The translations under genes and the position numbers were made by a program. A DNA stretch of 64,000 nucleotides, from positions 1,231,501 through 1,295,500 of the forward strand of contig NZ_AP019797.1 of assembly GCF_009936275.1 (NCBI RefSeq), read 5' to 3'. The stretch is from Rhodothermus marinus (GTDB lineage: Bacteria > Bacteroidota > Rhodothermia > Rhodothermales > Rhodothermaceae). Under the pieces are notes generated by a model, which was given only the letters and a program-made list of their open reading frames with translations, was not told where the DNA came from and made no database searches. Positions 1 to 64,000 of the stretch are shown piece after piece; the first letter of the stretch is position 1; each line of letters begins with the position of its first letter.

Positions 1-260
1 TTCACGAACAGCTTCACGGCCGGGATGCCCCGGACGCCGTATTGCATGGCCAGCTCCGGATGTTCGTCCGTGTTGACCTTCACCAGCTTCCACTTGCCGG
101 CGTATTTCTGCGCCAGGCGTTCGAGCACGGGGCCCAGAATCTGGCAGGGGCCGCACCAGGGCGCCCAGAAATCCACCAGGACGGGCATCCGATAGCTGGC
201 TTCCAGAACGTCTCGCTGAAAATCCGTTACTTCATAAACCGTCGCGTTCGTACCTTGCAT
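1..260 (-). CDS. Thioredoxin-domain protein, C-terminus beyond window
   Basis: A minus-strand reading frame opens at the ATG whose complement is at 258-260 and runs off the left edge. The visible 86 residues form a thioredoxin fold start: the redox motif WCGPC has its cysteines at residues 36 and 39, followed by a KVNTDE strand and the cis-proline segment GIPAVKLF. These are hallmarks of thioredoxin and of the longer CnoX/YbbN co-chaperone-type proteins; the [13 protein letters not shown] wording is a little more CnoX-like, but the decisive TPR tail is outside the window. No signal peptide is visible, so a cytoplasmic disulfide reductase or holdase is expected. It is divergent from the propeller lipoprotein at 341. 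Confidence 0.85.
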
Positions 261-340
261 CGTTCCACCGGGTTGGTTTTTTCCGGAAAACAACCGGCGC
301 CGAGCGCCGACAAGATTCAGACCATCCACGGAAGTATGCC

Positions 341-1480
341 ATGCTGACAGTACGTAGCGTTTTTCTGATCAGTCTGCTGATCGTTCCGGCCTGCACACCG
401 AATTCATCCCCGCCTGCAGAGGCTTATGATCCGGCATCCGACTCGCTCCGCTTTCCGGGCGAGGTACACCTGCGCAACATCCGACAGCTGACCTTCGGTG
501 GCAACAACGCCGAGGCCTACTGGAGCTACGACGACCGCTACCTGGTCTTTCAGAGCGACTGGGCGGCCATCAATCCACAGGGCTGTGACCAGATCTTTCT
601 GATGCGGGCCGATGGCAGGCCGCTCGCCAACGGCGAGCGCTATCGGCTGCTTTCGACCGGGAAAGGCCGCACCACGTGCGCCTACTTTCTGCCGGACGGG
701 CGTGTGCTCTACGCTTCGACGCACGCGGCCGGCCCTGAATGCCCACCCGTGCAGCGCACGGCCGAAGGGCGCTACGTCTGGCCCGTCTACGACACCTACG
801 ACATTTACATAACCGACACGACGGGCGCGGAGCCCGAGCTGCTCATCGGCGGGCCCGGCTACGACGCCGAGGCGACCGTCTCGCCGGACGGCCGCTACGT
901 GGTCTTCACCTCCAGCCGGACGGGCGACCTGGAACTCTGGCGCTACGACCTGCAGACGGGCGAGCTGCTACAGCTCACGCACGAGCTGGGCTACGACGGT
1001 GGGGCCTTCTTCTCACCGGACGGAAGCAGGATCGTCTGGCGGGCCAGCCGCCCCACCGGCGAGGCGGCCGAGCGCTACCGGCGGCTGCTGGCACAGGGGC
1101 TCGTCGAACCGACCGACATGGATCTGTTCGTGGCCGATGCCGACGGAAGCAACCCGCGTCGGGTAATCCAGCTACCCGGTTCGCAATGGGCGCCGTACTT
1201 TCACCCCGACGGCGAGCGGATCATCTTCGCCTCGAACCACCACACCGAGGGCGGGCGGCTGTTCGATCTGTTTCTGATTCGGCTGGACGGCACCGGCCTG
1301 GAGCAGATCACCCATTCGGGTACGTTCGACGCGTTTCCGATGTTTTCGCGCGACGGCAAGCGGCTCGTTTTCGCTTCGAACCGCAATGCCCGGGGGGAGC
1401 CCTCGCGTGAGACGAACATTTTCGTGGCGGACTGGGTCGAACATCCGGAGCCTGTGGACCTGAACTTCGGCCGCGAATGA
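341..1480 (+). CDS. TolB-like beta-propeller lipoprotein
   Basis: 379 aa. The N-terminus is a lipoprotein signal ending in a lipobox IVPAC with the acylated cysteine at residue 18. The mature part is a string of PD40/TolB-type blades: repeats carrying S-P-D-G-x-x-(I/V)-V-F-x-S (for example around residues 185, 228, 289 and 336) followed by L-x-x-I-D/R-x-D-G-T. Such proteins are periplasmic or surface-anchored scaffolds; the ligand cannot be read from the sequence. The stop codon overlaps the start of the next gene (ATGA), so the two are probably translated together. Periplasmic or outer-membrane location is inferred from the lipobox. Confidence 0.85.
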
Positions 1481-1923
1481 TGCTGCGCTGGTTGCGACGC
1501 CATGCTGAGCCGGTTTCCTGGGCGTCTGCCTGCCGACGGGCCGTCCGGGGCGCCGCCTATCTGGACCGGGTCGATCCCGGCTGGTACCGGCACGTCGATC
1601 TGGATCGGCTGGAGCTGGCCGACGGCGCGCGGTGCGTGCTGGGCCAGCGCTACGGGGCGTTCTTTCCGGGATTGACGCGGGCCGGCCTGTTGAACCTGAG
1701 CAGCGCGCCGCTGGGAAGCCTTTCGCCTGTCGATTATGGCTTTCTGTGCGTGCAGGGCGTGGACGAAGCGACGCAGGCGCGCGACTATGCATTGCTCAAC
1801 CGCGCCTGGCGCCGGGAAATCCGGCGGCGACGCCGGCGCGATGCGTCAGCGGCGGCGCAGGATCTGCCGGAGTTCGCGGGCGCGGCGCACGAGCGCGAGC
1901 CCGATGCCGCCGCTCATCAGTAG
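1477..1923 (+). CDS. Hypothetical protein coupled to propeller lipoprotein
   Basis: 148 aa, starting in a 4-bp ATGA overlap with the upstream lipoprotein gene. No signal peptide or membrane span. The middle (residues 25-85) has an ordered-looking segment with aromatic and hydrophobic spacing (DPGWYRHVDLDRLEL, GQRYGAFFPGL, VDYGFLC). The last ~45 residues are arginine/alanine rich. I do not recognise the family. The 3' 78 bp overlap the end of ccmF on the other strand, so the C-terminal tail may be partly an accident of that overlap. The translational coupling and the ordered first 110 residues are the arguments that this is a gene. Confidence 0.55.
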   Translation: MMLRWLRRHAEPVSWASACRRAVRGAAYLDRVDPGWYRHVDLDRLELADGARCVLGQRYGAFFPGLTRAGLLNLSSAPLGSLSPVDYGFLCVQGVDEATQARDYALLNRAWRREIRRRRRRDASAAAQDLPEFAGAAHEREPDAAAHQ

Positions 1924-4305
1924 AAAGCCGAGCCAGACCAGGTTGATCAGCGGCTTTTCGTAGGCCTGCACGACGATCCAGTCGTCGGGCATCACCTCGA
2001 CGCCTTCGATGGCCAGCGTGATCTCGCCGGAGCTGACGTTCATGCCCGTGAACGTCACGGCCAGGTTCCAGTCGCGCACGCGCGTCTGGATGTACTGCAC
2101 CGAGCGATCGGCACGCACCAGATAGACGGGCCGGAGCGTGCGCGTCTCCTGCGTCTGCAGGTTCGTCAGGTGCAGTACGGCCGCCACTGCGATGGCCGTA
2201 CTGTCGGGGAGCAGGGAGGGATCGACCTGCGTGTCGAAGCCCACGAAGCGGAGGGCGAACTCCTGGCGGCCGAGCACGACCGAATCGCCGCGGGCCAGCA
2301 CCAGCTCGCCGCCGTTCTCCGAAAAAGTCGAATCCTGCTCGAACATCTCGGCGGGCGAGACGGCCACGAACAGGTCTTTCCAGAGCCCCAGTTTGATGTC
2401 GGGATGCAGGATCCACTCGCCCCGCCGGTTCTGGTAGGCGACGGGCTCGAGCGTAAAGGTGCGGCCGTCGGGTGCGGTGAACGACAGGCGGTAGAACGCA
2501 TGGCCTTCCGGTGTGAAGCCGCGCCCTTCGTAGCGCACCTCGTAGCCGCCCACGCGGCGGGCCTCCTCGCGCACGAGCACGAAGTTGGTGCGCTCGTCGT
2601 CGCGCAGGGCCGGGGGAACGTCCCGGTGGGGGAGGGGCAGGCTGAAGCCGCTGGAGGCCACCACGCCCAGCAGCATCACGCCCAGGCCAATGTGCGAAAG
2701 CGCGCCGCCGGCCAGACGCGGGTTGCCCCGGGCGATGCGCCAGAGCACCTGTAGATTTCCGAAGAAGGCGAAAAACGCCGCAAAAACGAGCAGCAAGAGC
2801 AGCAGGCTGAAGCCGTAGGCCTGCCAGAGCTGCGTCAGACCGCCCAGCACGCCGGCCTGCGCCATCGGGCTGCCTGAAGCGGCGATGGGGGGACGCACCG
2901 TGTATTCGACGAACGGTGTCAGGAGCAGCACGGCCAGCGTGGCTACGACCGAGAGCGCCAGCGGTCGCAGCAACAGCCGGTGCGCCATCTCGATGTCCAT
3001 CTTGTGCCACCAGATGAGCTGGGCCGCGCCCATCAGGAACGTGAAGACCACGGCCAGCGGAAGCGTCCACTGGTTGTAGAACGAGGTGGCGACGCTGGCC
3101 GGGTTGTCTCGGAACAGCTTGCCCAGGATGGGCGCGCTCGTGCCCACCAGGATCACCAGGGCGGTGACGGTCAGCAGCAGCGCCCCGACGAAGATCAGCG
3201 CTTCCCGCGAGAGCAGCGGTGGCTCTTCGGCCGGGGCCGGAAGCTCCCGGTAACGCACAAGCAGCAGGCCGCCGCCCAGCAGCGTCATGGCGGCGATCCA
3301 CACTACGAGCTGATTGTGCAGGCCCAGATCGACGAACGAGTGCACGGAGAGATCCCCCAGAATGCCGCTGCGCGTCAGGAACGTCGAGTAGATCACCAGC
3401 ACGTAGCTGATCAGGCTCAGCACGAGGGCCATGCGGTAGCCGCGGCCGCTGCGCCGCTGGATGAGCATGGCGTGCAGGGCTGCCGCACCCGTCAGCCAGG
3501 GCACGAACGAGGAATTTTCCACGGGATCCCAGGCCCAGTAGCCGCCGAACGAGAGCGTCTCGTACGCCCAGTAGCCGCCCAGCAGGATGCCCAGGCCCAG
3601 CACGAGCACGGCGAAAAGCATCCAGGGCATGGCCACGCGGATCCAGTCGCGGTAGCGCCGCTGCCAGAGGGCGGCCACAGCCAGCGCAAACGGCGCCACC
3701 ATGGCCGCGAAGCCCACGAACAGCGTCGGCGGATGGGCTGTCATCCAGGGGTTCATCAGCAGGTCGTTGAGGCCGTTGCCGTCGGCCGGCACGAAGGCGG
3801 GATTCTGGCGGAAGATCGGCGCGTCCGGAAAGCGTTCGACGAGAAGCTGGAAGGGCGAGGAGCCGATCGCCAGGGGCCCCAGCTTCAACCCCACGATCAT
3901 CGACAGCAGAAACGCCTGGCTGAGTGCCACGACGGCCATGGCCGGCGCTTCGAAGCGCCCCGACCAGCGCATGAGCCCGAAGCCGATCAGACCCGTATAG
4001 AGAATCCAGAGCAGAAACGAGCCTTCCTGTCCGGCCCAGAACGAAGAAATCAGGTAGTGCAGCGGAAGGTCGCGCGACGAGTACTGATAGACGTAGGCGT
4101 ACTGAAACTGGTGCGTTAGGATCAGATAGAGGAGTACGGCGGAAGCCACCCCCGTGGCCCCGAACATCACGCCCCAGCTTCCCCGAGCCAGGCGGAGCCA
4201 GTCGAACGCTTCGCGCCGGCGGGCGGCCTGCAGATACGCCAGCCCGGCCAGCAGGCACGCCACGAAAGCCGACAGGACGGCCAGTTGTCCCAGAACCCCT
4301 GCCAT
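1846..4305 (-). CDS. ccmF: Cytochrome c heme lyase subunit CcmF
   Basis: About 819 aa counted from the ATG at 4305, chosen because it directly precedes a hydrophobic first membrane helix; an in-frame ATG at 4350 would add 15 residues. It is a polytopic membrane protein of the CcmF/NrfE/CcsA family. The tryptophan-rich heme-handling signature GGYWAWDPVENSSF lies around residues 250-265, followed by further helices and, in the last third, a large soluble periplasmic domain ending in one more helix. CcmF attaches heme to apocytochrome c in system I maturation. No other ccm genes are visible in this window. Its 3' end overlaps a convergent hypothetical gene by 78 bp. Confidence 0.93.
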   Translation of the reverse strand: MAGVLGQLAVLSAFVACLLAGLAYLQAARRREAFDWLRLARGSWGVMFGATGVASAVLLYLILTHQFQYAYVYQYSSRDLPLHYLISSFWAGQEGSFLLWILYTGLIGFGLMRWSGRFEAPAMAVVALSQAFLLSMIVGLKLGPLAIGSSPFQLLVERFPDAPIFRQNPAFVPADGNGLNDLLMNPWMTAHPPTLFVGFAAMVAPFALAVAALWQRRYRDWIRVAMPWMLFAVLVLGLGILLGGYWAYETLSFGGYWAWDPVENSSFVPWLTGAAALHAMLIQRRSGRGYRMALVLSLISYVLVIYSTFLTRSGILGDLSVHSFVDLGLHNQLVVWIAAMTLLGGGLLLVRYRELPAPAEEPPLLSREALIFVGALLLTVTALVILVGTSAPILGKLFRDNPASVATSFYNQWTLPLAVVFTFLMGAAQLIWWHKMDIEMAHRLLLRPLALSVVATLAVLLLTPFVEYTVRPPIAASGSPMAQAGVLGGLTQLWQAYGFSLLLLLLVFAAFFAFFGNLQVLWRIARGNPRLAGGALSHIGLGVMLLGVVASSGFSLPLPHRDVPPALRDDERTNFVLVREEARRVGGYEVRYEGRGFTPEGHAFYRLSFTAPDGRTFTLEPVAYQNRRGEWILHPDIKLGLWKDLFVAVSPAEMFEQDSTFSENGGELVLARGDSVVLGRQEFALRFVGFDTQVDPSLLPDSTAIAVAAVLHLTNLQTQETRTLRPVYLVRADRSVQYIQTRVRDWNLAVTFTGMNVSSGEITLAIEGVEVMPDDWIVVQAYEKPLINLVWLGFLLMSGGIGLALVRRARELRQILRRR

Positions 4306-4431
4306 GATCGCTGCTTGATTGCCCCGGAAGTCTCCAGAGCAGAAAGGCATTGCGTCGAAGGGGTTCCGAAAGAGCGGCTTTCCCGGCCGATTTGCCGCCC
4401 TGATTCACCAGATTTTTCTTGCCGGTCTTAA

Positions 4432-4602
4432 TCGCTGATTCACTGATGCATGATGGCACCTCCATTTGCCCAACATGATCTGACGAACAGACTGGGCGGA
4501 CACAGTGGTCCGCCCCTACGGGATAGGGAAAACGTCAAGGATCTGGTAGGGGCGCACCGAAGTGTGCGCCCGTGCTTTCTCACTATGATTTCCCGGAAAT
4601 CG
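4432..4602. repeat. Dispersed REP/BIME-like palindromic module, copy 1
   Basis: A noncoding module between ccmF and the propeller gene. It contains two hairpin-forming palindromes: arms GGGCGGAC/GTCCGCCC around 4494-4514, and GGGCGCAC/GTGCGCCC around 4549-4571. They face each other through GCCCCTAC and GTAGGGGC ends, separated by a conserved spacer. The same arrangement, spacer included (ggatagggaaaacg), occurs at 21152-21333, together with a shared upstream stretch containing gatcgctgatt-like sequence. The GTAGGGGC heads match those of the palindrome beside the RAYT gene at 17416-17490, so these are inferred to be REP pairs mobilised in trans. Confidence 0.75.
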
Positions 4603-4604
4603 TC

Positions 4605-5696
4605 TTACTTCACCGCATACACGGCAATCTGCTGAACGCCTTCGTCTGTGGCCGTGAGGGCATAGCCGGTCCCCTGACGGATCAGGTAGAAATAGGCCAC
4701 GCGGTCCAGGCGGAGTTTGCGCCGGAGCTGTCCATCCGGGCCGAAGACCCAGTATTCGGTCTGTCCGCTTTCGACGGATTCCGGCGTATTGACCGCTACC
4801 CAGATCTGTCCCTGATCGTCTACGATCAGGTCTTGAAACGCCGATAAGTGCTTCGGTGCAATGCGGCGATTGCGGGCGATGGCTTCTGGATTCGTGACTC
4901 CGATTTCCTGCAGGTAAGCTTCCAGCATGGCGTCGGAGATGGGGACGCGGGGTATATCCTGGCGGATCAGCAGCTGAGGCGGACCGTTGCGCGGCTTGCG
5001 ATACACTTCCAGCCGTTCGGTGTAGCCGTAGACGAACTGATCGTCCGGCGTGAGCGCGATCACCGGGCGCGGGCCCAGCGGGACAAGATCGACCCGCACG
5101 CCGCCTTCCATGTACTCCACATGCCGCGGGGTGTCGGGTAGTTCGAGCACCGGGGCACCGAGTGTGCCGTCGGGGTTCAGCGGACGGACGGTCACGATCG
5201 GGCGGGCTGCCTGGGTCGGATCGGCAAAAGGACGGGTTGTCAGAATGAAGACCTGGCTGTCGGCGGCAACCCACAGGCCACGGGCGCCTAGCAATAGATC
5301 GGCGCTCACGGTAGGTTCTTCTTCCTGGGCTTGAATCGACAGCGTGCCCAGGAGGGTGCCGTCCAGGGAGAATCGGGTCAGGCGTCGCGTCTCGACGTCC
5401 AGTGTGTAGAGTTGATTGTGCCGGATCACCATGGCGGCCAGTGCCTGAAACTCCCCCGGTCCCATGCCCGGTTGGCCGATCTGTCGAAGATAGGTGCCCG
5501 TTTCGGAAAAGACATGCACGCATCGGTTCACCGGGTCGGCCACATACAGGCGACCGTCGTGGTCGAGTGCCAGGCCCAGGATTGCACCGACGCGTTCATT
5601 TTCGAGCAGGCGCTGCGGCGTCAGAACCGGCTGCGCAACCGCCGAAGTCAGTAGCAGCACCTGCAGCCATCCTGTGAGCAAGCCAACTCGGTACAT
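4605..5696 (-). CDS. Secreted six-bladed beta-propeller (NHL-like) protein
   Basis: 363 aa from the ATG at 5696; an in-frame TTG three codons earlier is possible. A signal peptide (YRVGLLTGWLQVLLLTS-AVAQ) is followed by NHL/six-bladed propeller repeats: LALDHDGRLYVADPVNRCVHVF, then the diagnostic G-x-G-M-G-P-G-E-F segment, then further G-x-(I/L)-W-V-A blades near the C-terminus. It belongs to the same family as the genes at 7603 and 6410. Family members in Bacteroidota are secreted or lipoprotein propellers of unknown ligand, often found beside tiny secreted peptides, as here (peptide A at 5793). A 16-bp hairpin separates the two genes. Confidence 0.8.
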   Translation of the reverse strand: MYRVGLLTGWLQVLLLTSAVAQPVLTPQRLLENERVGAILGLALDHDGRLYVADPVNRCVHVFSETGTYLRQIGQPGMGPGEFQALAAMVIRHNQLYTLDVETRRLTRFSLDGTLLGTLSIQAQEEEPTVSADLLLGARGLWVAADSQVFILTTRPFADPTQAARPIVTVRPLNPDGTLGAPVLELPDTPRHVEYMEGGVRVDLVPLGPRPVIALTPDDQFVYGYTERLEVYRKPRNGPPQLLIRQDIPRVPISDAMLEAYLQEIGVTNPEAIARNRRIAPKHLSAFQDLIVDDQGQIWVAVNTPESVESGQTEYWVFGPDGQLRRKLRLDRVAYFYLIRQGTGYALTATDEGVQQIAVYAVK

Positions 5697-5734
5697 CGTG
5701 ATCAAAACTTATTACTGGTTGTGTTAGGTATTTT

Positions 5735-5768
5735 CTCCGGGCCGGTTTCGGGCGAAACCGGCCCGGAG
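5735..5768. promoter_or_regulatory. Perfect 16-bp intercistronic hairpin
   Basis: Two 16-nt arms (5735-5750 and 5753-5768) are perfectly complementary around a 2-nt loop, very GC-rich, between the stop of the cysteine-rich peptide gene and the start of the propeller gene on the minus strand. In the direction of transcription it is followed by AAAATACC rather than a T-run, so it is not an orthodox intrinsic terminator. A barrier to 3' decay or partial attenuation, giving more peptide than propeller, is the likeliest role (inference). Confidence 0.6.
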
Positions 5769-5792
5769 GGTTTGTTTCAGGAATTACGGTCA

Positions 5793-6056
5793 CTACTGCG
5801 GCCGGGAAAGGCACTCACAATCGCCTCCGCTGGCACTGCATGGACCATCACAGGTGCAACAGCTTTTCTTTTTGAATATCAAAAAACCAACGGAAGAACA
5901 GCACTCGTTTGTCAGTAGACATGATGTAGAGAATTTGGCGTTCAGTGCTGCGTAGGTAGCAAGGAGTGGGTAAATAGGAGTTTCTTTAGCAGGTGCTTGT
6001 GGGGAAAATGCCAGGAAGCCCAGCACCATGGCAACGGAGAGCAGTAACCCTTTCAT
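5793..6056 (-). CDS. Small cysteine-rich secreted peptide A
   Basis: 87 aa, starting at the ATG at 6056 because a strong Shine-Dalgarno AAGGAGGT lies 5 nt upstream; upstream in-frame codons are part of the duplicated leader. The N-terminus is a clear signal peptide (MKGLLLSVAMVLGFLAF..APAK). The mature peptide of about 60 residues has nine cysteines, including CC pairs, ending in CTCDGPC and DCEC. It therefore probably forms several disulfides or binds metal. I do not recognise a named family; the size, signal and adjacency to a six-bladed propeller resemble the arrangement of NVEALA-type peptides in Bacteroides. It is too small for many gene callers. A second such gene is at 8635. Confidence 0.7.
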   Translation of the reverse strand: MKGLLLSVAMVLGFLAFSPQAPAKETPIYPLLATYAALNAKFSTSCLLTNECCSSVGFLIFKKKSCCTCDGPCSASGGDCECLSRPQ

Positions 6057-6113
6057 GACCCACCTCCTTAAAGATTGGCGGTTCGCACCCGATTGGCCCC
6101 GGGCCGGCTGTCG

Positions 6114-6146
6114 GGGGTGCGGGCCGGACGACCGACCTCGCACCCC
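6114..6146 (-). promoter_or_regulatory. Inverted repeat in duplicated leader, copy 1
   Basis: Arms GGGGTGCG (6114-6121) and CGCACCCC (6139-6146) with a further six-base-pair inner stem and a four-base loop. It directly abuts the TAATTA box of the putative promoter, so it could be an operator or form the 5' end of the peptide mRNA. The same structure is conserved in the second leader. Confidence 0.5.
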
Positions 6147-6178
6147 TAATTAACACACACACACACACAGTTTGTCAA
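6147..6178 (-). promoter_or_regulatory. Putative promoter with (AC)n spacer, peptide A
   Basis: Reading the minus strand: a TTGACA box (complement at 6173-6178), a 20-nt spacer dominated by a GT microsatellite (AC on the plus strand, 6153-6169), and a TAATTA box (6147-6152). Length change in the dinucleotide tract would alter box spacing, the textbook form of promoter phase variation. The second copy has a 22-nt spacer. The boxes are assigned by eye. Confidence 0.45.
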
Positions 6179-6409
6179 GAGGGGCTTCGGGAAGCAATGG
6201 CTCAAATTTTCAGAACATATGGGCACTATGGCGCACCCGGTGAAGGGCGCCGAGACTGAAAGCGTTAGGGAGAACTGGATGGAGTCGAAATGGCCGGCGA
6301 AAAGGGCGAGCCGGCAACGCGGAGTGCGTTTCGCTGCCATGGATCGACGTGTCGGGGGTGGGGTGCGGCCGGCAAGGGGACGGGTGTTTGAAAGGGCCGG
6401 GACGGAGCG

Positions 6410-7454
6410 TCAGCGCCGGATCGTTACCACGGTATCCTGCGAGGCGTAGATCAGCGAGTCGCGCACGTAAAGCATTCCAGCCCACTCCGGAAACGGAATC
6501 GTGAACCGGTACGTGCCTGTCTGCGCGTCATACACATCGATCTGGTAAAAGGTCTTGTCCGCGTTGCGGCCCTTGTACAGGTACACATACTGCCGATCGA
6601 CGGAGGTTGCGTATGTTGAGGAGGGAGCACTTCGATCTACCCATTGTGCGCTGCCGCGCTGGACCAGCTTCGGGATCGGGACAGGCTCGATCGTGGTGCG
6701 GTAGTATTTCAGGTCGCCGTTCGGCCGAAAGGCCGCGATCCAGCCGATCCGCCGGGGCGTGTACACAAAGAAGCTATCGACACCGGTAATCAGGCCGTCC
6801 AGTAGCAGGCTCACGGTCTCCTGTCTTTCCAGAAACTCCCCGAAGCGATCCAGATAGACCAGCCGATACCTGCCGTCCCGGCTTTCCAGTCGATAGAGTT
6901 CAAACAGGGCGTCGTGGTAGGGATCGAGCGGCTCCACGGCCAGCAGTTGCCCGGACAGCAGGGCCAGGTGGTAAGGGCGACGTTTCGGCTGCAGGGAGGC
7001 CAGGAGGCGCCCATCGGGGGCAAACAGCCAGATACGGCTGTTCTCGCGTCGCACACGTAAACCCGGCCCTCGCTATCCACTTCGAAGTCACTGACCATGG
7101 CAAATTCGCCCGGCCCCTGTCCGGGGCCGCGTCCGTAGCGCTGCAGGATCTGCCTGGTCTGTGGGGCGAAGCGGACCACCTGCGAGGCGCCCCGGTCGAA
7201 AACGAACCGTCCGGTCCCGGCCGCACAAAGTCCGGGTTGTTGAGGAACGTTTCGGGGCGGTCGCCCAGCACCCGGAGTCGTTCGAAGGTGATTTCCGGGA
7301 AAAGGCGCTCGGTTCGGTCCTGCGGTTGTGGTGGCGGAAGGCGATCGGAAAGCCGAGCTTCGGAGGGGCCCTTGGAGGAGGTCAGCAGCGCCAGGGCAAG
7401 TCCGCCGCCGAGTAGCAGGATGACTACGACCGGGGCTCGAAAAAACCGACGCAT
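6410..7454 (-). pseudogene. Six-bladed propeller gene with two frameshifts
   Basis: Three minus-strand frame segments join into one secreted propeller. The first, from the ATG at 7454, has a signal peptide (RRFFRAPVVVILLLGGGLALALL) and continues to NNPDFVRPGPDG. The second carries GRFVFDRGASQVVRF, the G-x-G-P-G-E-F motif and GRVYVCDAR. The third runs from ENSRIWLFAPDGRLL to the stop at 6410. The frame changes near 7210-7225 and again near 7047-7060, each by a single base. Both junctions join sensible propeller sequence, so the loss is recent or a sequencing error. It is paralogous to the genes at 4605 and 7603. Confidence 0.8.
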
Positions 7455-7602
7455 GGCTGCCGGAGATCGGACGTTCGTGCCCGGAAAGGTCCCGGGAAAA
7501 TTAATCGGGCGTCCTGCTTTGTTCAGGGCTTCAGATGCAGTTGTTACAATTGCTTAAGCCAGAGTGTCCCGCCAGAATGAGGGATGCAGTCCGAACCGGT
7601 AT

Positions 7603-8607
7603 TTACTTTTCTGGAGAACAGACGGTATCACCCTGCAGCCGGTATGCCAGGAGGGCGACTTCGTTGATCAGGTAGAGCCGGTCCCGGTAGAAGGTGAACG
7701 ACGAACCACCACGGGGGAGCTGCATGCTGTAGCAGTAGCGGCCGTCCTGTCGGTGATAGATGTCGAGGACGGCGCGATAGCGCCCGTCGGCCGGTATCAG
7801 GCCCAGCACGGCGAACGTCTCCGGGTGTGGCCCCGGAGCGATGTCGTACGATACGAAGCGATGCCGTGGGGTCAGGCGCAGGCCGCCTTCCGGCGTGCGT
7901 TCGGGTTGAGGGAAGGGAACGGGATCGATGCCGGTCCGCGAGAAGCGCACGCGGCCGTCCCAGCCGAACGAGGCGACCCAGCCTGCACGAACCGCCGTGT
8001 AGTAAAAGCCCTCTTGATCCCCCATCAATAAGCCGTCGAAGGCAATCCAGCGAGGGACCTGGTCAGCCGCCAGTTGTCCGAAAAAGCCGAGCGGGTGGCC
8101 GTCACGGAACAGGGCGAAGGCACCCTCGCGCCGTGGCGAGAGCGGAAAGAGCACGTAACGCCGTCCGTCAGGCGAGATGGCCAGCCGGCTGGCGGGAAAA
8201 GGTAGCATCCAGAGCGTATCGAGCGCTCCATCTACTGCAAAGACGGTCACCCGGGCCGTGGTGGCGTCCAGCACCCAGACGCGGCCCTGCGCATCGACCG
8301 CGAAGTCGATCGGGTGGCTGAATTCACCCGGCCCCTGTCCTTCGCCCTGGCCTATGATGCGTTGCAGCTGGCCGTCCGGAGTGAAAACCCGGAGTCGCAT
8401 GTCGCCGTAGTCCATCACATAGACGCGTCCGTCCGGCCCGACTTCCACTTGGCTAGGATGGAGCAGTTCGGGTTCGTCCACTTGCCACAGCAACTCCCAC
8501 TGCACAGAGCGGTAGGTGCGGTCAGAAGGTGAAAGGAAAGCAGCGGCAAAGAGGCACAGCAGTATCCCCTTTGCCGCTGCACGCGTCCAGATGGGTAGGC
8601 CCTTCAT
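7603..8607 (-). CDS. Secreted six-bladed beta-propeller (NHL-like) protein
   Basis: 334 aa from the ATG at 8607, with GAAAGG a few bases upstream. The N-terminus is a signal peptide (KGLPIWTRAAAKGILLCLFAAAFL). Blades follow: VEVGPDGRVYVMDYGDMRLRVF, G-Q-G-P-G-E-F, FAVDAQGRVWVLDATTARVTVF and LAISPDGRRYVLF. This is the intact counterpart of the frameshifted gene at 6410. It starts 27 bp after the stop of peptide B, so the pair is likely one transcript. Function is unknown; export and a scaffold or ligand-binding role are inferred from the fold. Confidence 0.8.
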   Translation of the reverse strand: MKGLPIWTRAAAKGILLCLFAAAFLSPSDRTYRSVQWELLWQVDEPELLHPSQVEVGPDGRVYVMDYGDMRLRVFTPDGQLQRIIGQGEGQGPGEFSHPIDFAVDAQGRVWVLDATTARVTVFAVDGALDTLWMLPFPASRLAISPDGRRYVLFPLSPRREGAFALFRDGHPLGFFGQLAADQVPRWIAFDGLLMGDQEGFYYTAVRAGWVASFGWDGRVRFSRTGIDPVPFPQPERTPEGGLRLTPRHRFVSYDIAPGPHPETFAVLGLIPADGRYRAVLDIYHRQDGRYCYSMQLPRGGSSFTFYRDRLYLINEVALLAYRLQGDTVCSPEK

Positions 8608-8634
8608 TGACCTTTCAATCAGGCTTTCAAAAAC

Positions 8635-8838
8635 TTACTCCATAATAATGTTTGCCTTTGTGTAGCACATTCCGCCTTGTGGTGGAGAGTAACAATTTAC
8701 ACCTCCGCCTACACATCCCGCCTCTTTACAGAACCCTCCATTCGTAGCACACAAGGCTTTCGATGAATTGCCGGACAGGAAAAGGCTACCGCCCAGAAGA
8801 CCGCCAGCAATGGACGAGATCAACAGCAACCGTCTCAT
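8635..8838 (-). CDS. Small cysteine-rich secreted peptide B
   Basis: 67 aa from the ATG at 8838, preceded by the strong ribosome-binding site AAAGGAGGT. Signal peptide MRRLLLISSIAGGLLGGSLFL, then a mature peptide of about 45 residues that is glycine-rich and carries five cysteines (ALC, GFC, AGC, NC, MC). It is not closely similar to peptide A in its mature part, although the two leaders are almost identical. So the exported peptide diverged far faster than its upstream sequence, or was exchanged. No known family recognised. Confidence 0.65.
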   Translation of the reverse strand: MRRLLLISSIAGGLLGGSLFLSGNSSKALCATNGGFCKEAGCVGGGVNCYSPPQGGMCYTKANIIME

Positions 8839-9218
8839 GACCCACCTCCTTTGAGATTGGCGGTTCGCACCCGATTGGCCCCAGGCCGGCCGTCGGGGGT
8901 GCGGGCCGGACGACCGACCACGCACCCCTAATTAACACACACACACACACACAGTTTGTCAAGAGGGGCTTCGGGAAGCAACGGCTCAAATTTTCAGAAC
9001 ATATGGGCACTATGGCGCACCCGGTGAAGGCGCCGAGACTGAAAGCATTAGGGAGAACTGGATGTAGTCGAGATGGCCGGCGAGGAAAGCAATCCGGACG
9101 CAACGCGGAGTGCGTTTCTCTACCATAGTATCGACGTGTCGGGGGTGGGGTGCGGCCGGCAAGGGGACGGGTGTTTGAAAGGGCCGGGATGGAACGCCGA
9201 CGCCGGGTCGTCACCTTG
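8839..9218 (-). repeat. Duplicated leader region, copy 2
   Basis: Nearly identical to 6057-6428, including ribosome-binding site, inverted repeat, AC tract, promoter-like boxes and the terminal codons of a preceding propeller gene. In copy 2 the propeller stop codon is lost (CGCTGA in copy 1 corresponds to CGTCGG here), so the sequence upstream is a remnant rather than an intact gene. Confidence 0.9.
8929..8962 (-). promoter_or_regulatory. Putative promoter with (AC)n spacer, peptide B
   Basis: Same layout as the promoter at 6147-6178: TTGACA (complement at 8957-8962) and TAATTA (8929-8934) on the minus strand, but the AC tract (8935-8953) is one unit longer, giving a 22-nt spacer instead of 20. 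Confidence 0.45.
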
Positions 9219-9436
9219 TGGCTTACTACCAGCGGATACTTGCCTGTAGTCAGGCACGAAGCGAAGCGGCGTGCCGTCAGGAAAAAGCGCCACTTCGGCG
9301 GACGCCTTCGTGGCGTACTACAAGCGGTCCTGTCGGGTCGAAGTACTGAAAAACGTTGCGCTGTCTGAGAACATGCTTCTGCGAAAGCACACGTCTTTAA
9401 GCCACGGCACGGTTTGCCGATTTTTCAAGGAAAGGG
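9219..9436 (-). other. Decayed upstream end of propeller island
   Basis: No intact gene. On the minus strand short open segments such as FQYFDPTGPLVV (about 9315-9350) and EVALFPDGTPLRFVPDYRQ (about 9230-9290) read like pieces of a secreted protein, but they lie in different frames with stops between them. They precede the lost propeller terminus of leader copy 2. I take this as a degraded gene remnant at the edge of the island; its origin is not identified. Confidence 0.4.
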
Positions 9437-9468
9437 TTGTGCAAGTGAGCGATCTCGTTGTATCTTTA
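9437..9468 (+). promoter_or_regulatory. Putative trp operon promoter
   Basis: TTG at 9437-9439 and TATCTTTA at 9461-9468, separated by 21 nt, match the Bacteroidota primary-sigma pattern (TTG, then TAnnTTTG) closely. The start point would then fall only a few bases before the leader peptide ATG at 9477, implying a leaderless or nearly leaderless leader-peptide message. Confidence 0.45.
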
Positions 9469-9476
9469 AGGCCACG

Positions 9477-9560
9477 ATGCGGCACGTTGCGTATCATAGC
9501 GCCCACTATTTTGGCTGGTGGTGGTTTAGCACCGCCGCGGTGGGCCGCGCACGTGCCTGA
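9477..9560 (+). CDS. trpL: trp operon leader peptide
   Basis: A 27-codon ORF ending in TGA, 71 bp before trpE. It contains three consecutive tryptophan codons at 9516-9524 in the context GWWWFS, far above chance for so rare a residue. The stop lies 13 nt after segment GCGGTGGGC (9537-9545). The layout follows classical attenuation: a ribosome stalled at the Trp codons leaves that segment free, while one that reaches the stop covers it. It is too short for routine gene calling. Confidence 0.85.
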   Translation: MRHVAYHSAHYFGWWWFSTAAVGRARA

Positions 9561-9620
9561 AATCGTGCATTCCGTAGTGAAATCAGTCGGCCCACCGCAA
9601 GCTTCGCGGTGGGCTTTTTT
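9537..9620 (+). terminator. trp attenuator: terminator and antiterminator
   Basis: Terminator: arm GCCCACCGC (9590-9598), 7-nt loop, arm GCGGTGGGC (9606-9614), then six Ts (9615-9620). Antiterminator: the leader segment at 9537-9545 is identical to the terminator's 3' arm (GCGGTGGGC) and can pair with 9590-9598 instead. A further upstream segment GCCCAC (9501-9506) can pair with GTGGGC (9540-9545). So the segments form the 1:2, 2:3 and 3:4 set expected of transcription attenuation. Confidence 0.88.
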
Positions 9621-9631
9621 CGTTAGGTGCC

Positions 9632-11122
9632 ATGACGTTCGAGCGCTTTCAGGCATTGATCGACACGCACCGGTCGACCGGCCATACGCACCTGTTCGTG
9701 CCGGTCTTCCGGCGGCTGGGGGCCGACCTGCTCACGCCCGTGTCGGCCTTTCTGAAACTGCGCGGGCACGAGCCCGGCGCCTTCCTGCTTGAAAGCGTCG
9801 AAGGCGGCGAAAAGCTCGGCCGCTACTCGTTCCTGGGCGTGCGGCCCTACCTGACCGTGGAGGTGCGCGACGGACAGGTGACGCTGCAACGGGCGGGTGC
9901 CGCGCCCGAGACAAGTCCGGACGACTTCTTCGCGACCATGCGGCAATTGCTCCGTCGGTACCACCCGGTGCAGGTGCCCGAACTGCCGCGCTTCACGGGC
10001 GGGGCCGTGGGCTACCTGGGCTACGACATGATCCGACAGCTGGAGCGTCTGCCCGCCCCGCCGCCCGACGACCTGGGGCTGCCCGACGCCCGCTGGAACT
10101 TCTACGACACGGTGGTGGCCTTCGACCACGTGCGGCACCAGCTCGTGCTCATGGCGGGCGTCTTCGTGGCACCCGACACCGACCTGCGTGCGGCCTACGA
10201 CGAGGCCGTCGCCCGTCTGGACGCGCTCACCGACACCCTTTCGCACGCGCCGCTGGAGGCCCCCGAGCCGGTCTCGCTCCCCGAGACGCCGCTCACGTCG
10301 AACTTCACGCGGGAGGATTTCTGCCGGGCGGTCTGCCGCGCCAAAGACTACATCTACGAAGGCGATATTTTCCAGGTGGTGCTCTCCCAGCGGTTTGCCA
10401 CGCCGTACGCGGGCGACCGCTTCAATCTGTACCGGGCGCTCCGCCAGGTCAATCCGTCGCCCTACCTGTTCTATATCGATTTCGGCGACCTGGCGCTGAT
10501 CGGTTCGTCGCCCGAGGTGCTCGTGCGCGTCGAGCACGGCCGGGCCGAGGTGCTGCCCATTGCGGGCACGCGGCCGCGCGGCCGCACGCCCGAAGAGGAT
10601 CGGGCGCTGGAGGCTGAGCTGGAAGCCGACCCCAAGGAACAGGCCGAGCACCTGATGCTCGTCGATCTGGGCCGCAACGACCTGGGGCGTGTATGCCGCT
10701 TCGGGACGGTTCAGGTGGAGCGTTTCGCGTTCGTCGTGCGCTACTCGCACGTGATGCACCTGGTGTCGCTCGTGGCCGGCGAACTCGATCCGCGCTACGA
10801 CGCGCTCGATGCGCTGGCGGCGTGCTTTCCGGCCGGCACCGTCAGCGGCGCGCCCAAGGTGCGGGCCATGGAGATCATCGACGAGCTGGAGCCCACGCGG
10901 CGCGGCGTCTATGCCGGGGCGGTGGGCTACATGGATTTTTCGGGCAATCTGGACACCTGCATTGCCATCCGCACCATGGTGGTTCGCAACGGCACGATCT
11001 ACGTCCAGGCCGGGGCGGGCATCGTGGCCGACAGCGACCCCGAACGCGAGTACGAGGAAACCGTTAACAAGGCCCGGGCGCTGGTCGAGGCCATGCGCGT
11101 CGCCGCGTCCGGTTTGCTTTAA
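9632..11122 (+). CDS. trpE: Anthranilate synthase component I
   Basis: 496 aa. Makes anthranilate from chorismate using ammonia supplied by TrpG, the first committed step to tryptophan. The N-terminal domain carries the segment LLESVEGGEKLGRYSFLG, where the Trp feedback site lies in the family (LLES element). The chorismate-binding C-terminal domain shows PSPYLFYIDF, IAGTRPRGRTPEED, LMLVDLGRNDLGRV, the FPAGTVSGAPKVRAMEII segment and GAGIVADSDPEREYEE. Length is normal for TrpE. It begins 11 bp after the attenuator T-run and is the first structural gene of the operon. The G-T-V-S-G-A-P-K motif distinguishes it from isochorismate synthases. Confidence 0.96.
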   Translation: MTFERFQALIDTHRSTGHTHLFVPVFRRLGADLLTPVSAFLKLRGHEPGAFLLESVEGGEKLGRYSFLGVRPYLTVEVRDGQVTLQRAGAAPETSPDDFFATMRQLLRRYHPVQVPELPRFTGGAVGYLGYDMIRQLERLPAPPPDDLGLPDARWNFYDTVVAFDHVRHQLVLMAGVFVAPDTDLRAAYDEAVARLDALTDTLSHAPLEAPEPVSLPETPLTSNFTREDFCRAVCRAKDYIYEGDIFQVVLSQRFATPYAGDRFNLYRALRQVNPSPYLFYIDFGDLALIGSSPEVLVRVEHGRAEVLPIAGTRPRGRTPEEDRALEAELEADPKEQAEHLMLVDLGRNDLGRVCRFGTVQVERFAFVVRYSHVMHLVSLVAGELDPRYDALDALAACFPAGTVSGAPKVRAMEIIDELEPTRRGVYAGAVGYMDFSGNLDTCIAIRTMVVRNGTIYVQAGAGIVADSDPEREYEETVNKARALVEAMRVAASGLL

Positions 11123-11142
11123 AAACCAACCCCGAACCGACC

Positions 11143-11634
11143 ATGGCTTCGCTGAAAGAACTGATCTTCAACAAAGGCGGGATCGGGAAGTCGCTCTCCC
11201 GCCAGGAAACCGTCGAGCGGATCAACCCGCTCATCCGCGAGCACATTGCGCTCAATCATCAGCACGACTACGTGATCCGTACGATCGGCGATGCCGAGAT
11301 CGCCGAGCGGCTGGAGCAGTTTCAGAAGATCGCCCGCGTGGACGTCGGCAAGCTGGCCGAGGTGGTCTTCAGCGCGGGCGGCACGGCCTACAGCGGCGTC
11401 GATATGGAGCCGGACGACTTCAACCTGGGCACCGATCCGGCCGAGATGATCCACCGCCTGCTGGAGGCCGAGCGGCGCTTTCTGCAGCGCGTGAACGATG
11501 AGCTCAAGCTCAACCATCAGATCCGCACGAAAGCCGTGCTGAACCTGGTACGTCAGCACAGCGAGGAGCGCCTGCGTTACCTGCAGGAAGTAGCCCGACG
11601 CTACCCGAAACCAGCGACCCTGGCGACGTCATGA
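11143..11634 (+). CDS. Unknown helical protein between trpE and trpS
   Basis: 163 aa, starting 20 bp after trpE and overlapping the trpS start by 4 bp (ATGA), so it is part of the operon and coupled to trpS. No signal peptide. Apart from the first 20 residues it is predicted almost fully helical, with long charged heptad-like segments (AEIAERLEQFQKIARVD, EMIHRLLEAERRFLQRVND, RQHSEERLRYLQEVARRY) and several histidines (REHIALNHQHDY). This could be a four-helix bundle. I do not recognise the family. Its position suggests a role tied to tryptophan supply or tRNA charging, but nothing in the sequence proves that. Confidence 0.85.
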   Translation: MASLKELIFNKGGIGKSLSRQETVERINPLIREHIALNHQHDYVIRTIGDAEIAERLEQFQKIARVDVGKLAEVVFSAGGTAYSGVDMEPDDFNLGTDPAEMIHRLLEAERRFLQRVNDELKLNHQIRTKAVLNLVRQHSEERLRYLQEVARRYPKPATLATS

Positions 11635-12695
11635 GTACGGCAACGACGGCAACGGCCCCGCAGACGGCGCAGCCGGCCGGTGCGGCCACCCGGACCATCG
11701 TGGTTTCGGGCATCCAGCCGTCCGGCGAGCTGCACCTGGGCAACTACTTCGGGGCGATTCGCCAGCATCTGGAGCTGCACGAGCGGTACGAATCGTACTT
11801 CTTCATCGTCAACTACCACGCGTTGACGACCATTCACGACCGGGAGGCGCTGCGGCGCTACACGTTCGAAGCGGCCGTCACCTACCTGGCCCTGGGCTTC
11901 AATCCCGAAAAGGCCGCGCTCTTCGTGCAGAGCGACGTGCCCGAGGTGACCGAGCTGGCCTGGATCTTCTACAACCTGGTGCCGGTCTCCACGCTCGAAA
12001 AGGGCGTGGCCTACAAGGACAAGGTGGCCCAGGGCCTGCCGGCCAATGCCGGGCTCTTCAACTACCCTGTGCTGCAGGCGGCCGACATCCTGATCTACGG
12101 GGGCACGCTCGTGCCCGTCGGCGCCGACCAGAAGCAGAACATCGAGATATGCCGCGACATCGCGCAGCGCTTCAACCGGACGTTCTGCCCGCCGGATCGG
12201 CCGCTGTTCCCCATTCCGGAGCCGCTCATCCGGGAAGAGGTGGCCGTGGTGCCGGGCATTGATGGCCGGAAAATGTCGAAAAGCTACGGCAACACGATCG
12301 GCATCTTCGACGAGGGCAAGACGCTGCGCAAGAAGGTGATGTCGATCGTGACCGACTCGACGCCGCTCGAGGCGCCGAAGGATCCGGATCGCTGTAACGT
12401 GTTTGCGCTGATCAAGCTGTTCGCCGACGAAGAAACGCGCAACCGGATCGCCGAAGCCTACCGGCGGGGTGGCTACGGCTACGGCGACGCCAAGAAGGAG
12501 CTGATCCGGCTCATCGACGAGCACTTTGCCGAGGCGCGTGAGCGGCGGCGCGAGCTGCTGAAGCATCCGGACTACGTGATAGACGTGCTGCGCGAGGGGG
12601 CCCGCAAGGGCCGCCGGCGGGCGCAGGAGATGATGGAGCAGGTGCGGGATCTGGTCGGGCTGAACTACGCCACCTATCGTCCGGAGGCGTCATGA
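11631..12695 (+). CDS. trpS: Tryptophanyl-tRNA synthetase
   Basis: 354 aa class I synthetase charging tRNA-Trp. The N-terminal Rossmann domain has SGIQPSGELHLGNYFGAI (HIGH-type motif HLGN near residue 34) and the second ATP motif GRKMSKSYGN near residue 215. The ~20-residue A/T-rich start (STATTATAPQTAQPAGAA) is a low-complexity extension before the conserved core; no better downstream start is visible. It overlaps the unknown gene upstream and trpG downstream by 4 bp each. Location inside the trp biosynthetic operon is unusual and puts tRNA charging under the same attenuator that senses charged tRNA-Trp. Confidence 0.96.
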   Translation: MSTATTATAPQTAQPAGAATRTIVVSGIQPSGELHLGNYFGAIRQHLELHERYESYFFIVNYHALTTIHDREALRRYTFEAAVTYLALGFNPEKAALFVQSDVPEVTELAWIFYNLVPVSTLEKGVAYKDKVAQGLPANAGLFNYPVLQAADILIYGGTLVPVGADQKQNIEICRDIAQRFNRTFCPPDRPLFPIPEPLIREEVAVVPGIDGRKMSKSYGNTIGIFDEGKTLRKKVMSIVTDSTPLEAPKDPDRCNVFALIKLFADEETRNRIAEAYRRGGYGYGDAKKELIRLIDEHFAEARERRRELLKHPDYVIDVLREGARKGRRRAQEMMEQVRDLVGLNYATYRPEAS

Positions 12696-13306
12696 TTCTG
12701 GTGATCGACAACTACGATTCGTTTACCTACAACCTGGTGCATCTGCTGGGGCGGCACACGCAGGATCTGCGCGTGGTGCGCAACGATGCGGTCACGCTCG
12801 ACGAGGTGCGGGCCCTGCAGCCCGAGGCGATCCTGATCTCGCCGGGACCGGGGCGTCCGGCCGAGGCGGGCATCACGGAAGCCGTCATTGCCGAACTGGG
12901 ACCGACCACGCCGATCCTGGGCGTGTGCCTGGGCCATCAGGCGATCGGAGAGGTCTTCGGCGGGCGTGTGGTGCATGCCCCTTCGCTCATGCACGGCAAG
13001 ACGAGCCGCATCTTCCACATCGGGATCGGAATCTTCGAGGGAGCGGCACAGGGCTTCACGGCCACGCGCTACCACTCGCTGGTGGTCGATCGCGACACGC
13101 TGCCCGACGTGCTGGAGATCACGGCCTGGACCGAGGACGGGGTGATCATGGGGCTGCGCCACCGGCACTATCCGATCGAAGGCGTGCAGTTTCACCCGGA
13201 AAGCGTGCTCACCACTGAAGGGCCGCGCCTGATCACGAACTGGCTGCGCCAGGTGAAGGCATGGCATCAGGCCCGTGCGACATCGATCCCGCAAACGCAA
13301 CGATAG
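12692..13306 (+). CDS. trpG: Anthranilate synthase glutaminase component
   Basis: 204 aa class I glutamine amidotransferase that hydrolyses glutamine and passes ammonia to TrpE. Visible motifs: VIDNYDSFTYNLVHLLG at the N-terminus, oxyanion-hole SPGPGRPAEAG, nucleophile cysteine in GVCLGHQAIGE, and the catalytic His-Glu in FHPESVLTTEG. Segment HAPSLMHGKTSRI is typical of TrpG/PabA. No fusion to TrpD. Start overlaps trpS by 4 bp. It might also serve p-aminobenzoate synthase, as in some bacteria; this cannot be judged here. Confidence 0.96.
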   Translation: MILVIDNYDSFTYNLVHLLGRHTQDLRVVRNDAVTLDEVRALQPEAILISPGPGRPAEAGITEAVIAELGPTTPILGVCLGHQAIGEVFGGRVVHAPSLMHGKTSRIFHIGIGIFEGAAQGFTATRYHSLVVDRDTLPDVLEITAWTEDGVIMGLRHRHYPIEGVQFHPESVLTTEGPRLITNWLRQVKAWHQARATSIPQTQR

Positions 13307-13312
13307 ACCGCC

Positions 13313-14362
13313 ATGCAACCCTACCTGACCGCGCTGGCCGAGGGCCGCACGCTGACGCAGGAAGAGGCCGAGGCGGCCATGCACCTGATGATGCGGGGCG
13401 AGGCGTCGCCCGAGCAGATCGCCGGCCTGCTCATGGGGCTGCGCGCGCGGGGTGAGACGCTCGACGAGCTGGTGGGCTTTACGCGCGTCATGCGCCAGTA
13501 CGCCGTGCCCGTGCGCGTGGACGATCCGCATGCAATCGACCTGTGCGGTACGGGTGGCGACCGCTCCGGCACGTTCAACATCTCGACGGCCGCCGCCTTC
13601 GTGTGCGCCGGAGCCGGCGTGACCGTGGTCAAGCACGGCAACCGGTCGGTTTCGTCGCAGGCCGGCTCGGCCGACGTGCTCGAAGCGCTGGGCGTGGCGA
13701 TCGATCTGGGGGCGGAGGGGGTCGAGCGCTGCCTGGAGGAAGTGGGCATTGCCTTCGCCTTTGCACCGCGTTTCCATCCGGCCATGCGCCACGTGATGCC
13801 GGTGCGTCGGGCGCTGGGCGTGCGGACGTTTTTCAACATCCTGGGGCCGCTCTGCAACCCGGCCGGCGTGCGGCGCCAGCTCGTGGGGGCGTTCCGGCCC
13901 GACGTGGCGGCCACGATGGCGGCCATCCTGGCCCGGCTCGGCGCCGAGCACGTGGTGACCGTCCATGCCGAAGACGGGCTCGATGAGCTGTCGCTTTCGG
14001 CGCCCACGGCCACCTACGAGTACCGGCGGGGCGACGAGGCGCCCCGGGCCGGACGCGTCGAACCGGAAGCGCTCGGACTGCCCCGCGTGCCGCTGGAGCA
14101 GTTGCGCGGGGGTGACGCCGAAGCCAACGCCCGCCTGCTGCGCCGCGTGCTCGAAGGCGAGGCCGGTCCGCACCGCGACGTGGTGCTGCTGAATGCAACC
14201 TACGCGCTCTACGTGAGCGGTCGTTTCGGCGACGATCTCGAGGCGTGTCTGGAAGCCGCCCGCGAAAGCATCGACAGCGGCGCGGCCCTGGCACGCCTGG
14301 AGCAGCTGGTCGAAGTGTCGAACCGGGTGGCCCGTGAGGCTGCCCGCCAACCTGCCGCTTAG
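13313..14362 (+). CDS. trpD: Anthranilate phosphoribosyltransferase
   Basis: 349 aa. Transfers phosphoribosyl from PRPP to anthranilate. The small helical N-terminal domain (GEASPEQIAGLLMGLRARGETLDELVGF) is followed by the PRPP site CGTGGDRSGTFNIST and KHGNRSVSSQAGSADVLEALG, then NILGPLCNPAG. Six bases separate it from trpG. Length is normal for TrpD. The 204 bp after it, before trpC, hold no convincing gene, only an 8-bp hairpin at 14462-14481. Confidence 0.96.
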   Translation: MQPYLTALAEGRTLTQEEAEAAMHLMMRGEASPEQIAGLLMGLRARGETLDELVGFTRVMRQYAVPVRVDDPHAIDLCGTGGDRSGTFNISTAAAFVCAGAGVTVVKHGNRSVSSQAGSADVLEALGVAIDLGAEGVERCLEEVGIAFAFAPRFHPAMRHVMPVRRALGVRTFFNILGPLCNPAGVRRQLVGAFRPDVAATMAAILARLGAEHVVTVHAEDGLDELSLSAPTATYEYRRGDEAPRAGRVEPEALGLPRVPLEQLRGGDAEANARLLRRVLEGEAGPHRDVVLLNATYALYVSGRFGDDLEACLEAARESIDSGAALARLEQLVEVSNRVAREAARQPAA

Positions 14363-14566
14363 TGCCATGGATCGCGCGATGCACCATGCGACCACGGAGC
14401 CCGGCCCGTTAGGCCGACGCACCTGCTACGATGAACGATTTAGCAGGCGGCGATGCTACTACTGGCCCCGCCGGGGGCCAGAAGCGAAAACGTCAGCGAT
14501 CGATTCGGTTCGCTTTCGCTGCATCGTCGTCTGAAAATCGTTCACCGTAGCCAGGAGGAAACAGCC

Positions 14567-15388
14567 ATGACGATCTTAGAACAGATTGCCCGGACCGTAC
14601 GCGAACGCCTGGAAGAACGCAAACGTCGCGTGCCCGTCGCGCTCCTGGAGGAGCGTTCCCACTATCAGAGTCCCACGCTGCCGCTGGCGCCGGCGCTGCG
14701 CACCGGCGAACTGGCCATCATCGCCGAGCTCAAGAAGGCTTCGCCTTCGAAGGGCATCATCCGACGCGAGTTCAACGTACCGGAGCTGGCGCGCCAGTAC
14801 AAATGGCACGGTGCGCAGGCCATCTCGGTGCTGACCGAACCCGACTACTTCCAGGGGAGTCTGGAGCACCTGGAGGCGGCGCGGCGCACCGTCGATCTGC
14901 CGCTGCTCCGGAAGGACTTCATTCTGGACCCCTACCAGATCGTCGAGGCGCGGGCCTATGGGGCCGACGCCGTGCTGCTTATTGCCGCGCTGCTCGATCC
15001 GGTGCAGTTGCACGAGCTGCACGCCATGGCGACCGAGCTGGGGCTGTCGTGTCTGGTGGAGGTGCATTCGGAGGCGGAGCTGGACCGGATCGATCTGGAT
15101 AAAATTGAAATACTGGGCGTCAACAACCGTGACCTGCACACCTTCGAAGTGGACGTCAACCGGGCGGTGCAGGTGCTGCGGCACGTGCCCGAGCGGATCG
15201 TCCGCGTGGCCGAAAGCGGCCTGCGCACGGCCGACGAGCTGGTGCACCTGCGTCGACACGGCATCGACGCCGTGCTGATCGGCGAGGCGTTCATGCGGGC
15301 ACCCCATCCGGGCGAGGCGCTCGAACGACTGCGCCGGGAAGTGCAGCGGCGCCTTGCAACGCCCGACATGCTCCGTATGGCGGTTTGA
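14567..15388 (+). CDS. trpC: Indole-3-glycerol phosphate synthase
   Basis: 273 aa from the ATG at 14567, chosen because AGGAGG lies at 14553-14558 and the conserved N-terminus ILEQIARTVRERLEERK begins there. TIM-barrel enzyme converting CdRP to indole-3-glycerol phosphate. Motifs: IAELKKASPSKGIIR (catalytic lysine region), VLTEPDYFQGSLEHL, LPLLRKDFILDPYQI, GVNNRDLHTFEVD and VAESGLRTADEL. Monofunctional, not fused to TrpF. Its own ribosome-binding site and the 204-bp spacer suggest somewhat independent translation inside the operon. Confidence 0.96.
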   Translation: MTILEQIARTVRERLEERKRRVPVALLEERSHYQSPTLPLAPALRTGELAIIAELKKASPSKGIIRREFNVPELARQYKWHGAQAISVLTEPDYFQGSLEHLEAARRTVDLPLLRKDFILDPYQIVEARAYGADAVLLIAALLDPVQLHELHAMATELGLSCLVEVHSEAELDRIDLDKIEILGVNNRDLHTFEVDVNRAVQVLRHVPERIVRVAESGLRTADELVHLRRHGIDAVLIGEAFMRAPHPGEALERLRREVQRRLATPDMLRMAV

Positions 15389-15402
15389 GCCCAACAGAAC
15401 CC

Positions 15403-16059
15403 ATGCTGAAGGTCAAAATCTGCGGCATTACGAATCTGGAAGACGCCCGGTACTGTGCGGCGGCCGGCGCGGACTTTCTGGGGTTCATTCAGTACCCGGA
15501 AAGTCCGCGCTACGTGGCCCCCGAGGTGGCCCGGGAGATCATCGAGTGGATTCACGGGCCCGAAAAGGTGGGTGTGTTCGTGAACGCAACGCCCGACGCG
15601 GTGAACCGGGCCATCGAGGAGGTGGGCTTCACCATGGTGCAACTGCATGGCACCGAGCCGCCCGAATGGTGCGCCGAGATCGACGCGCCGGTGATCAAGG
15701 CCATCCACGTGGTGCACGACGCATCGGCCGAGCAGCTGCGGACATTCATGGAGCCCTACCGCCCGTGGGTGACCTATTTTCTGCTCGACACGCACAAGAC
15801 GAACCTATGGGGTGGAACAGGGGAGTCGTTCAACTGGCGGCTGGCGCGCGAGCTGTCGGCCGATTATCCGATCCTGCTGGCCGGCGGGATCGGGGCCCAC
15901 AACCTGGAGGAGGCCGTCCGCACGATGCGTCCGCTGGGCGTGGACCTGTCGAGCAGCGTCGAGGCCGCCCCGGGCAAGAAGGATTTCGACAAGCTGGCCC
16001 GCTTTTTCGAGGTGTTTCACGCGCTGCGCAAACAACTGGAAGCGGAGGCTGCTGAGTGA
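15403..16059 (+). CDS. trpF: Phosphoribosylanthranilate isomerase
   Basis: 218 aa from the ATG at 15403; a TTG at 15385 that overlaps trpC is less likely because the conserved start is LKVKICGITNLEDA. The Amadori rearrangement acid/base residues are recognisable: cysteine in KICGIT and aspartate in FLLDTHKTNLWGGTG. Further motifs are VGVFVN, VQLHGTE, LAGGIGAHNLEEA and GVDLSSSVEAAPGKKD. Length and motif order are normal. It sits 14 bp downstream of trpC and completes the pathway between trpD and trpC in the operon. Confidence 0.95.
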   Translation: MLKVKICGITNLEDARYCAAAGADFLGFIQYPESPRYVAPEVAREIIEWIHGPEKVGVFVNATPDAVNRAIEEVGFTMVQLHGTEPPEWCAEIDAPVIKAIHVVHDASAEQLRTFMEPYRPWVTYFLLDTHKTNLWGGTGESFNWRLARELSADYPILLAGGIGAHNLEEAVRTMRPLGVDLSSSVEAAPGKKDFDKLARFFEVFHALRKQLEAEAAE

Positions 16060-16189
16060 AGCCGGAAGGGGAAAAAAAGACCGGGATTCGAGCGTGTCCG
16101 ACCGCCTCGGATCATCTCATCGCCCCGCCACGAGGGAGGCCCCATAGGCTGAACGAGCTACCGTAAAATTCCTGCAGGGGACGCAGACC

Positions 16190-17404
16190 ATGCCGACCGC
16201 CGAAACCGAACTGCTGACCTACGACGCGCCGGACGCTACCGGACACTTCGGCCCCTACGGGGGGGCGTTCGTGCCTGAAACCCTGGTGCCGGCGCTGGAA
16301 GCGCTGAAAGCAGCCTATGCCGAGGCGCGTCAGGATCCGGGCTTCTGGGAGGAATACCACGCCCTGCTCCGGGAATATGTGGGCCGGCCCACGCCGCTCA
16401 CGTTCGCACCGCGCCTCAGCGAAGCGCTGGGCGGGCTGCAGATCTACCTGAAGCGGGAGGACCTGTGCCACACGGGCGCCCACAAGATCAACAACACGAT
16501 CGGCCAGATCCTGCTGGCCCGGCGCATGGGCAAGACCCGGATCATCGCCGAGACGGGCGCCGGACAGCACGGCGTGGCGACGGCCACGGTGTGCGCCCGT
16601 TTCGGGATGCAGTGTGTCGTGTACATGGGCGCCGAGGATGTGGAGCGCCAGCACCTGAACGTGTTGCGCATGCAGCTGCTGGGCGCCGAGGTGCGGCCCG
16701 TCGAGAGCGGGAGCCGCACGCTCAAAGACGCCACGAACGAGGCCATCCGTGACTGGGTGACGAACGTTCACGATACGTTCTACCTGATCGGCTCGGTGGT
16801 GGGACCGCACCCGTACCCGATGCTCGTGCGCGACTTTCAGCGTGTGATCGGCGACGAGGTGCGGCGGCAACTGGCCGAACGCATCGGCCGCGAGACGCCC
16901 GACGCACTGGTGGCCTGCGTGGGCGGCGGCTCGAACGCTATGGGCTTGTTCTACCCGTTCCTGAACGACCGGCACGTGCGCATGTACGGCGTGGAGGCGG
17001 CCGGCGAGGGGCTTGACCGTCGTCATGCTGCCACGCTCACCTGCGGGCGGCCCGGCATCCTGCATGGCGCCATGAGCTATCTGCTGCAGGACGACGACGG
17101 TCAGGTGCAGCTGGCCCATTCCATCTCGGCGGGGCTGGATTACCCGGGGGTGGGTCCCGAGCATGCCTACCTGAAGGATCTGGGGCGCGTCACCTACGTG
17201 ACGGCCACCGACGAGGAGGCGCTGGAAGGCGTGCGGCTGCTGGCCCGTACCGAGGGAATCATTCCGGCGCTGGAAACGGCGCACGCCATCGCGTTTTTGC
17301 CCCGCCTGGCCCGCGAGCTGGGACCGGACGCCGTCGTGGTGGTCAACCTGTCCGGCCGCGGCGACAAAGACATGGGCACCATTGCACGATTCCGAATTGT
17401 TTGA
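16190..17404 (+). CDS. trpB: Tryptophan synthase beta subunit
   Basis: 404 aa PLP enzyme condensing indole with serine. The PLP lysine is in [13 protein letters not shown]; glutamate and the indole channel follow in [17 protein letters not shown]; the phosphate-binding loop is [12 protein letters not shown]. The N-terminus begins [17 protein letters not shown], the type-1 TrpB form that pairs with TrpA. The tail ends [15 protein letters not shown]. The gap of 130 bp after trpF holds no gene. Downstream, the operon is interrupted by a REP array and RAYT before trpA. Confidence 0.97.
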
Positions 17405-17415
17405 TAACCGTATTG

Positions 17416-17490
17416 TTGTAGGGGCACGGCATGCCATTGTAGGGGCACGGCATGCCATTGTAGGGGCACGGCATGCCGTGCCCCTACAAT
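17416..17490. repeat. REP array: three 21-bp units ending in a palindrome
   Basis: Three consecutive 21-bp units, each carrying GTAGGGGCACGGCATGCC (17416-17436, 17437-17457, 17458-17478). The last is joined to its inverse, so 17457-17490 is a perfect 34-bp palindrome. It lies just after the trpB stop and 74 bp before a REP-associated transposase. The GTAGGGGC head also occurs in the two dispersed modules near 4.5 kb and 21.2 kb. These are inferred to be the substrates of that transposase. Confidence 0.88.
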
Positions 17491-17563
17491 CGAACAAATA
17501 CAAAAATCACGCAAACACGAACAACGCGGTACGGTTGGCACGCCGACCGGCCCGTTACCGGCC

Positions 17564-18097
17564 ATGCCGTCGCGATACGACCCTGAACGGCATCACCGGC
17601 GTTCGATCCGGCTGCAGGGGTATCCCTATACCCGGCCCGGAATCTATTTTCTCACCATCTGCACGTATCGGCGCATCTGCCTGTTCGGGCAGGTGCACAA
17701 CGGCCGACTGGTACACAACCGTTTCGGCGAGGTGGCCGTCGCCTGCTGGCGTGAGATCCCGGTGCATTTTCCCCACGTCCGACTGGACGCATTCGTGGTA
17801 ATGCCCAACCACGTACACGGGCTTCTGATCATTCCGGATCGAATTCCGGAGCCGGTGCCGGAGCAGGAGGAACGCTTTGGCCGACCGGTGGCCGGTTCGA
17901 TCCCGACGATCGTGCGTTCTTACAAGGCGGCGGTAACGGCTCGAATCAATCGGCTGCGTCGAACGCCGGGGACTCCTGTCTGGCAACGCAACTATTACGA
18001 ACACATTGTGCGGAACAGGCGAGCGCTGGAGGCCATTCGCCGTTACATTGCAGAGAATCCCGCACGCTGGCAACAGGATCGGTATTTCATCAGCTGA
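17564..18097 (+). mobile_element. REP-associated tyrosine transposase (RAYT), Y1/HUH family
   Basis: 177 aa, an intact single-domain Y1 transposase of the IS200-like REP-associated type. It begins HHRRSIRLQGYPYTRPGIYFLTICTY (the N-terminal strand typical of RAYTs) and has the metal-binding HUH in FVVMPNHVHGLLI. The likely catalytic tyrosine is in VWQRNYYEHIVRN near the C-terminus. RAYTs are single-copy domesticated relatives of IS200/IS605 transposases that process REP hairpins. It stands between trpB and trpA, in the same orientation, and ends 15 bp before the trpA start. Flanked upstream by its REP array. Codon use is like its neighbours, with no sign of very recent transfer. Confidence 0.93.
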
Positions 18098-18112
18098 CGA
18101 CAGAACAGAAAC

Positions 18113-18943
18113 ATGATCGACCGCCTGCAATCGATGTTTGCAACGTTGCGGGCCCGTGGTGAAAAGGCCATGGGCCTGTTTCTGACGAACGGGTTTCCGG
18201 ATCCGGAGAGCACCCGCCCGTTGCTGGAGGTCATCGACGAGGCCGGCGCGGATTTCATCGAGCTGGGCATGCCCTTCAGCGATCCGCTGGCCGAAGGCGT
18301 GCCGATCCAGCGTGCCAGCGAGCGGGCACTCCGCCACGGCGTGCGCCTGACCGACGCCTTCCGCACGGCCGAATGGTTTCGGGCGCGGAGCCAGACGCCG
18401 CTGCTGCTCATGGGCTACGTCAACCCGATCTATCGCTACGGCTACCGGGCCTTCTGCCGCGATGCGGCACAGGCGGGCGTGGACGGATTGATCCTGGCCG
18501 ATCTGCCGCCGGAAGAAAGCGCGGAACTGGACGAAGCCGCCCGCGAGGCGGGACTGGCCATGGTCTATCTGATCGCCCCGAACACGCCGGACGAGCGCAT
18601 CCGGGCGATCGACGAGCGCGCCACCGGCTTCGTCTATGCTGTGTCGGTGACCGGACTGACCGGAAGCCAGTTGCCCGATCATGCGGCCGTCGAGGCCTAC
18701 CTGCAGCGGGCCCGCCGCCAGATCCAGCAAAATCCGTTGCTCGTGGGCTTTGGCATCAAATCGCACGAAGACGCCCGGCGCCTGAGCTGCCACACGGACG
18801 GCTTCATCGTGGGTTCGGCGCTGATCCGACTGGTCGAGCGGCTCTGGGACGATCCGGCGCTTACGCCGGAGGAGCGGCTGGCGTCCGTGCGCCGGTTCGT
18901 GCATGCGCTGAAGTACGGCACGCCGGTCCAGGTGGGCACCTGA
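18113..18943 (+). CDS. trpA: Tryptophan synthase alpha subunit
   Basis: 276 aa TIM barrel cleaving indole-3-glycerol phosphate to indole and glyceraldehyde 3-phosphate. Catalytic glutamate is in [17 protein letters not shown], the aspartate in [14 protein letters not shown], and phosphate-binding glycines in [12 protein letters not shown] and [12 protein letters not shown]. Loop 6 appears as [12 protein letters not shown]. It is separated from its partner trpB by 708 bp of REP/RAYT sequence, which breaks the usual trpB-trpA translational coupling. Confidence 0.96.
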
Positions 18944-18994
18944 GCCATGCGGCAACGTTCCACGCGCGTAACGCTCACCCGACGCGAGATCGTC

Positions 18995-20104
18995 ATGCCC
19001 CGGCGCCCTGCTTTATTTTTCGGAATCACATGCCTGTCGTTTCTGCTCGGCTGCGGCAACGTGGACTACCGGCCGCTTGCCATCGGCGAAAACGGCGAGA
19101 TTCAGGTGGTGATCGACTCGACGCTGTGGACCGGACCCGTTGGCGAGGCGCTGCGCATGGCGCTGGGCTACTACGTGCAGACGCTGCCCAATCCGGAGCC
19201 GTTTTTCCAATTGCGTCCCATTGAACCGCGCACTCAGGACGATCTGGATCGCGTCAAGAAGTTCAAAAACGTACTGTTCGTGGCCGCCCTGCGCGATTCG
19301 AGTCAGATCTCGCGGCTTGTGCAGCAGGCCTTTTCACCCGAAGCGCTGCAGACCGTTCGAATGGGAGCGCCCGCCGTCGTACCTCGACGCGATCTGTGGC
19401 GACGGCGCCAGCTCGTCTATTTCATCGTCGCCGAGACCGACTCGCAACTGGTCGAGGCGATCCGCCGGGCCACGCCGAAATTGCGGGAAGACTTCGACGC
19501 GATCGCCCGCGAGCGGCTGGCCATCGAGATGTTCGAAAAGGGCCGCCAGTTCGACATCGAAGACACGCTCATGGCCCACCACGGCTTTGCCGTGAACGTG
19601 CAGCACGATTACGTGCTGGTGTTCGACACGACGCGTTTCGTCTGGCTGCGGCGTGTATTGCCCGACACCTGGCGGAGCCTGTTTGTCTATTACGAAGAAA
19701 ACGCCGATCCGGCGAAGCTGACGCCCGAATGGATCTATGCCACGCGTGACTCACTCACGCGCCGCTACCTGCAGGGCAATGCCGGAGGCTTCGTGCAGAT
19801 CGACTACCGCCAGCCACTCGAGACGCGCCAGATCGATTTTCTGGGACGTTACGGCTACGAGACGCGCGGGCTCTGGCACATGGTGACCGAGCTGGACGAC
19901 GGGCGACTGTTTCCGGCCGGCATGGGCGGCCCGTTCGTCAACTACACCTTCTACGATCAGAAGAGCGGACGCATTTACATGATCGACGGGATGGTGTTCG
20001 CGCCCGGTTTTGAAAAGCGCGAGTTTCTGCGCCAGATGGAAGTCATTGCCTATACGTTTCGGACGCGCGAGGACGTGGCGTCCGAAACACCCGCTTCTCC
20101 GTAG
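18995..20104 (+). CDS. DUF4837 family lipoprotein
   Basis: About 369 aa from the ATG at 18995; an in-frame ATG at 18947 would add 16 residues. The downstream start gives a compact lipoprotein signal PRRPALFFGITCLSFLLGC with lipobox LLGC. The mature sequence (VVIDSTLWTGPVGEALRMAL, then a long alpha/beta body and LWHMVTELDDGRLFPAGMGGPFVNY) matches my memory of the Bacteroidota DUF4837 family, whose function is unknown. It is close downstream of trpA (about 50 bp), though a functional link to tryptophan is not suggested by the family. Confidence 0.75.
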   Translation: MPRRPALFFGITCLSFLLGCGNVDYRPLAIGENGEIQVVIDSTLWTGPVGEALRMALGYYVQTLPNPEPFFQLRPIEPRTQDDLDRVKKFKNVLFVAALRDSSQISRLVQQAFSPEALQTVRMGAPAVVPRRDLWRRRQLVYFIVAETDSQLVEAIRRATPKLREDFDAIARERLAIEMFEKGRQFDIEDTLMAHHGFAVNVQHDYVLVFDTTRFVWLRRVLPDTWRSLFVYYEENADPAKLTPEWIYATRDSLTRRYLQGNAGGFVQIDYRQPLETRQIDFLGRYGYETRGLWHMVTELDDGRLFPAGMGGPFVNYTFYDQKSGRIYMIDGMVFAPGFEKREFLRQMEVIAYTFRTREDVASETPASP

Positions 20105-20132
20105 TCAACAACCCTAAACCAGACGTTGCCCT

Positions 20133-21065
20133 ATGTCCACCGAAACGGCTACGCTGACCCGAACGGAACGGCCTGACGAACAGCCCCGTCGCGTGTTGCG
20201 GCTGGGTCTGCCCAAGGGAAGTCTGCAGCAGGCCACGCTGGAGCTGCTCGAAAAAGCTGGGTTCAAGTTCAGCGTCAGCGAGCGCTCCTACTTTCCCTCG
20301 ACCGACGATGAGGAGCTGAGCGCCATGCTCGTGCGCGCTCAGGAAATGGCCCGTTACGTCGAAGACGGCGTTTTCGACGCCGGCATTACGGGAAAGGACT
20401 GGGTGATGGAGACCGGCGCCGACGTGGTCACGGTGGCCGACCTCATCTACTCGAAGCAGAGCATGCGGCCGGTGCGCTGGGTGCTGGCCGTGGCCGAGGA
20501 CTCCGACATCCGCTCGGTGCAGGACCTGCAGGGCAAGCGCATCGCCACCGAGGTGGTCAACCTGACCCGGCGCTGGCTGGCCGAGCGGGGCGTGGAGGCC
20601 GAGGTGGAGTTTTCCTGGGGGGCCACCGAGGCCAAGTGCCCGGAGCTGGTGGATGCCATCGTCGAGGTGACCGAGACGGGCGCTTCGCTGCGGGCCAACC
20701 GGCTGCGCATTCTGGAGGTGCTCATGGAGTCGAACACGCAGCTCATCGCCAACAAGCAGGCCTGGCAGGACCCCTGGAAGCGTCGCAAGATCGAAAACAT
20801 CGCGATGCTGATGGAGGGGGCCATCCGGGCCGAAAGCCGGGTGGGCCTGAAGATGAATGCCCGCAAGGACGATGTGGAGAAGATCGTCCGAATGCTTCCC
20901 GCTATGCGGCGGCCGACGATCTCGCCGCTGGCGGCCGATGGCGAGGAGTGGGTGGCCATCGAAACGATCATCGAAGAAAAAGAAGTGCGCCGGCTGATCC
21001 CCGAACTCAAACGCGCCGGCGCCGAGGGCATCATCGAATACCCGCTCAACAAGGTGATTCCCTGA
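20133..21065 (+). CDS. hisG: ATP phosphoribosyltransferase, long form
   Basis: 310 aa, the first enzyme of histidine synthesis. The catalytic periplasmic-binding-like domain shows [31 protein letters not shown] and the PRPP site region [16 protein letters not shown]. The length and the final ~75 residues ([27 protein letters not shown]... [23 protein letters not shown]) mark the long form with its own ACT-like histidine-sensing domain, so HisZ is not needed. The ~20-residue N-terminal extension is typical of Rhodothermota-like proteins only by inference. No other his genes follow; an intrinsic terminator lies right after it. Confidence 0.95.
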
Positions 21066-21092
21066 GCCCTTTCGCGGAATAGACCCTGTTCG

Positions 21093-21129
21093 GCGGCGGG
21101 TTGCTCCGGCGGCCCGCCGCTGTTTTTTT
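21093..21129 (+). terminator. Intrinsic terminator after hisG
   Basis: Arms GCGGCGGG (21093-21100) and CCCGCCGC (21113-21120), 12-nt loop, then TGTTTTTTT. Confidence 0.85.
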
Positions 21130-21151
21130 GGGAAGATGCCGGCGTGATATG

Positions 21152-21333
21152 GGATCGCTGATTTACTGGTGCATGAGGAGGCCACACCCCGTGTGGCGGA
21201 CGTGATCCGGCGGGTATGATCGGGCGGACACAGGGGTCCGCCCCTACGGGATAGGGAAAACGCCAAGGATCTGTAGGGGCGCACCGCAGTGTGCGCCCGT
21301 GCTTTCTCACATGCACTATGATTTCCCGGAAAT
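21152..21333. repeat. Dispersed REP/BIME-like palindromic module, copy 2
   Basis: Matches the module at 4432-4602: palindrome GGGCGGAC/GTCCGCCC near 21222-21243, conserved spacer, and palindrome GGGCGCAC/GTGCGCCC near 21278-21298, followed by a shared tail containing gatttcccggaaat. It also carries an extra short palindrome CCACACCCCGTGTGG at 21182-21196 that copy 1 lacks. It fills most of the 330-bp gap between hisG and the ATPase remnant. Confidence 0.75.
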
Positions 21334-21368
21334 CATATGACGCACACCAGGAGCGTCGTTGCAATTTG

Positions 21369-21410
21369 CTCAGTGTATTGAGTAAATTTACTCAGCACAT
21401 TGAGTAAATT
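21369..21410. promoter_or_regulatory. Tandem palindromic operator-like repeats
   Basis: Two 20-bp direct repeats (21369-21388 and 21391-21410) identical at 17 positions, each built around CTCA....TTGAG. Together they contain the perfect 16-bp palindrome TGAGTAAATTTACTCA (21379-21394). The AT-rich sequence contrasts with its GC-rich surroundings and directly precedes the ATPase remnant, so it may be that gene's former operator. Confidence 0.5.
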
Positions 21411-21711
21411 GTATCTGGCAACGTCGGAAGTTTATCCGCTTCCTGCTTACCGGCGTTCGCACTATGTGGAGTTGCTGCGGCGGTTGAAGGAGCCCCGTCA
21501 AGTAGCCGGACCGCGTCAGGTAGGGAAGACCACGCTGGTGCAGCAGGTGCTGGCGGCACTGTCCCTACCTGCCATCTATGCCAGTGCCGACGAACCGACA
21601 CTCAAGGGGCCGGAATGGGTGGCGGTGCAGTGGGAGCGTCAGTACGAGGTCGATTTTGTGGTGCAGGCGGAACTGGAAGCGTATTTTGCCATGGAAGCGA
21701 AGGGTTCGTAG
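21400..21711 (+). pseudogene. Internally deleted ATPase (AAA/DUF4143 type) remnant
   Basis: The 103-codon frame keeps only the two ends of a typical ~400-aa ATPase. The N-terminal part HYVELLRRLKEPR is followed by Walker A GPRQVGKTTLVQQVL and the next strand IYASADEPTL. Then the frame jumps to the C-terminal YEVDFVV..AMEAKGS, which in intact DUF4143 proteins is the nuclease-like EVDFV...EVKSG end. The centre, including Walker B, is missing, and a few residues before Walker A also seem deleted. The frame opens with TTG; no ATG is available. It is therefore called a decayed gene in frame, with the operator-like repeats still in front. Confidence 0.7.
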
Positions 21712-21762
21712 GCGGTATCTTCGAGCAGACACCATGGCCTGCTCCTGCAATCTCTGATTTTC

Positions 21763-22098
21763 ATGCGAAGGACAAATCGTATGGCAATTGGTCTGCTGGC
21801 GGCCGGGTTGCTGCTGGCCGGCTGTGGCGGAACGCGATCCGAAACGACGGCGGTCGATAGCACGCTGGTGAACGTGCTCGTCGAGCTGCACCTGCTTTCG
21901 GCCCGGCAGGCCGTGGTGGGCGACGTGACGCCCGCCTTTCGCGATTCGGTACTGGCCCGTTACGGACTGGATTCGGCCACGGTGGCCCGTCGGCTGCAGC
22001 ACTACGCACGCGATCCCGAAGCTTTTCGTCAGCTCTATCAGCAGATCCAGGAGCGGCTGATGCTGGAGCACTACGGCAGCGAGGCCACGCCACGGTGA
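21763..22098 (+). CDS. DUF4296-type lipoprotein
   Basis: 111 aa. Signal with lipobox LAGC (cysteine at residue 21; an internal ATG at 21781 would still leave an intact signal). The mature part begins STLVNVLVELHLLSARQAV and continues FRDSVLARYGLDSATVARRLQHYARDPEAFRQLYQQIQERL, which is the helical pattern of the small Bacteroidota lipoprotein family DUF4296. Function unknown. It is convergent with recQ, whose stop is 8 bp away. Confidence 0.75.
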   Translation: MRRTNRMAIGLLAAGLLLAGCGGTRSETTAVDSTLVNVLVELHLLSARQAVVGDVTPAFRDSVLARYGLDSATVARRLQHYARDPEAFRQLYQQIQERLMLEHYGSEATPR

Positions 22099-22105
22099 GC
22101 CGCTG

Positions 22106-23860
22106 CTACAGGTCGGGGGAATTCCGACGTCCGGATCGCTTCAGACACACGTCGCAGGCGTTGCACCGCTCGGGCGCCGATTCGCCGAAGTAGGTCAGCA
22201 GAAAGTGGCGGCGGCAGCTCGTGGTGCGGGCGTAGCGGACGAGTGCTTCCAGGCGCGCTTCGGCCTGCTCGCGGGCCTGCCGCAGCAGGCGGTCGTCGAT
22301 GCTCAGGCGCTGAGGGCGGGCGATTTTGAGGCGGACCAGGCGGGCGCGGTCGGACGAGAGCCAGTCGAGCAACGCACGCTCCCGCAGAAAATCCAGGCCG
22401 CGCAGCAGCCGCTCGCGTTCCACCCCGGTGCGGCGGCTCAGCCGGCGCAGGCTGACCGGCCACCAGGTGGAAAAGGCGTCGGCCGGGATCGCACGCAGCA
22501 GCGCTTCGACGAAGCGGGCCAGCCGCGGGTTGTTCGTGGCTGCCGCAAAGCGCCGAAAGTCGTTCGGCGTCCCCCGAAGGCGCAGCAGCACGTAGTGGGC
22601 GGGCAGCCAGATCGGCTCCCAGACTTCCTGGCGCGTGAGCAGCTCCAGCGTGTGGCGCACGGCACCCGGCGGGACGCCCACGATGCAGGCGATACGTTCG
22701 GCGTCGAACAGCACGGGATGGTTCGGGCGGGTGCCCACGGGCACCTGGGCCAGGCTGCAGGCCACCTCGTAGATGCGGGCCACCACGTCGCGCGCCGGAT
22801 AGCTCAGGGCGATCAACTGGCGCTGCAGGTCGATGTCTTTCTCCTGAAAGAGCAGCACGGCGTAGGCTTTCCGACCGTCGCGTCCGGCCCGACCGGCCTC
22901 CTGGTAGTAGGCTTCGAGCGATGGGGGGAGTTCGGCGTGCAGAACGAAGCGGACGTCCGCCCGGTCGATGCCCATGCCGAAGGCGCTGGTGGCGGCTACC
23001 ACGCGGGCCTGTCCCTCCCGCCAGGCCCGGGAGGCGGCCGCCCGGTCGGCCGCCGACAGTCCGCCATGGTAGCAGACCGCCTCGACGCCCAGCCGCCGTA
23101 GCGTCTCGGTCCAGCGTTCGGCGCTTCGCCGCGTGGCGCAGTACAGGATGCCCGGGCCGGGCACGCCCCGGAGTACGGCCCGGACGCGTTCCGCTTTGGC
23201 GGCGGTTTCGAACACGGACCAGACCAGGTTGGGCCGGTCGAAGCCGCGCACGATGATCCGGGGGGTGCGCAGCGCCAGTTTTTCGACGATGTCCTGGCGC
23301 ACGCGCGGGGTGGCCGTGGCCGTGAGTGCCAGCAGCGGGGGATCGCCCAGTTGCCGACGGGCCTCGGGCAGATGCAGGTAGGCAGGACGGAATTGTGGCC
23401 CCCATTCGCTGACGCAGTGCGCTTCGTCGACGGCCAGCAGCGCCACGCGCAGCCGTCCGGCCCGTGCTTCGAAACGGGCGGTGGTGAGCTGTTCAGGGGT
23501 TACATAAAGCAAACGGTAGGCGCCGTGCTCCGCATCGATCCAGCACTGCTCGGCCGCGTGCGGCGCGAGTTGCCCGTGCAGAAAGGCGGCCGGGATGCCC
23601 CGCGCCCGGAGGCGGGCCACCTGGTCTTCGATGAGCGCAAGCAGCGGCGAAACGACCAGCGTCAGGCCGTCCAGCAGCAGGGCCGGGAGCTGATAGCAGA
23701 CCGACTTCCCGCCGCCGGTCGGCAGCACGGCCAGCACGTCCTGTCCCTGCAGCACCGCCTGGATGATTTCCCACTGGCCCGGACGAAAATCGTCGTGTCG
23801 CCAGTAGCGGCGGAGCAGCGCGCGGGCGGTCTCGTACCGATCGGCCGCTGCATCGCTCAT
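22106..23860 (-). CDS. recQ: ATP-dependent DNA helicase RecQ
   Basis: 584 aa superfamily 2 helicase unwinding DNA 3' to 5' in recombination repair. Walker A TGGGKS lies at residues 48-53, DEAH at 145-148, and motif VI shows YQEAGRAGRDG. The zinc-binding region has the cysteine pattern C-RRHFLLTYFGE...C-NAC-DVC at the very C-terminus, after the winged-helix segment. The zinc cysteines come after an extra ~130-residue block, so the order differs from E. coli RecQ, where they precede the winged helix. No HRDC domain is visible. It starts just after deoC on the same strand (4 bp gap). Confidence 0.95.
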   Translation of the reverse strand: MSDAAADRYETARALLRRYWRHDDFRPGQWEIIQAVLQGQDVLAVLPTGGGKSVCYQLPALLLDGLTLVVSPLLALIEDQVARLRARGIPAAFLHGQLAPHAAEQCWIDAEHGAYRLLYVTPEQLTTARFEARAGRLRVALLAVDEAHCVSEWGPQFRPAYLHLPEARRQLGDPPLLALTATATPRVRQDIVEKLALRTPRIIVRGFDRPNLVWSVFETAAKAERVRAVLRGVPGPGILYCATRRSAERWTETLRRLGVEAVCYHGGLSAADRAAASRAWREGQARVVAATSAFGMGIDRADVRFVLHAELPPSLEAYYQEAGRAGRDGRKAYAVLLFQEKDIDLQRQLIALSYPARDVVARIYEVACSLAQVPVGTRPNHPVLFDAERIACIVGVPPGAVRHTLELLTRQEVWEPIWLPAHYVLLRLRGTPNDFRRFAAATNNPRLARFVEALLRAIPADAFSTWWPVSLRRLSRRTGVERERLLRGLDFLRERALLDWLSSDRARLVRLKIARPQRLSIDDRLLRQAREQAEARLEALVRYARTTSCRRHFLLTYFGESAPERCNACDVCLKRSGRRNSPDL

Positions 23861-23864
23861 GGCC

Positions 23865-24566
23865 TCAGTAGCTTTCCGGATCGGAAGCCGTGTCCTGAAT
23901 CAGGGTGACCCCTGCACTGGTGCCAAGCCGGTTGGCCCCGGCGGCCACCAGCGCTTCGGCCTGCGCGCGCGTGCGGATTCCGCCCGACGCCTTCACGCCC
24001 ATCCGGTCGCCCACCACCCGACGCATCAGCGCAACGTCTTCGACGGTGGCACCTCCGCCGGCAAAGCCCGTGGACGTTTTCACGAAATCGGCGCCGGCCT
24101 CCAGCGCCAGTCGGCAGGCGGTTTCTTTTTCCGCATCGGTCAGCAGGGCCGTTTCCAGAATCACTTTCACCAGAATCCGATCGCGTCCTGCCGGTGGCCT
24201 GGCCGCCCGGGCGACGTCCACCACGGCGCGGATGTCTTCCAGCACTTCCTGAAGCCGGCCGCTTTTCAGAAAGCCGATGTTCAGCACCATGTCGAGCTCG
24301 GCCGCCCCGTCCCGGATGGCCTGTTCAGCCTCGGCCGCTTTGATGGCCGTGCGGTTGGCCCCGAGCGGGAAGCCCACCACGGTGCAGACGGCCACCGCGC
24401 TACCCTGTAGCAGTTCGGCGGCCAGCGGCACGTAACAGGGGTTGACGCAGACCGCTGCAAAGCCGTAGCGGCGCGCCTCGTCGCAGAGCGTGCGGATGCG
24501 GGCTTCCGTGGTGTCGGGTTTAAGCGCCGTGTGGTCGATCAGGCGGGCGAGTTCCTGAGGCGTCAT
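23865..24566 (-). CDS. deoC: Deoxyribose-phosphate aldolase
   Basis: 233 aa from the ATG at 24566 (conserved start [18 protein letters not shown]). Class I aldolase splitting 2-deoxyribose 5-phosphate into glyceraldehyde 3-phosphate and acetaldehyde. The Schiff-base lysine is in [11 protein letters not shown]; the second catalytic lysine is in [11 protein letters not shown]. Other motifs are [11 protein letters not shown] and [15 protein letters not shown]. The start overlaps the end of the MscS gene by 47 bp, suggesting a shared transcript with the channels upstream and recQ downstream. Confidence 0.95.
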
Positions 24567-25467
24567 GGTCGGTCGGCGGTAGCGGTCCAAACTGGGGCGT
24601 GTCGGGCAGGGCCACCTGCACGGCCGGGTAGGCCAGTTCGATACCGCCGTGCCGGCGGAAGGCTTCCAGGATGCTGACCGTCAGCGCGTGCTCGGTGCCC
24701 CGACGTTTGCGTGCCTCGCACAGGTAGCGCAGCGTCAGTTGGATGCCGTTCTCCACGATGCGCACGTAGACGAACGGCGTCAGGATGCTGTAATGTACGA
24801 GAAATTCCCGGGACATCTGGCGAATTTCTTCGGCCACCTGGCGTTCGACGATGGCCGTCGATTCGCGCGCGAGCGATTCCATGATGTCGCGGGCGGCCTG
24901 CCAGTCGCTTCGGAAGGTGACCGTCACCGACAGCTCGTTCCAGATGAAGCGAAAGCCCTGGGTGTAGTTGTAGACCGGATAGAGAAAGACCCAGGCGTTC
25001 GGAACGTGCACGAGCCGGCCGGTGCTCTGGTCGGCGTCCACCCAGCCGCCGATTTCCATGAGCGTGGTGCGCATGACGCGGATGTCGATCACGTCGCCGC
25101 GCACGCCGTTGATCTCGATGCGGTCGCCCTGCTGGTAGGGGTGGACCAGCACGATCCGAAGCCAGCCGGCCACGCTCAGGAGCGCTTCGCGCAGCGCGAT
25201 GGCCAGCCCGGCGCCGACGACCGTCAGGATGGCCACCAGTTCGGTCGGGCGGGGCGAAAAGATCACCAGCAGCAGCCCCAGCATGACGACGGCGCCGGTG
25301 CGTCGGATCTGGCGGCTGATGCGATAGACGCGGTCCGGATCGTCGATGCGGCGCGTGAGCAGCCGGATGCTCACGCGTACCAGGACGAAGACGATGACCA
25401 GGCCGGCCGCCGCCAGGGCGAGCCGGTAGAGCAGGTCCTGTTCCTGAAAGGAAAAAAGCTCGCTCAT
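24520..25467 (-). CDS. MscS-family mechanosensitive channel
   Basis: 315 aa. Three hydrophobic helices in the first ~110 residues end in the pore helix [26 protein letters not shown]. They are followed by the beta-domain signature [26 protein letters not shown] and a cytoplasmic alpha/beta part. This is the MscS core; small-conductance osmotic release is the family role. The helix [16 protein letters not shown] resembles the TM3 Gly/Ala packing. It overlaps the upstream chloride channel gene by 4 bp and the downstream deoC start by 47 bp. Confidence 0.9.
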
Positions 25468-27341
25468 GAGCGGGCCTCGACTTCCGGCGTCTGCTGCAGG
25501 TGGCGGAGCAGGGCCCGGTGGTATTCGCTGATGAGCTGGTGCGGTCGCAGGAAGCCCACGATTTCGCCGCGCTCGTCCAGCACGGGCAGCTCCGGATAGC
25601 GCGTCTCCAGGAAGCGGTTGAGGGCGTCTTCGAGCGTGTCGGACAGTCGTACGGCCTCGAAGGGCACCTGTACGTCCTGGGCGACGATGAGCGGGCTGAG
25701 CGCGTCGGCCTCGCGCAGCAGCGACTGCAGGTCTTCAAGCAGCACCAGCCCCAGGTAGCGGGGCGGGCGGCCGCTGCCGGGCGCCACGACGGGCAGCACG
25801 ACTTCCCGCGTGCGCGTGAACACGTCCAGCATCTCGCGCAGCGTATGACCCGGCTCGACCGTGTGGAAGTAAGGCACGCGCTCGACGACCGCCGCCACCG
25901 GAATCTGGCGCAGCAGATCGGGCAACAGTTCGGCACGGTGGGCGGGCGAGTCGTTGTGCGTGCGCACCTGTTCCTCGAACAGGCTCCACCGGCGGGCCAC
26001 CAGGTGGGTGATCACGCCCGCGAAAATCAGCGGCACCAGCAGCGAGTAGCTCCCGGTCATCTCCGAAATCATGATCGTGGCGGCGATGGGCACGTTGGCC
26101 GCGCCGCCCACGAACGTCCCCATGCCAATCAACACGTAGGCTTCGGGCTGGGTGATCAGCGTCGGAAACAGCCGGTGCAACCCTTCCCCGTAGAGTCCCC
26201 CCAGCATACCGCCGATCACCAGCGACGGGGCGAAGGTGCCGCCCGCGCCCCCCGATCCGATCGTCAGCGAGGTGGCGAAAATTTTCAGCAGGGCCAGCAG
26301 CGCCATGAAGCCCAGCGGCAGGTTGCCATCGATGGCCTGCTGCAGCCAGCCGTAGCTCGAGCCCATGATGGCCGGGAAGAAGAAGGCGATCGCGCCGACG
26401 AGCAGGCCGCCCAGCGCGGGCTTCAGGGCGGGCGGTAGGGGCATTGGATCGAAGATGCGGCGCTTCGTGCCGTAGAAGACGCGCACGTAAAAAATGCCCA
26501 CGATGGCGCAGCAGAGCGCGAAGCCGATCAGCGGGAGCAGTTCGAGCGGACTGACGAACTCGAAGCGCGGGGTGACGAAGACGGTCCCGGACCGCTCGAT
26601 GCTCGTGTAGAGCGAATAGCCGGTGATGCTGGCCACGATGGCGGGCATGAGCGCCTCGCTCTCGATGTCTTCGCGGTAGAGCACCTCGACGGCGAAGAAA
26701 GCACCGCCCAGCGGTGAGCGGAAGATGCTGCTCAGACCGGCCGCCATGCCGGCCACCAGAAACAGCCGGCGCTCCCGTTCACTCAGGTGCAACCGCTGGG
26801 CCAGCCATGACCCCAGCGTGGCGCCGATCTGGGTGATCGGCCCCTCGCGGCCGGCGCTTCCTCCCGATCCGATCGTCAGCGCCGCAGCCACGATCTTGAC
26901 CAGCCCGGCGCGAAGGCGCATAAAGCCACGCCCCCGATGAAAGGCCCGGATTACGCTGTCGGTCCCGTGGCCTTCGGCCTCGGGCGCAAGGGTGAAGACG
27001 ATCCAGCCCGAAAGCAGACCGCCTACCGCGGGGGCGATCAGCAGCAGCCAGCGACGGGCAGGATGGAGTACCTGTTCCAGATCGAAAATGTCGGTGCCGC
27101 CTTCGCCTCGGGGGAAGGGCACCGGATACCCGGCCCCTTCGATCAGGATCAGCCGGGTCAGCAGGGTTACCAGCTCGCCGAAGACCAGCGCGGCCAGCGC
27201 ACCCAGCACGCCGATAATGGCCGAGTAAAACATCCAGCGGCCCGTGATGCGCCAGTCGAAGTTCTGCGTCCAGGCCAGCAATGTGCGCGGATAGAACAGC
27301 CGAAAAACCTGGGCCGGATCGACGTGATTACGGCGGGCCAT
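25464..27341 (-). CDS. ClC chloride channel/transporter with CBS domains
   Basis: 625 aa from the ATG at 27341; an upstream in-frame GTG at 27362 would add seven residues. The ClC selectivity motifs are present: GSGGSAGREGPITQIGA (with the gating glutamate in REGP) and GSGGAGGTFAPSLVIGG. The first motif has GSGGS where classical ClCs have GSGIP, as in ClC-type antiporters or channels lacking the central serine-proline. The C-terminal ~150 residues form a CBS pair (FHTVEPGHTLREMLDVF and VRLSDTLEDALNRFLE), which would bind adenine nucleotides. Couples by a 4-bp overlap to the MscS gene. Confidence 0.93.
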   Translation of the reverse strand: MARRNHVDPAQVFRLFYPRTLLAWTQNFDWRITGRWMFYSAIIGVLGALAALVFGELVTLLTRLILIEGAGYPVPFPRGEGGTDIFDLEQVLHPARRWLLLIAPAVGGLLSGWIVFTLAPEAEGHGTDSVIRAFHRGRGFMRLRAGLVKIVAAALTIGSGGSAGREGPITQIGATLGSWLAQRLHLSERERRLFLVAGMAAGLSSIFRSPLGGAFFAVEVLYREDIESEALMPAIVASITGYSLYTSIERSGTVFVTPRFEFVSPLELLPLIGFALCCAIVGIFYVRVFYGTKRRIFDPMPLPPALKPALGGLLVGAIAFFFPAIMGSSYGWLQQAIDGNLPLGFMALLALLKIFATSLTIGSGGAGGTFAPSLVIGGMLGGLYGEGLHRLFPTLITQPEAYVLIGMGTFVGGAANVPIAATIMISEMTGSYSLLVPLIFAGVITHLVARRWSLFEEQVRTHNDSPAHRAELLPDLLRQIPVAAVVERVPYFHTVEPGHTLREMLDVFTRTREVVLPVVAPGSGRPPRYLGLVLLEDLQSLLREADALSPLIVAQDVQVPFEAVRLSDTLEDALNRFLETRYPELPVLDERGEIVGFLRPHQLISEYHRALLRHLQQTPEVEARS

Positions 27342-27488
27342 AACCGGCGGATCGTTCGACACTCTCGGTGCTACCGGACCCTGCTTTCAAAAATACATTC
27401 CGGAAGTTACCGACATTCGATGCGCAATCGAAACCCTGACGTAATTTTCTTCATTAACCCTGAAGCCTGAAATGATCTTGCCGGAGTG

Positions 27489-28718
27489 ATGGCAGCTCGA
27501 AATCTGTCGGATCTGCGCGGACGCCTGCGCAACCGCCGGGCCGGACTCAACCGCCTGATTTTTGGCCTGGCGCTGCTGGGCCTGCTCGACACGACGCACC
27601 TCTGGGTGCAGCAGCAGCGCCAGTTCGAAGAAGGCTGCTTCGGCGTGGCGAGCCTGGCACCGCTGGAAAAGGCCTTCGATTGCGCCTCGGTGGTGCAGAG
27701 CGCGGCCGGCACGCTGCTGGGCGTCTCGAATACGATCTGGGGCGCACTGTTCTACGCCGCCGTGGCGCTGCTGAGCGCGCTGGCGTTGCTGCGTCCGGCC
27801 CTGCACCGGCATCGGTACAAGCTGATCCGGGCTGGACTGCTCGGCGTCGGGTTGCTTTACACGCTCTACCTGCTCTATTATCAGGCATTCGAGCTGGCCA
27901 CGTTCTGTGCGCTGTGCCTGGTCTCCGCCGGGCTGGTGCTGACGATGGCCGGCCTGCAGGCCTACGAACTGTTCACCTTTCGACCGGCTACTATGGAACG
28001 ACCGGAACGCATCCGCACCGAACGACTGGCCCTGGGCGGACTGGCGCTGGCCGCGCTGCTGCTCATGGGCGCCGACGTCTACCTGAACGACGCGCTTTCG
28101 CCGAAAACCTCGACCACCACGGCCGACGCCGTGACCGAGGCGCAACCGGCCACGCAGACCTGCAGCTTCGATACAGAGCGGCCGCCGGTGCGCTACTTCC
28201 GCGACCTGATCATGATGAACGACCCCACGGCGGGCAATCCCGACGCGAAGGTGGTCGTCATCGAATACCTCGATCCCAATTGCCCGCACTGCAAGCACCT
28301 GCACCCGATCATGAAGCAGGTAGTGGAAAGCTACGGGCTGCAGGCCTATTTCGTCTTCAAGCCGATCCCGCTCTGGCAGTTTTCCATTCCGCAGGTGGCC
28401 GCCTTGTACGCCGCCGCCCGGGAAGGAAAATATGAAGCCATGCTGGAGGCGCAGTTCGCACGTCAGCGCTCGGGCGGACTGACGCTGGAAGAAATCCTCG
28501 ACATCGCCGAGGAGATCGGCATGGACCGAAATGAGCTGGCCCGGCAGATCAACGAGGGTGTCTTCAACGAATACATGCAACGGCAGAGCCGGCAGGCCAG
28601 CATGATCGGCGTGCGGGGCGTTCCCACCGTGCTGATCAACGGCCACTTCGTACCGGGCTACGCCCGTACCGTCGAATGCCTCGGCCAGCTGATCGAACAG
28701 CAGGCAAAGGGCTTCTGA
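27489..28718 (+). CDS. VKOR-DsbA/thioredoxin fusion (disulfide generator)
   Basis: 409 aa. The N-terminal ~150 residues are a vitamin K epoxide reductase domain with four or five helices, loop cysteines at about residues 50 and 65, and the quinone-proximal CALC at 140-143. The C-terminal part is a periplasmic thioredoxin/DsbA-like domain with EYLDPNCPHCKHL (cysteines 265 and 268) and cis-proline in RGVPTVLING. The fusion oxidises exported proteins and passes electrons to quinone, replacing DsbA plus DsbB. Start taken at the ATG at 27489 (a GTG lies immediately before it). A terminator-like hairpin follows at 28744. Confidence 0.93.
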   Translation: MAARNLSDLRGRLRNRRAGLNRLIFGLALLGLLDTTHLWVQQQRQFEEGCFGVASLAPLEKAFDCASVVQSAAGTLLGVSNTIWGALFYAAVALLSALALLRPALHRHRYKLIRAGLLGVGLLYTLYLLYYQAFELATFCALCLVSAGLVLTMAGLQAYELFTFRPATMERPERIRTERLALGGLALAALLLMGADVYLNDALSPKTSTTTADAVTEAQPATQTCSFDTERPPVRYFRDLIMMNDPTAGNPDAKVVVIEYLDPNCPHCKHLHPIMKQVVESYGLQAYFVFKPIPLWQFSIPQVAALYAAAREGKYEAMLEAQFARQRSGGLTLEEILDIAEEIGMDRNELARQINEGVFNEYMQRQSRQASMIGVRGVPTVLINGHFVPGYARTVECLGQLIEQQAKGF

Positions 28719-28743
28719 GATCAACGCTCGAAATTTCTTCGGT

Positions 28744-28776
28744 AAGGGGCCGACACAAGGGGCGGCCCTTTTCTTT
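28744..28776 (+). terminator. Intrinsic terminator after VKOR gene
   Basis: Arms AAGGGGCCG and CGGCCCTT with one bulged G, followed by TTCTTT. Confidence 0.65.
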
Positions 28777-28796
28777 AAGGCAGTGCAGCAAGGCGG

Positions 28797-29213
28797 GTGA
28801 AGACAGTGAGACGTGGGGGGCTGCAAACGGTGCTTTTGGGAGCTGTTGTGTGGAGCCTGATGGGCTTGCGGGCGATCGCGCAGGAAGAATCCTGGTGGAC
28901 GGCCGTCTGGAAACCGCTGCTGACTTACCGGGGCGTGGAGATTACCTATCTGTTTTACGCGGAAAGAGGCAGTTCCTACGAGGGCGTGGTGCTCCGCCTG
29001 CACAATCGTAACGACTTTCCGGTGGCCTGTCGCTTTCAGGTGGTCTTCCGGGCTGACGACGGAAGCGAAGAGGTAGCCTGGGTGGCCGATACGCTGCGGG
29101 CCGGTGAGATGCGTACGGGCGGGCTTTCGGGGCTGTTCTGGATGCCGTTCCGCGATGGCCGCTCGGTGGCCGAACTGGGCCTCCGCAAAATCCGCATCGA
29201 GGCGCTTCAATAA
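28797..29213 (+). CDS. Small secreted protein of unknown function
   Basis: Up to 138 aa from a GTG at 28797; a second GTG at 28806 fits better with the purine-rich site AAGGCGG about 9 nt before it. Signal peptide (LLGAVVWSLMGLRAIAQ), then a short beta-rich domain: YRGVEITYLFYAERGSSYEGVVLRLHNRNDFPVACRFQVVFRADDGSEE, which reads like a single beta-sandwich (DUF-type periplasmic) domain. Lacks a sorting domain or cysteine bridge. I do not recognise the family. Convergent with hyuB. Confidence 0.65.
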   Translation: MKTVRRGGLQTVLLGAVVWSLMGLRAIAQEESWWTAVWKPLLTYRGVEITYLFYAERGSSYEGVVLRLHNRNDFPVACRFQVVFRADDGSEEVAWVADTLRAGEMRTGGLSGLFWMPFRDGRSVAELGLRKIRIEALQ

Positions 29214-29249
29214 AGCGAGACGCCTGCTGTGAAATCGCTGCATCGGGTT

Positions 29250-29266
29250 GCACCGCATTGCGGTGC
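29250..29266. terminator. Short hairpin between convergent genes
   Basis: Arms GCACCGC and GCGGTGC around a 3-nt loop, no T-run on either side; perhaps a bidirectional transcription barrier. Confidence 0.3.
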
Positions 29267-29287
29267 GGTTGCTCCGGAACCTGAAAA

Positions 29288-30847
29288 CTATGCAGGCGGG
29301 CCCCAGCCGCCGCCTCCGGGCGTTTCGATGCGGATGCGGTCGCCGGCTTCGGCCTGAAAACTGGTCTTTCCGGGCATCTGGCGCACCTCGCCCCGGTGAA
29401 TCCACAGGTTGCGGCCGGGCTGGCCCGGCGCGCCGCCGGCCAGTCCGTAGGGCGGCCGTCGCCGCCGTTCGGTCAGCCAGGTAACCTGTGCCGGCGCCAG
29501 CAGCTCGATCTCCCGGATGAGCCCGTCGCCGCCCCGATGGCGGCCGGCGCCGCCCGACCCGTCCCGGATCGCATAGTGCGTTACGCGGAGCGGATAGGCG
29601 TACTCCAGCGCCTCGACGGGCGTGTTCAGCGTGTTCGTCATGTGCGTGTGCACGGCCGAGGTGCCATCGGCATCGGGCAGGGCCCCGGCGCCGCCAGCCA
29701 GCGTCTCGTAGTAGGCGTAGTAACGGCCGGTGCGCGGGTCGAGTCCGCCGATCGTCAGGTTATTCATAGTACCCTGAGAGGCGGCCGGAATGCGATCGGG
29801 GCAGACCTGCGCCAGCGCGCCCAGCAGCACATCGACGATCCGCTGGGAGGTCTCCACGTTGCCGCCGGCGACCGCCGCCGGTAGTCGAGCATCGACGAGC
29901 GTGCCGGGCCGGGTAACGATCTGCAGGGGGCGCAGGCAGCCCGCGTTGGCCGGCACGTCGTAGCCCAGCAAGGCCCGGAACACATAGTACACGGCCGAGA
30001 CCGTGATGGCACGGACGGCGTTCAGGCTACCCGCGCACTGGGGATCGGTCTCGGAGAAGTCGATCGTGGCCGTGTCGCCCGCGATGGTCAGCTTGACCCG
30101 GATCCACAGGGGCGCTTCGCCGATCCCGTCGTCGTCGAGCGCATCTTCGAAGCGCCAGGTGCCGTCAGGCAGCGTCTGCAGCAGGGTGCGCATCAACCGC
30201 TCGGCATAATCCAGCAGGGCCGAAAAAGCCGCCTGGAGCGTATCGGGGCCGTAGGTGGCGGCCAGCTCCTGCAGGCGCCGGACGCCCCGCTCGTTGGCGG
30301 CCAGTTGCGCACGCAGGTCGCCGCGCCGCTCGTCGGGTGTGCGCACGTTGGCGAGCAGCAATTCCCACACGGCCCGGTTCGGGCGGCCGCGCTCCATGAG
30401 CTTAACGGGCGGGATGATGAGCCCTTCCTGAAAGATTTCGCGCGACAGCGGCATCGAGCCCGGTGCCATGCCGCCGATGTCGGCATGATGGGCGCGGCTG
30501 GCCACGAAACCGAGCAACTTCCCTTCGACGAACACCGGCGAAACGAGCGTCAGGTCCGGCAGGTGCGTGCCACCCCGGAACGGATCGTTGAGCAGCACGG
30601 CATCGCCCGGTTTCAGCTCGGGAAATGCTTCGCGACAGGCCTGCACCGACAGCGGCAACGCGCCCAGATGTACGGGAATGTGGGCGGCCTGGGCCACCAG
30701 TTCGCCATCGGACGTGAACAGCGCGCACGAATAGTCGCGGCGCTCCTTGATGTTCGGCGAAAAGCCGGTGCGGCGCAGCACGGCGCCCATTTCCTCGGCC
30801 ACCGCGGCCAGCAGGTGGCGAAAAATTTCCAGCCGAACCGGGTCCAT
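29288..30847 (-). CDS. hyuB: Hydantoinase/oxoprolinase subunit B
   Basis: 519 aa from the ATG at 30847, chosen because it follows the hyuA stop by one base and begins MDPVRLEIFRHLLAAVAEEMG, the usual HyuB start; a frame-extending ATG at 30883 lies in hyuA. Typical motifs: LRRTGFSPNIKERRDYSCALF, LNDPFRGGTHLPDLTLV, RAHHADIGGMAPGSMP and the glycine-rich end GGGGWGPP. HyuB forms the catalytic partner of HyuA in ATP-dependent cleavage of hydantoins or 5-oxoproline. Same-strand neighbours hyuA and an Nramp-like transporter form one operon. Confidence 0.93.
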   Translation of the reverse strand: MDPVRLEIFRHLLAAVAEEMGAVLRRTGFSPNIKERRDYSCALFTSDGELVAQAAHIPVHLGALPLSVQACREAFPELKPGDAVLLNDPFRGGTHLPDLTLVSPVFVEGKLLGFVASRAHHADIGGMAPGSMPLSREIFQEGLIIPPVKLMERGRPNRAVWELLLANVRTPDERRGDLRAQLAANERGVRRLQELAATYGPDTLQAAFSALLDYAERLMRTLLQTLPDGTWRFEDALDDDGIGEAPLWIRVKLTIAGDTATIDFSETDPQCAGSLNAVRAITVSAVYYVFRALLGYDVPANAGCLRPLQIVTRPGTLVDARLPAAVAGGNVETSQRIVDVLLGALAQVCPDRIPAASQGTMNNLTIGGLDPRTGRYYAYYETLAGGAGALPDADGTSAVHTHMTNTLNTPVEALEYAYPLRVTHYAIRDGSGGAGRHRGGDGLIREIELLAPAQVTWLTERRRRPPYGLAGGAPGQPGRNLWIHRGEVRQMPGKTSFQAEAGDRIRIETPGGGGWGPPA

Positions 30848-30848
30848 T

Positions 30849-32840
30849 TCAGGTATCGATCCAGACATGGCCGAAGCGGTCAACGTGGGCGGTGGTTTCC
30901 GGGGGCAGGTAAATGGTCGTATCGGGGCGTACGAGCACGGCGGGACCGAGCAGTCGGTTGCCGGCGCTCAGGCGGGTGGCGTCGAAGAAGGGGACGTCCG
31001 CCCGGCTCGTCTCGAGCACGACCGGGGTCCTGTCCAGCAGGGCTTCGGAGGGCGGAACGGGATCGCCCGCCTCGACCGTCGGGAGCGCGGGCGGCGCGAT
31101 CGGTCCGGTAGCCCGCACGCGCAGGTTGACGATCTCGGGCACGAGGTCCGGCGTGGCATAGCCGTAGCGCCGCCGGTGCAGTCGGTGGAAGGCACGGATC
31201 CAGCCGCGGCCGAAGGGCACGGTCAGTTCGTAGCTCTGGCCGGGATAGCGGACGTCGAGCAGGCGTTCGATCCGGATCTGACCCGACGCAAAGCCTTCGG
31301 CGCGTAGCTCCTCGCGTCCCTGGCGGACCAGCGGATCGAAACGCCGACGCAGTTCTTCCGACGACGTGGTGCCTGGGAGCATGACGGTCTGGACATAGTC
31401 GCGCACCACGTCGGCGGCCAGCATGCCCAGCGCCGAGAGCACCGAAGCCTGGGCGGGCACGAGCACGCGGCGAATGCCCAGCGCCCGGGCGAGCGTGGCC
31501 GCGTGCAGGCCGCCGGCGCCGCCGAACGAGACGAGCACGAAATCGCGCGGGTCGTAGCCACGCTCGACCGAGATTACGCGGAGCGCCCGGGCCATGTGGG
31601 CTTCGGCCACCGCCACGATGCCCCGGGCGGCCGCCTGAGCGGGCGTCAGGCCGGGGGGCACGTCCAGGCGCAGCGTTCGGGCCAGTCGCGTCAGGGCCTC
31701 CTCGGCGGCTTCGGCGTCCAGCCGATGGCGGCCGCCGAGAAAGGCATCCGGCCGCAGGCGGCCGAGCACCAGGTGGGCGTCGGTCACGGTGGGTTCGATG
31801 CCGCCGCGTCCGTAACAGACCGGACCGGGATCGGCACCGGCGCTTTCCGGCCCCACGCGCAGGGCGCCGCCGGGATCGACCCGCGCAATGGAGCCGCCAC
31901 CGGACCCGACCGTGTGGATGTCGAGCAACGGGATCCCGATGGGAAGCCCGCCGATGGTACCTTCGGTGGTGAGGGGCAGGGCGTCGGGCACCAGCGCCAC
32001 GTCCGTGGACGTGCCGCCCATGTCGAACGTGATCAGGTGGCGGGTGCCGGACAGCTCGGCCACGAAGCGGGCGCCGATCAGGCCGCCGGCCGGTCCCGAG
32101 AGCACGCAGCGGACGGCCTGGGTGCGGGCCTCGCGGGCATGAATCAGGCCGCCGCTGGACTGCATCACGCGCAACGTGCCGCCCAGCGCGGCTTCGAGGC
32201 GGCCGAGGTAACGATCCAGCACGGGGGCCACGTAGGCACTGGCCGTCGTGGTGCTGGCCCGCTCGTACTCCCGGAAAGCGGGCAGGATGTCGCTGGAGGC
32301 CGCCACCACGAAGCCGGCTTCCCGCAGTGCGCGCGCCAGCCGTTGCTCGTGGTCCGGGTGGGCAAAAGAAAAAAGCAGACAGACGGCGACCGACTCCACG
32401 CGGGCCGACCGAAGCGCCTCGATCAGCGGTGGAATGGCCGTCTCGTCCAGCGGTTGAAGCACCGATCCGTCGGGACCCACGCGTTCCGGCACTTCAAAGC
32501 ACAGCGTGCGTGGCACGAGCGGTTCGGGCCGTCGGGCGGCCAGATCGTACAACTCGGCCCGGTTCTGACGGCCGATATGCAGCAGGTCCCGAAAGCCCGC
32601 CGTCGTGACGAAGGCCGTGCGCGCGCCTTTGCGTTCCAGCAGGGCGTTCGTGGCGACGGTCGAGCCGTGCACGATCTGGCGTGCGGCCGCTGGCACCTGC
32701 TGCAGGCCTTCGAGCACGGCACGCGCCGGATCGTCCGGCGTGGAGAAGATCTTGAAGGTAGTCAGGCGCCCGTCCGTTTCGTCGAAAACGACAAAGTCCG
32801 TAAAGGTCCCTCCGATGTCGATACCTACGCGGATGCTCAT
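30849..32840 (-). CDS. hyuA: Hydantoinase/oxoprolinase subunit A (ATPase)
   Basis: 663 aa from the ATG at 32840; a much longer frame continues upstream but there it only shadows the transporter. Actin/hexokinase-type phosphate-binding loop RVGIDIGGTFTDFVVFD at the N-terminus, then IVHGSTVATNALLERKGA, LSGPAGGLIGARF, FDMGGTSTDVALV and HTVGSGGGSIARVDPGGALRVGPESAGADPGPVCYGRGG. These are the HyuA/OPLAH hallmarks. The start overlaps the transporter stop by 4 bp. Substrate (5-oxoproline, hydantoin or acetone-like carboxylase) is not fixed by sequence; the partner context favours oxoproline. Confidence 0.93.
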   Translation of the reverse strand: MSIRVGIDIGGTFTDFVVFDETDGRLTTFKIFSTPDDPARAVLEGLQQVPAAARQIVHGSTVATNALLERKGARTAFVTTAGFRDLLHIGRQNRAELYDLAARRPEPLVPRTLCFEVPERVGPDGSVLQPLDETAIPPLIEALRSARVESVAVCLLFSFAHPDHEQRLARALREAGFVVAASSDILPAFREYERASTTTASAYVAPVLDRYLGRLEAALGGTLRVMQSSGGLIHAREARTQAVRCVLSGPAGGLIGARFVAELSGTRHLITFDMGGTSTDVALVPDALPLTTEGTIGGLPIGIPLLDIHTVGSGGGSIARVDPGGALRVGPESAGADPGPVCYGRGGIEPTVTDAHLVLGRLRPDAFLGGRHRLDAEAAEEALTRLARTLRLDVPPGLTPAQAAARGIVAVAEAHMARALRVISVERGYDPRDFVLVSFGGAGGLHAATLARALGIRRVLVPAQASVLSALGMLAADVVRDYVQTVMLPGTTSSEELRRRFDPLVRQGREELRAEGFASGQIRIERLLDVRYPGQSYELTVPFGRGWIRAFHRLHRRRYGYATPDLVPEIVNLRVRATGPIAPPALPTVEAGDPVPPSEALLDRTPVVLETSRADVPFFDATRLSAGNRLLGPAVLVRPDTTIYLPPETTAHVDRFGHVWIDT

Positions 32841-34129
32841 GGGGCAAGACGACGCAGTCGATACAGATAGCGACCCAGAAGCAGTAGCAAAAAGAAGGTA
32901 ATGCCGCCGGCCAGTTTCAGCAGCAGCGACTCCGACAGTACCGGACCCACGCCGGCCGCCTGCAATGCGGCCAGCAGGTTGCGCAGGCCGAGCAACACGG
33001 CGATCCCGACCGAGAGGCCGGCGAGCACGTTCAGCCCGGGCGAAGTGAGGCCGTCGCGTCCCATCAGGCGCGGATCGTTGGTGGCGATCCACAGAAATAC
33101 GGCCACGATCGGTAGCAGCACGCCGTTGAGTGCCTGGGCCGTGATGATGGCCGGGATCGGCCGCAGGTCCAGCAGACTCAGGAGCACGCCGCTGCCCCAT
33201 ACCACCAGCCAGGTAAGCCGGTAGGTGCGGTCGTGCTCCGAGGCGTTCGGTGCACTCAGCAGGCCCCGGGCCGTGATGGCGGCGGCGATGGGCGCCGTCA
33301 GCGCCGACGTGAAGCCGGCCGCAAAGAGTCCCAGCGCGAACAGGGTGCGGGCCCAGGTGCCCAGCACCCGACCGAGCGTGTCGGCAAGGGCCGCGTAGGT
33401 GAAGGTGCCCTGTACCGCCGTGCCGACCACCAGCACGGCCATCGAGATCAGGCCGCCGCCGACGATGGCCACGGCCAGCCCGAAGCGCGTAGTGTCCAGC
33501 GGCTCGCCCCGGGCCAGCCCGGAGCCCAGAAACAGGTTGTAGGGTACGACGGTGGTGCCGATCAACCCTACCACCAGCAGGCCGGCGCCCTCCGGCAGCG
33601 CGGGCCAGACCAGATGGCGCAGCAGCGCGGCGTCGGGCGGATGCACCTGCAGGGCGGTGATCAGAAACGCCAGGCCCATGAACGCCACGAAGACGCCGAG
33701 CACGCGTGGCAACATGCGCAGCGTGCCGAACCAGAGTAGGGTGCCCGAAAGCAAACCCACGCCGAGCACCAGCAGACGGCGAGGCACGTCGAACACCAGC
33801 TCCAGTCCGGCCACGGCGCCCAGTACGTTTCCCACCTCGAAGGCCGCATTGCCCAGCACGATGGCGCCCAGCGCCAGCAATCGGACGGCCACGCCTTTCC
33901 AGCCGTCGAACTGATCGCGCAGCGCTTCGGCCAGCGGACGTCCCGAGCAGATGGCCAGCCGGGCGGCCGCCTCCTGCAGCGTCCAGCAGGCCAGCGTCGA
34001 GAACGTCAGCGCCCACAGTAGAGCCAGCCCGTAGCCGGCCCCGGCGGCCGCCGCTGTGGTGACCGTGCCCGGACCAATGAAGGCCGCCGTCAGAACGGCC
34101 CCGAGCAGGATGGACGTCCAGCGTCGCAT
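32837..34129 (-). CDS. Divergent Nramp-family transporter
   Basis: 430 aa with about 11 membrane helices. The Nramp fold is recognisable from TM1 AAFIGPGTVTTAAAAGAGYG and TM6 GTTVVPYNLFLGSGLARGE. In metal-transporting Nramps TM1 carries DPGN and TM6 the metal-binding A/M-x-P-H. Here TM1 reads GPGT (residues 19-22) and TM6 reads VPY (195-197), so the metal ligands (aspartate, asparagine, methionine) are gone. It likely does not carry Mn or Fe. It overlaps hyuA by 4 bp and heads the hyu operon, which suggests a substrate transporter for 5-oxoproline or hydantoin (inference, supported by the B. subtilis ycsG case). Confidence 0.85.
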   Translation of the reverse strand: MRRWTSILLGAVLTAAFIGPGTVTTAAAAGAGYGLALLWALTFSTLACWTLQEAAARLAICSGRPLAEALRDQFDGWKGVAVRLLALGAIVLGNAAFEVGNVLGAVAGLELVFDVPRRLLVLGVGLLSGTLLWFGTLRMLPRVLGVFVAFMGLAFLITALQVHPPDAALLRHLVWPALPEGAGLLVVGLIGTTVVPYNLFLGSGLARGEPLDTTRFGLAVAIVGGGLISMAVLVVGTAVQGTFTYAALADTLGRVLGTWARTLFALGLFAAGFTSALTAPIAAAITARGLLSAPNASEHDRTYRLTWLVVWGSGVLLSLLDLRPIPAIITAQALNGVLLPIVAVFLWIATNDPRLMGRDGLTSPGLNVLAGLSVGIAVLLGLRNLLAALQAAGVGPVLSESLLLKLAGGITFFLLLLLGRYLYRLRRLAP

Positions 34130-34295
34130 GGAAAATTCCGGCGCAGAGCATTCTTGCGACCGGAAACTATGAGATTCTTCCCCAGAAATGCTACCGCCCC
34201 GTCGAACATGCGGGGTGATCGCGTCGGTCCGCTCCTACTTTATTCGGCCGTTTTGTATGTTCTGGAAAAAATTGACCGGCATTCAGGATGGGGGC

Positions 34296-35663
34296 ATGAA
34301 ACGGCTCTGGATCGTACTGCTACTGGCCGGATGGACACTGGCAGGAAAGACGCAGCCGGTAACGAAGCAGCCGGATCCTTACATCCAGCAGTTGCTGGCG
34401 CGCGTCTCGGCCGATTCGATCGAGGCGAACATCCGCCGGCTGGCCGCCTTCGGTACGCGGCATACGCTTTCGCCGACCGAAAACGATACGTTCGGCATCG
34501 GGGCCGCCCGTCGCTGGATCAAACGAACGCTCGAACGCTACGCGGCGGCCGGCGGCGGACGCATGGAGGTATTTTTCGACCGCTTCTGGTACGGACCGGA
34601 CGGCCGCGGTGTGGATCGGCGCGTGGAGATCGTTAACGTGATCGCTCGCCTGCCCGGCACCGATCCTGAAGACGACCGCATTTTCATCGTCAGCGGCCAT
34701 TACGACAGCCGCGTGAGCGACGTGATGGATTCGCTTTCGTACGCGCCGGGCGCCTCGGACGACGCCAGCGGGACAGCCGCCGTCATGGAAATGGCCCGGG
34801 TGCTGGCCGGTGAGCGCTTTCCGGCCACGATTCTGTTCGTGGCGATGGCGGCCGAGGAGCAGGGGCTCCTCGGCGCCCGACATCTGGCGGCCATGGCCGA
34901 CTCGCTGGGCTGGAACGTGGCCGGGATGTTCACGCTGGACATCATCGGCAATACCGAGGGCGACAACGGCGTGCGCGACAACCGGACGGTGCGCGTCTTT
35001 TCGGAAGGAGTGCCCTCGGCCGAAACGCTGCAGCAGGCCCGTCTGCGCCAGGCTATCGGCGGCGAAAACGACAGTCCGTCCCGCCAGCTTGCCCGCTACC
35101 TGCACGAGATCGGCGCGCGCTATGTGCCCGAGCTCCACGTGAAGCTGATCTTCCGGCGCGACCGCTTCCTGAGGGGCGGCGACCATATTCCGTTCAACGA
35201 GCGCGGCTTTGCGGCCGTCCGACTCACCGAGCCCAACGAATCCTACACGCGCCAGCATCAGGACGTGCGCGTCGAGAACGGCATCGCCTACGGCGACGTG
35301 CCCGACCGTGTGGATTTCGATTACGTGGCACGGGTGACCCGTCTGATGACAGCTGTGCTGGCCAACCTGGCGATGGCCCCGCCGCCACCCGCAGCCGCCT
35401 ATATCGACGCGCGGGGGCTCTCGGTCGATACCCGGCTGCTCTGGGAGCCTCCGCGGGCCGGACGCGACCGGCTGGCGGGCTACTACGTGCTCGTGCGTGA
35501 GACCACCGCTCCGCAATGGCAGCAGAAGTGGTTCGTGCCGGCCACGGACACCAGCTACACCTTCGTGGGCTGGTCGAAGGACGATTACTTCTTCGGCATT
35601 CAGTCGGTGGATGCACAGGGCCACGAAAGCCGCATCCTGTTTCCTGTCCCTCGATTCCGTTAA
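34296..35663 (+). CDS. M28 family zinc aminopeptidase, secreted
   Basis: 455 aa from the ATG at 34296 (GGATGGGGG precedes it). Signal peptide RLWIVLLLAGWTLAG. The co-catalytic zinc ligands of family M28 are visible in order: H and D in IFIVSGHYDSR, D in GASDDASGTAAVME, E pair in MAAEEQGLLGARH, D in TLDIIGNTEGDN and H in RGGDHIPFNERGF. The C-terminal ~100 residues look like a fibronectin type III-like domain (TRLLWEPPRAGRDRLAGYYVLVRE). A secreted peptidase for peptide scavenging is expected. It sits 19 bp upstream of the amidase and likely shares its transcript. Confidence 0.92.
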   Translation: MKRLWIVLLLAGWTLAGKTQPVTKQPDPYIQQLLARVSADSIEANIRRLAAFGTRHTLSPTENDTFGIGAARRWIKRTLERYAAAGGGRMEVFFDRFWYGPDGRGVDRRVEIVNVIARLPGTDPEDDRIFIVSGHYDSRVSDVMDSLSYAPGASDDASGTAAVMEMARVLAGERFPATILFVAMAAEEQGLLGARHLAAMADSLGWNVAGMFTLDIIGNTEGDNGVRDNRTVRVFSEGVPSAETLQQARLRQAIGGENDSPSRQLARYLHEIGARYVPELHVKLIFRRDRFLRGGDHIPFNERGFAAVRLTEPNESYTRQHQDVRVENGIAYGDVPDRVDFDYVARVTRLMTAVLANLAMAPPPPAAAYIDARGLSVDTRLLWEPPRAGRDRLAGYYVLVRETTAPQWQQKWFVPATDTSYTFVGWSKDDYFFGIQSVDAQGHESRILFPVPRFR

Positions 35664-35682
35664 CGCAAACCGCTATAGCGCC

Positions 35683-37383
35683 ATGCCGCTGGATCGTCGT
35701 CTGTTCCTCCAGTACTGCTCGGCGCTGGGGCTGACCGGTACGCTTTTCCCCGGCGTACTGTATGCGAAAATCGAAGAAGGCGAGCCGATCACGCCGGAAA
35801 CGATCGCCTGTGCCGAACGCATCGCCGGCCTGTCTTTTACGGAAGAACAGCGCCAGATGATGGTGGAGGACCTGACCGAGCGCCTGAAGGATTACGAGGC
35901 GATGCGTCAGGTCCCGCTTCCCAACGATGTGATTCCGGCCTTCGTGTTCGATCCGACCATCGGCGGCGAGCCGATCCCGGAAGGAACGGCCGGAATGCGC
36001 TGGGAACCCCGACCGGTGGAGCGGCCGCGCAGCGACGAAGACCTGGCCTTCATGACGGTGGCCGAACTTTCGTACCTGCTCAAGACGCGGCAGGTGCGCT
36101 CGGTGGAACTGACCGAACTGTATCTGGCCCGTCTGAAGCGCTACGATCCCGTGCTGAAGGCCGTTATCACCTATACCGAGGAGCGGGCCATGGCCCAGGC
36201 GCGACAGGCCGACGAAGAGCTGGACGCCGGCCACTGGCGAGGGCCGCTGCACGGCGTGCCCTACGGCGCCAAGGACCTGCTGGCCGTACCCGGCTATCGC
36301 ACGACCTGGGGCGCGAAACCCTACGAAAACCAGGTGCTGGATGTGACGGCTGCCGTGATCGAAAAGCTGGATGCGGCCGGCGCCGTGCTCGTGGCCAAGC
36401 TGACGCTGGGGGCGCTGGCCTGGGGCGACGTGTGGTTCGGCGGCCAGACGAAAAACCCCTGGAACATCGAGCAGGGCTCGAGTGGCTCTTCGGCGGGACC
36501 CGGGGCGGCGGTGGCAGCCGGGCTGGTGCCGTTCGCGATCGGGTCGGAGACGCTGGGTTCGATCGTGTCGCCCTCGACACGTAACGGAGTGACCGGCCAT
36601 CGTCCGACGTTCGGGGCGGTGAGCCGCTACGGGGCCATGACGTTGGCCTGGACGATGGACAAGCTCGGCCCCATGGCCCGTTCGGCCGAGGATTGCGCGC
36701 TCGTGTTCGATGTGATCCGGGGACGCGACCCGCGCGATCCGAGTACGCGCGATATGCCGTTCCCCTTCGATCCGAACTTCGACGTGCGGCAACTGCGCGT
36801 GGGCTATCTGGCCGAAGCCTTTGAGGAAGATTACGAGAACCGGGAAGCCGACCTGCAGACGCTCCAGGTGCTGCGCGACCTGGGCATTGAACTGAAGCCC
36901 ATCCGCCTGCCGGACGACCTGCCCGTCTCGGCCATGCTGCTCACACTGGAAGTGGAGGCGGCCGCCGCCTTTGATGAACTGACCCGGACAGGCGGGGTGG
37001 ACCTGATGGTCCGGCAGGGACGCAACACCTGGCCGCATGTGTTCCGGGTGGCGCGTTTTGTGCCGGCAGTCGAGTTTCTGCAGGCCAACCGCATCCGCAC
37101 GCTGCTCATGCAGCGGATGGCCGAGGTTTTCCAAGAGGTGGACGTGTTCGTTTCACCGACGTTCGGCGGTGGAACACTTCGCATTACGAACCTGACGGGC
37201 CATCCCTGCGTGTGCGTGCCGAACGCCTTCCATCCGCTGAAAGACAACCCGCTGTCGCCGCGTCGCCGGCCCGGCAGCATCACGTTCATCGGCGGCCTGT
37301 ATCGGGATGCCGAGGTGCTCATGCTGGCGCACGCCTACCAGCAGGCCACCGATTTTCACCGGCGCCGCCCGCCGATTCGTTGA
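35683..37383 (+). CDS. Amidase signature enzyme, Tat-exported
   Basis: 566 aa from the ATG at 35683 (start of the Tat-like signal LDRRLFLQYCSALGLTGTLFPG with twin arginines). Amidase-signature catalytic triad: Lys197 in GVPYGAKDLL, cis-Ser near 269 in QGSSGSSAGPG and nucleophile Ser293 in SETLGSIVSPS. About 100 residues precede the catalytic core. Family members hydrolyse varied amides, so the substrate cannot be named. Located between an M28 peptidase and a LacI regulator, it may act with the peptidase on periplasmic peptides. Confidence 0.9.
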   Translation: MPLDRRLFLQYCSALGLTGTLFPGVLYAKIEEGEPITPETIACAERIAGLSFTEEQRQMMVEDLTERLKDYEAMRQVPLPNDVIPAFVFDPTIGGEPIPEGTAGMRWEPRPVERPRSDEDLAFMTVAELSYLLKTRQVRSVELTELYLARLKRYDPVLKAVITYTEERAMAQARQADEELDAGHWRGPLHGVPYGAKDLLAVPGYRTTWGAKPYENQVLDVTAAVIEKLDAAGAVLVAKLTLGALAWGDVWFGGQTKNPWNIEQGSSGSSAGPGAAVAAGLVPFAIGSETLGSIVSPSTRNGVTGHRPTFGAVSRYGAMTLAWTMDKLGPMARSAEDCALVFDVIRGRDPRDPSTRDMPFPFDPNFDVRQLRVGYLAEAFEEDYENREADLQTLQVLRDLGIELKPIRLPDDLPVSAMLLTLEVEAAAAFDELTRTGGVDLMVRQGRNTWPHVFRVARFVPAVEFLQANRIRTLLMQRMAEVFQEVDVFVSPTFGGGTLRITNLTGHPCVCVPNAFHPLKDNPLSPRRRPGSITFIGGLYRDAEVLMLAHAYQQATDFHRRRPPIR

Positions 37384-37459
37384 AAATGCCTGGAATGAAG
37401 GGATTCATTTTTGTAAATTATTGCGAAAGCCCTTACCTCATGCAACGGAGCATACTCCC

Positions 37460-38509
37460 ATGAAAAAGCGCGTGACCATTGCCGATGTGGCCCGGAAGGC
37501 CGGGGTTTCGGTGGGGACGGTTTCCGCGGTGCTGAACAACCGGCCGACCGTTCGCGAGCATACGCGACGGCGGGTACTGGCGGCCATCGAAGAACTGGGC
37601 TATCAGCCCTCGCCTTCGGCGCGGGCGCTGGGCGCCATGCAGGGCGACGGGAAGGTCTTCGAGCCGGCGATCGGGTTGATCATCAAAGAGATGGACAATC
37701 CGTTCTACTCGGAGGTGGTCATCGGAGCGCAGGAATATCTGGCGTCGCGCGGGTACATTTCGTTTGTGTGCACTTCGGAGGGGAGCTACGAAAAAGAAGG
37801 CGAGCTGCTCAGGGCCTTTCAGAACCGGTACGTGCAGGGTGCGGTGATTGCGCCGGTACTGGATGCGCGGGCCGATCTATCCCATCTGTTCATGCTGCGA
37901 CGGGCCGAATATCCTTTCGTGCTGCTGGAGGCCGTGCAGGGGTTGCAGGTGAACGTGGTCAGCGTCGATAACGTCCGGGCCGCGCAGATGGCCGTCAGCT
38001 ATCTGATCGAGCGCGGGCATGAACGCATCGTGCATTTTGCCGGGCCGCCCTACACGCAGCACACGCGCGACCGCATTCTGGGCGTGGAGAAAGCTTTCAG
38101 CCAGTCGCATTTGCGTTTTACCGACGAGGTGATCATTCCGGCCGGGGCGCACCTGCAGGACGGTTACGAAGCGGCGCTGGAGTATTTCCGCACGCACCGC
38201 GACAGCTTGCCCACGGGCGTGACCTGTTTCAACGACCTGGTGGCAATGGGCGTGCTCCGGGCATTGCACGAACTGGGGATTCGCGTGCCCGAGGAGGTAT
38301 CGGTGATCGGGTTCGACGACATTCCGATGGCCGCCTATCTGAGCACGCCGCTGACGAGCGTACGCGTGCCCAAGCGCGAGATGGGCGCCCGCGCGGCCGA
38401 GCTGTTGCTGGAGTTGATCGAAGCGCACGACCGGGGCGAACAGCTCCCTCCGCGGCATATCGTACTGGAAGCCGAGCTTGTCGAACGCGCCACCACACGG
38501 GCGTTGTAA
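37460..38509 (+). CDS. LacI-family transcriptional regulator
   Basis: 349 aa from the ATG at 37460; upstream in-frame sequence is the end of the amidase region. The helix-turn-helix reads KRVTIADVARKAGVSVGTVSAVLNNRPTVREHTRRRVLAAIEELGYQPS, followed by a periplasmic-binding-like effector domain (SVIGFDDIPMAAYLSTPLTSVRVPKREMGARAAELL). Likely binds a sugar or xylo-oligosaccharide and controls the xylan locus that starts 266 bp downstream. It is also 76 bp after the amidase gene. No operator palindrome was identified with confidence. Confidence 0.93.
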   Translation: MKKRVTIADVARKAGVSVGTVSAVLNNRPTVREHTRRRVLAAIEELGYQPSPSARALGAMQGDGKVFEPAIGLIIKEMDNPFYSEVVIGAQEYLASRGYISFVCTSEGSYEKEGELLRAFQNRYVQGAVIAPVLDARADLSHLFMLRRAEYPFVLLEAVQGLQVNVVSVDNVRAAQMAVSYLIERGHERIVHFAGPPYTQHTRDRILGVEKAFSQSHLRFTDEVIIPAGAHLQDGYEAALEYFRTHRDSLPTGVTCFNDLVAMGVLRALHELGIRVPEEVSVIGFDDIPMAAYLSTPLTSVRVPKREMGARAAELLLELIEAHDRGEQLPPRHIVLEAELVERATTRAL

Positions 38510-38653
38510 AAACACCCCTACAGAATAGCAGGTCTGATTTTGCCGTTTTGAATCGGTAAAACTGTTTGATTTTCCCGATTTTCGAAAAGCGATTCCGGAG
38601 TCTAGTCTTTAGTTGGCAGATTAGAAGAGATAAGCAGGGTACTTACCGAGGGA

Positions 38654-38683
38654 TTGACACATTTGTACCACTGTGTTATCTTG
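38654..38683 (+). promoter_or_regulatory. Putative promoter of the xylan locus
   Basis: TTGACA at 38654-38659 and a TATCTTG box at 38677-38683, 20 nt from the TTG core, fit the Bacteroidota pattern with one missing T. It lies in the otherwise empty 266 bp between the LacI gene and the first receptor gene. Confidence 0.5.
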
Positions 38684-38775
38684 GAGGAAAAGTGAATTTT
38701 GAACCGATTCATTGTAGGGAGAAGGTGTATTGAAGGGAAGCGATCCTGCCATGAAAGACAAACCTGAATGGTCTT

Positions 38776-41535
38776 ATGAAGCGTTTTTTGTTGTTGCTGC
38801 TGGGTGGGGGGCTGATGACGATGGTCGTTCGGGCCGGCACAACCGGTAAGATTGCCGGCTATGTGACCGATGCGGCCACAGGTGAGCCGCTACCCGGCGT
38901 GCAGGTCTACATCGAAGAGACGATGCAGGGGACGACCACCGATGCGGAAGGTTACTATGTGATCATCAATGTGAAGCCGGGGACCTATACGCTGGTCTTC
39001 AAATACGTGGGATATGCGGATGTGCGGGTGGAAAACGTGCGCGTGGAGGTGGACAAAACCACCACGATCAACGTCCAGATGCAGGAGACGGTGATTCAGG
39101 GGGAAGAGGTAGTGGTAGTGGCTGAACGGCCAATTGTGCAGATTGACCGGACGACCACGACGGCGTTCGTCGGTGAGGAAGAGCTGGAGGCATTGCCCGT
39201 TACGAATATCGGAGAGGTCATCAATCAGCAGGCGGGTGTGGTGGACGGCCACTTCCGGGGTGGACGCCTTGGTGAGGTAGCCTATCTGATCAACGGCGTG
39301 CCCATCAATAACCCCTATACCAACAGCGCTGCGCTGGAGGTCGAAAAGAACATGGTCTCGGCGCTGGAGGTGATCAGCGGCGTCTTTAATGCCGAGTATG
39401 GCCAGGCCATGTCGGGCGTGGTGAACATTGTAACGAAAGGGGTTCCAAGAAAATGGACCGGTTCGTTTTCGGCCGAAATCGGCGGAATCGCCAGTAACCG
39501 GAAGCTGGAATTCGTCAAGCGGCTGGCGCCACCTGGAAACGGCCTGCGCTACGATGATTTTACCTCGGAGATGGTGCCCTATTCCAAAGCGGCGGGCTTT
39601 CCGGGACATGAGGATCTGCAGTTTTCACTGGGAGGGCCGCTGCTGCAGGATAAGCTGGGGATTCGGGTAACGGGCCGCTATCTCTATACCGAGGGGCATG
39701 TGATCGGTCGCCGACTCTTCATGCCCTCGGACTCCTCTCAGAACCTGAGTTCGGGTAATCCGGAGACCTGGATCATTGAGTCGACCGGCGATCAGAAGTT
39801 TGTACCCTCGCATATGCGCCGCTATTCCATCAACGGGGCGCTGACCTACCAGATTACGCCGGGCGTACGCTTTGAGTACAATCTGCTCTGGCAGGACGCC
39901 ACCGGACGCAACATTAACCATCAACAGAAATATGTGCCCGACGGCATCAACCGCTGGTTCAACAACAGCCAGTTCCATCTCTTCAGCCTGCGTCTTACGC
40001 CCAATGCCCATTCATTTGCCAACATCAACTACAGCTATCTGCGCGATGCCGGTGCCTCGCGGCTGTACGACATTCCGAAGGATTTCAAAGAGACGGGCAT
40101 CTTGGATCGGCGCTACGTTTCGTCCAGGCTCAGTTCGCTGGAAGGTGGGAATGCCTTTGATGTTGGCGGTAACGACCTTTACAATGCCAGCGACCTGACC
40201 GTTACGCATACGATTCTGGCCGATTACACAAACCAGATCAACCAGGTACACCAGATCAAGGCAGGCTTCTCGGCTCGGTTGCATCGCATTCGAAACGGGA
40301 GCTATGGCATTGAGGTCAGCTCGCGCACGGGCTGGCTGCCGATGCCTTCGCCGGATCCCTACGGCCGTGACACGCTGCGGGCCGATCCGTACGAGCTGGC
40401 GGCCTACATTCAGGACAAAATGGAGTTCAAAAACCTGATTGTAAATGCGGGAATTCGTTTCGACTATTTCAATCCGGACTACGAAATTCCCATCGACTGG
40501 ACGCAGGCCAACCAACTCTACATTCCGGTCATTGACGAGAACGGTCAGACGACCGGCGACTCACTCTACAACCGAAAGCCGGCACCGGCGCGTTATCAGA
40601 TCAGTCCGCGCCTGGGTATTGCTTTTCCGATTTCGTCCTCCGGCGTGATTCGCTTTTCGGCCGGATTGTTTTTCCAGATTCCGCAGCTCAGCATTCTCTA
40701 CACGAATCCCGAGTACGAAGTCAACCCGCAGGACAACAGCACCTACTTTGGCAATCCGGCCCTGAATCCCGAACGCACGCTGCATTTTGAGGTGGGGCTG
40801 CAGCAGGGGTTGACCGAGGATCTGGGGGTGGAACTCACGCTCTTTTCCAAAGACATCCGAAATCTGACGGGCGTTGAGATTCAACGCGACGTACGCACGA
40901 CGGCCAACTTTGTGCGCTACATTAATCGGGACGTCGGTGTAGCCCGTGGCTTTACCTTCTCGCTTTACCAGCGGCCCGGCGGACCGGTTACCTGGGATGT
41001 TGACTACACGCTCCAGTTTGCCAAAGGCACTTCTTCGAACCCGGACGAAGCCTTTCAGCGCTTCCAGAGTGGTGAGGAGCCGATTCTCTCGCTGGTGCGC
41101 CTGGACTGGGACCGTCGGCACGTACTCAATGCCAGTATCACGCTGAATCCCAGTCCGGCGCTCTCGCTGACAATCTACAGTCGCTACCAGACCGGAACGC
41201 CGTATACCACGGTGCGCCGCTTCATTCGCTCCTACATCAAGAACAACGCCGACCGACCCAGCGGCTTCCTGACCGACCTGCGTATGTACCTGCGGCCGCC
41301 GGTCTTCAACAACCGGCTCAGCCTGATCCTGCAGGTCGACAATCTCTTTGATGCCAGGATTCACTACGGCGTCTATGAAGATACGGGGCGAGGTGACGAG
41401 TCGGTGACCAAAGAACAGTACGAACGGACGGGCACCCGTCCGGGTGGCGTTAACAGCCTGGACGAGTATTTCTACCGCCAGGACTGGTTCTCGCCGCCGC
41501 GGCGGGTCTACTTTGGCCTTCGCTACGATTTCTGA
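38776..41535 (+). CDS. TonB-dependent outer-membrane receptor
   Basis: 919 aa. Signal peptide KRFLLLLLGGGLMTMVVRA, then a carboxypeptidase-regulatory-like beta domain GYVTDAATGEPLPGVQVYIEE...TDAEGYYVIINVKPGTYTL (residues about 25-110). Next is a plug with PVTNIGEVINQQAGVV and a 22-strand barrel ending in aromatic F (GLRYDF). No STN domain. It is the first gene of the xylan locus. It is not followed by SusD but by a 1143-aa secreted protein and a PorV-like protein, an arrangement seen widely in Rhodothermota-like genomes. No clear Shine-Dalgarno precedes the ATG. Confidence 0.9.
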   Translation: MKRFLLLLLGGGLMTMVVRAGTTGKIAGYVTDAATGEPLPGVQVYIEETMQGTTTDAEGYYVIINVKPGTYTLVFKYVGYADVRVENVRVEVDKTTTINVQMQETVIQGEEVVVVAERPIVQIDRTTTTAFVGEEELEALPVTNIGEVINQQAGVVDGHFRGGRLGEVAYLINGVPINNPYTNSAALEVEKNMVSALEVISGVFNAEYGQAMSGVVNIVTKGVPRKWTGSFSAEIGGIASNRKLEFVKRLAPPGNGLRYDDFTSEMVPYSKAAGFPGHEDLQFSLGGPLLQDKLGIRVTGRYLYTEGHVIGRRLFMPSDSSQNLSSGNPETWIIESTGDQKFVPSHMRRYSINGALTYQITPGVRFEYNLLWQDATGRNINHQQKYVPDGINRWFNNSQFHLFSLRLTPNAHSFANINYSYLRDAGASRLYDIPKDFKETGILDRRYVSSRLSSLEGGNAFDVGGNDLYNASDLTVTHTILADYTNQINQVHQIKAGFSARLHRIRNGSYGIEVSSRTGWLPMPSPDPYGRDTLRADPYELAAYIQDKMEFKNLIVNAGIRFDYFNPDYEIPIDWTQANQLYIPVIDENGQTTGDSLYNRKPAPARYQISPRLGIAFPISSSGVIRFSAGLFFQIPQLSILYTNPEYEVNPQDNSTYFGNPALNPERTLHFEVGLQQGLTEDLGVELTLFSKDIRNLTGVEIQRDVRTTANFVRYINRDVGVARGFTFSLYQRPGGPVTWDVDYTLQFAKGTSSNPDEAFQRFQSGEEPILSLVRLDWDRRHVLNASITLNPSPALSLTIYSRYQTGTPYTTVRRFIRSYIKNNADRPSGFLTDLRMYLRPPVFNNRLSLILQVDNLFDARIHYGVYEDTGRGDESVTKEQYERTGTRPGGVNSLDEYFYRQDWFSPPRRVYFGLRYDF

Positions 41536-41558
41536 ACGCAACAGAGGGTGTACGTACC

Positions 41559-44500
41559 ATGCAGTTCGGACGGTTACATCGGTGGTTGGGGCTGGGATTG
41601 TTGCTGCTGCTTGCAGGCAGTGCCCGCGCGCAGGAAGGAACGACCATTCCGCCCGAATATCGGGGCACGGAAGATGCCGTGGCGCGGGGCATCATGAACG
41701 GCAATTTGATCGAGACAAACTACCGCAACCACGGCGAGATGGCCCGCTGGAACGATATGCCCTGGGGTATCTGGCCCAAGACGATCGGTGGGCGCCATAT
41801 CGACGGGATCGGCGTGGTCGTGGTCGGACTGGTCCGGGGCGAGCGGGCCAAGTGGAGCCAGCCGCCTTACAATTTCTGGCCGCCTGGTACGCCCGATACG
41901 CTGCTCAATCCCGTGAGCATTCACTATCGCTCGGCAGGCACCAAGGTGGATCCGGCCACCGGACGGGTCTGGGGGTGGTTGCCGCTGCCCGGCTTCCACA
42001 ATCCCTTCCGGCGTGATCCCATCACCAACCAGCGGCAGCCCGTACCGGCCATCAGTACCGACCCGACGTCTTGGCCCCCCTTCTGGCCCGACAAGCTCAG
42101 TGAACCGGACGATCCCGGCTGGCCCGGGAAGTGGAATGGGATGTTCGGCAAGGGCGTCTTCAACGCTGACCAGGAAAGTTTCTATGTGATGGACGACCTG
42201 TCCGATGCCGAGTACCTGATCGATCCCGCAACGGGACGGCCTAACAGTCAGTACGGTATCTATTACCCGGATCCGTTCGATTCGACCAAGGGAGGGATCG
42301 GTCTGCAGGTCAATGTGCGGTTGCTGCAATGGGCCAACATCCTCGCCGAAGATGTGATGTTCATGATCTACCGCATCACCAATCTGGGCCAGACAAATTT
42401 CGGCGAGGTGCTTTCGGATCTGACGAACGTCCCGGATCCCAAGACCGGCCTGTATTTCGCGCAATTCGTGGATTACGGCATGGGTAACGAAGAAACAGAC
42501 GAAAGCGCGGCCTTCAACCCGCAGATTGACGTGGCCTATGGCTGGGACCACGATGGCATCGGCCAGCACATGACCGGTGGCACCTACAAGCTGGGCTACG
42601 TCGGGTTTGCCTTCCTGGAAAGTCCGGCCAACGACCACGATGGCCTCGATAATGACGAGGACGGCATTACGGACGAAAGCCGCTTCAGCGGTCCGGGCTT
42701 TCTCATCGAAGGCCGCGACAATATCCGCGCCTATGTGGAGGCCAATTATAACATGGCCAACTTCGAGCGGCATTATGGCCCCCTGGAGAATCGTCGGGCT
42801 TATCTGGCCGGGCGCTGGTGGACCGGTGATGAAGATCTGGACTGGGTGGGCTTCGACGACGCCAACAACAACGGCGTCTGTGACGAGGGTGAGTTGCTGA
42901 ACGACGACGTGGGTCGCGACGGACTGAATCCCTATGACCTTGGCTACCCCGGGCCTGATACCGGTGAGTGCGATAATCAGCCCTCGATTCGTGAGCCTAA
43001 CTTTGACGAAGTGGATATCGACGAGAGCGACCAGATTGGACTGACCGGCTTCCACCTGGGGACGCGGCCTTTCTATGAGGCAGGAGATAATCTGCGTGAC
43101 GATACCTGGATGTGGGCGCGCATCCGGGAATCGCAGTTCCGGCTGGGGCAGGAGCCGCGTCAGCTTGTGGCCAACGTCGAACCGTTCCTGAACTTTAGCT
43201 CTGGCCCTGTCGAGCTGGGCCCCAACGAAACAGACTTTTTCTCGCTGGGCTGGATCTTCGGCGAAGACGAGGAGGACTTTTTCAAAAATCGTCAGACCGT
43301 TCAGCGCATCTACGATGCCGACTACCGCTTTGCCCAGCCGCCTATCATGCCCACGCTGAAGGCGGAGGCCGGCGACGGCTACGTGGTGCTCTCCTGGGAT
43401 ACGCTGGCGCTTCGAAGCTTCGACCGCTTTACGCAGCAGTTCGATTTTGAAGGATTCAAGCTTTACAAGGGTACTGATCCGCTCTTTTCTGATGCCCGGG
43501 TCATCACAAACGCCAGCGGAGTGCCCACCTTCTATAAGCCCATTGCTCAGTGGGACCTGGTCAACGAATATGCGGGCAATGTGCCGGTCCTGGAAAACAC
43601 GGCCTTCTTCAACCTGGGCAGCAACACCGGGCTCCAGTTCAGCTATATCGACCGTGATGTGGTCAACGGCAAAACGTACTACTACGCCATCGTAGCCTAC
43701 GATCACGGCTATCGGCCCGAGCCCGACTCGCTGAATCCCAATCCGGAGCCCATTGACCCGCAGGAAAACGTCTTCAGCATCAACGTAGACCAGGCCGGTA
43801 ACATCCGGGGGCATTCGCCCAATGTGGCGATTGTGACACCTCGAGCCCGGGCGGCCGGTTATGTGCCTGCCTCGACAAACGAAGACCTCAGTAAGCCCAC
43901 CGAAGGCATCGGTACCGGTCACATTGAAGTCACCGTGGTCAACAGTGAGGCGATCAATCCGAACGTGGTCTATAAGCTGACCTTTTCGGATACTTCCGGT
44001 ACGGGCGATACCTATCGCACCACGCATTACACGCTCTGGAATGCCACGACAAACGAGGTGCTTATTCCGCGCACGCCGTTGATCGAGTCGCCCCAGAAGA
44101 CCGTGGCCGTGGACGGCTTCGTGATCACCATCTACAACGACGCGCTGGAGGTGGACTGGAGCCGGACCGGCTGGGTGGGGCAGGACCCGGAAACCGGCGA
44201 GGAAGTCTTCAACCTGAATCCGCGTCCGCTGGAAGGGTACGAGACAAACTGGGTGGTCTCTATCGAAACGGACCAGACGAACTTTGCAGCAGCGGCTCCT
44301 TACGAGTACGAAATCTGGTGGGCCGACTCGCTTTACCGCACGCCCAATCGCCCCTATCCGGGTCACCTGCGGCGCGTGGAGATTCCGATCTGGTGCCGTA
44401 ACCTGACCACTGGCGAGCAGTGCCACCTGCTGGTGCGTGATCTGAATGAAAACGGCCAGGTGGACCTGCCGGGCGATGCGCTGGTGGTTGCCGATGTACG

Positions 44501-44990
44501 CTTCAACGTGCACCGCTTCCGCTACGTACTCACCTTCTCGGTGGCCGGTCCCGAAAGCATTGCGCCTTCGCCCGGCGACCGGATCCGGATCTCAACCTTC
44601 CGCCCCTTCTCGCGCAACGACTACTTCCAGTTTACCATGCGGCCGGGGTACGTGGATACCGAGCTGGCCCGTAAGGAGCTGGATCGTATCGCCGTGGTGC
44701 CCAACCCCTATATTGCGGCAGCCGAGTGGGAGCCGCGCACGCAGATTCAGGGCCGCGGTCCGCGCCGCATCCAGTTCATTCATCTGCCCGAGCGCTGCAC
44801 CATTCGCATCTTCAACATGCGCGGTGAGCTGGTGCGCAAACTGGAGCACCATGGCATCAACGGCGACGGGGCGGAATGGTGGGATCTGCTCACCGAGGAC
44901 GGGCAGGAAGTGGCCTATGGCGTCTACATCTACCATGTAGAGGCGCCGGGCATTGGCGAGAAGGTCGGCAAATTTGCAATCATCAAGTGA
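41559..44990 (+). CDS. Large secreted surface protein with T9SS-like C-terminus
   Basis: 1143 aa with signal peptide RWLGLGLLLLLAGSARAQ. The middle (about residues 350-480) is rich in acidic turns such as NDHDGLDNDEDGITDES and DANNNGVCDEGELLNDD, which look like calcium-binding loops. Fibronectin-type segments follow (GDGYVVLSWD.., FEGFKLYKGTD). The C-terminal ~90 residues resemble a FlgD/T9SS sorting module: VVPNPYIAAAEW...CTIRIFNMRGELVRKLEH...YGVYIYHVEAPGIG. The core fold and ligand are unknown to me. It is between the TonB receptor and the PorV-like gene, so a surface partner of the receptor is inferred. Confidence 0.85.
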   Translation: MQFGRLHRWLGLGLLLLLAGSARAQEGTTIPPEYRGTEDAVARGIMNGNLIETNYRNHGEMARWNDMPWGIWPKTIGGRHIDGIGVVVVGLVRGERAKWSQPPYNFWPPGTPDTLLNPVSIHYRSAGTKVDPATGRVWGWLPLPGFHNPFRRDPITNQRQPVPAISTDPTSWPPFWPDKLSEPDDPGWPGKWNGMFGKGVFNADQESFYVMDDLSDAEYLIDPATGRPNSQYGIYYPDPFDSTKGGIGLQVNVRLLQWANILAEDVMFMIYRITNLGQTNFGEVLSDLTNVPDPKTGLYFAQFVDYGMGNEETDESAAFNPQIDVAYGWDHDGIGQHMTGGTYKLGYVGFAFLESPANDHDGLDNDEDGITDESRFSGPGFLIEGRDNIRAYVEANYNMANFERHYGPLENRRAYLAGRWWTGDEDLDWVGFDDANNNGVCDEGELLNDDVGRDGLNPYDLGYPGPDTGECDNQPSIREPNFDEVDIDESDQIGLTGFHLGTRPFYEAGDNLRDDTWMWARIRESQFRLGQEPRQLVANVEPFLNFSSGPVELGPNETDFFSLGWIFGEDEEDFFKNRQTVQRIYDADYRFAQPPIMPTLKAEAGDGYVVLSWDTLALRSFDRFTQQFDFEGFKLYKGTDPLFSDARVITNASGVPTFYKPIAQWDLVNEYAGNVPVLENTAFFNLGSNTGLQFSYIDRDVVNGKTYYYAIVAYDHGYRPEPDSLNPNPEPIDPQENVFSINVDQAGNIRGHSPNVAIVTPRARAAGYVPASTNEDLSKPTEGIGTGHIEVTVVNSEAINPNVVYKLTFSDTSGTGDTYRTTHYTLWNATTNEVLIPRTPLIESPQKTVAVDGFVITIYNDALEVDWSRTGWVGQDPETGEEVFNLNPRPLEGYETNWVVSIETDQTNFAAAAPYEYEIWWADSLYRTPNRPYPGHLRRVEIPIWCRNLTTGEQCHLLVRDLNENGQVDLPGDALVVADVRFNVHRFRYVLTFSVAGPESIAPSPGDRIRISTFRPFSRNDYFQFTMRPGYVDTELARKELDRIAVVPNPYIAAAEWEPRTQIQGRGPRRIQFIHLPERCTIRIFNMRGELVRKLEHHGINGDGAEWWDLLTEDGQEVAYGVYIYHVEAPGIGEKVGKFAIIK

Positions 44991-45000
44991 CGTGTATGCC

Positions 45001-46059
45001 ATGCAAAATCGACGGTTGCTTCCATACATCCAGCGGCTGGTGTTGGTAGGTCTGCTGGGAGGAAGTCTGGCCGGGCAGGTGGTGGCACAGAGCCGGGTGG
45101 GCACAACCGCCGCCCCGTTCCTCATTCTGGGCACCGGTGCTCGGGGCAGTGCGCTCGGGCACGCCTATACGGCCGTGGCCACCGGCGCCGACGCGCTGTT
45201 CTGGAATCCGGCCGGCGCCGCTCGCCTTTACGACGGCGAGAACCGTGGGGCTGTCTTCTTTACGCACACGCGCTGGCTGGCCGACATTGACTACAATGCC
45301 TTCGGGCTGGTCGTGCCTGTGATGACGGCCGGAGCCGTAGGGCTGTCGCTGGCGCAGGTGGACTACGGTCGGATGGAGGTGCGCACGGTGGACCTGCCCG
45401 AGGGTACCGGCGAGACGTTCGGGGCTACCGATCTGGTCATCGGCCTCAGCTACGCCCAGCCGTTGACGAATACCTTCTACATCGGCGGCACCGTCAAGTA
45501 CGTACGCCAGCAGATCTACGACATGTCGGCCCACACCGTGGCCATCGACATCGGCTTCGTGCTGGAAACGCAGTATCTGAATGGACTGCGCCTGGCCGCT
45601 TCCATCATGAACTTCGGGGGAGAGATGCAGATGCGGGGGGTGAACACCCGGGTGTTCGTCGATCTGGATCCCACACACAGCGGCAGCAACGACCGGCTGC
45701 CCGCGCAGCTCGAAACGAACAGCTGGGATCTGCCCCTTTCGTTCAAGTTCGGTGTGGCCTGGCCGCTGCTTCGGTCCGATCAGATGGAGATGGCCTTCTA
45801 CGCCGACGCGCATCAGCCCACCGACAACAACCTGAACGCCGACTTTGGTACCGAATTGCGCTTCATGCTGGGCGGGATGAATCTGGACCTGCGTGCCGGG
45901 TACAAAGACTTTCCGCTGCAGAATGCCTACTCTCACCTGACGCTGGGCGGTGGGCTGGACATGCGGGTGGGGGCGGTGCGCTTCGGTGCTGACTTTGGCT
46001 ACATCCCCTTTGAGTTGCTGGGGAACGTGACCATGCTGGATCTGCGCCTGTACTTCTGA
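45001..46059 (+). CDS. PorV/PorQ family outer-membrane protein
   Basis: 352 aa from the ATG at 45001 (10 bp after the previous stop); the longer frame reads back into the upstream gene. Signal peptide LVLVGLLGGSLAGQVVAQ. The mature start VGTTAAPFLILGTGARGSALGHAYTAVATGADALFWNPAGAARL is the diagnostic PorV/PorQ (UPF0164) beginning. A beta-barrel of FadL-like type follows and ends in aromatic LRLYF. PorV/Q proteins handle T9SS cargo at the outer membrane. It is the third gene of a receptor-surface protein-PorV set and probably serves export of the T9SS enzymes downstream. Confidence 0.88.
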   Translation: MQNRRLLPYIQRLVLVGLLGGSLAGQVVAQSRVGTTAAPFLILGTGARGSALGHAYTAVATGADALFWNPAGAARLYDGENRGAVFFTHTRWLADIDYNAFGLVVPVMTAGAVGLSLAQVDYGRMEVRTVDLPEGTGETFGATDLVIGLSYAQPLTNTFYIGGTVKYVRQQIYDMSAHTVAIDIGFVLETQYLNGLRLAASIMNFGGEMQMRGVNTRVFVDLDPTHSGSNDRLPAQLETNSWDLPLSFKFGVAWPLLRSDQMEMAFYADAHQPTDNNLNADFGTELRFMLGGMNLDLRAGYKDFPLQNAYSHLTLGGGLDMRVGAVRFGADFGYIPFELLGNVTMLDLRLYF

Positions 46060-46115
46060 AGCAGAAAAAGCTACGGCCTGCTGAAAAAATCAACACACCA
46101 ACCTGAGGAGGTCCT

Positions 46116-48845
46116 ATGAAGCGCCTTGCTACCACCGGAACCCTGCTGGGACTGCTGCTGGCGCTGAGCCTGACTGCGCAGGCCCCGGCACAGCCCGTAC
46201 CACCGGTGCCCCAGATCTTCACCTTCAATTCCCTGGCGGAATTCGACAGCCTGTGGACAAGCTACGGAGCACCGGTGCGCTTCGGGTATGATCCTGACAC
46301 GGTGACCTATCCCGAAGGACGTGAGTACTTCGTGTTCTTCGAGTACCAGGATGAAGGTACCATGGGGAAAGCGCTCCAGGTAGACTGGTCTCTTTTCACG
46401 GACCAGTCCTGGGGCGGCTCAAACGGTCTGCTCTATATTCGCCCAGACCCCGAAGTGAGCAGCCCGAGCAATCCACAACCCGACTCTTTCTTTGCACGGG
46501 CATCTCTCTGGGATATTTCCGACTTCACGCATATTCACCTGCGCTACAAAACGCTGGTGCCGGCCAATCATCCGGATGCGACCATTCGTATCAAGCTGCA
46601 TGATGCCAGCGAAGGGGTAGGTACCTCGCCCAGTTCAGAGACTGAGGACTGGTACACCCAGTCACAGGATGTCTATGACGACGCTTCCGGACAGTGGAAA
46701 GTGTGGACGGTGCCGCTGGTCGATTTGGGATTGCCCGGTCAGACAGTTCCGGATGGCGGCTTTTCGCGGCCGGGTTGTCAGGCCGGTGGGGATCCGCTGC
46801 AGCAGTCAGGCTGCTGGAGCGGCCTGCTGGGCAACGGCAAACTCGACCTCGACAAAATCGCCGCGCTGACCATCGAATTTACCGGTCCTCAGGCCGGCGC
46901 TCAGCTCGACAGCACCATCTTCGGTACGATTGTTTTTGACGAGCTCTGGGTCTCCGGCGTGCGCTACGAACTGCTGGGCAACCTGGACGACCCGAGCGCG
47001 CTGGGTCACTGGAAAAACAGCAACGCCGGCTCCTACCAGCTCGTCGCCACCACCGATACGGTCGAGGGAAGCGGGGCGCTGGACCTGACCTACAACCTGG
47101 TGGGCGACCAGGGCTGGGGCGGCAGCGTCGACATCCAGTACGAGTTGCCCCAGGGGCAATTCTTCCCCGACATGACCGCGCGCACGCACCTGAGCCTGTT
47201 CTACAAGGTGCTGGAGCCGGCCAGTGATCCGTCGAGCGTGTGGTTGAACATCAAGCTGTTCGATTACAGCACGGGACAGAAAGAGGAGTGGCACTACAGC
47301 GGGATTGCGCATGTGCTGGACGACACGACGGGGGTGTGGCGTCGGCTTCTGGTGCCGCTGGACGGGTTTGCGATTCCGAGCTGGATCAGTTACAAGGGGG
47401 ACGAAGTGCTGAACCTGGACAAGATCGGCGGCTGGCAGATTCAGATTCAGATTGCAGAAGGGGCCACCTCCAGCGGGCGGATTCTCTTCGACCGCTTCTC
47501 CAGCTACGGCGAGCGCCAGACGGACTTTACGCCGCCAGAGCCTGTCCAGGGCTTCGATGTGCTGGCCACCTCGCCCTACGAAAACCTGATTACCTGGCAG
47601 GACGTGCCGGGTGAAAGCCGGGAAACCTACACGATCTACTTCAGTGAGTCGCCCATCGACTCGGTCAACCAGCCCGGCGTGATGGTCGTCGAGGCCAATA
47701 TCCCGGAGAACACTCAGATCTACACGCACAAGCTCTTTTATCCGGTCAACGATCAGGAGGTGACCTATTACTATGCCATCGTGGCCGTCGACGAGGCGGG
47801 CAACGTATCGGAGCCGACCAGGCTCTCCAGTCCGGTGACGAACACGGCGAAGGGGTTGCCGACGATTGCGATGGCGCCGCCGACCAATTTTGTGGCCGAC
47901 GGGGATTTGAGCGAATGGGTGGCGGCGGCCAAGCAGGGCGGCATTACGCCGATTCATCTGGAGCCGGGCGGGGAGTTCTACGGCCACGTGGCGCGTGGTT
48001 TTGAGATCGACGGGCCGCAGGACCTGTCGGCCGACGTGTACCTGGCCGTTGACAACGAGGCGCTCTATGTGGCGATGGACGTGACCGATGATGCCTACAA
48101 TCCGGTGCCTGACGGGGTGACTTCGGAGCGCTGGCTCTACGACGGGGCCGAGCTCTACATCGGGCTTTACGACTGGCGCGGTCCCAAGCACGAGCGTTTT
48201 CAGAGTGGCGAGGAGCCGGACTACAAGTTCTATCTCTACAAGCAGGTGTTTTTCCGGGACGGTGGTCCGGAGGTGCAGGCGGGCACGGAGGACTATGCGT
48301 GGGTGCAGACGGCGAAGGGGTATGCGCTGGAGGCGCGCATTCGTTTTGACGTGCACGCTTACGATACGGCGCCGGTGTTTGTGCCGAAGAACGGGATGCG
48401 GGTGCCGCTGGACATAGTGATCATGGACAATGATGTGGGTGGTCAGGCGCGCGAGGGGATTTTGACCTACTCGCCTTACAATGATGACAATTCGTGGCAG
48501 TCGCCGCGTTACTGGTTTTACACGTGGATTGGGGATCGATTTGCGGTGAACGTGGTGCGGCCATTGGCGGGGGAGGTGCCGCAGGTGTTTCGGGTGTACG
48601 GGAATTACCCGAACCCGTTTGGTCGCTCGACGTGGATTCGGTATGATTTGCCGCGGGCGGAGCGGGTGTTGGTGCAGGTGTTCAATGCGCTGGGGCAGGA
48701 GGTGGTGACGCTGGTGGACGGGTTGCAGTCGGCGGGTACGTATGAGGTGCGGTTTGATGCGACCGGTTTGCCGGCGGGGTTGTATTTCTACCGGGTGCAG
48801 GCCGGTCGCCACATGGAAACCCGTCCTATGATCGTAATCCGATAA
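46116..48845 (+). CDS. Multi-domain carbohydrate-binding protein, T9SS cargo
   Basis: 909 aa, with AGGAGGT just before the ATG. Signal peptide, then two jelly-roll binding modules of CBM11/CBM4-like look (residues about 45-290 and 290-460: DQSWGGS appears in both). A fibronectin-type segment follows (about 470-570), then a CBM9-like domain (DLSADVYLAVDNEALYVAMDVTDDAY). The C-terminus is a type A T9SS sorting domain: NYPNPFGRSTWIRYDLPRAERV..VFNALGQEVVTLVDG..LPAGLYFYRVQAGR. No catalytic domain is recognised. It is likely a cell-surface xylan-binding protein. Parts of the gene use G-ending codons in blocks. Confidence 0.85.
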   Translation: MKRLATTGTLLGLLLALSLTAQAPAQPVPPVPQIFTFNSLAEFDSLWTSYGAPVRFGYDPDTVTYPEGREYFVFFEYQDEGTMGKALQVDWSLFTDQSWGGSNGLLYIRPDPEVSSPSNPQPDSFFARASLWDISDFTHIHLRYKTLVPANHPDATIRIKLHDASEGVGTSPSSETEDWYTQSQDVYDDASGQWKVWTVPLVDLGLPGQTVPDGGFSRPGCQAGGDPLQQSGCWSGLLGNGKLDLDKIAALTIEFTGPQAGAQLDSTIFGTIVFDELWVSGVRYELLGNLDDPSALGHWKNSNAGSYQLVATTDTVEGSGALDLTYNLVGDQGWGGSVDIQYELPQGQFFPDMTARTHLSLFYKVLEPASDPSSVWLNIKLFDYSTGQKEEWHYSGIAHVLDDTTGVWRRLLVPLDGFAIPSWISYKGDEVLNLDKIGGWQIQIQIAEGATSSGRILFDRFSSYGERQTDFTPPEPVQGFDVLATSPYENLITWQDVPGESRETYTIYFSESPIDSVNQPGVMVVEANIPENTQIYTHKLFYPVNDQEVTYYYAIVAVDEAGNVSEPTRLSSPVTNTAKGLPTIAMAPPTNFVADGDLSEWVAAAKQGGITPIHLEPGGEFYGHVARGFEIDGPQDLSADVYLAVDNEALYVAMDVTDDAYNPVPDGVTSERWLYDGAELYIGLYDWRGPKHERFQSGEEPDYKFYLYKQVFFRDGGPEVQAGTEDYAWVQTAKGYALEARIRFDVHAYDTAPVFVPKNGMRVPLDIVIMDNDVGGQAREGILTYSPYNDDNSWQSPRYWFYTWIGDRFAVNVVRPLAGEVPQVFRVYGNYPNPFGRSTWIRYDLPRAERVLVQVFNALGQEVVTLVDGLQSAGTYEVRFDATGLPAGLYFYRVQAGRHMETRPMIVIR

Positions 48846-48859
48846 AGTGCTGAGCGTTC

Positions 48860-48905
48860 GGGGGTAGGCGAAGCAGTGGGTACCACTCCTGCTTCGCCTA
48901 CCCCC
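48860..48905. terminator. Long 17-bp hairpin, no T-run
   Basis: Arms GGGGGTAGGCGAAGCAG (48860-48876) and its exact complement (48889-48905) around a 12-nt loop containing GGTACC. No U-run follows. It separates the carbohydrate-binding gene from the xylanase and may block 3' decay or transcription. Confidence 0.5.
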
Positions 48906-48939
48906 GGCATCCAATCAAAGACGTAAGCCTTCAAGCCAA

Positions 48940-50526
48940 ATGCATCGGATTCTAACATTTTTCCTGTTGTGCATCTGCTCTGTCTGGCCCATTGTCGGGT
49001 ATGGTCAGTCGTGGCGGGTAGCCGCCGAGCAACGGATCGAACAGTATCGGAAGGGCCCCCTCCGTGTGCGTGTGGTGCGGCCTGACGGCCGGCCGGTCGA
49101 GGGCGCTCAGGTACATGTCCGCATGACCCGCCATGCCTTTGGGTTTGGGACGGCCATCAGTTTCGGACTGGTGCTGGGCACAGGCTATAATCCTACCTAT
49201 CGTGCCAAACTGGAGGACCTGACCGGCGATGGGCGCAGCTTCAATCTGGCCACGCCCGAAAATGCCCTGAAATGGCCCTCGTGGGAAGGGGAATGGCCCG
49301 TATCTAACCGCCGCAAAATCGATATCATCAACTGGCTGCGTGCAAAGGGATACGAGATCCGCGGACACAACCTGCTGTGGCCGGACTGGCAGTGGATGCC
49401 GGATGACCTCGAGCAGAATCGGGACAATCCGCAGTACATCTACGATCGGGTGCGGGAGCACATTTTTGAGGTGGCAGGGCATCGGGACCTTCGGGGTAAG
49501 CTGCGGGAGTGGGATGTGCTCAACGAGCCGGCGCATCTGACAGCGCTTCGGGATGTGTTCAACGGGTGGGGTTCGTATGAGGTGGGGGAGGATTTCTATG
49601 TGGATGTATTTCAATGGGCGAAGCAGGCCGATTCGACGGCGCGGTTGTTCATCAACGAGTACAACATTATCAACAACTATGCAAACGAACAGTCGACGCG
49701 GAACTATTACAAGTGGATCATCGCGCGGTTGCTCTCGAAAGGGGCGCCGTTGGAGGGGATCGGAATTCAGGGACATTTCAGTGCGCCGTTGCCGAGCATG
49801 ACGGAGGTGAAGGCGGCTCTGGACGAAATGGCGGTGTTCGGGCTGCCACTTTCGATTACGGAGTACGATGTGCGCGGGGTGTCCGAGCAGGCGGAGGCGT
49901 CATTTCTGGAGGATTTTCTGACAATGGTCTTCAGCCATCCGGCCGTGGAGAGTTTTGTGATGTGGGGGTTCTGGGATGGGGCGCACTGGCGGGACAATGC
50001 GCCGCTATTCCGGGAGGACTGGAGTCTGAAACCGTCGGGAGAGGTTTTTCTGGAGCTGGTATTTGATCGGTGGTGGACGGATACGACAGGAGTGACGGGC
50101 TCAGATGGAAGTTGGATGGTGCGGGGATTTCTGGGGGATTATGTAGTGGAGGTGGATTACGGAGAGGTTTCGGTGGTGAAGGAGGTGCATCTGGAAAGTA
50201 ACACAGATACGACGGAAGTGGAGGTAGTATTGACAGGGGTTGGCGTAGAGGAGGAGCCAGAGGAGAGCTGGTTGCGCGTGGAGGGTTTTGGCCCGGATCC
50301 GTTTGTAGAGGGGACGGTGCTGCGTTACTGGCTGGGGCGCCCGGCGGAAGTGGTTCTGGAAGTGTACAATGTGCTGGGGCGTCGGGTGTATCGATGGCAG
50401 GGACGTCGGGTGGCGGGTTGGCATGCGGAATGGCTGGAGGCTTCGTCGTGGCCGTCGGGGTTGTATGTGTATCGGCTGGAAGTGGATGGGCGACTCCACA
50501 CCGGACGCGTCCTGAAAATCCAGTAA
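48940..50526 (+). CDS. xynA: Endo-1,4-beta-xylanase, GH10, T9SS cargo
   Basis: 528 aa. Signal peptide (ILTFFLLCICSVWPIVGYGQ), a short beta-sandwich (residues about 35-70), then a GH10 barrel: acid/base Glu196 in EWDVLNEPAH and nucleophile Glu308 in LSITEYDVRG. W-rich substrate-site motifs (RGHNLLWPDWQWMP) and the GH10 end FWDGAHWRDNAPLF are present. The last ~90 residues are a T9SS sorting domain (VEGFGPDPF...VLEVYNVLGRRVYRW...SGLYVYRLEVDGR). It hydrolyses xylan at the surface. From about 49,440 codon usage turns strongly to G/T-ending codons. Confidence 0.95.
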   Translation: MHRILTFFLLCICSVWPIVGYGQSWRVAAEQRIEQYRKGPLRVRVVRPDGRPVEGAQVHVRMTRHAFGFGTAISFGLVLGTGYNPTYRAKLEDLTGDGRSFNLATPENALKWPSWEGEWPVSNRRKIDIINWLRAKGYEIRGHNLLWPDWQWMPDDLEQNRDNPQYIYDRVREHIFEVAGHRDLRGKLREWDVLNEPAHLTALRDVFNGWGSYEVGEDFYVDVFQWAKQADSTARLFINEYNIINNYANEQSTRNYYKWIIARLLSKGAPLEGIGIQGHFSAPLPSMTEVKAALDEMAVFGLPLSITEYDVRGVSEQAEASFLEDFLTMVFSHPAVESFVMWGFWDGAHWRDNAPLFREDWSLKPSGEVFLELVFDRWWTDTTGVTGSDGSWMVRGFLGDYVVEVDYGEVSVVKEVHLESNTDTTEVEVVLTGVGVEEEPEESWLRVEGFGPDPFVEGTVLRYWLGRPAEVVLEVYNVLGRRVYRWQGRRVAGWHAEWLEASSWPSGLYVYRLEVDGRLHTGRVLKIQ

Positions 50527-50555
50527 ACTTTACCATCTGATCGAGAGGAAGGGAT

Positions 50556-52325
50556 ATGCGGGTGCGTGTGCTGTTCTGGGTCTGTGTGGGGTGCTGGTTG
50601 CTGAGTGGCAGGCTCTTGGCACAGCCGGCACCGGCCGACTCGCTGGTGCTGGCCCGGGTGAACGGGCATGAGCTGACGGTCGGACGCTTCAATAAATCCT
50701 ATCTGGAATATCTGATCCGAACCGGCCGCAATGATACCCCTGCCAATCGCTGGCGACACCTGCAACTGATCATTGATACCTATTTGCTGGCCGACGAGGC
50801 TCGGCGTCGTGGTTTTGATCAGCGCCCTGACTTTCTCGCCTTCGCGGATCGCGAGATCAAGCTGGCTGTCGGAGCTCGCTATTTTGAAAAGCACTTTTCC
50901 GACTCGCTCCCGGCCCCGACAGAAATGGAGGTGCGGGAGGCCTTTCGGCGCAGCAAGGAGACCATAGCGCTGCGGCACCTGTTTTTCCGGGATGCACGGC
51001 AGGCCCAGGAGGCCTACGAACGTCTGAAAGCCGGCGAGGACTTCGTTCAGCTGGCGAACGAGGTGTTTCGGACCGAAGCGTTCGACTCTTCGGCCGGTTT
51101 CCTGGGGTATGTGCGCTATAGCGAGCTGGACGATGCCGTGGCCGAAACGGCCGAAACGCTTCGTGTTGGTCAGTTTTCGCCACCGGTGCGTTCTCGCTAC
51201 GGCTGGCACATCCTGCGGGTGGAAGAGCGCCTTTACAATCCGTTGCTGACAGAGTCAGAGTTTCAGTATCGGCGCAAAAGCATTGAAACACAGCTCCGGT
51301 TACGGCGGCTGCGACTGGAGGGTGATCGGTTCGTGCGGCGGCTCATGGAAAGCCTGAACGTGCAGGTTGACGAAGCCGCTGCCCGCCAGGTGGTGGCAGC
51401 CGTACAGGAAGCGCTGCGGCCATCGGCCTCACCGCCCCTTGTCAGTACCATTTCGGCCGAGGAATTGCAGGCGGTCGAGCAGGCGCTGACGCCCGAGACC
51501 GTCCTGATTACCTACACGCTCAACGGGCAGCAGCGTACGTTTACGGCAGGCGATTATTATCGCTGGTTGCCCGTACTGCCTTATCGCGAGGTGCGGTACC
51601 GCACGATGGCTTCGGTCGGGCGGGCGCTGCGTAATGAGGTGCTGGCCGAACTGGGCTTTGCCGAGGGACTGGAGCATGACCCTCGCGTGCTGGAAACCGT
51701 GCGTTTTCTGGCCAACGCCTATCTGGGCGATGCACTGCGTCGTCACCTGGAAACGCACGAGCGTGTCGAACCTACCGAAATGCAGGTGCGCCGGGCTTTC
51801 GAGGAGCTGGGATATCGGCGACTGAAGTCGGCCCGGGTCCATTACTGGACGATCTATGCGGGCTCGGCGGAGCGAGCTCGTCAGCTCCGGGAACAGATCA
51901 CTGCGGGTACACTTGATCCCCGCACGGATACCAGCTATGTGGAATACCGGGGCGAGCTGGGCCGCGACAAACTGAGCGCCTACGTACGTAAAGCACTGCT
52001 GCAGCAGCCTCTGGTGCTCTGTCTGCAGCGTGACTCCTGCTATGTGCTCTATGTAGCCGAACGTACCCTGCGCTATACCGAGCTGGAAGAAGTAGCCGAC
52101 ACCATTCGCGCGCAGCTTGCACGTCTGCTTCCGGAAATGCAGCTGCTGGCCACGCTGTACCCGAAGGCTTCCATTGAAGTGGATACCACGCTGTTTGTCC
52201 AGATGATGCAGGCCCTGCGGATGAAAGGTCCCTGGATCCCACAGGAGGCCGAAGGGCCGGCCCGTCGCGAAGCGGTGTTACGCCAGATGGCCGGTCCGGA
52301 GACCCTCCGGAGAAAACAGCCATAG
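50556..52325 (+). CDS. Parvulin-type peptidyl-prolyl isomerase, periplasmic
   Basis: 589 aa. Signal peptide (VLFWVCVGCWLLSGRLLAQ), a SurA-like N-terminal helical region (VARVNGHELTVGRFNKSYLEYL), then a rotamase domain around residues 135-235: TIALRHLFFRDARQAQEAYERLKAGEDFVQLANE...GWHILRVEER. A second long region to residue 589 is helical with no clear repeat of the rotamase core. Such PpiC/SurA-type proteins fold secreted and outer-membrane proteins. It starts 30 bp after the xylanase stop and is inside the xylan locus, suggesting a dedicated folding helper. Confidence 0.88.
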   Translation: MRVRVLFWVCVGCWLLSGRLLAQPAPADSLVLARVNGHELTVGRFNKSYLEYLIRTGRNDTPANRWRHLQLIIDTYLLADEARRRGFDQRPDFLAFADREIKLAVGARYFEKHFSDSLPAPTEMEVREAFRRSKETIALRHLFFRDARQAQEAYERLKAGEDFVQLANEVFRTEAFDSSAGFLGYVRYSELDDAVAETAETLRVGQFSPPVRSRYGWHILRVEERLYNPLLTESEFQYRRKSIETQLRLRRLRLEGDRFVRRLMESLNVQVDEAAARQVVAAVQEALRPSASPPLVSTISAEELQAVEQALTPETVLITYTLNGQQRTFTAGDYYRWLPVLPYREVRYRTMASVGRALRNEVLAELGFAEGLEHDPRVLETVRFLANAYLGDALRRHLETHERVEPTEMQVRRAFEELGYRRLKSARVHYWTIYAGSAERARQLREQITAGTLDPRTDTSYVEYRGELGRDKLSAYVRKALLQQPLVLCLQRDSCYVLYVAERTLRYTELEEVADTIRAQLARLLPEMQLLATLYPKASIEVDTTLFVQMMQALRMKGPWIPQEAEGPARREAVLRQMAGPETLRRKQP

Positions 52326-52329
52326 TGCC

Positions 52330-52893
52330 ATGAGGCCGGGACTATCCATTGCCGAGCAGCAGGAACTGGTGGCAAGGGTGCGCCGGGGCGATGCGGCGGC
52401 ATTCGAGCGGCTGTTTCGGGCCTACTACACGCCGCTCGTGCACTTTGCCGTGCACATCGTGGGCACGCTCCCGGAGGCCGAGGAAGTGGTGCAGCGCGTG
52501 TTCGTCAACATCTGGCGCAACCGGGCCGCCTGGGCGCCCCACGTCTCGGTAGCGGCCTATCTCTACGGCGCCGTGCGCAACGAAGCCGTCAAATACAGCC
52601 AGCGGCGTCCGCCCGCCGTACCGCTGGAAGAAGCGGCCGAAATGGCCTGCGACCGTCCCCACCCGGACCAGCAACTGGTCGGCAACGACCTGACCGAACT
52701 GATCGAACGGCTCATCCAGGAGCTGCCCGAGCAGCGACGGCTGATCTTCACCCTCTCGCGCGATCACGGGCTCACCTACGCCGAAATTGCGCAGTCCCTG
52801 GGCATCTCGATCAAGACTGTCGAAACGCAGATGGGGCGCGCCCTGCGTCAGCTTCGGGAGCGTCTCCAGGCGTGGTTGAACGTTGCGCCCTGA
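52330..52893 (+). CDS. RNA polymerase sigma factor, ECF (FecI-like)
   Basis: 187 aa. Region 2 EQQELVARVRRGDAAAFERLFRAYYTPLVHFAVHIVGTLPEAEEVVQRVFVNIW and region 4 ELIERLIQELPEQRRLIFTLSRDHGLTYAEIAQSLGISIKTVETQMGRALRQLRERL are clear, with the promoter-recognition helix-turn-helix. It starts 4 bp after the isomerase stop. Pairs with the FecR-like gene at 52969 and the SusC with an STN domain at 54084, the classic transenvelope signalling trio. It likely drives expression of the SusCD operon when substrate is bound. Confidence 0.93.
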   Translation: MRPGLSIAEQQELVARVRRGDAAAFERLFRAYYTPLVHFAVHIVGTLPEAEEVVQRVFVNIWRNRAAWAPHVSVAAYLYGAVRNEAVKYSQRRPPAVPLEEAAEMACDRPHPDQQLVGNDLTELIERLIQELPEQRRLIFTLSRDHGLTYAEIAQSLGISIKTVETQMGRALRQLRERLQAWLNVAP

Positions 52894-52968
52894 AATTTCC
52901 GAAAGCCCTTCTGTCAGGGTATCGGCTCGCTGACGGATCTCTTCTACAGCAAGGGGCAACGCGTCATC

Positions 52969-54012
52969 ATGCACGAAGGCATCGACTGGGATCTTCTGGC
53001 TAAATACATCGCGGGCGCCTGTTCGGAAGCCGAGCGGGCGGCCGTGGAAGCCTGGGCATCGGCCGACCCGATGCATCGCCAGCTGCTGGAAGAGCTGAGG
53101 CTGACCTGGCAGGTGATGGAGCAGATGCCCCCGCCGGTTTCGGTGGAGACAGCCTGGCAACGCGTGCGGGCGCAGATGGAAAGGCCCGCCGATCGTCCGG
53201 CCATCCCTGCACGGCGGCATCAGGCCAGAGCATGGGGGGTACGGGTGCTGGCCGTGCTGGCGGTGACGCTCGGGGTTGCGCTGCTGTACCACGAGCTGGG
53301 GTGGCTTCCGCGGCCGGAGTCGGCCCACGAGTCCGAAGCTCCCCGGGTTTTTGTCACGCAGCGAGGACAGCGCGCCACCGTGCAGCTGGTCGACGGCACG
53401 CGCATTCTGCTGGCGCCCGAGTCGCGGCTTGAGGTGGCGGCCGATTACGGTCGGACCGGGCGGCACGTAACGCTGGCCGGCGAGGCCTATTTCGAGGTGG
53501 CGTCCGACTCGCTGCATCCCTTTGTGGTGCAGGCGCCCCGGCTGCGTGTGCAGGTGCTCGGGACGGCTTTCGGCGTGCGTGCCTACGCCGAAGAAACCCG
53601 GGCCTATGTGGCCGTGCGCCATGGTCGGGTGCAGGTGCAGCCCGAGTCGGCTCACGCCGAAACAGCAGCAGCTTTGCTGGAGGCCGGTCAAGTAGCCCGA
53701 TTGAAAGAAGCCGGACGGCTTGAAATAAGGCGACCGGCCAGCCTGGACGCCTACGTGGGGTGGGCCGAAGGGCGCCTGGTGTTCGAGCGCACGCCGCTGC
53801 GCGAAGTGGCCCGCACGCTGGCGCGCTGGTACGACCTGGAGATCCAGCTCGACGATCCGGCGCTGGGGGCGCGGCAGCTGACGGCCACCTTCGAGGAAGC
53901 TCCGGCCTACCAGGTCCTGCAGATCATTGCGGCCACCATGAACCTGGAGGTCGTGCGAGACGCCGAAAACCCCCGGCGAATCCGCTGGCGGGAGGCTTCA
54001 CCGCCATCCTGA
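52969..54012 (+). CDS. FecR-family anti-sigma factor
   Basis: 347 aa with ATG at 52969. A short N-terminal cytosolic helical domain (WDLLAKYIAGACSEAERAAVEAWASADP) is followed by a single membrane helix (VRVLAVLAVTLGVALLYHEL, about residues 84-105). Next is the periplasmic FecR beta domain (VVLDG-like: TVQLVDGTRILLAPESRLEVAADYGRTGRHVTLAGEAYFEVA) and a C-terminal DUF4974-like STN-like region (LDDPALGARQLTATFEEAPAYQVLQIIAATMNLEV). It anchors the ECF sigma factor 52330 until the SusC plug signals. The 75-bp spacer after the sigma gene holds nothing notable. Confidence 0.93.
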   Translation: MHEGIDWDLLAKYIAGACSEAERAAVEAWASADPMHRQLLEELRLTWQVMEQMPPPVSVETAWQRVRAQMERPADRPAIPARRHQARAWGVRVLAVLAVTLGVALLYHELGWLPRPESAHESEAPRVFVTQRGQRATVQLVDGTRILLAPESRLEVAADYGRTGRHVTLAGEAYFEVASDSLHPFVVQAPRLRVQVLGTAFGVRAYAEETRAYVAVRHGRVQVQPESAHAETAAALLEAGQVARLKEAGRLEIRRPASLDAYVGWAEGRLVFERTPLREVARTLARWYDLEIQLDDPALGARQLTATFEEAPAYQVLQIIAATMNLEVVRDAENPRRIRWREASPPS

Positions 54013-54083
54013 AAGCAAGGCCAGAAGATCCCTCCGAAATCGCTGAACGTGAACGTTAACTAAACCGAACAAGGAGCGTCGCC

Positions 54084-57000
54084 ATGGCTACCCGTCAACG
54101 CCTTTTCTGGAAGCGCATCGAAGCGTGCCGGTTGTGGTTGCTGGTGCTGGGGATGTTGCTGGGCGCACAGGTCCGGGCGCAGCAGCCGGAGGTCCGAACG
54201 GCTTCGAAAGTGGACACACCTATTGCCTGGCTGAACGACCCGTATCTCGAAAACGCTGCGCGACTCAGCCAGCCCCTGCGTCTGACACTGGAGCAGGTAA
54301 CGCGTGAGCAGGCACTCCGCATCATTGCGCAACAGGCCGGCCTGCGACTTTCCTACGAGTGGAGCGAGGCGATGAACGAGCCCGTTACGCTCCGCCAGTC
54401 GCAGGGCACCGTGCTGGACGCGCTCTACGCCGTGACGGCCGGCACCGACCTGCGACTGATGATCACACGCAGCGGCTACCTGCTGGTCGGTCGTGCGCGG
54501 AAGTCTTCGGCCGAAACGGCGGAGCCTGCTCCGGTCCAGCAGGAAGGAAGCATTGCCGGGCGCGTGATTGACGCGGCCACCGGGGAAGGGCTTCCCGGTG
54601 TGAATGTCTTTCTGGTGGGTACCACGCTGGGAGCCAGCACCGACGTAGATGGCAACTACCGGATCGACAATATCCCGGCCGGTCTCTACACATTGCAGGC
54701 GTCCTTCATCGGCTACCGGACGGCCACGGTCGACAGTGTCGAGGTGCGTGCAGGCGAAGTTACCGTGGTCAACCTGGCGCTCGAGCAGGAAGTGCTCGGC
54801 CTGGAAGAAATCGTGGTGGTGGGCTACGGTACGCAGCGGCGTCGGGATGTGACAGGTGCCGTCTCGTCGGTGAACGTCGAAAGCCTGCAGGAGCTGCCCG
54901 TCACGAACGTCGTGGAGGCGCTCCAGACGCGGGCTCCCGGCGTGCGCGTGATCACCTCCGATGGGCGGCCGGGCGGCAGCGGCCTGGAAGTTCAAATCCG
55001 AGGCGCTCGATCGCTGACAGCCAGCAACCAGCCGCTGTTTGTCATCGACGGGGTGCCCGTCGAAGGCGTAAATCTGTCCGAACTGAATCTGAGCGACATT
55101 GTCTCGATCGAGGTGCTGAAAGACGCCTCGGCGGCGGCCATCTACGGGGCGCGTGGTTCCAATGGCGTCGTGCTCATCACCACGCGGCGCGGTCGCGAAG
55201 GCAAAGGTCGCTTTTCCTATGACGGTAGTATCGGATTTTCAGAAATAGCCAATCCGCTCGACGTTTTCAGTGGGCCGGAATTCATTGCGCTGCGGCGCGA
55301 GGCCTATCGTGCGGCCGGTATGCCCACCGACGACGAAACGATTATGGACCCTGTTGAACGGGAGGTTGCGCAGAGCGGGCAGTACGTCGACTGGCAGGAG
55401 GCCGTTCTGCGTACCGGTGTGCGTCACAATCATAACCTCAGCTATTCCGGAGGATCGGACGTATTTCAGGTTTATGCCAGCGGCGGCTATCTGCGCGAAG
55501 AGGGAATCCTGAAACGCACCTTCTTCGAGCGAGGAACCTTCCGGCTGAACACCGACTACCGGCCGATCTCCTGGCTCAAGTTTACCACGAACTTCCTGCT
55601 GGCGCGCACCAGACAGGACGTGGCCGGCAGTGAGCGTTACGGGCCTTTCTGGACGGCCTATACGCTTTCACCACTGGGCAAAATTTACGACGAGCAGGGT
55701 CGGCTGCGGCCTTACGTGACGGCTGATCTGACCTCCTGGAATCCGCTCTACCAACTGCAGGAATCGAAAGACGACCGGTGGAGCACCCGCGTGCTCGGCA
55801 ACGTCGTAGCGCAGGTCAATCTGTATGAAGGACTGACCTACCAGCTCAACGCGGGGTTGGACTACATCGCGAACAAAATGGGGGAATACCGCACCCGCAA
55901 CTACTCCGGCGGTGGGCAGCAGCGTGCCGTGCTGGGCTACGGCGAAAGCTCAAATTACACCATCGAAAACATCCTGACCTACGAGCGACAGCTGGGCACG
56001 CTGCACAACCTGCACGCCACGCTGCTCTACAGCGTGCAGCGCGTGCAGGACGAAGACCTGCAGGCCCAGACGCGCAACCTCCCCAGTGATCTGCTCGATT
56101 ACAACGCCATCAGCAGCGGCGCCGATCTGCGTTCGCCCACCCGGAACTATTCGGCCTGGAGCCTGGAATCCTACATGGCCCGTCTGCGCTACAGCTTCGC
56201 CGACCGGTATCTGCTGACGCTCACCGGCCGCATCGACGGCTCCTCGAAGTTCGGCGAAGGCAACAAGTATGGCTTCTTCCCGGCCGTTGCCTTTGCCTGG
56301 CAGCTCAGCCAGGAACCCTTCCTGGCCTCCGTGCGCCAGATCGACAACCTGAAGCTACGTCTGAGCTGGGGGCAGACCGGTAACCAGGAAATTCCGATCT
56401 ATCAGTCGCTCGGACAGACCAGCCTGTTCACCTACTCGTTCGGCGGCAATGTCGTGAAAGGCTATGCGCCGGCCTCGCTGCCGAACCCGAATCTGAAATG
56501 GGAAAAGACCACACAGCTTAATCTGGGGCTGGACGCCTCGCTTTTCGGCGGGCGCATCATGTCCACAATCGACCTCTACCGCTCCTGGACCTCGGACCTG
56601 CTGCTCCAGCGGCAGATCCCGGTCACGAACGGCTTTACCAGTTTCCTGGACAATATCGGCAAGACGGAAAACTGGGGCATCGATTTTAACCTGGATACCT
56701 ATCTGGTTAACCGTCGTGATTTTTCCTGGCAGGTGAGTCTGAACTGGTCGCTCAGCCGCTCCAAAATTGTGAAGCTGACCGGACAGACTGACGAAGAAGG
56801 CAATCCGGTGGACGACATCGCCAACCGCTGGTTCATCGGGCACCCGATCGGCGTCATCTACGACTGGGTCTTCGACGGCATCTTCTGTTCGGGACGGCCT
56901 TACGACGAGGCGGCCTGCCAGCAGGAGATCGCCAGCAGCGCCCAGCCCGACGCGCAGCCCGGCGACATCCGGGTCAGGGACCTGAACGGCGACGGCGTGA

Positions 57001-57521
57001 TCAACGACCAGGATCGGACCATCGTCGGCACGACCGAACCGGACTGGTACGGTGGTCTGGGGACTACGCTGACCTACAAGAACTTCGACCTGAGCGTCTT
57101 CTTTACGGCCGTGCAGGGGGTCACCCGCTATAACCCCTACATCTATCCGCGAGCTTACGACCCGAACATTGTAGTCATCTTCCTGCAGGGCCGCAATAAC
57201 CAGATTAAAGTCGATTACTGGACGCCGGAGGACACCGACGCCGACTTCCCGCGGCCCAACCGTCAGCGGGAGATGCCACGCTACCTCTCGGCCCGGGCCG
57301 TCTGGGATGCCTCCTACGTGCAGCTCCGCAATATCACGCTGGGTTACACGCTGCCGGCCTCGCTGGCGGCCCGCATTGGCGTCGATCGCATGCGGCTCTA
57401 TCTCTCGGGGAATAACCTCTACTACTGGACGGACTTCGAGTCCTACAACCCCGAGCAGGGCGACGTCGAAGGCTACCCGGTAGCCCGGACGCTGACCTTT
57501 GGCGTGAATCTGTCCTTCTGA
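54084..57521 (+). CDS. SusC/RagA TonB-linked receptor with STN domain
   Basis: 1145 aa; ribosome-binding site AAGGAGC a few bases before the ATG. Signal peptide (LWLLVLGMLLGAQVRAQ), STN secretin/TonB domain (residues about 45-130, LEQVTREQALRIIAQQAGLRLSYEW), carboxypeptidase-regulatory-like domain (GRVIDAATGEGLPGVNVFLVGTT). The SusC plug signature QIRGARSLTASNQPLFVIDGVPVEG...EVLKDASAAAIYGARGSNGVVLITTRRG and a large barrel follow. The STN domain lets it contact the FecR periplasmic domain to switch the adjacent sigma factor. Imports xylo-oligosaccharides with SusD (inference from the enzymes downstream). Confidence 0.96.
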   Translation: MATRQRLFWKRIEACRLWLLVLGMLLGAQVRAQQPEVRTASKVDTPIAWLNDPYLENAARLSQPLRLTLEQVTREQALRIIAQQAGLRLSYEWSEAMNEPVTLRQSQGTVLDALYAVTAGTDLRLMITRSGYLLVGRARKSSAETAEPAPVQQEGSIAGRVIDAATGEGLPGVNVFLVGTTLGASTDVDGNYRIDNIPAGLYTLQASFIGYRTATVDSVEVRAGEVTVVNLALEQEVLGLEEIVVVGYGTQRRRDVTGAVSSVNVESLQELPVTNVVEALQTRAPGVRVITSDGRPGGSGLEVQIRGARSLTASNQPLFVIDGVPVEGVNLSELNLSDIVSIEVLKDASAAAIYGARGSNGVVLITTRRGREGKGRFSYDGSIGFSEIANPLDVFSGPEFIALRREAYRAAGMPTDDETIMDPVEREVAQSGQYVDWQEAVLRTGVRHNHNLSYSGGSDVFQVYASGGYLREEGILKRTFFERGTFRLNTDYRPISWLKFTTNFLLARTRQDVAGSERYGPFWTAYTLSPLGKIYDEQGRLRPYVTADLTSWNPLYQLQESKDDRWSTRVLGNVVAQVNLYEGLTYQLNAGLDYIANKMGEYRTRNYSGGGQQRAVLGYGESSNYTIENILTYERQLGTLHNLHATLLYSVQRVQDEDLQAQTRNLPSDLLDYNAISSGADLRSPTRNYSAWSLESYMARLRYSFADRYLLTLTGRIDGSSKFGEGNKYGFFPAVAFAWQLSQEPFLASVRQIDNLKLRLSWGQTGNQEIPIYQSLGQTSLFTYSFGGNVVKGYAPASLPNPNLKWEKTTQLNLGLDASLFGGRIMSTIDLYRSWTSDLLLQRQIPVTNGFTSFLDNIGKTENWGIDFNLDTYLVNRRDFSWQVSLNWSLSRSKIVKLTGQTDEEGNPVDDIANRWFIGHPIGVIYDWVFDGIFCSGRPYDEAACQQEIASSAQPDAQPGDIRVRDLNGDGVINDQDRTIVGTTEPDWYGGLGTTLTYKNFDLSVFFTAVQGVTRYNPYIYPRAYDPNIVVIFLQGRNNQIKVDYWTPEDTDADFPRPNRQREMPRYLSARAVWDASYVQLRNITLGYTLPASLAARIGVDRMRLYLSGNNLYYWTDFESYNPEQGDVEGYPVARTLTFGVNLSF

Positions 57522-57567
57522 CTCGCCGGATTGTGAGCGCTCGCTAACCGAAAACAGAGGAATTGCC

Positions 57568-59094
57568 ATGAAGACATATCTGTCGATGCCAACCCGCTGG
57601 CTCCTGAGCCTCTTGCTGCTGGTCGGATTGACCGGGTGCGGTGAGGGCTTTCTGGAAGAGGAGCCGCGCACGTTCGTCAGCACCGAGGCCGTGCTGAACT
57701 CGCCCGAGGGCCTGGAAGGGGCCGTGGTGGCCCTTTACGACTTCCCGACCTGGATGTACCACAGCACGCGTTATAGCTACTGGTTCATCTCGGGCACCGA
57801 CGTCACGCGCGTGGGGCCGCTGCATGAAGACCTGGGGACGGCGCTCTACAACAGCGACCTCAACCCGCAACATCCGGCCTCCCGAGAATACTGGAACCAG
57901 TCGTTCCAGACCCTCTACCGCGCCAATGCCATTATCGCTGCGGCTCCAAACGTGGACTTTGGCGGCGACGAGGCCCGACGCAACCGGATTATCGCGGAGG
58001 CCCGTTTCTTCCGAGCCTACATCCTGTTCTACCTCCACCAGCGCTACGGCAATATCCCGCTGGTGACCGAGCCTTCGGAGACCATCCGCGAAAAAGAACA
58101 ACCCGCCGACCCGGCGGAGATCTACCGGGTCATTGTCGACGACCTCCAGTTTGCCATCAACAATCTGGAATGGATCTATGATCAGCCCGGCCGGATCACG
58201 AAGGGCGCGGCCATGCACCTGCTGGCCAAGGTCTATCTGGTGCTAAAGGACTGGCAGAAGGCAGCGCAGATGGCCGAAACGCTCATCCAGCAGGGACCCT
58301 ATCGGTTGCTGGACGACCCGGCCGAAATCTTTGCCGATAACAACGAAAACAACGAAGAGGCGATCTGGACGCTGCAGTTCGATCCGCAGGCCGATAACTA
58401 CGGCCATTTCCTGGCCGTGATGTTCACGCCGCTTTACGATCGCATTCAGGGGGTGCGACGGAGCTTTGAGCAGGGGGGCCGGCCTTGGGCCCGGATGTAC
58501 CCCAGCGCCTACCTGCTCAGTCTCTTCGACAAAAACGACAAGCGGCTGAAAGCCTGGTACAAGACGCACTGGGTCTACGACGCGCCCGAGGAAGGACTGC
58601 CGCCGGGCCGCCAGGTGGGCGACACGGTGCGCACCTCCGACTTTAACCCGCCGCCGGATTCGCTGCTTTACCTGCATCCGGCCTGCAAAAAGTACTGGGA
58701 GTACGGATCGACGCGCACGATCAACCAGGCCGACTCCTACAAGGGCATCATTCGCTATCGCCTGGCCGAAACCTACCTGATCGCCGCCGAAGCCTACATG
58801 CGCCTGGGCGATCAGGCCAAAGCGCTCGAATACATTAACCCGCTGAGGCGGCGGGCCGGTGTGCCCGACCTGACCGAACTCAACGAGGACATTCTGCTCG
58901 AGGAGCATGCCCGCGAACTGGCCTTCGAGGGGGATCGCTGGTTCACACTCAAACGCATGGGACGCCTGGTGCAGCACGTGCGCCTGTACAACCCGCAGGC
59001 CGCTCCGAACATCCGGGAATGCCATGTAAACATGCCCATTCCGCAGGAATTTGTGGACCTGACGGGCTTCCCGCAGAATGACTGCTATCGCTGA
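57568..59094 (+). CDS. SusD/RagB surface glycan-binding lipoprotein
   Basis: 508 aa lipoprotein with lipobox LTGC (cysteine near residue 24) followed by GEGFLEEEPRTFVSTE, typical of SusD. The helical TPR-like body carries ARFFRAYILFYLHQRYGNIPLVTE and the C-terminal LAETYLIAAEAYMRLGDQAKALEYINPLRRRAG, ELAFEGDRWFTLKRMG. It forms the lid of the SusC channel and captures oligosaccharide. Transcribed right after SusC (47 bp). Followed by a long hairpin at 59112. Confidence 0.95.
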   Translation: MKTYLSMPTRWLLSLLLLVGLTGCGEGFLEEEPRTFVSTEAVLNSPEGLEGAVVALYDFPTWMYHSTRYSYWFISGTDVTRVGPLHEDLGTALYNSDLNPQHPASREYWNQSFQTLYRANAIIAAAPNVDFGGDEARRNRIIAEARFFRAYILFYLHQRYGNIPLVTEPSETIREKEQPADPAEIYRVIVDDLQFAINNLEWIYDQPGRITKGAAMHLLAKVYLVLKDWQKAAQMAETLIQQGPYRLLDDPAEIFADNNENNEEAIWTLQFDPQADNYGHFLAVMFTPLYDRIQGVRRSFEQGGRPWARMYPSAYLLSLFDKNDKRLKAWYKTHWVYDAPEEGLPPGRQVGDTVRTSDFNPPPDSLLYLHPACKKYWEYGSTRTINQADSYKGIIRYRLAETYLIAAEAYMRLGDQAKALEYINPLRRRAGVPDLTELNEDILLEEHARELAFEGDRWFTLKRMGRLVQHVRLYNPQAAPNIRECHVNMPIPQEFVDLTGFPQNDCYR

Positions 59095-59111
59095 GCGATT
59101 GTAGCGCGCGA

Positions 59112-59161
59112 CAGGACGGGGTACCGCTCGAAGCGCCGACTTCGGGTGGTACCCCGTCCTG
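59112..59161. terminator. Long hairpin after SusD, no T-run
   Basis: Outer 14-bp arms CAGGACGGGGTACC (59112-59125) and GGTACCCCGTCCTG (59148-59161), plus an inner CGAAG/CTTCG stem (59129-59133, 59140-59144). Resembles the 48860 hairpin in position after a binding-protein gene and before a glycosidase, and in carrying GGTACC. Confidence 0.5.
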
Positions 59162-59227
59162 CTATCTCTGACAAACAATGGGGCTTATTTTACCCCGTAC
59201 CCTTCGGGACCATTTTGCAACAGCACC

Positions 59228-61408
59228 ATGTATCGGTTGATTTTATGGATCCTTCTGCTGGCAGGCATTGGCTTCTGGAGCCGGCCGGGTCTGGCGGAAG
59301 ACGGCTATCAGCTCTGGTTGCGCTACGTGCGCATCGAGGATGAAGCGCTCCGACAACGCTACCTGCAACAGTTCCGAGCGCTTCACCTGGAGGCCACCTC
59401 GCCTACGCTCGAAATCGTTCAGGAGGAGCTCCGGCGCGGCCTGCAGGGATTGCTCGGCACGTCGATTCCATCGGTGGACCGGGTCGAAGAAGGGGTGCTG
59501 CTGGTCGGCACACCGGCTTCTTGCCCGACCATCGCGGCGCTGGGGCTGGAGGCGGAGCTGCAGGCGCTAAGCGACGAAGGGTTCCTGCTCCGAACCATGA
59601 CGGTAGAAGGACACCGCGCCACGGTACTGGCCGCTGCAAGCGATGTGGGCGTGCTCTACGGAGCTTTTCATCTGCTGCGCCTGCTTCAGACGCACCGGCC
59701 GATCGATTCGCTGAATGTTCGCGAAGCGCCCCGCGTGCGGCTGCGCGTGCTCAACCACTGGGACAACCTCGATCGCACCGTCGAACGCGGCTATGCCGGC
59801 TTTTCGCTCTGGGACTGGTTCAAACTCCCGGACTACATCGACCCGCGCTACCGCGACTATGCCCGCGCCAACGCTTCGCTGGGCATCAACGGCACGGTGC
59901 TGACCAACGTCAACGCCGACGCGCGGGTGCTTTTGCCGGAATTTCTGGAAAAGGTGGCGGCGCTGGCCGACATCTTCCGGCCCTACGGTATCCGGGTGTA
60001 CCTGACGGCGCGCTTCAGTGCTCCTATCGAAATCGGGGGACTCGACACGGCCGATCCGCTCGATCCCGACGTCCGGGCCTGGTGGCGGGAAAAGGTGGCG
60101 GAAATCTATCGCTACATTCCGGACTTCGGGGGCTTTCTGGTGAAGGCCAACTCCGAAGGCCAGCCGGGGCCCCAGGATTACGGCCGCACGCACGCCGACG
60201 GGGCCAACATGCTGGCCGAAGCGCTCGCGCCCTACGGCGGCGTGGTCATGTGGCGGGCGTTCGTCTACGCACCGGAGGCCGAAGACCGGGTCAAGCAGGC
60301 CTACGACGAATTTGTGCCGCTGGACGGACAGTTTCGCGAAAACGTACTGATTCAGGTCAAAAACGGGCCGCTCGATTTCCAGCCGCGCGAGCCGTTTCAT
60401 CCGCTTTTCGGCGCCATGCCGCGGACGCCGCTCATGATGGAATTCCAGATCACCAAAGAATACCTGGGCTTCTCGACGCACCTGGCCTATCTGGGAACGC
60501 TGTGGGAAGAGGTCCTGCAGGCCGACACGTACGCCCGGGGCGAGGGCTCGACGGTGGCCCGCGTGATCGACGGCAGCCTCTTCGGCCACGAGCTGACCGG
60601 CATGGCCGGCGTGGCCAACATCGGCACCGACCGCAACTGGTGCGGCAGCATCTTCGATCAGGCCAACTGGTATGCCTTCGGGCGCCTGGCGTGGAATCCG
60701 GACCTGCGGGCCGACTCGATTGCCGAGGAGTGGATCCGCATGACCTTCACGAACGACCCGCGCTTCGTCGCACCGGTCAAACAGATGATGCTTGAGTCGC
60801 GCGAGGCCGTCGTCAACTACATGACGCCGCTTGGACTAGCCCACCTGATGGGTCCCGGCCACCATTACGGCCCGGCGCCCTGGTTCGATCAGGCGCCACG
60901 TCCCGACTGGAACAACACCTATTACCACCGGGCCGACACGCTGGGTATCGGCTTTGACCGGACGGCAACAGGCAGCAACGCAGTGGCCCAGTACTTTTCA
61001 CCCCTGCGGGAAATTTTTGGCAGCCTGGAGCGCTGTCCGGAAAAATATCTGCTGTGGTTTCATCACGTGCCGTGGGACTACCGAATGCGCTCCGGTCGCA
61101 CGCTCTGGGAGGAGCTGGTCGATCACTACTACCGGGGCGTCGAGACGGTCCGGCGCTGGCAGTCGCTCTGGAAGTCGCTCCGGGCGTTTGTCGATCCGGA
61201 GCGCTTCGAGCAGATCGCCATGTTTCTGCGCATTCAGGAAAAAGAAGCCGTCTGGTGGCGCGATGCCTGCGTGCTGTATTTCCAGACGTTCAGCCGGCGC
61301 CCGATTCCGGCCGGCTACGAGCAGCCCGCCCACACGCTGGACTACTACGTCGAACTGCAACGCAAACTTCAACGATTCCCCATGCCGGGGCACTGGGTCG
61401 GACGATAG
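59228..61408 (+). CDS. aguA: Alpha-glucuronidase, GH67
   Basis: 726 aa with signal peptide ([23 protein letters not shown]). Removes 4-O-methyl-glucuronic acid from xylo-oligosaccharides. An N-terminal alpha/beta domain (to ~160) precedes the barrel. Catalytic residues line up with those known in GH67: acid Glu310 in [11 protein letters not shown], general-base pair Asp383 (NGPLDFQP) and Glu411 (ITKEYLG), at a constant offset of 18 from the Cellvibrio enzyme numbering. The C-terminal helical dimerisation region ends in PGHWVGR. It probably acts in the periplasm. 133 bp after SusD. Confidence 0.95.
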
Positions 61409-61471
61409 GGAATTGTCCGAGTCGATGTGTCTCAGACAGTGAACGCCTGTTCTAATCGGCCCGCCTTACCG

Positions 61472-63850
61472 ATGCGTTTGGGAATTGTCTTCCTGTTGCT
61501 GCTCTGGAGCTGCGCCGCATGGGCGCAGGAGCGACCGGCGTATCTGGACCCGACGCTTCCCATCGAAGTGCGCGTCGAGGACCTGCTCGGCCGCATGACG
61601 CTCGAAGAAAAAGTCGCCCAGATGCTGAGCATGCGGCAGACGAAGCGGTTGATCGTCGACGAGCAGAACCGTTTCGATCCGAGCCGGGCGCCGGAATGGT
61701 TCAAACTGGGCATTGGCCGCATCGAACGGCCGAGCGAGTATTTCCAGACGGCGCGCGAGGCGGCCGCTTTCACCAACGCCATCCAGCGCTGGGTCAGAGA
61801 AAACACACGGCTGGGGATCCCGGTGATCTTTCACGAAGAGGCGTTGCACGGTCTACGTGCGGCCGAAGCCACAAGCTATCCGCAGGCGATTGCGCTGGCG
61901 AGCACGTGGAATCCGGCGCTGGTGGAGCGGGTCTACGGGCGGATTGCGCGGGAGGTGCGGGCGCGCGGGGTGCATCAGGTGCTGGCGCCGGTGGTGGACG
62001 TGGGTCGGGAGCCGCGCTGGGGTCGAATCGAGGAGACCTTTGGGGAGGATCCGTACCTGGTGGCGGAGATGGGGAAGGCGGCCGTGTGGGGGTTGCAGGG
62101 CCGTCGGGTTCCGCCGGTGGGACCGGGTCATGTGATTGCGACGCTGAAGCACATGGCGGGTCATGGTCAGCCGGAGAGCGGGATCAACGTGGCGCCGGTG
62201 TTTTTCGGGGAGCGTCATTTGCGGGAGGTGTTTTTGTATCCGTTTCGGGAGGCGGTGGAGAAGGCGCATGCGCTGAGTGTGATGGCTTCGTACAACGAGA
62301 TTGATGGGATACCGTCGCATGTGAACGCGTGGATGTTGCGGGATGTGTTGCGGGGCGAGTGGGGCTTCCGCGGCGTCATCGTCTCCGACTGGCATGGCAT
62401 TCCTCAGCTGATTACCCGTCATCATGTAGCCGAAAACCTGGAGGAAGCCGCCCGTCTGGCCCTTCAGGCCACCGTGGATGTGGAATTGCCCGACTACGAA
62501 GCCTACGCGACGCTGGTCGATCAGGTGCGTCGGGGACTGATTCCGGAGTCGGCGGTTGACGCGGCGGTTCGTCGGTTGTTGTGGGCGAAGTTTGCGGTGG
62601 GATTGTTTGACGGGGAGCCATATGTGGACGAGGCGGAGGCTTCGCGGGTGAACGCGTCGGAGGAGGATCGGGCGCTGGCGTTGGAGGCGGCGCGCGAGGC
62701 GATCATTTTGTTGAAGAACGACGGGTTGTTGCCGTTGGAGGCGGGTCGGTTGGATCGGGTGGCGGTGATTGGGCCGCATGCGGGGGAGGTGTTGCTGGGG
62801 GGATATTCGGGGCGTCCGCGTTACACGGTGAGCATACTGGAGGGGTTGCGTGAGCGGTTGCGTGGGGAGGCGGAGGTGTTGTATGCGGAGGGGGTTCGGA
62901 TCACGGAAGACTCGGTCTTCACCGACGAACTCCAGCCGCACCTCGGAGGCACGTGGGCTCAGCAGCGCAATGCTGCACATCGCGTTGTGTTCACGCCGCC
63001 CGAGGCGAACCGGTCGCGCATCGAAGAGGCGGTCGCGCTGGCCCGCACGAGCGATGTAGTGGTGCTGGTCGTGGGTGGTAATGAGCAGACCGCCCGTGAG
63101 GCTTATGCGCCGTATCATCTTGGAGATCGTTTGTCGTTGCGGTTGCCGGGTCAGCAGGAGGAGTTGGTGAAGGCGGTGTCGGCGACGGGTGTGCCGGTGG
63201 TGCTGGTGGTGATTGGAGGTCGGCCGTACGTGATCACGGAGTTGGTGGACCGGGTGGGGGCGATCGTGTGGGGCTGGTATCTGGGTCAGGAGACGGGTCG
63301 TGCGGTGGCGGAGGTGTTGCTGGGGGATTACAATCCGGCGGGCCGTTTGCCGATCACGATACCGCGTCACGAGGGGCAGCTTCCGGCCTATTACAGTCAC
63401 AAGCCGAGCAAGGAATTGGACTACGTGGACGGTACGAGTCGGCCGCTTTTCCCGTTCGGGTATGGTTTGTCGTACACGCGTTTTGCGTATCGGAGTGTTC
63501 GGTTGGAGCCGGATCGGGTGGGGGGATGTGGAGTGGTTCGGGTGCTGGTGGAGTTGGAGAACGTGGGGGATCGTGCCGGGGATGAGGTGGTGCAGGTGTA
63601 TGTTCGGGATCGGGTGAGCAGTGTGGCGCGACCGGTGAAGGAGTTGAAGGGATTTCGTCGGGTGCATCTGGGGCCGGGGGAGCGGAAGGTAGTGGAGATT
63701 GAGCTGGGGCCGGAGGCGTTTGCGTTTTACGGCCTGGAGATGGAGCGGGTGGTGGAGGCGGGGTGGTTTGATGTGCTGGTGGGGGGTAATTCGGAGGAGT
63801 TGATCAGCGTGCCCCTGGAAATCACCGAGGGCTGTAACCTGGGACGATAG
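61472..63850 (+). CDS. GH3 beta-glycosidase (probable beta-xylosidase), first copy
   Basis: 792 aa from the ATG at 61472, which opens a signal peptide RLGIVFLLLLWSCAAWAQ; an in-frame ATG at 61427 would extend it. GH3 barrel motifs: LGIPVIFHEEALHGL, GKAAVWGLQG..KHMAGHGQPESG and nucleophile Asp306 in GVIVSDWHGIPQ. The alpha/beta sandwich follows (VAVIGPHAGEVLLGGYSG), then a fibronectin-like end (LVELENVGDRAGDEVVQVYVRD). Family GH3 releases terminal sugars; beta-xylosidase is inferred from the neighbours. Sequence around residue 20-40 is repeated exactly in the next gene. Confidence 0.93.
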   Translation: MRLGIVFLLLLWSCAAWAQERPAYLDPTLPIEVRVEDLLGRMTLEEKVAQMLSMRQTKRLIVDEQNRFDPSRAPEWFKLGIGRIERPSEYFQTAREAAAFTNAIQRWVRENTRLGIPVIFHEEALHGLRAAEATSYPQAIALASTWNPALVERVYGRIAREVRARGVHQVLAPVVDVGREPRWGRIEETFGEDPYLVAEMGKAAVWGLQGRRVPPVGPGHVIATLKHMAGHGQPESGINVAPVFFGERHLREVFLYPFREAVEKAHALSVMASYNEIDGIPSHVNAWMLRDVLRGEWGFRGVIVSDWHGIPQLITRHHVAENLEEAARLALQATVDVELPDYEAYATLVDQVRRGLIPESAVDAAVRRLLWAKFAVGLFDGEPYVDEAEASRVNASEEDRALALEAAREAIILLKNDGLLPLEAGRLDRVAVIGPHAGEVLLGGYSGRPRYTVSILEGLRERLRGEAEVLYAEGVRITEDSVFTDELQPHLGGTWAQQRNAAHRVVFTPPEANRSRIEEAVALARTSDVVVLVVGGNEQTAREAYAPYHLGDRLSLRLPGQQEELVKAVSATGVPVVLVVIGGRPYVITELVDRVGAIVWGWYLGQETGRAVAEVLLGDYNPAGRLPITIPRHEGQLPAYYSHKPSKELDYVDGTSRPLFPFGYGLSYTRFAYRSVRLEPDRVGGCGVVRVLVELENVGDRAGDEVVQVYVRDRVSSVARPVKELKGFRRVHLGPGERKVVEIELGPEAFAFYGLEMERVVEAGWFDVLVGGNSEELISVPLEITEGCNLGR
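61523..61586 (+). repeat. 64-bp exact repeat shared by tandem GH3 genes, copy 1
   Basis: Identical at every base to 63937-64000 (offset 2414) and reaching the window end, so the match may be longer. It encodes AQERPAYLDPTLPIEVRVEDL, just after the signal cleavage site. Confidence 0.95.
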
Positions 63851-63879
63851 TTGTTTCTGCAAACCAACTACGGAAAACG

Positions 63880-64000
63880 ATGAGGCAGGTTCTTGTTTTT
63901 CTTGGCGTAATGCTTTTGCTGCATCTGAAAGCTGCAGCGCAGGAGCGACCGGCGTATCTGGACCCGACGCTTCCCATCGAAGTGCGCGTCGAGGACCTGC
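63880..64000 (+). CDS. Second GH3 glycosidase, cut by window end
   Basis: Starts at the ATG at 63880, 29 bp after the first GH3 stop. Signal peptide RQVLVFLGVMLLLHLKAAAQ followed by ERPAYLDPTLPIEVRVEDL, which matches the mature start of the upstream GH3 gene residue for residue, while the signal sequence differs. Only 40 codons are visible. It is probably a paralogous GH3 enzyme; the function can only be inferred from that identity. Confidence 0.8.
   Translation, partial: MRQVLVFLGVMLLLHLKAAAQERPAYLDPTLPIEVRVEDL
63937..64000 (+). repeat. 64-bp exact repeat shared by tandem GH3 genes, copy 2
   Basis: Second copy of the identity described at 61523-61586; it extends beyond the right edge. Confidence 0.95.

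Follow-up and report, generated by a model that had tools for sequence, protein, structure and literature searches.

A predicted tryptophan attenuator upstream of trpE in Rhodothermus marinus and other Rhodothermia, with trpS in the operon behind it

The window that we analyzed is a 64-kb stretch of Rhodothermus marinus DNA containing a tryptophan locus in the order trpE-x-trpS-trpG-trpD-trpC-trpF-trpB-trpA, all on one strand (Table 1). Gene x codes for a conserved 163-aa protein, homologs of which follow trpE in most Rhodothermales-type loci and were not found in Balneolaceae-type loci; a search for viral relatives of this protein found none. The tryptophanyl-tRNA synthetase gene, trpS, overlaps the 163-aa gene on one side and trpG on the other, by 4 nt each. 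Upstream of trpE there is a short open reading frame with three Trp codons, followed by a terminator hairpin (9589-9615) and a T-run about 16 nt 5' of the trpE ATG (9632).

Table 1. Features of the leader region and the genes behind it, in window coordinates.
Feature	Position	Strand	Details
-33 element TTG	9437-9439	+	Predicted Bacteroidota-type promoter, TTG-N21-TATCTTTA
-7 element TATCTTTA	9461-9468	+	Consensus TAnnTTTG; predicted transcript start ~9473, 5' UTR ~4 nt
Leader peptide ORF	9477-9560	+	27 codons, MRHVAYHSAHYFGWWWFSTAAVGRARA then stop; ATG 9477, TGA 9558-9560; 27-aa leader kept in 5 of 5 compared genus members
Segment 1, GCCCAC	9501-9506	+	Can pair with 9540-9545; function doubtful
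Sensor, TGG TGG TGG	9516-9524	+	Three Trp codons in tandem; class leaders show WWW, WWxW, WW or WxW
Segment 2, antiterminator 5' strand	9537-9547	+	GCGGTGGGCCG, within leader ORF; 10-11 bp with 9588-9598; z = -5.9; covariation
Segment 3, common to antiterminator and terminator	9588-9598	+	Pairs with 9537-9547 or 9606-9614
Intrinsic terminator (predicted) and U-tract	9589-9620	+	10-bp GC-rich stem, 9589-9598 with 9606-9615; U-tract 9615-9620
trpE, anthranilate synthase component I	9632-11122	+	TIGR00564, 587 bits
Conserved 163-aa protein, family unassigned	11143-11634	+	Between trpE and trpS; no Pfam or NCBIfam match
trpS, tryptophanyl-tRNA synthetase	11631-12695	+	TIGR00233, 291 bits; single match over cut-off in its genome
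trpG	12692-13306	+	TIGR00566
trpD	13313-14362	+	TIGR01245
trpC	14453-15388	+	NF001377; true start possibly further downstream
trpF	15385-16059	+	PF00697
trpB	16190-17404	+	TIGR00263
trpA	18113-18943	+	TIGR00262

An earlier note on this DNA had described a 27-codon leader with three consecutive Trp codons, and our analysis confirms it. The note had also seen that a nine-base segment of the leader is the same as the 3' arm of the terminator and could pair with the 5' arm. This too holds: GCGGTGGGC at 9537-9545 is an exact copy of the 3' arm at 9606-9614, and with the 5' arm it forms part of an 11-bp duplex (9537-9547 with 9588-9598). On both strands of the 64-kb window there is one case of a hairpin with a U-tract whose 3' arm (at least 9 bases) is repeated no more than 140 nt upstream. 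The hallmarks of a classical ribosome-mediated trp attenuator are found at this locus–a Trp-codon leader ORF ahead of the trp genes, an intrinsic terminator between the leader and the first gene, and mutually exclusive pairing of the 5' arm with the leader segment–and on the sequence evidence it is very probably one.

To assess the pairing between segments 2 and 3 statistically, we compared the duplex energy of the leader 3' of its Trp codons against the terminator 5' arm with that of dinucleotide-shuffled leaders, which gives the z-score in Table 1 for the window; folded whole, the leader has z = -2.5. The same pairing exceeds the shuffles (p < 0.05) in 40 of 61 leaders from the class Rhodothermia, as against 1 of 35 Bacteroidota leaders from outside the class, and it is at chance level in family f6 and in some genomes of family f4. 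The earlier note had proposed an alignment of related trpE upstream regions as a check, and in this alignment the Trp codons recur while the leader segment and both terminator arms change together. For example, one of five members of the genus has GCAGTGGGC / GCCCACTGC / GCAGTGGGC in place of GCGGTGGGC / GCCCACCGC / GCGGTGGGC (leader segment / 5' arm / 3' arm), a three-way change that is statistically weak in itself, being drawn from five close sequences and equaled by about 20% of shuffles. Across the class, an A in the arm goes with a U in the leader (17:1) and a G in the arm with a C (17, and with U in 5; Fisher P = 5 x 10−6, ignoring shared descent). A second column also covaries (Fisher P = 1 x 10−3, again ignoring shared descent), and the changes are spread over several families.

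A Trp-rich leader and a terminator precede trpE in 61 of the 90 class genomes whose trpE upstream regions we examined. A genome was counted when a short ORF carrying WW or a cluster of W residues, and then a hairpin with a U-tract, stood ahead of trpE. For each leader we took the nearest ATG upstream of the Trp run as its start, a choice that could bias single cases. Three further genomes, in family f16, have a WWW or WW leader and a bulged terminator, and three more loci (L018, L022 and L169), with separated Trp codons, were judged by eye. Roughly one in four of the class genomes that we examined has no such leader, and in some of these trpE follows an unrelated upstream gene. On the reverse strand, the same ORF criterion gave 6 background matches in 149. 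A wider search of the phylum found leaders in 38 of 60 Bacteroidota upstream regions, including one further member of the class; they are present in most of the families examined except the Chlorobi-like ones, and family f27 (Chlorobi-like, a name that is inferred) had none in any upstream region of that search. The leader peptide of one Balneolaceae contig (L033) is the same as that of a genome in the class set (G119), which identifies the class as that of the Balneolaceae.

In family f2, three loci (L028, L118 and L134) have a terminator-like hairpin before trpE, with no Trp-codon leader nearby and with trpS elsewhere in the genome; attenuation may have been replaced there by another control mechanism. 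WW-containing peptides about 450 nt upstream in this family were discarded as part of the upstream reading frame.

The leader appears to begin almost at the 5' end of its transcript. A scan for sigma-70 promoters, which are the wrong type for this phylum, found none. In Flavobacterium, mapped promoters have TAnnTTTG at positions -12 to -5 (PMC9723704), and we used this spacing to place transcript starts by motif. With the Bacteroidota motif, the statement in the earlier note that promoter boxes lie a few bases before the leader ATG is borne out (TTG at 9437, TATCTTTA at 9461-9468), and its suggestion of a nearly leaderless leader peptide gains support from the position of the motif. Of the 61 class genomes, 49 have the dyad TTG-N16..22-TAnn[TC]T 10-22 nt 5' of the leader ATG, where shuffled sequences would give 1.1; with a single exception among the 49, the spacer is 20 or 21. 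The predicted promoter stands 12-16 nt before the ATG in most class genomes with a leader, and for 47 of the 49 a 5' UTR of 0-4 nt is predicted. For comparison, only 5.5% of mRNAs are leaderless in Flavobacterium psychrophilum (PMC9723704).

The spacing of these elements fits the established footprint of a ribosome. Segment 2 starts 21 nt past the start of the first Trp codon, which puts it beyond the leading edge of a ribosome stalled there, and it ends 14 nt short of the end of the stop codon, which puts it under a ribosome at the stop. The latter distance is 10-14 nt throughout the genus, and 14 of 16 Balneolaceae-type leaders share it. When the RNA was folded with a stalled ribosome in place and segment 4 (the terminator 3' arm) absent, 60 of the 61 class leaders showed at least 5 pairs between the 5' arm and upstream RNA. 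With segment 4 included, most genomes favor the terminator over the antiterminator; the switch must therefore act kinetically, depending on the order of synthesis as in classical attenuators.

The Trp-rich leader and its two alternative hairpins almost certainly switch the trp genes on when charged tRNA-Trp is scarce, and from the sequence we infer ribosome stalling, read-through, a response to tryptophan and a single transcript. Transcription would start some 4 nt 5' of the leader ATG, followed by nearly leaderless translation. Under a shortage of charged tRNA-Trp, the ribosome would stall at the Trp codons and cover the RNA to roughly 9529-9535, which would leave segment 2 free to pair with segment 3 before segment 4 is synthesized, and RNA polymerase would read through. 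When charged tRNA-Trp is plentiful, the ribosome would reach the stop codon and mask most of segment 2, segment 3 would pair with segment 4, and transcription would terminate before trpE. Read-through would yield the Trp enzymes together with the only TrpRS, giving feedback on tRNA charging itself.

In E. coli, the trp leader has a 5' UTR that contains a ribosome-binding site, and its 1:2 stem is functional. The R. marinus region resembles the E. coli attenuator in its consecutive Trp codons, its mutually exclusive 2:3 and 3:4 hairpins and its terminator before trpE, and differs from it in the predicted 5' UTR of about 4 nt and in having no supported 1:2 stem. The earlier note had drawn a complete 1:2/2:3/3:4 attenuator, with 9501-9506 able to pair with the leader segment. 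If such a 1:2 stem (9501-9506 with 9540-9545) acted as a protector, an untranslated leader would terminate by default as in E. coli. The 2:3 and 3:4 parts of that scheme are supported, but the 1:2 protector is at chance level in both genus and class. Pairing of 9501-9506 does belong to the minimum-energy fold of the leader, with the 1:2 stem extended into the Trp codons when the leader is unoccupied, and GCCCAC is invariant across five members of the genus; since it never varies there, covariation is silent on this stem. However, about 20% of shuffled leaders form an equal stem in the window (z = 0.1; p = 0.21), four of the five genus members have p values near 0.2 and the fifth has 0.09, and class-wide p falls below 0.05 in 1 of 59 leaders against 3 expected by chance. 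Many Balneolaceae-type leaders can form just 2-5 bp. The protector stem is therefore unproven as a part of the attenuator, and we consider a functional 1:2 protector with default termination unlikely.

Besides attenuation, the terminated leader RNA (about 145 nt) or the 27-aa peptide might act in trans, like rnTrpL and peTrpL of Sinorhizobium meliloti. The trpL-trpE(G) system of that species is similar in that its transcript starts at or beside the trpL ATG and in attenuation before trpE (PMC7298713), and it differs in operon content and in having a known trans function. The near-leaderless leader and the conservation of the peptide within the genus are consistent with such a role, but outside the genus conservation lies mainly in the Trp run and the codons of segment 2; in Balneolaceae-type leaders, for example, segment 2 (GCAGTGGA) is formed by the codons of a conserved peptide tail, AVESL. 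A trans function in addition to attenuation is accordingly improbable in our estimation. A reading in which the hairpin does no more than end an upstream transcript or cause a constitutive pause, with the Trp-rich ORF arising by chance, is very hard to reconcile with the recurrence of Trp-rich leaders at the same distance over a low reverse-strand background, the promoter dyad 12-16 nt before the same ATG, and the covariation of the leader segment with the terminator arm.

The earlier note regarded a trp attenuator in the Bacteroidota as notable in itself, and this is not supported. Trp leaders occur in most families that we examined, and the Bacteroidetes trp peptide leader was published in 2010 as Rfam RF01692, 'Bacteroid-trp' (Weinberg et al. 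2010, PMC2864571). RF01692 and attenuation have been discussed for Flavobacterium (PMC6414381), where leader-peptide attenuation of amino-acid operons has also been noted (PMC9723704). RF01692 is similar to the Rhodothermia form in having a Trp-codon leader before trp genes and then a terminator, in the same phylum. The difference is in the Rhodothermia pairing of about 7-11 bp between leader segment and 5' arm: flavobacteria-like and Ignavibacteria-like loci (L231-L249 and L193-L213) have strong terminators, and no complement to the 5' arm was found 3' of their Trp codons. The RF01692 covariance model matches two flavobacteria-like loci; at its gathering cut-off it does not match the window, nor is it among the matches at E <= 10 for 9400-9640, and eleven other class loci do not match it either. 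The Rfam Trp_leader model, RF00513, scores 14.2 bits in the window, below its cut-off of 41. Weak matches to Qrr, GcvB and isrD in the gathering and relaxed Rfam scans were far below cut-offs, and we judged them to be due to chance. The Rhodothermia form is absent from Rfam; the kind is known, but this structural form of it is uncatalogued. As a class-wide and comparatively well-supported trp attenuator, it is an addition to a phylum whose leaders are known but little studied.

Exactly one trpS above the family cut-off is present in every one of the 60 class genomes searched, and in 57 of them it follows trpE on the same strand at a distance of no more than about 2 kb; it was beside trpE in none of 20 Bacteroidota genomes outside the class. 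The three exceptions all belong to one genus (f2 g2) that is also without a Trp leader at the usual place. Another genus (f7 g8) has no leader and still has trpS near trpE, so the link between leader and trpS is not strict. Given this arrangement, the charging of tRNA-Trp would control its own synthetase via the operon attenuator. Trp and trpS attenuators of the classical type outside Proteobacteria are known from Actinobacteria, with one predicted before trpS2 of Streptomyces avermitilis (PMC1262725); there trpS has an attenuator of its own, whereas here the only trpS is one of the genes of the attenuated trp operon. The combination of attenuator and trpS was not found in the literature searched, which is weak evidence of novelty, and an earlier listing for this organism is possible.

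Taken as a whole, a class-wide Rhodothermia variant–a near-leaderless peptide, a two-hairpin switch with no protector in which segment 2 is masked at the stop codon, and the only trpS behind the switch so that charging autoregulates the enzyme–is a tentative reading, to which we give slightly less than even chances. If true, it would offer a simple test case for attenuation by a near-leaderless ribosome with no protector stem, and one for an aminoacyl-tRNA synthetase that is regulated by its own product via an operon attenuator.

Further along the window, no leader or terminator was recognized before hisG (~20.1-20.3 kb, from ~20134). Between trpB and trpA, at 17564-18097, there is a gene resembling REP-associated tyrosine transposases, with a score below the NCBIfam cut-off, and it is preceded by a short repeated motif that is visible as repeats in the ORF translations at about 17382-17565.
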